DNA of 32,951 bases from a bacterium (GTDB lineage Bacteria; Bacillota_I; Bacilli_A; Mycoplasmatales; Mycoplasmoidaceae): contig JAGCPI010000035.1 of the NCBI GenBank assembly GCA_017645255.1, positions 1 through 32,951 on the forward strand, read 5' to 3'. Shown here piece after piece: positions 1-32,951 of this stretch (position 1 is its first letter; every line of letters starts with the position of its first letter). The position numbers were made by a program, and so were the translations under genes. Under the pieces are notes generated by a model. The model was not told where the DNA came from, did no database searches, and was given only the letters and a program-made list of their open reading frames with translations.

Positions 1-61
1 AGACTCGAACTCGGGACCCCTTCATTAAAAGTGAAATGCTCTACCACTGAGCTAGTGGGAC
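1..61 (-). tRNA. tRNA-Lys(UUU), 3' end cut by window edge
   Basis: Read on the minus strand from 61, the sequence gives a 7-nt acceptor strand GTCCCAC, a D arm GCTC/GAGC, and an anticodon stem TTTCA/TGAAG around the loop CTTTTAA, so the anticodon is UUU (Lys). The T stem begins but the acceptor 3' half lies outside the window, about 15 nt missing. It is the last visible member of a minus-strand cluster Tyr-Gln-Lys and begins one base after tRNA-Gln ends. Confidence 0.93.
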
Positions 62-62
62 A

Positions 63-137
63 TGGCTGGGGTGGTTAGATTCGAACTAACGCGTCAAAGA
101 GTCAAAGTCTTTTGCCTTACCGCTTGGCTACACCCCA
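63..137 (-). tRNA. tRNA-Gln(UUG)
   Basis: The acceptor strands TGGGGTG and CACCCCA pair fully, followed by discriminator G and an encoded CCA. The anticodon loop CTTTGAC gives anticodon UUG (Gln). The T arm GTTAG-TTCGAAT-CTAAC is canonical. It lies 5 nt after tRNA-Tyr and 1 nt before tRNA-Lys, so the three are very likely processed from one transcript. Confidence 0.95.
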
Positions 138-142
138 ATATA

Positions 143-228
143 TGGTGGACAGGGACGGATTCGAACCGCCGAAACCAGAAGGTGGCTGATTTACAGTCAG
201 CAGCGTTTGGCCGCTTCGCTACCTGTCC
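143..228 (-). tRNA. tRNA-Tyr(GUA), long variable arm
   Basis: The acceptor stem GGACAGG/CCTGTCC, discriminator A and encoded CCA are all present. The anticodon loop CTGTAAA gives GUA (Tyr). The 86-nt length reflects the long variable arm expected of bacterial tRNA-Tyr (class II). It is the first gene of the minus-strand tRNA cluster. Confidence 0.95.
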
Positions 229-250
229 ACGTATTAAATTTATAGTTAGA

Positions 251-279
251 ATTATATATTTATTTTTAAAAAAACACAA
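251..279 (-). promoter_or_regulatory. Putative promoter of the tRNA Tyr-Gln-Lys cluster
   Basis: On the minus strand a perfect TATAAT (251-256) lies 17 nt downstream of TTGTGT (274-279), a -35-like hexamer. Transcription would start near 244, a short distance before tRNA-Tyr. It sits in the gap between the end of greA and the tRNAs. Read-through from greA is also possible, since no terminator hairpin is visible in the gap. Confidence 0.5.
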
Positions 280-293
280 ATATTTTAAAAATT

Positions 294-827
294 TTATTTT
301 TTATCTTTGGTTTCGTTAATTTCACTAACGCTTAGTATTTCAACTGAATAAGGATTTTCGATTCCTTGAATTTGCACTTTTTCTTTTGCTTTATGACCGT
401 ATAAAGATTTGGCAATTGGTGATTCATTTGAAATTGCATTATTGAATGGATCTGCTTCAATCGTACCAACAATTTTGTAAATACGAATTTGATTATTTTT
501 ATCAAGTCGTAAATCCCTTACTTTTACTTCCTTTCCAACCCGTACAGAATCTTCACTATTGTTTGCTTCATTTTGTTCATTGGTAACTTCATCAATGACG
601 ATTGCATTTTGCAAAATATTATTGATTTCAGCAATCCGACCTTCGATCACTCCTTGTTGAGCTTTAGCTGCATCATAGTCCGCGTTTTCACTAAGGTCAC
701 CTTGTGCTCTAGCTTCAGCAATTTGTTTAATGATTTCAGGACGCTTAACATTTAATAGTTCTTCTAATTCTTTTTTTAGTTCCGCAATCCCTTCTTTAGT
801 AAGCATATATTTTTGATTTTCTGCCAT
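294..827 (-). CDS. greA: Transcription elongation factor GreA
   Basis: GreA binds RNA polymerase through the secondary channel and stimulates cleavage of backtracked transcripts. The 177-aa product has the N-terminal coiled-coil hairpin with the family signature around residues 29-55 (RPEI..., ARAQGDLSENADYDAAK), including the acidic tip residues in GDLSENADYD. The C-terminal FKBP-like domain ends the protein, with VGKEVKVRDL, the GHKAKE segment and a final ENPYSVEIL. It is about 15-20 residues longer than typical GreA, mainly through an Asn/Glu-rich insert near residues 100-115. The ATG at 827 is preceded by GAGAGGA (836-842), a good ribosome-binding site. It is divergent from the helicase gene. 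Confidence 0.96.
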   Translation of the reverse strand: MAENQKYMLTKEGIAELKKELEELLNVKRPEIIKQIAEARAQGDLSENADYDAAKAQQGVIEGRIAEINNILQNAIVIDEVTNEQNEANNSEDSVRVGKEVKVRDLRLDKNNQIRIYKIVGTIEADPFNNAISNESPIAKSLYGHKAKEKVQIQGIENPYSVEILSVSEINETKDKK

Positions 828-857
828 CGTTATAGTCCTCTCATTTTTATATATAAA

Positions 858-918
858 ACGCTAAAAGCGTATTATTTATTATGATAAAATTATAAAATAT
901 ACGATTACTAATTATAAT
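858..918. promoter_or_regulatory. Divergent promoter region greA / helicase with small hairpin
   Basis: A minus-strand TATAAT (889-894) faces greA with TTATAA (912-917) 17 nt upstream. A plus-strand TATAAT (913-918) faces the helicase with TTATAA (890-895) 17 nt upstream. The two promoters therefore overlap almost completely and each uses the other's -10 region as its -35. The inverted repeat ACGCT-AAA-AGCGT (858-870) falls in the predicted greA leader just after its start point and could be a small regulatory hairpin or protein site. No transcript data support this; it is a pattern call. Confidence 0.5.
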
Positions 919-957
919 CACATAATCCATTTTTTTGGAAATTTACATAGGAAAAAT

Positions 958-3900
958 ATGAAGAAAGCATTAGAAGAACGCTTGATGCGTTTGATCTATA
1001 CTAACAATAACGATAGTTGTACTAAAACTACTTTAATTACCAATAAACATTATGACTTATACAAGGTCGTAAGTGACGAAAATTTAAAGCAATTTATTAG
1101 CGGTGAAACCAATAAATTGCTCATCCAAAGTGCTGATAATTTAAATACCATTGAAAAAAATTTAAAGAGTGCCGCAAACTTTGAAGAATACCTTAAAATT
1201 TTGCAAGATAATTGCATTGAATTAAACGAAAAAAAAGTTGCAAATTTAACGAGTGATTTTGAAAAATACAGTAAGCAATATTTGCCTGATATCATTCGTT
1301 TATGCAATAACAAAAAACAACAATTTTTGCAATTAAATCGCACGGCCAAATCTTATGATGAAGATGAAGGGGTTTGACCCCTTTATTTTGCATATGGTTT
1401 TTTAACCGGAAAGTTAAATAGCGGAACTGGTCTACCAATTCCACTTCGGGCTCCAATTTTACTTTTTAGTGTGCAAATCGTAGATGAAAATAATCAACTG
1501 TTCATTAAGAAGTTAGATGAAAGTCCAGTTTGAAATGAAAAATTAGAAGTCGCAGTAAAACGAGCTTATAACTTAATCAAAGAAAACAAGCAAGGACTTG
1601 ATTTTGCTGATGATGAAAGTACTGAATTTACTTTAGCCACCATCATTCAAAAAATTGAAGATGTCATTGGCTATAAATTAAATCCTCTTGCCCAAACATT
1701 AATACCATTTGAAAAAATGACAGATGCCCAATTACGTGACATCACGGATTTACAAATTCAAGATTGCGCAGTACTTGGCTTATTTGAACCAAGTGGTGGG
1801 GCATTAAAAGTTGACTTGGAACAAATCATTGATGAATCGAAGAATGATAAAGATGAACATGACTTCTTTGATGAAAATAATAAACATATTACTGATAAAC
1901 ATATTCGGGAAGAAGTACTAAACAATAAAGCCAATATTTTTGAAATTAATCAACGACTAAACATTTATCAAAAGTACGCATTAGATAGTGCTTTGTGCCA
2001 AAATACGTTAATTTACGGGCCACCGGGAACGGGAAAATCAGAAGTTATTGCTAATATTATTTTCAATGCTTTAATTAATGGAAAAACATCCCTTCTAGTA
2101 TCAGAAAAACGGGCTGCACTTGATATTCTAACTTCTAGGTTAGGCAAGAAGTTATCGTTATTCAGCTTAAATCTTTACGATATGAAGGATAAAGAAGCCT
2201 TCTATAAAAAGATTAGTCAAATCGGTGATGTGCTTACTTCGAGTTGAATGTCTGATCGCAAAAAAGGAACTTTCAAAGGTAAAACTGCGATTGCACCTTT
2301 AAACATTAACCAAGAAAATTTAACTCCCCTAGCTGATTATGCAAAGTGGTATGAAGATTTACGAAACTTGATTAATAAACACTTGAATGTAGAAAAATAT
2401 GCCGATGGGGTGTTTGATTTCGATTATGCTGATTATGAAAAAATTAAACGTGAACTTGGTGATTCATTAATTCAAATCTGGCTAAATACCCAATATGATG
2501 ATGAAAAGGGTGAAAAGAAGTCATTGTTGCAATTATTTGATGATCAATTTAGTGAGTTTAATTTTATGGTTCCAAGTGATTTGTTTATCTCTTGGGATGA
2601 ATTTGTTAAATTCCTAAAAAAATACAAAATTGTTGAAACTACGCCTAATCCAAAGGATATTAAGCCCAACCTTGAACGGTGACTAAATCGGATTAATGCT
2701 AATAAAGATTTAGTTCAAGAATATCTAATTAGTAAAGTCCAAAATGATGAAATAATTAAACGCGTGCAAGAGTTTGAAAATGAATTTGCCCAAGATAAAT
2801 TATTTGTTGAATTCAATAAGAAAACGCTAAAAGAAAAGCGAAATTACTTAAAGGATGTTGATAAATTTATCACCTTCTATAATGATGTCATGGTGAAAAA
2901 TAGTCAACAAAACAAATCTTATGAAGAAATCGCAGAAATTGCGAATAAGGTTAAAGATTTCTTTAAAGAATACGCTGATTTAATCACGTTACTAAAAGAC
3001 ATTAATCTGCTTGATTTTGCGATTGATGAACGTGAACGACTACAAAGCTTTTTGAAATGATATGGTAATGATGCATTTAATGATGTTGAATCCCAAAAAG
3101 TAATGCTTGGGGAATTTGTGCTAAATAACACCATTGTCTATAGTAAAGAACAAATTGATAACAGTTATTTAACCATTAAAGACACCAAGGTGTTAGCAAA
3201 TAAGGCTGATAAAATCATTAAATTCTTCCGTGATTTTTTAGAAAATGAAGAAATCTTGTGCATCAAGGGAATTCAAGAATTATCACAATATCTTCCATTT
3301 TTTAAAGAAAACTTACATTTCTTTGAAGAACTAATTAAGAACCGTGAATTTTATGATAGTGATAAATTAATCAAGATGCGCGATAACATCGATTTACTAT
3401 CATTGCCATATTTACGAGATTTATACTTGCATAAATCACTATTTATCTTTGATTATCCAGCCATGGAAAGAGTTGACCAATTATCCAAATCCTGTCGGAT
3501 TGATGGAGGTCAATACCAACGTTTAAAGATTATTGAACTTTGAAACAAGATTTTAACAATTGAAACAAGATTTAATCAATTACATGGTTTTTCAGTTGAT
3601 GATGATATTAAGCAACTAAAGTTAGCAGAAGAAAAAAGTGCTCGCGATATTGAAGAACAAGCTTACAATGGTTTAGTTGAAACCATGCGTGATAATTTAT
3701 CAAGGTTAAAAGATGATGAAAAGCATAAATTAAGTGATATCTTCAAAATTGCCGGAAACAGTTCTAACTATCCATCAGTTGCGAAATTTGTTAAAACTTA
3801 TTATCCAATTTTACGTTACATTTTCCCAATTTTTGTTGGGCGACCAGAAAATGTTGCTACATTAGTTCCGTTTGTTAAGGATGAATTTGATTACGGAATT

Positions 3901-5217
3901 TTTGATGAAGCTAGTCAAATGTTTGTTGAACGCGCTTATCCATGCGTTTACCGCACGAAAATTAAAATTGTTTCTGGAGATGATAAACAATTGCGTCCTA
4001 CTTCCTTCTTCATGTCGCAAGTTCAATCAACTGAATATGATATTGACGATTTAGATAAAGTTGATTCATTACTAGAAAGAGCAAAATCAGCATGATGACC
4101 ATCATTTAACTTGCGTAACCACTATCGGAGTGATTCCAAAGAACTAGTTGAATTTAGTAATAAATACATTTATAACGATAGTTTGGAAGTAGCTACTAAG
4201 CAAGGATGCTTTGAAAAAGCCATTGAAGTAATTGATTGTGATGGAATCTTTGATGACGGAGTTAATGAAACTGAAGCCCATGAAGTTATTCGCCAACTAA
4301 AAAATAATTACATGAATTATGACCGGATTTTAGTTGTTTCATTTAACGCTAAACAAGCTGCATACATTGAAAGATTAATCAATGATGAATACAGTAAATT
4401 TGACAAGCGTTTACGTAGCATGCTTGACCATGGTCAAATCATTATAACCAATCTTGAAAACGTGCAAGGTAATGAAGGTGACTTAGTCATTTTAAGTGTG
4501 GCATACGGGAAATATGAAGATGGTCGCATTGCTACCAACTTTGGGCCTTTATTAACTGCGGGGGGTGCAAACCGGTTAAACGTTGCGATTACCCGGGCCC
4601 GCAAGAAAATGATTATCATCAAATCAATTCTTGGTACGCAAATCACGGTTACCAACAGTAAAAATAATAATGCTTTAATTTTTAAGCGGTTTATTGAATA
4701 CGCTGATACGCAAAAGAAAACTCGCAGTTTGAATGATCAATTAAACATGAATTTAGTTGATAATTCCCAAGCAAACTTGACTAATGATTTAAGTGATGTC
4801 AACGATGATGTAGTAAAAGAAATTTACAGCGAATTAATTAAGATTAACGACATCCAATCTAAGTACAAGATTATTCCTAATTTAAATATTTCTAACAAGC
4901 AAATTGCACTTACTATTTATAATAAAGAACAAGAAGAAATCGATTTATTAATCATTGTTGAAAAATGGAAGGAACTTCCAATGTTCCAAGATCTTATTGA
5001 GGATGTTGACCGGCAATTGTTCCTAGATGACCGGGGTTATCAAACTTGTCGGATTAAACACTTCGAATGATTTGTGGACCGAAATAAGATTATTTCCAAG
5101 ATTAAAAACTTATTGGAAAAAGCTCCAGAAGACCGCAACCCAATTAACGTTGCCGTCTTTGCTAAAGAATGATTAAACCGCGATCGAGATAAAAATAACA
5201 AAGGACATAGCAAATAA
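958..5217 (+). CDS. Large SF1 DNA/RNA helicase (DUF4011-like/AAA_11-AAA_12) with degenerate C-terminal nuclease fold
   Basis: The 1419-aa product reads through TGA (Trp) codons, for example at 1375, 2686, 3058, 3541 and 5068. The N-terminus (about 140-260) resembles the DUF4011 module: WPLYFAYGFLTG..., then RAPILLFSV and AVLGLFEPSGG. A Q-like motif precedes Walker A GPPGTGKS at residues 354-361. A long coiled, charged insert follows, then Walker B IFDEASQ (about 981), SGDDKQLRP (about 1005), LRNHYRS, NVQGNEGDLV and the arginine motif NVAITRARKK. This is the UPF1-like SF1 order. The last 120 residues match the Vsr/MTES_1575-type fold (DRQLFLDDRGYQ, CRIKHFEWFVDR) but lack the usual acidic/lysine active site. 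It is probably the MG140-type helicase of mycoplasmas. The role is likely nucleic-acid remodelling or repair; the substrate is unknown. SD TAGGAAA lies before ATG 958. Confidence 0.85.
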
Positions 5218-5660
5218 TGAATGATTTAAATGATCTTTCGTTCGAAGAATTAATTAAAAAAATGAACGAAATTCAACAAATTGAAATTAACTGACGGGAA
5301 AGCAAAAATCCTAGTCAATTACGAAACTCAATTCGAAATTTAGGATTTGATGATTTGAACTACTTAGAAGAAAACGTTGATGATCCTAAATCACTTGCAA
5401 TGATTATCCAACTTTACTATTGAAAATTCTTTGCAGTGATTAACATGCGGGTCAAAGACATGATTATGAGTTTTAAAAATGACCCATCCAAGTTGATGGA
5501 ATTACAACAAAACTTTAAGAAAATTTTTAATATCGATTTTTCCGATTTAGACTTTGGCAAAATGTTTGGTGGGGGTGCTGAAGATTATGATGTTAAACCC
5601 CAATCTGAACCAAAAGATAAGCCAAAAGAAAGCACTGAACACAATAAAAAATTGAACTAG
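5217..5660 (+). CDS. 147-aa acidic hypothetical protein coupled to the helicase
   Basis: The ATG at 5217 shares its A with the TAA stop of the helicase (TAATG), so translation is probably coupled. The product includes TGA-coded Trp residues at 5292 and 5421. It is rich in charged residues, with predicted helices in the first 110 residues (NDLNDLSFEELIKKMNEIQQ, then a segment ending YYWKFFAVI). A GMFGGG glycine turn comes next, followed by a disordered Lys/Glu/Pro tail. There is no signal peptide and no membrane helix. I do not recognise the family. Overlap with the helicase gene suggests a partner protein of that enzyme, which is inference from position only. Confidence 0.75.
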
Positions 5661-5664
5661 AACC

Positions 5665-5693
5665 GCAATTCTTATATAAATTGCTATCGTTTT
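5665..5693 (+). terminator. Weak hairpin after the helicase operon
   Basis: GCAATT (5665-5670) and AATTGC (5679-5684) form a 6-bp stem with an 8-nt loop, and TTTT follows at 5690-5693. This lies 4 nt after the stop of the 147-aa gene. It is weak and AT-rich, so termination may be partial. Confidence 0.35.
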
Positions 5694-5753
5694 AGTCTAA
5701 AATATACATATATTACTTATTTATATATTTATAAAGAAAATATAGGTAGCATC

Positions 5754-8700
5754 ATGGAAGATAATAAAGATTCGAAAGAAAAAACGGATTCAAAGTATAA
5801 CTATTTTGAAGAACCGCTATTGTTTAAAAATTTCCGGAAGAATCCAATTAATATTAACGGTACATGAAACGTTGTATACGTTGTAAATAATAAAGTAAAA
5901 CCTGATTCCATTTGGGAAGCAGATTATCACGTTTCAAATAATTTTATTCAACAAGGTGATAATACTTACCTAACGAACGAAAAAGTAAATGAAATTAATG
6001 CGTTCCTAGATAAATATTTTCCATTTGTTGATCCAGTTTATGTCCAAAAAGATGCAGTAGTATTCGACAAAATTTTAGCTACTGCTCATCCTTCTGAATC
6101 AGTCGCTACCAATTCTATTGATTCAAGTCAAACTAAAGCAAATCAAACCAAGTCACGCCAAAAAGAATTTGAAAAATTGGTCTTTCCTCAATACACTGCG
6201 ACCCCAAAGCCAGTCGATGTTGATTTAACGTACACTACTTTAGTTGATTATCCAGACACGATTTTAGTTGAACCAGCAATTGAAAACTTCATTCAAGTTA
6301 GTTGAAAGAAATCAAAACGTGCTAATGAAGAAGCAATTAGCAATTTGGCTAATTATGATCAAATTGACAAAGGCATGTATCACTATCCACAAATTGTCGA
6401 TATTGCGTATGCAAAACCACATGTCAATGCTAATAGTCAACTAACTACTGAAACCTTCCCTGATGTCGTTGACATTAAACCAAGTGACATCATTACTGAT
6501 GAATTCATCTTGAAGATGGCACGGGATATTTGAGATTCAACCAAGATTGAAAGAAATGAATATCCACAAGCACTTGACTTTAGTAATTGAAAAGAACCTC
6601 AACCAATTCCATTCATTAATCCAAAAGATCTTGAAATCAATTTTGAAGTAGAACCAAAGAAACCTGCGTTAGTTTACCCATGACAAATGGTTGTTGACTT
6701 CAAAGAACCTGTTCCAACCCCAATTGCTAACCCAAGTGATGTTGAAATTAACTTTGAAGTAGAACCAAAGAAACCTGCTTTAATCTATCCATGGCAAATG
6801 GCTGTTGACTACGTTGTTCCAAAAGAAGTTCCAACCACTTACCCAAGTGAATTAAGCATTGAACGCTCTGACATCATTACAGATGATTTTATTGTTGACT
6901 TAGCACATGACATTATCGATTCAATGGTGGAAAAGAGTGAATTTCCACAAGCACTTGATTTAAGTAACCTTCAAGTTGCACCTACTCCAATTTTAGTTAG
7001 TGATCCATCTGACATTGATGTTCAATTGAATTTTGATGAATTCAAGAAGGAACCAATTAAAGCATCTTATCCAACCATCGTACGCTTAAACCGAGCTAGC
7101 GAAGTAGTTGATCCATTCATTCTTGATTTTGCTAAAGCATATCATGAAGCACAAGAAGCTAAGAAACCAGCTTTAGTTTATCCATGACAAATGGTTGTTG
7201 ACTTCAAAGAACCTGCTACAGTTAAACCAAGAGCAGTTGATATCAACTTTGAAGTAGAACCAAAGAAACCTGCCCTTGTCTATCCATGACAAATGGAAGT
7301 TGATTATCATGAACCATCATTAGCAAATCCAAAGGCAGTTGAAATCAATTTTGAAATAGAAGCACCAAAGCCAGCATTAGTTTATCCATGACAAATGGAA
7401 GTTGACTTCAAAGAACCTGCTGCAGTTAAACCAAAAGCAGTTGAAATTAACTTTGAAGTAGAACCAAAGAAACCTGCCCTTGTTTATCCATGACAAATGG
7501 AAGTTGACTTTGAAATGCCAGAACCTGTTAAGGAAGTTCCTATTACTGATCCTAAGGCATTGGAAATTGAATTTGAAATGCCAGAACCAGTTAAACAAAT
7601 TCCACTTACCAACCCTGATACTTTAGAAGTTAACTTTGAAATGCCAGAACCTGCCAAGGAAGTTCCTATTACTGATCCTAAGGCATTGGAAATTGAATTT
7701 GAAGTTCCACAAGCTGCCCCACTTCCAACCATCACCTATCCAGATGCAATGGATATCACTCCAGGTGAACAAATGGTTGATCCATTTGTGATCAGCATGC
7801 TAAAGCAACAAAAAGCAAAGCTTACTGCAAAAGTTATTCCAACTTATCCTTCCCAAATTGATTTATACAATGCCGCAATTACTGCTAAGGCAAAGAGTGA
7901 AAAGAAGCAACGCGAAAAAACCATGCTTTGCTATCCAGATATTTTGAGTCTTACTCCAAACAAAAACGTTTTGATTGATGAACCATTAATCAAGACAGTT
8001 ATCGTGGAAAAAGAAGTAATGGTTCCAGTTGAAAAGAAGGTTTACATTCCAGTTGAAATCAACAAACCTTATGAAGTTGTTAAAGAAGTAAATGTACCAG
8101 TATTTGTTGATAAGCCAGTATTTGTTGATAAGCCAATTGAAATCATTAAAGATGAACCAGTTGAAATCACCAAAGAAGTAGTAGTTGAAAAACCAGTTGA
8201 AGTCACAAAGGAAGTAGTGGTTGAAAAGCCAATCCAAATTGTTAAAGAAATTTATAAAGATTTTGAACCAAATAAACCAGTAAATTCTTCTCACACCCAA
8301 ACTCAACTAAATAATCAACTAGCTGATCAAAATACTCAATCTTCTGTTGCAAATCAAACTAATCAAACTGCTGAAGTTAAAGAACCAAGTCATGAAAGTG
8401 GTGCGAAGCAAATAGTTCCTCATGAAGAAGCAAAATCCCATCAAGATGAATTTAATGCTCGTAAACCACTAGAACATTCTGAAGTTGCATCTAGTGAACC
8501 AAGTAGTGCTAGTAAACAATCATCGCAAGTAGCAAGTGAAATAAATGCAACTGAACACGAAGAAGTTGCTAAAAATCCTTCCCCAATTGAAGTAGATGCT
8601 AAGTTTGTCTATGGAGAACCAGTTAACAGTCGTTGCATTAGGGTTCCATCTGATCATAAGACTGGTACGATGCCAATTGATATTGATGGAATTAATAATC

Positions 8701-9662
8701 CCGATTCCAAACCACAAGAAGTAGTTAAACATCCTAGCGAACCAGTTGTTGAACCAATGACAACTCCAACTCCAGTAAGTGTTAACTTAAATTTGGAACC
8801 AATGACAATTCCAGAAAGCATTGCCGTAAAACCAAGTGCTCCAACGCAACCTGAAACTGTCGAAGTAGAACCAAGTAAACCAACTCATCCCGAAAGCATT
8901 GAAGTTAAACCAGCTGAAAAAGAAGTAGTAAAACCTGAACCAGTTGAAATTAAAAAAGAAGTACCGGTAACTGCTAATGAACAAACTCCAACTGCTCATC
9001 CTGAAGTAATTGAAGTTACTCCAGCTGCTAATAAGCAAAGTTCTCAACAAGTTCAAATTCCACAAGTTCAAACCAGTGGTAGTCCAATTAACTTAACCAT
9101 TAATGTTAACTATATTGAACCACAACACCAAACGGTTCAACCAACTCCAGTTCAACCAACTCAAACTCCAGTTCCAACTCCTAACTTTACCATTGAAAAA
9201 ACTACTCCAGGTATTCCACAAATCGAAGGAGTAAAACCTACTGTTCAAGAAGCTAAATTGCTTGAATCTCATCCTGAACCTCAACCTGAAAAGAAGGAAG
9301 AACCAAAAGTTGAATTAAAGGAACCAACTCCAGTCATTATTCCAGTTGTTCAAGAACCTATCATCATTGATAAGTCTAAAGACGAAGTGGCAAAAGAAGA
9401 AGTTGAAGAAGTTGAAGATGCCTTTGATGAATTAGATGATGATGGTGAAGAAGAACCAAACCAAAAAGTTTATAAACCATACATCACTCTATATAACGGT
9501 AACCGTCCAATGTCTTCTGACCACATGTTAAACCGTTACGGTCTTGATAAGAAGCAATTAGGTAAAGTGGAACAAAAACCAAAGAATCTAAAAGCAAAGC
9601 AATCGAAAGCTAAAGCACCTAAAGCATCCAAAGCAACTGGTGTGCAAGCAAAAAAGAAATAA
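5754..9662 (+). CDS. Very large repeat-built Pro/Glu/Val-rich protein, candidate cytoskeletal/cytadherence-accessory protein
   Basis: The 1302-aa reading frame is continuous when TGA is read as Trp. Order of regions: a unique aromatic-rich N-terminus (1-130; NGTWNVVYVV, DSIWEADYHV); two copies of a helical module beginning SDIITD(E/D)FI (about 243 and 375); YPWQM motifs at 308, 345, 476, 510, 544 and 578, the last four exactly 34 residues apart; 21-residue FEMPEPV units (586-648); a Val/Lys/Glu/Pro repeat zone (742-830); a low-complexity Gln/Ser/Thr zone; PESIEVKP-type units; an acidic cluster (EEVEEVEDAFDELDDDGEEE); a compact segment YKPYITLYNG...NRYGLDKKQ; and a Lys/Ala-rich basic tail. No signal peptide or transmembrane segment is visible. 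Composition and architecture recall HMW1/HMW3/P65-type terminal-organelle proteins, but I see no convincing EAGR box. Function is inferred, not shown. The SD is poor (AGGTAG region). A strong terminator follows, so it is a single-gene unit. Confidence 0.8.
7179..7508 (+). repeat. 102-bp (34-aa) tandem repeats in the large protein
   Basis: The codons for YPWQM start at 7179, 7281, 7383 and 7485, exactly 102 bp apart, giving three full units and the start of a fourth. Each unit runs YPWQM(E/V)VD...EP...(K/R)AV(E/D)INFE(V/I)E...PKPALV or KKPALV. Two looser copies lie upstream (6675 and 6786). The Trp codon is TGA in all copies except TGG at 6792. Confidence 0.9.
7509..7700 (+). repeat. 63-bp (21-aa) tandem repeats in the large protein
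   Basis: Three units begin with TTT at 7509, 7572 and 7635, and a fourth start at 7698 diverges. The protein unit is FEMPEPVKEVPITDPKALEIE. Units 1 and 3 differ at only 2 of 63 bases (GTT versus GCC), while unit 2 is more diverged. This implies duplication as a 126-bp pair or gene conversion. Confidence 0.9.
8097..8228 (+). repeat. 18-bp and 36-bp tandem repeats in the large protein
   Basis: Two perfect 18-bp copies (8097-8114 and 8115-8132) encode PVFVDK twice. Two 36-bp copies (8157-8192 and 8193-8228) encode PVE(I/V)TKEVVVEK. The surrounding residues 742-830 follow the same loose P-V/I-x-V-x-K/E rhythm, so the short unit probably expanded stepwise. Confidence 0.85.
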
Positions 9663-9683
9663 TTAATTTTTAATCTAGATAAG

Positions 9684-9714
9684 AATAAAGATACTTATGT
9701 ATCTTTATTTTTTT
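9684..9714 (+). terminator. Strong intrinsic terminator after the repeat-built gene
   Basis: AATAAAGATAC (9684-9694), loop TTAT, and GTATCTTTATT (9699-9709) form a perfect 11-bp stem running into a T-run to 9714. It lies 21 nt after the stop codon. Confidence 0.85.
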
Positions 9715-9778
9715 ATCTACTGGTTATGATTTGGATTAAAATTAATAAAACTAAATTTATTTTTACTTTATTTTAATC

Positions 9779-10768
9779 ATGGCAATTAATAAGAAAATTC
9801 TTCTATCAGAACCTAAAACTGAATTTGATGTTACCATCACTGGCTTTGCTCATCCTGTGCCGTGCATTTTCCTACCCGCAACTAATCCAAATGTGGATGC
9901 AGTAGTAATTTATTTACACGGTTTAAATGGATCAAAAGATTCTTTACATTTCTTACGAAGACATTTAACAAACGCTCATATCATCGGATATGACGCAAGA
10001 GCATGCGGCAAAAACCTTAATGAACCATCAATTCACGTTAATAATGCAGTTAATGATTTAGCATTATTAATTCAAACTTTAAAGCAAGATTTAAGTTATT
10101 TGAACATTAAGCGATTTTATCTTACTGGTGAATCATTTGGGGCAGCTGTGTGCTTAATTTACTGTAAGAAATTTCAAGATGTGCAAGGCATTTTAATTTG
10201 GAACCTACCGTGCAAAATTATTGATGTTACTGATACCCCAAAAACTAAACAATTAAAAGTTGCACTTCCTTTAATGTGAACATTATTAACTAATTTACCT
10301 ACTTATGACTATGCACCAAGTCCCGTGGAAAAATTAAGTAATAATCGAACGTTAATTTTGGCAACAAAATTGATCAAGCAAAAAACCTTAAATGATAATC
10401 GTAACATCATTGCAGCTTGATTAGGTAATCACCATGGTTGGAACACGATGCTATCAAAATCATTTATGCAAAAAACGACTGCACGCATTATCTATATTAG
10501 TAGTGAACAAGATCCATTGCGTGATCACAAAAAAGTCAATCGGTTAGATGCTATCTTAAATTCTTTTCCGCAAAATCGGATTTTGCACTATGATTTAAAA
10601 ATTGGAACTCATGTTTTAATTTATGACATCAATATGGATGAATTTATTTTAAAAGGAATTGAAATTTTAGTTGATGCTAAACCAGGAACCAAATTAAGTG
10701 AAATAAAAGAAGAATTACACAAAGTTGAAGAAGCATGTATTCAGCATGCAACTTCATCACCAAACTAA
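9779..10768 (+). CDS. Alpha/beta hydrolase (esterase/lipase-like)
   Basis: The 329-aa protein reads through TGA at 10277 and 10418 as Trp. It has the alpha/beta-hydrolase layout: oxyanion segment YLHGLNGSKDS (about residues 44-54), nucleophile elbow GESFGAA with Ser119, acid candidate Asp245 in SSEQDPLRD, and His278 in IGTHVLI. There is no signal peptide, so it is cytosolic. It probably cleaves an ester or peptide bond of a small substrate; mycoplasmas carry several such hydrolases annotated as lipase/esterase or proline iminopeptidase, and the substrate cannot be read from sequence. There is no clear SD before ATG 9779. It lies between two hairpins, so it is likely monocistronic. Confidence 0.85.
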
Positions 10769-10793
10769 TATTACTAGTAGAGTAATATATAAT
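10768..10793 (+). promoter_or_regulatory. efp operon promoter overlapped by perfect inverted repeat
   Basis: ATATTACT (10768-10775), AGTAG, and AGTAATAT (10781-10788) form a perfect 8-bp inverted repeat. It begins at the last base of the hydrolase stop codon. A TATAAT -10 box (10788-10793) abuts its right arm, 29 nt before the efp start. It could terminate the hydrolase transcript or act as an operator for the efp-nusB-mtaB operon. The lack of a T-run after it makes an operator or 3'-end stabiliser as likely as a terminator. Confidence 0.5.
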
Positions 10794-10822
10794 ATTTGTA
10801 TTTAATAAAAGGAGATAACAAA

Positions 10823-11389
10823 ATGGGAAATATTATCGCTGCTAAAGACCTAAGAGCAGGTCACACAATTCATTTCAAAAATGATATTTATTTAGTTTTA
10901 GATAACTCATTTAACAAAACTGCTATGCGTGAAGGTATTGTTAAATGTAAAGTTAAAAACTTACACACAGGGGCAATTACTGTTGAAGTATTCACTGGAT
11001 TGAAACTAGAACAAGCTGAAATTGCAAGAGCAATCATGAATTACTTATATGCTGATAATGATAATGCTGTCTTCATGAATAACGAAACATTTGATCAAAT
11101 CAGTATTCCTTTAAAGCAACTTGAATGAGAAAAGAATTTCTTATCTGAAGGACAAGAAGTTAATATTATGTACTATGGAGACGAAGTACTTGGTTTAAGT
11201 TTACCTGACCAAGTTACCATGACAGTAAAGGAAGCTGAAGATGCTGTGCAAGGAAATACTGTTCAAAACGTCCAAAAGAAAGCTTGACTAGATACTGGTT
11301 GAGAAATTAGTGTTCCTCAATTCATTAAAACTGGGGACAAAGTAATCGTTGATACGGTTAACGGCAACTATGTCGCAAGAGGAAAATAA
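10823..11389 (+). CDS. efp: Elongation factor P
   Basis: EF-P binds between the P and E sites of the ribosome and rescues stalling at polyproline. The 188-aa length is normal. It shows the KOW-like N domain ([20 protein letters not shown]), the loop with Lys32 in [13 protein letters not shown], the OB domains and the conserved C-terminus [15 protein letters not shown]...GNY. The usual PGK/RG loop is replaced by FNKTAM, but the modifiable lysine position is kept. The start is fixed by a strong SD, AAAGGAGAT, 7-8 nt before ATG 10823. It heads an operon with nusB, a membrane protein and mtaB. EF-P would be useful here given the very proline-rich 1302-aa protein encoded upstream. Confidence 0.97.
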
Positions 11390-11864
11390 ATCCTTAGATT
11401 CTTTAACGACCGTTAGTGATCAAAAGGATCAAAGTAAAAAAAAGAATGATACGATGTGAAAGAAACGGGTTAATTTCTTTCGCTTAGTATATGCTTATTT
11501 ACAAACGTATAAAGATGCGAATGAATTAATTCAAGATGCCGAATTGATTAATCCAAATGAAAATGGGGTGGATCAAAAAGCATTACTTGATGACGTCATT
11601 ACACATTATGATGAATATGCAACTGAAGTAGCAAAGTATTTAAAACCAGGTTGAACTTTTGATCGCATTAATGACATTGAAAAAGCATTATTTTTGTGTG
11701 CATTAGCCGAATTTAATGTTTTGCATACTGATAAAAAAGTAATCATTGACCAAGCCATTATTACTTGTAAAAAATATGATAATTTGCAAGCATACAAATT
11801 TGTTAATGCAATTTTAGATAAATTATTAGTTGTTCATCTTGATGATGAAAAAGCTAATAATTAA
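11370..11864 (+). CDS. nusB: Transcription antitermination factor NusB
   Basis: NusB, with NusE/S10, supports antitermination of rRNA transcription and rRNA maturation. The C-terminal half carries the family core: RINDIEKALFLCALAEF, then DKKVIIDQAIITCKKY and AYKFVNAILDKL, matching the helix pattern ending in FVNGVLD. From ATG 11370 the product is 164 aa, with a polar 28-residue N-terminal extension, and it overlaps efp by 20 nt in another frame. An internal ATG at 11454 (MWKKR...) would give a more standard 136-aa NusB, so the start is uncertain. TGA codons at 11457 and 11652 encode Trp. It lies 5 nt before the next gene. Confidence 0.88.
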
Positions 11865-11869
11865 AGAGA

Positions 11870-12868
11870 ATGAAACAATCACATCACCAAGAATATACTA
11901 AAGAATTAGATCATAACAAAAAAGAAGAAATTGCTGCTCTATTAAAAAATCAGGGTAGTAAATCAAAATTTCGAAGCCGCATCCAATTAGTTTGATTGTA
12001 CATTATTGCTAGTGCAATCATGCTAATTGCTTTATTGTCTACTAACTATTTAGTATATGATCAAACTTCAACTTATTTTGTTCCGGTTATTGTCTGCACA
12101 ATTTTAGCATTTATTGGGTATGCTATTTATTTCTGACGCTGGTATGTTAACTACAAAAGCGTTAAAGAATATGTTCAATCATATTGATTCAGGTGGTATT
12201 TTTTAGTTTTAGCGTTAACTTTAAGTGCATTTGTCATTAGTTTTATTTGCACTGTAACTTTAGTGGGGCAAAAAGAAAGTGCTGGTTTGTCTTTTTTAGG
12301 TCAACGGGGATTACCAATCTATAATGCCATTTTATGTGGAATTATTTTTGATATTTTGTTTACTATTGTAGCAAGTGCATTAGATACTTATGTTATCTAT
12401 CACATTGAAGTTGATTTACAAAAACTAGTAGCTGAATACGAAGAAAATCAAATTGATAGTTTAAAAGAAAAGATTAGAGCGGAAGCTAATAAAGTTAAAG
12501 AAGAAAAACAAGCTAATCAAAATCAAGCAAGTGATGAAAAAGATGTTGCTAATAAGCAAAACGCTTTATCACAAGCAGAAATTGATGCATTGTTGCACAA
12601 AAATTCTTTAGACAATAAATCAAAAGCAATTAACACTGACATTTCTAATCAATCAACTAAACAAACTGAAAACCAAACAAAGATTGCACAACATGATGCT
12701 ACGCAAGAATTAAAGGATAATAAGCAACGTCCTTTAACCCAAAAAGAAATTGATGAATTGCTAAAGAAGAACTCTAATTTTTACAAAGATGAAACTTCTA
12801 CTAACTCTCATGATGATGAAAAAAATAGTTCATTAGATCATAATGAAAAACACGGAACCAAAAAGTAA
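11870..12868 (+). CDS. Four-helix membrane protein with repeated (L/K)xxEIDxLL motifs
   Basis: The 332-aa product has a charged N-tail, then predicted membrane helices at about residues 41-58, 69-89, 106-130 and 149-171. After these comes a long soluble, Gln/Asn/Lys-rich tail with coiled-coil tendency. The tail holds LSQAEIDALLHKN and LTQKEIDELLKKN, and the N-tail holds KKEEIAALLKN. All three are variants of one short helical motif, and the first is strikingly like the N-terminal peptide of FliM. The position after nusB matches the MG028-type membrane protein of the M. pneumoniae group; the function is not known to me. TGA codons at 11993, 12134 and 12185 encode Trp. It ends 26 nt inside the mtaB gene. 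Confidence 0.8.
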
Positions 12869-14171
12869 TTTATTAACCTTTGCAATTCAAACATTAGGTT
12901 GTAAAGTTAACACCTATGAGTCCCAAGTAATTGCAAGTGATTTATTAGCCAACGGTTTTTTAGAAGTGCCATTTACTTCAAAAGCTGATATTTACATTAT
13001 TAACACTTGCAGTGTTACAAATAATGCAGATTTAAAATCACGCAACATGATTCAACGTGCCATTAATTTGAATCGAGATGCAATTATAGTTGTAACAGGA
13101 TGTTATACCACTTTAGGAAAAGAATATTTAGCAAAGAATCCTCACATTAGCATTGTCGTAGGTAATGACCAAAAATTGCATACTGCAAACTTCATTATGC
13201 AATATTTGAAAGACCATACAAAGTTAAACCTTAATCATAACATGTTATTAAATTCCAAGTCTTTTGAATATGTACATAATTTGCAACATAATGAACAAAC
13301 TAGAGCGTTTGTTAAAATTCAAGACGGATGCAATATGATGTGCACTTATTGCATTATTCCCTTTGCCCGGGGTAAACAACGAGCTAAACCAGTTAATGTA
13401 GTTTTATCAGAAATTACTGATTTAGTAAAAAATGGTTATCAAGAAATTGTATTAACTGGAGTTAACACTGCTGGATATAAGGATGAAGAAGTTGATTTTT
13501 ATCATTTATTAAAATTAATTAATGAACTTCCATTCCAATTTAAAGTGCGTATTTCCAGTGTTGAACCTTTTCAAATTACCGATGACATTGTCAAGTTAAT
13601 TGCTTTAAACCCCAATCGCTTTTGTCAACACTGACATTTATGTTTGCAATCAGGAAGTGATAAAGTTCTTAAAGACATGCGAAGAACTTACAATCGCAAT
13701 CAATACTTAACACTCGTTAATAAAATAAAGAAATTATCCCCAAAAACTGCTTTCACAACTGATGTCATTGTTGGATATCCAACTGAAACAGAAGAAGACT
13801 TTTTGCAAACAATTGATTTATGTAAGCAAGTTGGTTTTAGCAAGATTCACGTTTTTCCTTATTCACGAAGATCAATGACTTATGCTAGTCATTTAACTGA
13901 TTTAAATGGAAGCATTAAGAAAGATCGTGTTAATCGCTTAATGAAACTAAGTGATGAATTACAATATGCTTATTTAAAACAATTTATTAATGGAGATTTG
14001 GAAGTTTTATTTGAACACAGTAATGACCCTCACATTCAATCGGGTCACTGTGATTATTATTTCAAATGCAATGTTAATTTAAGCGAAGACTTATTTAAAC
14101 AAAAATGATTGGTGCATATTATTGGAATTCTAAATAATGAATGCATTGGAAAATTAGTAAAAAAAGTGTAA
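12843..14171 (+). CDS. mtaB: tRNA t6A37 methylthiotransferase MtaB
   Basis: MtaB is a radical-SAM enzyme that converts t6A37 to ms2t6A in ANN-decoding tRNAs. The 442-aa protein has the N-terminal MTTase domain with three cysteine sites (QTLGCKVNTYE, NTCSVTN, GCY), the radical-SAM cluster CNMMCTYC (Cys163, 167, 170) and motif GVNTAGY. The central HLCLQSGSDKVLKDMRRTY and DVIVGYPTETEEDF follow, and a C-terminal TRAM-like region ends the protein. TGA at 13632 and 14106 encodes Trp. ATG 12843 overlaps the preceding gene by 26 nt, so expression is coupled. TsaB, needed to make the t6A substrate, is encoded at the other end of the window. Confidence 0.93.
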
Positions 14172-14197
14172 ATGAAGAAAATCATTTGCACTTTTTT
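14161..14197 (+). terminator. Intrinsic terminator of the efp-mtaB operon
   Basis: AAAAAGTGTAAATGA pairs with TCATTTGCACTTTTT around a 6-nt loop, with one T·G pair, and ends in six T. The left arm overlaps the mtaB stop codon, so the last codons form part of the stem. Confidence 0.85.
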
Positions 14198-14207
14198 ATA
14201 TAAAATG

Positions 14208-14237
14208 TTTTCAGTCAATCTTATTTTACTATATAAT
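14208..14237 (+). promoter_or_regulatory. Promoter of initiator tRNA gene
   Basis: TATAAT (14232-14237) lies 12 nt before the tRNA. TTTTCA (14208-14213), 18 nt upstream, is a plausible -35. Confidence 0.6.
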
Positions 14238-14249
14238 ATTAATATACAT

Positions 14250-14324
14250 CGCGGGGTAGAGCAGTGGTAGCTCGTCAGGCTCATAACCTGGAGGTCGCTG
14301 GTTCAAGTCCGGCCCCCGCAACCA
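14250..14324 (+). tRNA. Initiator tRNA-fMet(CAU)
   Basis: The acceptor strands CGCGGGG and CCCCGCA leave C1 opposite A72 unpaired, the hallmark of bacterial initiator tRNA. The anticodon loop CTCATAA gives CAU. The anticodon stem is TCAGG/CCTGG, so the three consecutive G:C pairs of most initiators are here A:U, G:C, G:C, a variant known in some mycoplasmas. The T loop is TTCAAGT and CCA is encoded. It has its own promoter and terminator. Confidence 0.96.
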
Positions 14325-14328
14325 AATA

Positions 14329-14354
14329 AAAAGATTGCCTTCGCAATCTTTTTT
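14329..14354 (+). terminator. Terminator of initiator tRNA gene
   Basis: AAGATTGC (14331-14338), loop CTTC, GCAATCTT (14343-14350) and a T-run to 14354 begin 6 nt after the tRNA. Confidence 0.85.
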
Positions 14355-14394
14355 ATATAATTTAAAAAGATGCATAATCTTGATTAAAAATTAA

Positions 14395-14400
14395 TATAAT
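14395..14400 (+). promoter_or_regulatory. -10 box of tRNA-Leu gene
   Basis: A perfect TATAAT lies 16 nt before tRNA-Leu. No convincing -35 is visible. Confidence 0.5.
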
Positions 14401-14416
14401 TTAGATTATGTTAATC

Positions 14417-14502
14417 GCTCAGATGGCGGAATGGCAGACGTAGAAGACTCAAAATCTTCCGAGGGCAACTTCATAAGGGTTCAAGTCCCTTTCTGAGCAC
14501 CA
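14417..14502 (+). tRNA. tRNA-Leu(CAA)
   Basis: The acceptor strands GCTCAGA and TCTGAGC pair, the discriminator is A and CCA is encoded. The anticodon stem GAAGA/TCTTC surrounds CTCAAAA, giving CAA, which decodes UUG (Leu). The 86-nt length reflects a long class II variable arm (CGAGGGCAACTTCAT region). Confidence 0.95.
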
Positions 14503-14505
14503 TAC

Positions 14506-14543
14506 AAAAAAATACTTACGGTTAGACCAGTAAGTATTTTTTT
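14506..14543. terminator. Bidirectional terminator between tRNA-Leu and the minus-strand operon
   Basis: AAAAAAATACTTAC (14506-14519) and GTAAGTATTTTTTT (14530-14543) form a long perfect stem with an A-run on one side and a T-run on the other. It can end transcripts from either strand. It lies 3 nt after tRNA-Leu and 1 nt beyond the stop of the convergent gene. Confidence 0.88.
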
Positions 14544-14544
14544 A

Positions 14545-14925
14545 TTATCGTAAATGGCCAGTAGCACCAAGAATAATTAAAACAACTAGCACTGCACAAA
14601 GAAAAAGAACTGTACCTAATCAAATTCAATATCACTTATTGCGATGCACATATACCGTGCCATTATCTTTATACTTATTAATGAAATGATTATGTAATCA
14701 ACGATCAGTATATGTATAATTAGGTCCTTTTTTCTTTTGCAAATATTCATTAAATCCTTCTTTATACCGTTGGTAAATTTGGGAATAATTAACCGCCATA
14801 TGCAAGTGGGTTTCCACTTGCCTTTTTTTATATACATCAATTGTGTGGACAATGCTTCTAGTGCTTAGTAAAGAGTCATAGTGCTTTACTAGCACGTCAA
14901 ATTGCGCTTCGCTTAAATTAGTCAT
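14545..14925 (-). CDS. 126-aa hypothetical protein with one C-terminal membrane helix
   Basis: The start ATG at 14925 lies one base after the uvrA stop. Reading TGA as Trp at 14698, 14635, 14629 and 14623 extends the frame to TAA at 14545. The first 95 residues are soluble and mostly helical, with many Tyr/Lys/His. The last 30 residues (YWIWLGTVLFLCAVLVVLII...) form one membrane helix ending in GATGHLR, so the protein is tail-anchored with its bulk in the cytosol. I do not recognise the family. It is the last gene of the minus-strand operon, before the bidirectional terminator. Confidence 0.7.
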
Positions 14926-14926
14926 A

Positions 14927-17890
14927 TTACTTGTTATCTTGTTGCAAATATGGTAATAAATATTGAGCAGTATAAGAATTAGCTAAATTATTTTGCACTA
15001 ATTGTTCAGGGGTACCAGTAGCTACCACTTGTCCTCCATTTTTACCACCGTCAGGTCCTAAATCAATAATATGATCAGCAACCTTAATTAAATCAAGATT
15101 ATGTTCAATAACAATGACGGTATCTCCATTGTTTACAATGCGGTTAAGAATTTGGATTAAATTCTTAATGTCATGAGTATGTAATCCGGTGGTTGGTTCA
15201 TCAAGGACATATAAAGTCTTCCCAGTTGGTTTGCGTTGCAAGAATTTGGCTAACTTGATGCGTTGTGCTTCTCCTCCTGATAATTCAAGAGCATTCGTAC
15301 CTAATTTCATATAACCTAACCCAACATCTTTCATTAAATTTAATTTATATGAAATGCTTGGAATATTCTTAAAAAATTCACATGCTTCATCAACCGTAAA
15401 TTCTAACACTTCATAAATATTCTTGCCTTTATAACGAATTTGTAAGGTTTCTTCATTATATCGCCGACCATTACATTCATCGCATTTGACATAAACATCA
15501 GGAAGGAAATTCATTTCAATTTTAATTTCACCATTTCCGCCACATTTTTCACAAATTCCACTATTAGTATTGAATGAAAATCGACTGCTAGTGTATCCAC
15601 GTGCTTTGGCTTCTGGAATTTGAGCAAACAATTCCCGAATATCATTAAACACGCCTACATAAGTAACTGGATTACTCCTAGGAGTGCGTCCGATTGGTTC
15701 TTGGTCTACTACTACTAACTTATCAATATCGTTTGCTCCTACTAGACTTGAATATGGTAGTGGTTGGACAAAGGGATTAAAATTTTCTTTATCAATTGCT
15801 TTAATTAAAGTTTCATTAACTAAAGTACTCTTTCCACTACCAGATACTCCCGTAACAACAATTAGTTTACCTAAAGGAAAAGTAACATTAATGTTTTTTA
15901 AATTATTACCTTTTGCACCTTTTAGAATTAATTTCTTTCCATTCCCACTTCGTCTTGTGCTTGGAACGGGAATGGAGTAATTATGAGCAAGATAGTTACC
16001 AGTTAATGAGTAAGGATCTTTCATGACATTTTCAGGGGTGTCACTTGCTACTACATAACCTCCATTAGTTCCAGCCCCTGGTCCCATATCAACTAACCAG
16101 TCAGCAGCTCGCATGGTGTCTTCATCGTGTTCAACTACTAATAATGAATTACCAAGATCGCGAATTTGCTTCATGGTTTGAATTAATTTATCATTATCTT
16201 TTTGGTGCAATCCAATACTTGGTTCGTCAAGTACATATAGCACCCCCGTTAAATGTGAACCAATTTGCGTAGCTAACCGAATCCGTTGTAATTCTCCCCC
16301 ACTTAAGGTATTAGCACTGCGACTTAAAGTAACATAATTTAGTCCTACATTGTTTAAGAAATTTAACCGGTCATTAATTTCTTTTAGAGCTAACTTTGCA
16401 ATTTTATGGTGATATTCACTTAGTTTTAATTCCGAAAAGAATGTAATTAGTTCATCAATTGGATAATCAGTTAGTTCAATAATGTTTTTATTATTAATTC
16501 GCACTGCTAATGCTTTTTCATTTAACTTCTTTCCATGACATACTTTACAGTCAATTTCGCTTAAATATTTGCTGTAATATTCACGTGCCATGTTACTGTT
16601 AGTTTCCATGTGTCGACGTTGAATTAAATCAGCAACCCCTTCTACATAATCCCTAGTAATACGTTGGTTACCAGTATTAGAAGTAAAGTTAATTTCAATT
16701 GGAACATCTGATCCATGCAAGATGTGTTCAATTGCTTCATCATCTAAATCACGAATGGGTGTATTTTTATCAATGTGATAATAAGAAAGCATTGCATCAA
16801 ATTTTTGCCAGTCATAAATGTTGGTATTAACTGTATTCTTAAAGAAATCAATGCCCCCTTCATTAATACTTAATTCATCATGGACAAAAATTTTTTTTGG
16901 ATCAGGTTCATAAGTAAAACCTAAACCCTTACAATATTCACATGCTCCAACTGGTGAGTTAAAAGAAAACAATCGCGGTTCAATTTCTGGTAACGAAAAA
17001 CCACACTTATTACAAGATGCATTTTGGTTATAGGTATATGTTTCTTTTGTGTCATCAGGTTTGATTCTTAAAACACTAATATGGCCCTTCCCATATTTTG
17101 TTACGGTTTCAAGTGTATCATAGATACGGCTCTTGGTATCTTGGTCTTTGTGTAATACCACCCGGTCAACAACTACATATACATCATGTCTAGCATTCTT
17201 ATCAAGTTCGATGGTATCATCAAGTAAATATTGAGTATCATCAACTTTTACTCTAATAAAGCCTTCTTTTTTTAAACGTTCAAATTCATTTTTGAAAGTA
17301 CCTTTTTCATGTAAGGCAATTGGGGCATAAAATTCTAATTTATCATTTTCGTCAAAATCCCAAATTTTATCAAAGATTTGTTTTAAAGTTTGACTTTCAA
17401 TTTTGATGTTACACCTTGGACAGTATGCATCCCCAATCCGGGCAAAAATAAGCCGTAAATAGTCATAAATTTCCGTCACAGTTCCTACCGTACTACGTGG
17501 GTTATGAGACGAGGTTTTTTGGTCAATTGAAATCGAAGGACTTAATCCTTCAATACTATCAACATCTGGTTTATCACCATTGCCTAGAAATTGTCGAGCA
17601 TATGAACTTAATGAATCAAGGTATCTTCTTTTTCCTTCGTTAAAAATCGTATCAAATACTAAACTTGATTTTCCACTTCCTGATACCCCAGTAATAACGA
17701 CTAATTTGTCTTTTGGAATATCAATATTAACGTTTTTTAAGTTATTTTCTTTCGCACCCCTTACCATGATTCAATCATTTGAAGTATGATTAACATCATC
17801 ATAAAAAGTCCGGTTTTTAATTGCTGGTAAATGATCAATTGCTAATTCGTTTTCATGCAAATCATTTGCCGTTGCTGTTTTATTTGCCAT
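14927..17890 (-). CDS. uvrA: Excinuclease ABC subunit A
   Basis: UvrA is the damage-sensing ATPase of nucleotide excision repair. The 987-aa length is slightly above the usual 940-950 because of a 40-residue polar N-terminal extension ([20 protein letters not shown]...). That start is supported by AAAGGAAA about 10 nt upstream of ATG 17890. ABC module 1: Walker [10 protein letters not shown] (about 68), zinc CNKC (293-296) with CEYC, signature [12 protein letters not shown] (about 528), Walker [13 protein letters not shown]. Module 2: GVSGSGKST (681-688), zinc finger CEKC...[16 protein letters not shown] (about 869), [12 protein letters not shown]. All catalytic motifs are intact. TGA codons such as the one at 17773 encode Trp. 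It follows the lipoprotein gene by 20 nt. Confidence 0.98.
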
Positions 17891-17910
17891 GCTTAATTTT
17901 CCTTTCTTGT

Positions 17911-19071
17911 TTATTTAATATATTCAAAGATTTGTAATTGGTTAGCATCATTAAAAGTTTTTTGTAAATTGCTTGCACTATATTGCCCATAGTAACGCGA
18001 ATGATGATAACACGATAAAAAACACATTGGGTATACTTGCGATTGCATGTTGTAAACATTTAAGTTAGGAACCAAATTATCAGTTTGAGACCAATGCATA
18101 ATTTGATTAATTCGATTTAATTGCTTATTATTACTAATTCCTAAGTATTTGCTGAGATCAAAGAAATTGTAATTAGTTTGCATTCAATCACCACTAAACG
18201 TGTAACTAGCTGGTAAAGCATAATTATTTTCATCTCCACTTAAACTGCTGTTTAAAGTTTGAGCAGAATTTAAGTAATCATTAATGAAGAATTGATTAAA
18301 AGTTTGGTACCATTTTTGACTATTACTTTTATCAAAGTGATTAATTAAATGATTATTAGTAAATAATAATTCTTTATTAAATTTAATGTATCATCCTCCA
18401 TAAACATTAAACATTAAATCACTATTATTTACGTTTAAGTTGTAATTTACTAAACAAGGAGCAATTGTAGCGTTATTAATTGTAATTAAACTACTAACTT
18501 GTGCGACGTCATTAACTGCTTGATTTACTTTAATCACATTATTAATGACCGGGGCGGCATTATAAGTAGTAATTAATTGATAACTTAAATTTAAGGTGTT
18601 ATCACTTAACTGATAGTTAACATCTTTTACTTGGTAAGATGCATTAACTGCTCATAATTTATTATTAGCAAAATTATTATCAGTTAATTCATTTAACGAA
18701 TATAAATAATTTTGGCCATAAACCCAAATGTGATTTTGTTTTTTTAATACATCATTAATATTTTGCTTTCAGTAAGTTAAATCAGTATTAATTACTTCAT
18801 TAAATCCATTTTGTTTAATTTCATTATTAAAATAAGAAGCTCAATTATTTCAGGCACTGTCTTTATTAGTTGGGTTAATTGATAATTGGGTATTGTTAGT
18901 TTGGTAAACTGTAGTTGATAAATTTTGGTAATTATCATTTGGATTTACTTGTGAAGTTTGATTGCAAGAACATGAAACAATGCTACAAACACTAATTACA
19001 CTAATTGCACTTGTTAATAAAAAACCAAAGAAATATTTTTTGTAATGATGCTTAGTTTGTTTTTTCATCAT
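17911..19071 (-). CDS. Asn-rich putative lipoprotein
   Basis: The 386-aa product starts MMKKQTKHHYKK, followed by a hydrophobic stretch and a lipobox-like IVSC with Cys at about residue 34 and a second Cys two residues later (SCSCNQTS). This indicates a surface lipoprotein processed by LspA. The mature part is very rich in Asn, Gln, Tyr and Leu, with many TGA-coded Trp, and lacks a domain I recognise. ATG ATG at 19071/19068 gives two possible starts, both inside the end of the exonuclease gene; no SD is seen. Its placement between an exonuclease and uvrA is odd and suggests an insertion into a DNA-repair operon or simple co-transcription. Confidence 0.8.
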
Positions 19072-19951
19072 GATCAAAATAGGAATAAAAAGCACTAAAA
19101 CCATCTTGGTAAACCTTATCTTTAATTTGGTTTACTTCAATTGGCTTGGCTTTAAATAAGTTAATGTTGTGATTAGTAAATAATGTGCAATTAATGGTGG
19201 CAATGTTTTTAAATAAATCACAATCATCTTTCCCTTTTTCTAATAAATCCCTCGTTTTTGGGGAGATGTCAGCAAGATGGGCATAAATGTCACTTACCCC
19301 TCCTGGATATTTAATTAATAATTTTTTAGCAGTGGTAGGTCCAATCCCTTTAATCCCATGGTAAAAATCAGAATTATCACCTGCTAGTGCCTTATAATCA
19401 ATCATTAGTTTTGGCATAAAGCCATATTCTTCTTTAAAACTAGCTTCATCTTCAGTTTGCATTTTGCTAATTCCTTTTTGGAACATGCTAACCTGAATGT
19501 TTGGATCAATTAATTGCAATAAATCATGATCACTAGTATAAATGCTACATTTAATGTCATCTTTAGATGCACATGTAGCAAAACTACCAATTAAATCATC
19601 AGCTTCATAACCTGGTTTTGCTAATAAAACAAACCCAAAGGCACTAAAAATTTTGCGAATCGTTGGTAATAATTCCACTAATTCATCCGGCATTGGCTTG
19701 CGGTTGCTTTTGTATGCTTCAAACTGCTGCTTGCGAATTAATTTTTCTTTTGAATCAAAAGCAGCAATTTTAAAGTCTCACTTCGTATTTCATACTAATT
19801 TAAAGCAAATGGAATAAAGCATTTTAATCGTAATGCGTTGCACATCAACATGATTGCTGCTTTGGCTATCATCAGCTTTTTTATTGATTGATAATGAAGC
19901 ATAATAAAGGCGGTAAATTAATGAATTAGCGTCAATTAAGATTGCATTCAT
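19052..19951 (-). CDS. 5'-3' exonuclease (PolA N-terminal domain type)
   Basis: The 299-aa stand-alone flap/5'-3' exonuclease removes RNA primers and flaps. It corresponds to the N-terminal domain of DNA polymerase I, with no polymerase domain. Motifs: ILIDANSLIYRLYYA at the start, AAFDSKEKLIRKQQFEAYKSNRKPMP, then GYEADDLIGSFA and YTSDHDLLQL. The helix-hairpin-helix region follows: YKALAGDNSDFYHGIKGIG, PTTAKKLL. The metal-binding acidic residues are present. The start at 19951 lies 2 nt after the dnaE stop; TGA at about 19780 and 19789 encodes Trp. Pairing with dnaE matches MG261-MG262 as I recall, and suggests Okazaki-fragment processing. Confidence 0.92.
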
Positions 19952-19953
19952 TC

Positions 19954-22900
19954 CTATTGTTCTTCTTTCTTCGTTTTATTTTCAGTTATTGCGTCTTGAG
20001 CAGTTTTTTTCATGTCATCAATATTTAAGAAGAAACCATTTTTGACAATGGTAAGGTCGTAATGATCTTGATCCTTAAAGAAATCAGGGGTACTTATATA
20101 TTTTTGATATTTTCAAAATGGGATGGTGGCATTAAAATGAAAACTATCTTTTTCTAATAAACAACTAGTAGATAATCTTCCTTTTTTATCCCGCTTTTCT
20201 TTATGATGCAATAATAAAACATTTGTTAATTGTAATTTTTCTTTATCAGCTAAATTAGCAATTGGGTTATTAGCATCATTAGTTTGCAAATTAGCGTTAT
20301 TTAGTAAACTCCGACTATATCCTAATAAATCAAATTCTGCTTTAACTAATTGGGAGTTAGTTAACACTTTAAAGTTGCGTACTTTCACTTTGTTTTCAAG
20401 CAAAATATCTAAGTTTGCAAATTGATCATAATCAACCATTTCACTATTGATGGCATTAATGGAATCTAATCAAATTAATAGTTGGTTTCGATTAGTACTT
20501 AGTTCATCATAGCATCCAGCTAAAATTAAAGTTTCAATTAACTTTGCACTTGCTACTTTAATGCTAGCAAATAAACATGCTTTTGGATCAGATAAATTCT
20601 TATTAGCAATTTTTACTAACTCACTTAATTTATCAATGCTTGCTTGGCCAATTCCTTTAATGGTACTAAAACCAAAGTAAAGCAGTTGTAATTTATTGTT
20701 ATAAGTAAATTCATATTTGGAATTAAGAATGGAAGGAGCAAATAGCTTAATGTTCATTAAGTGAGCAAAAGTCAAAATACTTTGTGCATTATCTTTAAAG
20801 GGTTTAAATAGTAAGTAAGCTTGAATAAATTGTAATGCGTAGTGTATTTTGAAGTATGCTAGTCAATAAGAAATAAAAGCGTATGCGACCGCATGCGAGT
20901 GATTAAATCCATAACTGGCAAATTCAAAGATATAATCATAAATTTTGGTTGCTTCTTTTTCAGCAATTCCGTTTTTAATGCTTCCATTAATAAATTTTTC
21001 TTTTAAACTTGCTAATTCATCTGCATGTTTTTTACTGATTGCTCTTCGTAATAAATCAGCGTCTTGTAAACTAAAACCTGCAACTTTAACAGCAATTTCC
21101 ATGACTTGTTCTTGATATACAAGCATTCCTGCTGTTGGAGCTAAAATTGGTTTTAATTGAGGCAAATCATATTTGATATTATTTGGATCCTCACGGTTCT
21201 TAATTCATTGATCAATTTGGCTTTGTGGACCAGGTCTAAACATTGCACTCGTCATTGCTAAGTCTTCAATACAAGTTGGTTTTACTCTAGTTAATAATTT
21301 TGTCATCCCTGGTGATTCAAATTGAAAAACTCCAAACGTATCACCTTTACTTAATTCTAAGTACACATCTTGGTCATTTAAGTCAAGGTTGTTTAAATCA
21401 ATTACTTCATTACATTGAATTTTGATTAAGTCAACAATGTTTTGTAATAGCGTTAAGTTACTTAAACCAAGTAAATCCATTTTTAGTAAACCAAGCGATT
21501 CCAAATATTCCATGCTATATTGGGTAACAATTTCGTTATTATTACCCAATTGAATAGGAATAATGTCATATAAATTAACATCACTTAGCACAATCCCTGC
21601 TGCATGCATCGAATATTGACGATATAAACCAATTAATTTAAAAACATGACTAAATAACAATTGGTGTGATTCATATAATTCTTTGGGAATTAATTGCTTA
21701 ATAGTTTGTTCATTACTTACATCATTTAATTTAATTGGAATTAACTTACAAATTTGGTCAATGGTGTGTAATTCTAAATTTAAGGTTCGGCCAATATCTC
21801 GAATGGCAGTTTTGATTTGAATCGTTTGAAAGGTTATTAAGTAAGAAACTTTTTTAGTTTCATTACCATTGTTATAAAACGAGAATAGATGGTTAATTAA
21901 TTCTTGACGTTTATTATCAGCAATGTCAATATCAATATCAGGCATTGTCTTTCTTGCTTTATTTAAAAATCGTTCAAAAATTAAATGGTATTTTAAAGGA
22001 TCAATCGTCGTAATATCTAGTGCATATGCTACTAACGAACCAACTGCACTGCCACGGCCCGGACCAACTAAAATGTGATTCTTTTTCGCAAAACTTACAT
22101 ATTCATGCACAATTAAAAAATAATCATCAAAACCAAGATCATGAATTACTTCTAATTCATACTTTAAACGGTCCACATAGGTTTTGTCAACTAAATCATT
22201 TTTTAATTTATGTTTTAGGCCTTGACTTGCTAATCTTCTTAAATAAGTTTTTGCAGTTTTACAATCACTAGGTAAAGGGAATTTAAGTAAGTGGTTTTCA
22301 TTAAAAGGAATGACTAAATTAACATTTGTTAATAAGTGATCTAAATTCTTTAATCCAAGTTCACTAAATTTTGCTTGTGCTTGCTTTAAATCAAGTAAGT
22401 AATCAGGTCCATTAACCTTGGGATCAGCTAATAAAATTTGCTTAATTTTTTCGTCGTCATTAATGGTCTTATTATTTTTAATAGCTTGTAATAAAACAAA
22501 ATCTGCATAATCAGGTGCTTCCAAATACTTCGAACTTTGACAAGCAAGATAATTTGGTTGTTTAGGATCTAGTGTATAGTAAAATTCACTTTGATTAGGT
22601 AGATTTTGTTTTAAATCAATAATGGCTAAACCAGTTAAATAGTCAGGTAAGTTAAACGGATGCTTTAGTTGAATGAAGGAACTTATTTTAATTAAGTTTT
22701 GATAGCCTTCATAATTCAAGGCAAATAAGATGCACTCATAATCTTGATAAGTAGTTTTCATGCCAATTACTGGGATTAAATTGTTTTTGATGCATGTTTG
22801 GTAAAAAGCAATTGCTCCGTATAAAACATTTTCATCGGCAATTGCACAGTATTTAAGTTGGTGGTCAACGCTAAACTTAATTAAATCTTCAATTTTAATG

Positions 22901-22971
22901 AGCGAGTTCAAAAATGAATAAGTAGTTTGCACATCTAAATTAACATAGTTACTTATTTTCTTGGTGGTCAT
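19954..22971 (-). CDS. dnaE: DNA polymerase III alpha subunit, DnaE type
   Basis: The 1005-aa product is shorter than E. coli DnaE (about 1160). The polymerase core is intact: GPGRGSAVGSLVAYAL and the catalytic PDIDIDIAD with Asp345 and Asp347, DIGRTLNLELH, SMHAAGIVLSD, KMDLLGLSNLTLL, FQFESPGMTKLL, AMFRPGPQ, YQEQVMEIAVKVAGFS, NHSHAVAYAFISY. A tandem HhH segment (GIGQASIDKLSEL) and a C-terminal OB-like region follow. The N-terminal PHP domain has lost its metal ligands: the usual HVHSxYS is LDVQTTYSF, and the DH of the next motif is DEN. Mollicutes normally replicate with PolC; DnaE is then the second polymerase, in lagging-strand or repair synthesis. It overlaps the nrnA-like gene by 23 nt. 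Confidence 0.95.
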
Positions 22972-23953
22972 TGTTTAAATTATTTTCTAAATATTGCTTA
23001 TATGTTTCTTTTAAATCTTTTATTAATTCATTAAATTCTTGTTCGTCTTTAACTGTACACCCACTAGCTTGTTTATGTCCTCCCCCATGATATTTTCGTG
23101 CTACTTCTAAAATTGAAATCGGGTCAATTGAGCGCAAACTGCAACTGTACGTTTGCTTCAGATCATTTCAGCGAGCACATGCATAAATGGGATAACCTTT
23201 AATGGCACTTAATAAATAAACAAAAGGATGACTAGTAGGGACATTAAAAGGAATATTACTACCTTTAGGAATTCATAGTGAACCAACGTGGTCTTCAAAT
23301 TTTGCTAAATTAAATAAATAGTTTTCATATTGCACTACGTTTAAATCACGGCTGTATAAAATCTTGTGCACTAATTGCCGATCAGCATGGGCGTAATCAA
23401 GTAAGATGACAGCTTGAAAGGTATTAATTGAGGTATTACTAAAACGAAAACAATTGGTGTCAGTAACAATGCCTGCATATAAATAGGTGGCAGCGCTCCT
23501 AGGGATGAAAATATTAGCATTATTGCAAATAATGGTTACTAATTCGCACGCACTACTTGCTTTAGGATCCACATATTCAAAATCAGTAAAACTTTCAACA
23601 TATTCATGATGATCAATGCGCACGGTGGTTTCACATTTCTTTAATAAATCAGCTCCTAGTACTCTACTTAAGCATGGTCCATCAACACTAATTCCTAATG
23701 CTCCGTTCACAAATTCTTCTTCATTAAAATCTACTTCTTGTTCAGCAGGCATAAAGTCTAACGTCAGTTTCAAATCAAGTGCAACTTCCATTTTCATGAC
23801 GTGCACTTCTTTATCTTTAAATGACGTTTTAATAATATCACGTAACCCAAATGCACTACCTAATGCATCAAAGTCAGGGTCTTCGTGAACAAATAAAGCA
23901 ATTTTTTGGTATTTACATATATTTGAAACAAAATGATCAATGAATTTGCTCAT
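22949..23953 (-). CDS. nrnA: DHH-family phosphoesterase, NrnA-like (nanoRNase/pAp phosphatase)
   Basis: NrnA-type enzymes degrade 2-5-mer RNAs and dephosphorylate 3'-phosphoadenosine 5'-phosphate. The 334-aa protein has the DHH motifs in order: HEDPDFDALGSA (His23, Asp27, Asp29), a GxSVDGP-like segment, IDHH (about 117-120), GIVTDTNCFRFSNT, and the DHHA1 substrate site GGGHKQASG (about 290-298). The start ATG 23953 has GGAG 5 nt upstream (CTGGAGTAAAA). TGA near 23270 and 23168 encodes Trp. It lies between thiI and dnaE in the operon and could recycle short RNA products such as primer fragments left by the 5'-3' exonuclease, which is inference. Confidence 0.9.
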
Positions 23954-23976
23954 TTTTACTCCAGCAACACCTGTTT

Positions 23977-25161
23977 TTACTCACATAAATTTACTACCTC
24001 AATATTTTCTTTTAAACTAGCATTTTCTTCTAATCCAGTTAATAAAGGAATTTCTGCTTCTAATGCTAAAGCAGTAGTTACGTTTGGATTAGTAACTGGG
24101 TTTGCAGGTGCAAACAATGAACAAGAATCGGGATATGGTTCAATTGAAATTGGATAAGTTTGATAAAAAGTAGCTAATTTAATGATTTCCAATTTATCAA
24201 AACATAATAAAGGACGAAAGATTAATAATAAAGGATTAAGGACGTTCGAAATTGTTTGCATACTATAAAATGTTTGGCTGGCTACTTGTCCTAAACTTTC
24301 ACCAGTGGTGATACTTCAAATTTTTAAGTATTTACATAAATGGGACGCAATCCGAAAAAAGGAGCGGCGCATTAAGTTAATTTTATAACTTTGGTTAGAA
24401 ATATGACTTATTTCGTTTTGCAATTGGGTGAAATTTACAATATATAGTTTACTATTGCATAATTTATTATTTAAAGTGATTAATTTTGCTAACTTAATGG
24501 TCTTTTGTTTTGCTTCTTCACTCGTATAAGGAGGGGAAATAAAAGTAACAAAATCAAGGTGAAACCCTTTTTTTAGCATTAATTTGGCTGCTACTGGTGA
24601 ATCAATTCCCCCTGAAATTAAACAAAGAGTACGATTATCCTTGCTTACTGGTAAGCCCCCAATGCCATTATATGGATGGCTTAAAACAAAAAAACCATCT
24701 TTATGGATTTCGACATATACTTCTTCGTCATAATTAGTTAAATCAACTTGTAAGTTGTTAGTTTGCTTCAAAATACAACTTGCTAACATTTTGGCAAAAT
24801 CCATGGAAGTAATTGGATATTGTTTGTTTACCCGCTTGACACTTACTCTAAATTTAATCTTCTTATTTAAATTGTCGTTTGTATTAATAATTTGTGTTGC
24901 TAATTCTTGCACACTTAATTTAGCATCAAATATTAACAAAAAATAAAACTTACTAATACCCGGTAGCAAACTTAAAATATGGCAAATTGCATCCTGATTA
25001 CCTTTAGTAATGTCATTAACTAAAATGTAATCAAAGTGCTTAATGATACGAAGGTTAAATTCTTGCAATGCTTTTTTAATGTTTTCATATAATTGATGCA
25101 AAAACATTGCACGGTGGCCTTTTTTTAAAGTTAATTCCCCAAATTTAATAATAATTTGCAT
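23977..25161 (-). CDS. thiI: tRNA 4-thiouridine synthase ThiI
   Basis: ThiI adenylates U8 of tRNA and transfers sulfur to make s4U. The 394-aa product has an N-terminal ferredoxin-like plus THUMP region (FGELTLKKGHRAMF...; FRVSVKRVNKQYP), the PP-loop CLISGGIDSPVA (about residue 180) and RRSFFRIA. The C-terminal part carries TTGESLGQVASQT, RPLLCFDKLEIIKLA and TYPISIEPYPDSCSLFAP. The rhodanese domain of E. coli ThiI is absent, as in B. subtilis-type enzymes, which rely on a separate cysteine desulfurase. TGA at 24316 encodes Trp. It sits 26 nt after the upstream nuclease-like gene. Confidence 0.95.
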
Positions 25162-25187
25162 AATCGTTATTTCTTATTCTTGTATCC

Positions 25188-26030
25188 TTAATAGTTATCG
25201 TACGCTTTTTGTAATCAATTGATGTCATTTTGGCTCAATGCAGGGCTCACACCACTTACAATGTAAGTGTCATATCATTTTTTAGCATATTCAATGTATT
25301 TAGCAAATAAATCCCGATTTTGTTCACAATTCACAATGCAAACTTTGTTAACTGAAACATCAAAGTCTTGGGGTTTAACATATAAATCAGTTGGAACAAA
25401 CCCCACCACAAAACTTCCTTTAGTAGCATTGCGTAAATATAAATATAAATTTAATTGAAATAAATAGTTTTCGGGGATTTTAATGATATCATTTTGGAAT
25501 CATTCGGGGATTTTTCCGTTAACCATTTTAATGATTGGTTTGCCATTTTCATCTTTTTGCATGTAATAAAAACCATTGCTTTCATTAAATTGAAAGCTAT
25601 CAATACTAGCAGTTTTTATTTCAATCATCCGTTTATTTTGTTCATCAATTTCCCCATTTGCATCTAATGGTTCTCCGTCAGGAATTCCCCCAAAAATTGG
25701 TAAATCTTTAAAGACATCTCACTTAATCTTACTTGGTTCATATGATTGATATTTAGTATTGGTTAAACTACTGTAATAATCACGTAATTTTGGTTCAATA
25801 CATTGCCCAACTTGCGAATAAATTGGATCAAATGGTTCTTTATAAATGCCAAACATTTTCATTCATAATTTAACTTGATTTGTTCCATTGCGATCAAACA
25901 GTTCACCTAATGTAGTTCCTGTAATTTTTTTTGGTTTAACTTTTGCTAAATATTCCTTACTAAGCACCAGCCGATTTCCTACTTGGTAGAAATCTTTGCC
26001 CAATTTAGCACTAAAAATTTTGCTTTGCAT
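25188..26030 (-). CDS. PD-(D/E)XK nuclease-like protein (MPN551/MG373-type)
   Basis: The 280-aa product shows a restriction-endonuclease-fold pattern: GGIPDGEP (Asp near residue 117), MIEIKTASID with an E-x-K pair near 137-139, and a helix YLFQLNLYLYLRN with the conserved Gln. This is the layout of YqaJ/Cas4-like exonucleases. Length and position next to thiI and the DHH phosphoesterase match MG373/MPN551 of the M. pneumoniae group, as remembered. The start ATG 26030 has AAGGTG 6 nt upstream. Several TGA codons (for example 25863, 25716) encode Trp. It is the first gene of the long minus-strand operon. Nuclease activity is inferred from residues only; a DNA-binding role is possible. Confidence 0.72.
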
Positions 26031-26159
26031 TGCTTCACCTTAACTAATCATATTATTTTATTTAAAAATGAAGAAAAATCAAATCGGGGTGTAAATCTTT
26101 ATCTTTGATTTTTTATTAATTAAATAAAATATAAGGAATAGATAATAAATAATAAAACT

Positions 26160-27275
26160 ATGAGTAAAGTAATTTGAGAATATTTTTCCTTATATATTAC
26201 CAATAGTGAATACGTTAATACGTTTCAATTTTTAACCCTTAACTATCGGTTATATTCCGCTAACTACTGATATGATAATTGTGAAGCTAATAAGCACTTC
26301 TTTGGGTTTTTAAAAGCCCATGAATTTTTTCCAAAATTAATTGATTTTAATCACCCAAATTCTGGATTATGAAATGATAATTTATTACTAATGTTGCAAG
26401 ATAATCGAGCATTAGCTGAAACGATTTACGCTGACCAACAAGCGTTAGTTAACATTTATGATGAAAATGGGAACATCTTACAAACTACCACGTTTGTGGA
26501 TGCAATGGAAAATACCTTACTACCAATTGTTAACTATAAAACTTTAAATAAACCTGCTCCATATAAAATTCCTGAAAAAGAAAATAAAAGTTCGCATGAT
26601 TTAAACTTAATTCAAATTGATCTTGATGGTACTTATTTAAATTTAACGAAAAATAAAGCAAAACTTGATGAATACATTGACTTGCTAAAAGTAGTACAAG
26701 AAAAAAGTGTCGTGGTGTTTAACACGCAACGGGCTTTTTTTGATACGTTTGACTACATGCTTTATTTTTTGTTAAAATATCACGAAGGATTTTATGTATG
26801 CTGTGATAATGGTACCTCGTTATATCACTTTGGTTTTTACCAAGAACATATTATTTGAAGCAAAATTAGATCACATGCCCAAAACAAAATGTTCTTACGG
26901 GCAGTGCATAATAACATTGATCATTACAACGTCGTGTTTGATGATAAGCAATACTTTACTACGCCAGGAATTGAAGATGGTAATTATGTAATTAATCCAC
27001 ATTGAACCATTTCTTATTATTCAAATTTTAAATGCAATAAAACTGATTTAGTTGAAGCATTTATGGATGAATATTATGCTGGTCGAATTGCTAACATCAT
27101 TAATGTTGATGATAATAACCAAAGTTCCATGTTTAATGTTAAGTTGACTAAATCAAATCCAAAGGTTTTTAACTATACTTTAAAGCAAGAAAAAAATCAC
27201 CTTGAAGAAGACCCCAAAGTGATTTATTTAAAAGAATGTGAAGATTGAATTAAATATATTGAATATAACTTATAA
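26160..27275 (+). CDS. HAD-superfamily (Cof-like) protein with extra N-terminal domain
   Basis: The 371-aa product reads through TGA as Trp at 26175, 26268, 26370, 26856, 27003 and 27246. Residues 1-145 form an aromatic-rich domain I do not recognise (TNSEYVNTFQFLTLNYRLYS...). From residue 150 a Cof-type HAD begins: IQIDLDGTYLNL with Asp154 and Asp156, FNTQRAF in the place of the usual S/T-x-R motif, and CCDNGTSLYHFG matching the NGA motif. The later motifs (Lys and GDxxND) are not evident, so activity is doubtful. There is no SD near ATG 26160. It is alone on its strand, divergent from the big operon and convergent with the CNNM gene 10 nt away. Confidence 0.75.
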
Positions 27276-27285
27276 AAGTTAATTA

Positions 27286-28683
27286 TTACTTTTCATTAAA
27301 TAAATTAGGATCAATTAGTTGATCCTTTTTATTTTCCTTATTTTTTGCACTAAACAATAATTTAGTTAAAGAGGTTTTAATTGGATTAGTAGTTGGTTGG
27401 TTTTTCTTTTTGACAATAAAATAAGTATTTTGGTCTAAAATTGACTTTTCCCAAGAAATAATAAAATTCTTGTCTGCCCAATAATATTGATGTCATTGAT
27501 TTGACCACAATAACTTTAGTTTTTGTGATTTCACAAATTGATAAATGCTTTCATTAGGATTAATCACATAATTTAAATTTAATTGCGAACGTAAAAAGTT
27601 AGCCAATTTAACATTTGCTAAAACCCGTCAAATGTTGTTATCAATTTTTTCATACGGAATTAAGCATGATTCATTTTCATCATGGATATCTCCAAAGATT
27701 TCTTCCATGATGTCTTCAATGCTAATAATTCCTTCATAAATTTGTTGTTCATTGCTGCTAATCACAATTGCCAAATGCACATGCTTTAATTGCATTTGTT
27801 TAAGCGTATCATCAACTTGTGCATTATCACTAACAATTAAAGGAGATTCCATAATGTCAACTACTTTGAAGTTTTTTTCGTTTTTACTTAGATTATTAGG
27901 ATCTAAGTAAGGTAAGAATAGTTTAAGTAAGCCAATTCCAACTACTTGTTCTTTATTATTTAATACCGGAATACGTGAATAAGGATATTTAGTAAACATT
28001 TCGTATACTTGCATATAACTCATGTTGTCATGCAAATGAATAATGTTAGTTTTTTGTTGAATGATTTGTTTTACTTTGATGTTGGCAAAATTAATCGAAT
28101 TAGTGATTAATGATTGTGATTCGTCATCAATGATTCCTTCATCATTCATAACTTTAGCTAAATTTTGTAATCTTGAAACACTATTTACTTGTTCTTGCTT
28201 ATTTGGAATAATCTTTACCAGCATTCAACTAAATGGAAAGAATAAATAGTAAAAAACGACAAATAAATATAAGGAATATGAATAAACCAAGACGGGGTGA
28301 TTTTTGGCAATTGTCTTAGGGATTGAGTCTCCAATTACCAAAAAGATGATTGTAATAATGCCGCTAGAAATTCCTGCCTCAAAACTTTCCGCATCATTTA
28401 GTCCGCATACCAATCCAACATCCGTAAAAAGAATTGTTGATAAAGCTGTAGCACCAACTGAACTTAAGGTTGCACCAATGAGCAGTGAATTTAAACTAAT
28501 TAAATATTTATCAATAAAAAAGTTTCCTAATAAACATAATTTATTTTGCTTTTTATTGCTAAATTTACTTAATCATAAGGACTTATCAATTAGGGTCAAA
28601 GCATTTTCCAGGACACTAAAATAAGCATACAGAGCAGTAAGGATAATAATGATGATGGTATAGATTGCAATTTCTACTTTCAT
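27286..28683 (-). CDS. CNNM/HlyC-CorC family membrane protein with CBS pair
   Basis: The 465-aa protein has an N-terminal DUF21/CNNM transmembrane domain (1-155). Several helices, the motif FSVLENAL (S-x-x-E-x-A type) near residue 20, and IGDSIPKTIAKNHP are visible. A CBS pair follows: MSYMQVYEMFTKYPYSRIPVL (about 222) and DIMESPLIVSDNAQVDDTL (about 277), with GIISIEDIMEEIFGDIHDE closing it, then a CorC_HlyC-like C-terminus. Family members bind Mg2+/ATP and are linked to magnesium or cobalt transport. TGA codons (28225, 27628 and others) encode Trp. The start ATG 28683 lies 63 nt from the divergent plsY. It corresponds to MG146-type hemolysin-like proteins. Confidence 0.88.
27308..27330 (+). 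terminator. Plus-strand terminator embedded in the 3' end of the CNNM gene
   Basis: GGATCAA (27308-27314), loop TTAG, TTGATCC (27319-27325) and TTTTT form a good intrinsic terminator for the HAD gene that ends at 27275. It lies inside the coding sequence of the convergent gene, where the same bases encode KDQLIDPN. Confidence 0.65.
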
Positions 28684-28711
28684 AAATTATTTGATTTTTA
28701 TCTAGGAAATA

Positions 28712-28717
28712 TATAAT
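28712..28717 (+). promoter_or_regulatory. -10 box for plsY operon
   Basis: TATAAT lies 29 nt before the plsY ATG in the 63-nt divergent gap. A TTGATT at 28691 is a possible but closely spaced -35. Confidence 0.4.
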
Positions 28718-28746
28718 TTTTTATATTTAATAAGTATATAAAAATA

Positions 28747-29544
28747 ATGTTAGGTTTTTTATTTTTTTTAGGAATTTGCTTCTTCATTGTTGCTTCATAC
28801 TTAATTGGTAGTATTCCGTTTGGATACTTATTAGCAAAAGCTGCCCACGTGAACGTGATGAACACGGGTAGCAAGAGTATTGGAGCAACAAATGTTACAA
28901 GAGCAACCAATGGTAAATTAGGGATTTTGACCTTACTTTTGGATTTTATCAAAGGTTATTTTGCTGTTGTTTTTAGTGTCCTCATTTTCCATTTGTTAGT
29001 GCAATATAATCCAACATATTTTAGCCACTTATTTAGTATTGCTTATATCTCATGCTTCTTTGTTGTATTAGGACATTGTTTTAGCATTTACATTAAGTTT
29101 AAAGGTGGCAAAGGTATTAGTACGGGAGCAGGAGTTTTATTAGCAGTAAGTCCGATTATCTTTTTAGTAGCAACCATTGCAATTGCGGTGGTATTTATTA
29201 GTTTTAAAATTGTTTCCTTAGGATCATTAATTGCTGCTGGAGCATCGGGAATGGTATGCTACATTCCTTGGTTTAATTATTATTACTTACAACTAATTAA
29301 TGCTTCTTATCCATACTTCAGTAATATTTATGCCTTATCCACTGTTACTTACTTTAATGTGCTAGGAACTAGCATTATTTTAATGTGCATGGTCATTCTT
29401 ATCATCATTAAGCATAAAGAAAACATAAAACGTTTAATTGATAAGAAAGAACGGATTTTCCAAGTGGGAAAAGATGACAAAAACCAACAAGATTTTGTGA
29501 AAAGTAAAAAACATGAACAAGTGAAAGCAAGTAACAAAATTTAA
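28747..29544 (+). CDS. plsY: Glycerol-3-phosphate acyltransferase PlsY
   Basis: PlsY transfers acyl groups from acyl-phosphate to glycerol-3-phosphate, the first step of phospholipid synthesis, in the membrane. The 265-aa product has the family's helices and three motifs: GSIPFGYLLAK (about 20), SIGATNVTR (about 43-51), and GHCFSIYIKFKGGKGIST (about 107-124) with the phosphate-binding KGGKG. A Lys-rich cytosolic tail of about 40 residues extends past the usual end (about 200-220 aa). No SD is visible before ATG 28747. It leads a likely operon with the lspA-like gene, rluD and tsaB. Confidence 0.95.
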   Translation: MLGFLFFLGICFFIVASYLIGSIPFGYLLAKAAHVNVMNTGSKSIGATNVTRATNGKLGILTLLLDFIKGYFAVVFSVLIFHLLVQYNPTYFSHLFSIAYISCFFVVLGHCFSIYIKFKGGKGISTGAGVLLAVSPIIFLVATIAIAVVFISFKIVSLGSLIAAGASGMVCYIPWFNYYYLQLINASYPYFSNIYALSTVTYFNVLGTSIILMCMVILIIIKHKENIKRLIDKKERIFQVGKDDKNQQDFVKSKKHEQVKASNKI

Positions 29545-29620
29545 TTGTAGTTGGTTTGTTAAACGCCACTTATATTTGCAACAGCATGATGTAGGAATCT
29601 TGTTGTGAATTAAGTTATTA

Positions 29621-30253
29621 ATGCATGATGCATTTAATTGGAAATGCATTTTAAGTAAAATTATCATCTTTCTTATTACTTGCTGCATTCTCATTCCAAT
29701 TTCGTTGCATTTGCAAAACTGAGCATTAAGCATGAGTGAACAAGATACTGTATTAGCATCTAACTCCTTAATTTCAGTTCAACCAATTGGTAATCCTGGG
29801 ATTGAGTTTAGTTTTCTTGCTAATCAAAAAGCCTGGGTGGTATTTTTTGTCGAAAGTATTACGATTATCGTGGCATCAATCTGTTTGATTTTTTGTCCGA
29901 ATAATTGGTTATACATGGTATGTATTTCTTTTGTCTTAATTGGGGGAATTATGAATACAAATTGTCGGGCAACCGTGCATGAATACTACGATGGTTCTTA
30001 TTACCAATTGCAACATTTTTTAAATCCAAGTGATCCCCAATACGGGATTAAAAATGTCGTAATTGATTATTGACACTTTAATACTGATCATACCCAATAT
30101 TGCATTTTTAACTTTAATGACTGTTGTGTCATTAGTGGGGCCATTGGTTATGGATTATTCTTATTCATTAATTTATTAATTAACTATGCCCCTTATTTGT
30201 TTAAACAAACTAAAAAAATTAGTAATCAAAAATTAAATAAATGGAAAAACTAA
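29621..30253 (+). CDS. lspA: Divergent lipoprotein signal peptidase II (LspA-like)
   Basis: A 210-aa protein with about four membrane helices, assigned to LspA from pattern and neighbours. It has GNPGIEFSFL, matching the N-x-G-x-x-F motif; VLIGGIMNTNCRA, aligning with the GGALGNLIDR block; and VVIDYWHF followed by CIFNFNDCCVISG, aligning with VVDFIDF and FNLADTAI. Asp167 fits the second catalytic Asp, but the first catalytic Asp is replaced by Cys115, and an insert of about 25 residues separates the blocks. The start is uncertain: ATG 29621 is used, while TTG at 29600/29603 after GTAGGA would add 6-7 residues. TGA at 29720 and 30071 encodes Trp. It overlaps rluD by 13 nt; lspA beside rluD is a common bacterial pairing. 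Confidence 0.62.
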
Positions 30254-31152
30254 TAATTTTTGCAGCTTGTTATTTAGGCGATCAAAAGATGCGCTTAGAT
30301 GAATATTTAAGCGAATATCTAAATGTAACAAGGTCTTTTGCTTTAAATCTCATTAAAGATAATTTAGTAAAGGTAAATGATGAATTAGCAACTAAACAAG
30401 GATGAAAGTTAACTAAAAAAGATGTCATTACAGTTAACGCAAAAGAAGTTAAGATTAAGCAAACAAAATTACCAATTCAATTCCAAGTCATTTATGAAGA
30501 TGATGATTTAATGGTGATTAATAAACCTAAAGGTTTATTATGCCATCCTACTAGTTTTAATGAAACTAATACTTTAGTGGATCAATTAGGTCAATATTAC
30601 TTAAATAAAGGTTATCAATTAAGTGCTTTAAAGGATTTACGAAATGGTTTAGTTCACCGGCTTGATAAAGACACGAGTGGGTTGCTATTAGTTGCAAAGA
30701 ATATTGATGTGTTTAACGCTTTAAAACAAGGGATTGAAACTAAAACAATTAAACGGTATTACTATGCTCTTGTTTGCAATAAATTTGCTAACAATGTAAA
30801 TCAATTCACGATTGATTTACCATTAAATCATTTACCCAACAGTACGAAAGTGGCAGTAAGTTATGGGGGAAAAGCAGCAATTACAAAAGTTAAAGTTTTA
30901 ACTAATTATGAGAAATATTCTTTGGTTGAATGTGAATTATTAACAGGAAGAACCCACCAAATTAGAGTACACTTAAGTGCGATTGGTCATGCTCTTTATA
31001 ATGATCCACTTTATGGAATTAAAATCAATGAAGAAGGCCAATATTTAAGTGCTTATAAATTAACTTTTACTCATCCAATCACTAAAAAGGAATTATGTTT
31101 CACTATTCCAATGGATGAAGTAATTAAAAATAAAATAACGGAGTTAAATTAA
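30241..31152 (+). CDS. rluD: RluA/RluD-family 23S rRNA pseudouridine synthase
   Basis: The 303-aa product has an N-terminal S4 RNA-binding domain (RLDEYLSEYLNVTRSFALNLI...) and the PseudoU synthase core. Core motifs are YEDDDLMVINKPKGLLCHP, the catalytic block GLVHRLDKDTSGLLLVAK with Asp142, KRYYYALV, and LLTGRTHQIRVHLSAIGHAL. This is the RluD-like subclass that isomerises uridines in 23S rRNA helix 69, though other RluA members share the architecture. TGA at 30401 encodes Trp. The start ATG 30241 overlaps the lspA-like gene; the next gene begins 2 nt after the stop. Confidence 0.92.
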
Positions 31153-31154
31153 TT

Positions 31155-31766
31155 ATGACAAAAGCATTATTATTAAATGTTAATAGCAAATATGCACTAT
31201 ATGTTAGTTTTGAAGACATGGAACTAACTGGTTATTTTTTAAGAGAAACTAACCAAGAATTAACTTCATTTTTTGTCGAATCATTACAATCATTTTGTCA
31301 AATTCATCATTGCAATCCAATTGAAATTGAATATTTATATTTTGTGAATGGTCCTGGTAGTTTTACCAACATCCGTTTAAGTACCTTGTTAGTTAAAACT
31401 TTATTAACCTTACATCCGCATTTGCAAATAAAAGAAACTGATTTGTTAACTTTTAGTATGGATAAAAAAAATAAAGAAATTGTTTATTTGCAATCAAGCA
31501 AAACTACTTACTTTGTTTTAATCCATGATAAAGAACAAGTTCTAATTTCTACTAAGTTAGTGGAAGTTGATCAATTTAATCAATATCAAAGTCAATATCC
31601 TGATTATTTAGTGAAGAATGTTGATGATCAACAAGAAATTGTCAACCAAATAAATCGTTATGACTTTAACTTAGATTCATTTAAACTTACCGATTTAAAT
31701 AACTTAAAAGCTAATTACATGAAAGATCCTAACATTACGTTAAAAAAACAACCTGATAATAAATAA
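31155..31766 (+). CDS. tsaB: tRNA t6A biosynthesis protein TsaB
   Basis: TsaB (YeaZ) is the non-catalytic partner of TsaD in threonylcarbamoyl transfer to A37 of tRNA. The 203-aa product has the diagnostic NGPGSFTNIRLSTLLVKTL (about 71-89), equivalent to GPGSFTGLRIG, with an ASKHA-like N-terminal strand LLLNVNSKYALYVSF. The rest is diverged, as usual in mycoplasmas. CGGAG (31140-31144) lies about 10 nt before ATG 31155. It is the last gene of the plsY operon and is closed by a strong terminator. It makes the t6A that MtaB, encoded at 12843-14171, modifies further. Confidence 0.88.
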   Translation: MTKALLLNVNSKYALYVSFEDMELTGYFLRETNQELTSFFVESLQSFCQIHHCNPIEIEYLYFVNGPGSFTNIRLSTLLVKTLLTLHPHLQIKETDLLTFSMDKKNKEIVYLQSSKTTYFVLIHDKEQVLISTKLVEVDQFNQYQSQYPDYLVKNVDDQQEIVNQINRYDFNLDSFKLTDLNNLKANYMKDPNITLKKQPDNK

Positions 31767-31777
31767 AACCAAAGATA

Positions 31778-31804
31778 AAAGGCAGTTTCGTACTGCCTTT
31801 TTTT
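31778..31804 (+). terminator. Terminator of the plsY-tsaB operon
   Basis: AAAAGGCAGT, loop TTCGT and ACTGCCTTTTTT form a GC-core stem with a T-run, 11 nt after the tsaB stop. Confidence 0.9.
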
Positions 31805-32020
31805 ATTTACTATTTTGCTTTTCAATAATTAAGTTCCAACAAATTATTAAATATTTTTTGCATTCGTTAATTATTACTTAATTAGCATATTATTAAATAT
31901 CTAATTTATACTAGAATTTAGTGGCTATTACACTCAATAATTTTTAATTAAGAAAAGATAAATTCTGCTAGGATATAAACAAATTGAATAAAAATCATAT
32001 GATAAATGCAAAATAAACTA
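31805..32020. other. AT-rich non-coding spacer
   Basis: No open frame with a family signature and no RNA gene was recognised here. The 12-mer ATTATTAAATAT occurs twice about 40 nt apart (near 31843 and 31887). Otherwise it looks like decayed DNA next to the IS remnant. Confidence 0.5.
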
Positions 32021-32573
32021 AGACAAGAAATTTGGACAAAAATTCAAGTTTGGTGTCTTTATTATAATTGATTTTAAAATTGGGTTGGATTCATTCAATC
32101 TAATTTTTCTTGAACTCTTACATTATTGTAATAATCAATGCAGTCAGCGATTGCTCGTCTTAATTGTGCAAATGACATATGTTTAATATCCAACCTGGAA
32201 ATAAGTTCAGTTTTAAGAATACTGAATCAAAATTAAACAACTTTATTATCGAGCGAATTTTTAACTTGAAGCATAGATTGAATTGCATGATATTAATGGA
32301 TCATTTTCTTATAAACTTTGGATGAATAATCTGATTCATAATGAGTATGAACAATTGACATTCAAATCTATCTTTAATAGCATTAAATGAATCAAGGACT
32401 AATTTTGTTATTTTTTTTACTTTGAGTATTTAAATCATAATGCTTGTGTTCATATTATTAATTGATTTTGAACAATTTAATTCATTAATCTAGTTTTTAA
32501 TTGTTTAGACATAAAAAACAATAATCATTGCTTTCTTTGAAAGAATTATTGTCTAATTTTGGTGTTCTAGTCT
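32021..32573 (-). mobile_element. Shrunken IS3-family insertion sequence remnant
   Basis: The left end AGACAAGAAATTTGGACAAA (32021-32040, continuing to AATTC at 32045) is matched, imperfectly and inverted, by the right end reading AGACTAGAA...AGACAATAATTC on the minus strand (32543-32573). Between them lie pieces of an IS3/IS150-type orfB. At about 550 bp it is far below the usual 1.2-1.5 kb, so orfA and the front of orfB are deleted. The boundaries are approximate. Confidence 0.6.
32074..32520 (-). pseudogene. Broken IS3-family transposase (orfB C-terminal part)
   Basis: On the minus strand the remnant reads LDSFNAIKDRFECQLF (one frame), then after a frameshift SDYSSKVYKKMI, a stop, YHAIQSMLQVKNSLDNKVV, TAA, FWFSILKTELISRLDIKHM. 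It ends SFAQLRRAIADCIDYYNN, VRVQEKLDWMNPTQF and TAA at 32074. This is the rve/DDE integrase end of IS3 transposases (HSDxGSQYSS... QSMSRxGxxxDNxxxE...). The TAA after NKVV stands exactly where the catalytic Glu of DDE should be (GAA to TAA). TGA is Trp. It is plainly non-functional. Confidence 0.75.
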
Positions 32574-32580
32574 AATAAAT

Positions 32581-32626
32581 ATAAAGACGTGATTTGTTTT
32601 TAAGCAAGTCGCGACTTTATTTTTTT
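32581..32626 (+). terminator. Long imperfect hairpin with T-run beside the IS remnant
   Basis: ATAAAGACGTGATTTG (32581-32596) pairs with CAAGTCGCGACTTTAT (32605-32620), with one A/A mismatch and two T·G pairs, around TTTTTAAG. T-run 32620-32626 follows. It looks like an intrinsic terminator on the plus strand, but no intact gene lies upstream. It may have belonged to a lost gene. Confidence 0.55.
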
Positions 32627-32648
32627 AGTACCAATAATTAAAATATTT

Positions 32649-32666
32649 AACTATTTTTAAATAGTT
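32649..32666. repeat. 18-bp palindrome
   Basis: AACTATTT-TT-AAATAGTT has two 8-bp arms around TT in the AT-rich gap upstream of the last gene. It could be a protein site or chance in AT-rich DNA. Confidence 0.35.
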
Positions 32667-32711
32667 CTAATATTCATTTAATCATAGAAAACTACTTTTT
32701 GTTAGCATTAA

Positions 32712-32739
32712 TTTGTTCTTGAACAAAAATGACTATAAT
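32712..32739 (+). promoter_or_regulatory. Promoter with palindromic operator for the last gene
   Basis: TTTGTTC-TT-GAACAAA (32712-32727) is a perfect 16-bp inverted repeat. TATAAT (32734-32739) follows 6 nt later, so the palindrome covers the -35/spacer region (TTGTTC at 32713 is a -35 candidate, 15-nt spacing). This is the geometry of a repressor operator. It resembles neither CIRCE nor the B. subtilis SOS box. Confidence 0.5.
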
Positions 32740-32745
32740 TGCAAA

Positions 32746-32892
32746 ACAATTAATTTGGAAATAAAATTAACAGTAATAAATATTTAGGATATAAAAAATA
32801 AAAATAGCAAGGGAGAATTGCAAAATTGTAGGTTTTCCCTAAAATCTTTTTACTTTTAAGAGAAATGACAACAGAAAAGTTGTCATTTTTTT
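32746..32892 (+). ncRNA. Putative structured leader or small RNA ending in an intrinsic terminator
   Basis: From the TATAAT promoter a transcript would run through a first hairpin, AGGGAGAA (32810-32817) with TTTTCCCT (32833-32840). A perfect 10-bp terminator follows, AAATGACAAC (32863-32872)/GTTGTCATTT (32879-32888), with T-run to 32892. The next gene begins 24 nt later. A second -10-like TATAAA lies at 32790. It may be an attenuator leader or a free-standing RNA of about 147 nt. It does not match the riboswitch consensus sequences I know. Confidence 0.4.
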
Positions 32893-32916
32893 ATAATTAC
32901 TTAGAAGGAGGTAAGT

Positions 32917-32951
32917 ATGGAAAATCCAAGCAAAGAATTTGAAGACTATCA
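32917..32951 (+). CDS. Start of an unidentified gene (runs off the window)
   Basis: ATG 32917 follows a perfect Shine-Dalgarno AAGGAGGT (32905-32912) with 4 nt between them. Only about 11 codons are visible (MENPSKEFEDY), too few to identify it. The SD is the strongest in the window, far better than that of most genes here, which suggests high expression once the upstream terminator-like hairpin is passed. Confidence 0.7.
   Translation, partial: MENPSKEFEDY

Follow-up and report, generated by a model that had tools for sequence, protein, structure and literature searches.

The window analysed here, i.e., the whole stretch of 32,951 nucleotides from a Mycoplasmoidaceae contig, contains a gene for a 1302-aa protein (Table 1), the length already given in a first-pass annotation of this DNA, when read in genetic code 4, under which the nine TGA codons in the frame encode tryptophan; in table 11, the same region is open in pieces only. 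The ORF is real, as its architecture is common to five metagenome relatives. The encoded protein (pI 4.78; 11.3% Pro) consists, at the level of sequence, of a unique N-terminal domain, a repeat array, a short core rich in V, I, E, K, and P, a Pro/Glu-rich linker, and a C-terminus in which the previously noted acidic cluster and basic tail are both present.

Table 1. Position of the gene and of its component features in the window
Feature	Residues	Coordinates	Strand	Basis or property
Gene for the 1302-aa protein, including stop codon		5754..9662	+	code 4, ATG start
N-terminal domain, unique, without repeats	1-135	5754..6158	+	78-81% identity to five relatives
P-x-x-h-x-h array (YPWQM, FEMPEPV, and other variants)	136-740	6159..7973	+	unit count versus shuffles
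34-aa YPWQM tandem array, 102 bp x 3.5		7154..7510	+	DNA tandem repeat
21-aa FEMPEPV tandem array, 63 bp x 3.3		7498..7703	+	DNA tandem repeat
Epiplastin-like acid-base-dyad (ABD) core	741-830	7974..8243	+	composition, conservation
12-aa PVEVTKEVVVEK repeat, 36 bp x 2.1, lengthening the ABD		8155..8231	+	DNA tandem repeat
Pro/Glu-rich linker with more P-x-x-h-x-h units	831-1216	8244..9401	+	13.7% Pro, 13% Glu
Tandem DNA array, 39 bp x 2.6		8810..8912
Acidic cluster	1217-1236	9402..9461	+	60% Glu+Asp; mostly invariant among relatives
Basic C-terminal tail with KVYKPYITLYNGNRPMSS	1237-1302	9462..9659	+	pI 10.4

Repeat unit, conservation, and predicted location

Several unrelated repeat families had been described in the first-pass annotation. 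Tandem repeats of 34, 21, and 12 aa are indeed encoded by arrays of 102, 63, and 36 bp, respectively, and the duplicated SDIITDxFI module is found at residues 244 and 372, as part of a set of short helix-like SDIITDxFI / VDPFI modules interspersed in residues 136-740. The YPWQM, FEMPEPV, YP, and C-terminal HPESIEV stretches, however, are not unrelated, but have a single P-x-x-h-x-h unit in common; a pattern count against 2000 shuffled sequences identified 33 of these units in residues 136-740, where shuffling gave 7.2 ± 2.4 and never more than 16. In residues 831-1110, 8 units were counted, compared to 1.6 ± 1.3 and at most 6 after shuffling. Overlooked previously was a V/E/K/P stretch (approximately residues 741-830) that extends beyond the 12-aa array and is more highly conserved than any other segment; the extra 12-aa unit within it is absent from all five relatives in the multiple alignment.

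These five close relatives, identified by BLASTP, are all located on metagenome contigs and align end to end with the 1302-aa protein at 53-57% identity, with best local BLASTP pieces covering 38-99%. In this alignment, conservation is concentrated in the N-terminal domain, the ABD, and the C-terminal tail. Residues 741-813 show 92-93% identity in all five relatives without a gap, as compared to 28-51% in the flanks; residues 206-656 are hypervariable, with gaps at 89-149 of their 451 positions and an identity of 40-43%, and identity is 28-38% in residues 814-1110, 54-58% in residues 1111-1216, and 83-87% in residues 1217-1302. Profile searches with the whole protein, the N-terminus, and the C-terminus identified no homologue in 320 genomes of the order, which, together with relatives found only on metagenome contigs, fits the earlier proposal of a possibly lineage-specific protein. 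With regard to individual matches, one genome (G101) has only V/E/K repeats in common with the whole profile and another match (G137) is unrelated, while the 10 N-terminal and 9 C-terminal rows at E ≤ 0.1, a number not above chance expectation over 320 genomes, all appear to be short frames or unrelated proteins, among them a P-type ATPase and phosphoglycerate kinases, as named by eye from sequence. A scan of the genome contigs with two N-terminal patterns only gave a weak negative, as did a viral scan.

A confident match to an enzyme or a secreted adhesin family, named in the first-pass annotation as what would speak against its reading, was looked for and not found. No family matched the 1302-aa protein above cut-off, and no Pfam family matched any of the six family members (including the 1302-aa protein) at E ≤ 1; prefoldin was rejected (TIGR00293, 14.3 bits versus a cut-off of 53.9; PF02996, 13.2 versus 23.2), and a PDB search with a profile of residues 1-186 found nothing convincing (best E 0.082). 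Neither a hydropathy scan nor inspection of the N-terminal sequence (MEDNKDSKEK) revealed a signal peptide, a lipobox, or a membrane helix, in agreement with the earlier description of a protein without secretion signal or membrane helix; the highest 19-residue Kyte-Doolittle value is 1.05.

The acid-base-dyad core and its occurrence in the order

Epiplastins (alveolins / IMC proteins and articulins) are eukaryotic membrane-skeleton proteins (Goodenough et al. 2018, PMC6212826). Residues 741-830 of the protein described here contain 27.8% V, 12.2% I (V+I 40), 1.1 L, 35.6% charged residues, and no G, A, or S, with 12 acid-base dyads per 100 residues and V/I flanking seen by eye. Values for V, I, L, V+I, charged residues, E, D, G, A, S, T, and net charge fall within approximately 1 SD of the epiplastin means published in PMC6212826; the exceptions are R (0% versus 7 ± 3) and K (14.4 versus 9 ± 4, i.e., 1.35 SD high). 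As described for epiplastins, this medial V/I-rich, G/A/S-free dyad domain lies between a longer, distinct head (residues 1-740) and tail (residues 831-1302) in a predicted cytosolic protein, with a wall-less cell surface as a plausible setting. Unlike the epiplastins described there, the protein is bacterial, its ABD is short (approximately 90 aa) and Arg-free, its head is a repeat array, and its two VPV modules fall under the articulin threshold of more than three. The Pfam IMCp model (PF12314) did not match the core at E ≤ 10. The longest Pro-free run is 13 residues, with a weak beta moment (z 1.7) and a helix moment of z -0.7. Since the protein is known from sequence only, we term the core epiplastin-like at most, in the usage of PMC6212826.

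Outside the family, the ABD has its closest database match in an Mcp5_PH-domain protein of the basidiomycete yeast Kockovaella, and Goodenough et al. report epiplastin-like proteins in Basidiomycota, mostly Tremellales (PMC6212826); the basidiomycete protein P0006 did not match IMCp either. Among bacteria, the articulin-like proteins of Caulobacter also contain ABD strings, but Caulobacter is walled and its proteins, compared here by description, are reported with numerous VPV and VYV modules (PMC6212826); the IMCp model matches in a Caulobacter control genome. An IMCp match in genome G173 is a chance match to a lipase-like lipoprotein.

By inspection, ABD-type repeats occur in 10 of the 320 genomes of the order, in unrelated proteins of other architecture, including a true V/E/K/P repeat truncated at a contig end (G299) and, in three genomes, an ABD-repeat protein with a C-terminal membrane helix; 309 genomes had no ABD match, and one census row (G273) is GreA. 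A detector based on the published compositional limits flagged 7 of 2678 background ORFs, five rows from three different places being plain V/E/K/P repeats and two weak rows not. The Malacoplasma-type ABD proteins (L162, L177, L181-L184) resemble the protein described here in that they, too, come from a wall-less member of the order and have ABD repeats and, in several cases, an acidic C-terminus, but they differ in their N-terminal region; hhalign joined the two families only over 45 low-complexity columns, all within the ABD. Kinship of the N-terminal domain with the tail-anchored mollicute ABD proteins was considered and rejected (probability 0.3). A tblastn search of the ABD against plasmids and phages found nothing, to which we attach little weight as BLAST masks simple repeats. 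One metagenome protein with V/E/K/P repeats (P0055) has a hydrophobic, signal-like start, and the repeat thus does not fix a cellular place.

Comparison with terminal-organelle proteins and gene neighbourhood

The first-pass annotation also proposed a terminal-organelle component, on the basis of large size and an acidic Pro-rich make-up as in HMW1, HMW3, and P65. The likeness in composition extends to EAGR-box giants; in five related genomes, EAGR-box ORFs comprise 8 sense-strand rows of 853-2531 aa with pI 4.1-4.8 and are relatively Pro-rich, and the Pro content of the 1302-aa protein exceeds that of all 423 background ORFs of at least 400 aa (maximum 8.8%), a set enriched for EAGR loci. HMW1, HMW3, P65, and PlpA are likewise extended or very large, acidic, Pro-rich, and cytosolic. 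Unlike EAGR-box attachment-organelle proteins, however, the 1302-aa protein contains no EAGR box (PF16713, a model that matches in 5 of the 9 genomes searched), and no alignable similarity was found to the EAGR ORFs of five Mycoplasmoides-group genomes (BLASTP, best E 0.068), a set outside which HMW3 and P65 lie. No attachment-organelle gene was recognised among the window ORFs scanned, and the source organism branches apart from M. alvi, M. testudinis, M. amphoriforme, and M. imitans; the organelle assignment is thus not supported. An EAGR giant adjoins mpn551 in three Mycoplasmoides-group genomes, a place taken in the window by orf371. The abhydrolase gene of the window has a relative at E ≤ 1e-10 in 44 of the 320 genomes; the 20 regions compared showed no run of window neighbours, except for an MtaB relative in two (L126 and L140), and L140 also has an efp-nusB-mtaB run at another place.

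A candidate membrane-skeleton protein of a wall-less bacterium

To our knowledge, how mollicutes that have neither a wall nor MreB hold their shape has no explanation other than the attachment-organelle proteins that some of these bacteria possess. Mycoplasma lacks both (PMC9663586), and Goodenough et al. do not expect prokaryotes to assemble epiplasts, since these are almost invariably walled (PMC6212826), a premise to which mollicutes are an exception. Among the literature matches listed, no paper joined mycoplasmas with epiplastins, alveolins, or articulins; matches with both terms concerned Toxoplasma, by title.

Our preferred interpretation, to which we give somewhat better than even chances, is that the 1302-aa protein is a cytosolic structural scaffold with an epiplastin-type mode of working, possibly a lineage-specific component of a membrane skeleton; the structural scaffold proposed previously fits, with self-association, beta structure, the place under the membrane, and the shape function as what we infer. 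As its most conserved segment is composed like the membrane-skeleton proteins of protists, the protein may help to hold the naked cell in shape. In favour of this reading are the composition of the ABD, its conservation between variable flanks, the Kockovaella match, the ABD-type repeats elsewhere in the order, and the lack of export or membrane signals. The P-x-x-h-x-h array and the Pro/Glu-rich linker would serve as extended, length-variable spacers, and the V/I/E/K/P core as a self-association element through which neighbouring molecules would make beta-rich contacts, in the way suggested for the ABD domains of epiplastins. The N-terminal domain and the acidic-then-basic C-terminus would act as docking ends, binding partner proteins or the inner membrane face, and many copies could assemble into a network or gel that underpins the membrane of the wall-less cell or a structure at its pole. 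Counting against this reading are the missing IMCp match, the absence of Arg, the two VPV modules, the weak beta preference, the 45-column hhalign join, and the 309 of 320 genomes without an ABD match.

Convergence is a serious, though less probable, alternative, under which the core is a low-complexity spacer without a functional link to epiplastins and the protein a cytosolic tether or linker. Proteins that are not related to one another (P0006, P0055, L062, L162, L164, and L185) have repeatedly acquired V/E/K/P repeats, and the 36-bp duplication shows that slippage lengthens the core as well; however, gapless identity of 92-93% over 73 residues in five relatives, amid neighbouring repeats that vary freely, suggests selection on the exact ABD sequence rather than on spacer length. 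Length-variable repeat arrays are common in mycoplasma surface proteins, but a role as an adhesin on the cell surface or as a secreted protein is very improbable given the MEDNKDSKEK start, the low hydropathy, and the lack of any of the export or membrane signals looked for. A part of a terminal or attachment organelle restricted to this lineage, acting as a large, acidic, Pro-rich, mostly disordered polar scaffold in the manner of HMW1, HMW3, and P65, appears unlikely, although its odds overlap with those of the preferred reading, since such a part would itself be one form of cytosolic scaffold. Acidic Pro-rich disordered regions are described for P65, HMW1, HMW3, P30, and P200 (PMC11940719, PMC4923136), and EAGR giants resemble the protein in size and composition; the absence of an EAGR box, of alignable similarity to the EAGR ORFs compared, and of recognised organelle genes among the window ORFs scanned, and orf371 instead of an EAGR giant beside mpn551, argue against this assignment, and the segment with the highest conservation favours a membrane skeleton of epiplastin type over a terminal organelle.

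A broader reading, which we regard as unlikely, is that several wall-less lineages build an epiplastin-type membrane skeleton from beta-rich V/E/K/P domains in unrelated proteins; the window family, the Malacoplasma-type proteins, and the tail-anchored proteins would then be assembled under the membrane in the role of alveolins and articulins, as the counterpart of these protist proteins in naked bacteria. The conserved ABD core and the tail-anchored ABD proteins of three other genomes of the order provide a concrete gene set for testing.

Anatomy of the scaffold protein and its conserved core

When TGA is read as tryptophan, the scaffold gene (5754-9662, forward strand) encodes 1302 residues; table 11 translation interrupts it. 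A search of ~5.8 billion proteins, with scoring limited to the 7993 candidates sharing most words, returned six rows, i.e., five proteins from ENA metagenome contigs (P0001-P0005) with 53-57% identity to the scaffold protein over the alignment, and P0006, a low-complexity match. Scans of 320 genomes of the order with the whole profile, the N-domain, and the C-terminal 193 residues identified no true relative; rows for the two terminal profiles appear to be unrelated frames, and among the whole-profile rows G101 has V/E/K repeats alone in common with the scaffold protein and G137 is unrelated.

Segment identities (see table) therefore delimit three conserved blocks with two freely varying stretches in between. 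The varying stretches consist mostly of one unit, P-x-x-h-x-h, which occurs 33 times in residues 136-740 (7.2 ± 2.4 in 2000 shuffles, maximum 16), 8 times in residues 831-1110 (1.6 ± 1.3 in shuffles, maximum 6), and, by pattern count, nowhere in residues 1-135; this pattern was picked after inspection of the sequence, so the shuffles measure its strength and do not constitute its discovery. While the first-pass annotation described several unrelated repeat families, the 34-aa and 21-aa arrays represent this unit amplified locally in tandem. Hydrophobicity in residues 206-656 alternates more than in shuffles (beta moment z 3.8).

Goodenough et al. (2018; PMC6212826) define the acid-base-dyad domain (ABD) of epiplastins by acid-base dyads with flanking V/I, with V at 25 ± 7%, I at 9 ± 4%, L at 2 ± 2%, and charged residues at 35 ± 6%, G and A almost excluded, and S and T low. 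The scaffold core, residues 741-830 (IDEPLIKTVIVEKEVMVPVEKKVYIPVEINKPYEVVKEVNVPVFVDKPVFVDKPIEIIKDEPVEITKEVVVEKPVEVTKEVVVEKPIQIV), contains 27.8% V, 12.2% I, 1.1% L, 35.6% charged residues, no G, A, or S, and 3.3% T, with a net charge of -6. It differs from the same source's values in R (0 versus 7 ± 3%) and K (14.4 versus 9 ± 4%), a departure that might be expected from an AT-rich genome, and its two VPV motifs fall below the threshold given there for articulins. An ABD window detector with limits taken from these composition values flagged scaffold residues 733-857 and the corresponding place in all five relatives, as well as 7 of 2678 background ORFs (stop to stop, at least 100 aa, deduplicated, from the loci compared). 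These comprised L162, L164, L070 (an overlapping copy of L164), and two frames of L062, along with L127 (5 windows) and L129 (4 windows), which are weak rows without the look of ABD repeats.

Features discussed; percentages are identities of the window's scaffold protein to its five relatives
Feature	Location	Strand	Remarks
Scaffold segment	residues 1-135		78-81%
Scaffold segment	residues 136-205		61-64%
Scaffold segment	residues 206-656		40-43%; 89-149 of 451 positions gapped
Scaffold segment	residues 657-740		48-51%
Scaffold segment	residues 741-813		92-93%; gap-free
Scaffold segment	residues 814-1110		28-38%
Scaffold segment	residues 1111-1216		54-58%
Scaffold segment	residues 1217-1302		83-87%
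DUF4011/superfamily 1 helicase, 1419 aa	958-5217	+	C-terminal REase_MTES_1575-like stretch, below its cut-off
147-aa ORF	5217-5660	+	no family match above cut-off
332-aa membrane protein	11870-12868	+	tail with two similar motifs, LSQAEIDALLHKN and LTQKEIDELLKKN
397-aa protein	17911-19104	-	lipobox-like N-terminus SVCSIVSCSCNQ; between uvrA and 5'-3' exonuclease gene
Tail-anchored ABD protein	L164 5968-7812	-	N-domain, ABD repeats, C-terminal membrane helix
Tail-anchored ABD protein	L180 832-2250		as L164
Tail-anchored ABD protein	L179 955-2280		as L164
ABD protein of G251	L182 649-2637		relatives in G250, G253, G255, G256
ABD protein of G253	L184 613-2553		Tyr-rich acidic repeat tail YNDDQAYDNNYSYQEEQTY
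V/E/K/P repeat, then basic tail	L185 (G299), contig end	-	gene cut by contig end

Proposed role and repeats beyond the scaffold family

The best supported reading is that of a multivalent cytosolic scaffold, whose conserved ends would dock, whose varying stretches would act as flexible spacers, and whose ABD core may self-associate; we infer every step beyond the anatomy. The main doubt is convergence, i.e., that V/E/K/P repeats, which easily arise, evolved independently; the core's exact conservation speaks against pure spacer use. Searching with the core alone (345 candidates) returned P0001-P0005, next P0006 (E 2.7e-15), and next P0055 (E 0.44). P0006 is a protein with an Mcp5_PH domain from Kockovaella imperatae, a member of the Tremellales. 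P0055 comes from a metagenome and has a hydrophobic N-terminus; the V/E/K/P repeat is therefore also found beyond the scaffold protein's context. Goodenough et al. (PMC6212826) reported most of their basidiomycete epiplastin-like proteins from Tremellales.

A mollicute ABD profile, in which G101, G250, and G013 are themselves rows, found matches in 11 of 320 genomes (E<=0.01); inspection of every frame found V/E/K/P repeats in 10, and the G273 row was GreA. Proteins of G101, G139, and G161 combine an N-domain and ABD with a membrane helix at the C-terminus, where hydropathy peaks at 2.70-2.96; tail-anchored N-domains share 46% identity between L164 and L180, and 18% with L179. In G013 (Malacoplasma MAG2, partly masked), G250, G251, G253, G255, and G256, a helical-looking N-terminal region (five of six aligned; L181 of G256 starts inside it) precedes ABD repeats, and several of these proteins end acidic or Tyr-rich; the G253 tail is reminiscent of P65's acidic DPN(Q)AY region. 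G251, which we take to be probably M. penetrans, has a MetRS frame of 1017 aa (L198). The metS gene of M. penetrans HF-2 is reported as nearly double the usual size (PMC13215547).

Between the scaffold and Malacoplasma-type families, the ABD alone aligns (hhalign, probability 70, E 4e-5, 45 columns). Pfam IMCp, an alveolin-type family, matched 2 of 320 genomes, G250 (36 bits for the frame with neighbours; 18.0 in another scan, below the 21.1 cut-off) and, by chance, G173; among 14 control genomes, it matched Caulobacter and Methanocaldococcus, one above cut-off.

Terminal-organelle resemblance and genomic setting

The scaffold protein had been proposed as a terminal-organelle candidate. The EAGR box, an attachment-organelle domain, was found in five of nine genomes searched, and a family model search did not find it in the scaffold protein. 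In those genomes, the EAGR ORFs (853-2531 aa across 8 sense-strand rows, with pI 4.1-4.8 and 3.3-8.7% Pro) are like the scaffold protein in size and acidity; the best alignment to them reached just E 0.068. An EAGR-box giant gene adjoins the MPN551 gene in M. testudinis, M. imitans, and M. bradburyae (L003, L034, and L043), the place occupied in the window by orf371. Class resemblance thus holds, and membership is not supported.

In an MPN551-family tree of 27 rows (the window, 19 of 48 database hits, and 7 named loci), the window protein lies among Mycoplasmoidaceae in a distinct branch with full support, the 5 rows of which also include metagenome sequences and a single Mycoplasmataceae MAG. 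This branch is separate from M. alvi, M. testudinis, M. amphoriforme, and M. imitans; the tree does not resolve the joining order of branches.

The window is a piece of mollicute chromosome that carries greA, the DUF4011 helicase gene, the 147-aa ORF, the scaffold gene, an alpha/beta hydrolase gene, efp, nusB, an MtaB-type gene, uvrA, a 5'-3' exonuclease gene, dnaE, nrnA, thiI, and an MPN551-family gene. The 147-aa ORF, the start of which overlaps the helicase stop and the end of which lies 93 bases upstream of the scaffold gene, is possibly co-transcribed. The helicase matches PADLOC PDC-S37 (E 9.5e-90) and Hhe (E 1.5e-48), as well as the NCBIfam ProA and Hhe models far below their cut-offs, and is a candidate anti-phage defence gene. 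The 397-aa protein had no NCBIfam match. The tail motifs of the 332-aa membrane protein resemble the N-terminal peptide of FliM, and this protein weakly matches NCBIfam fliM_switch (E 0.043).
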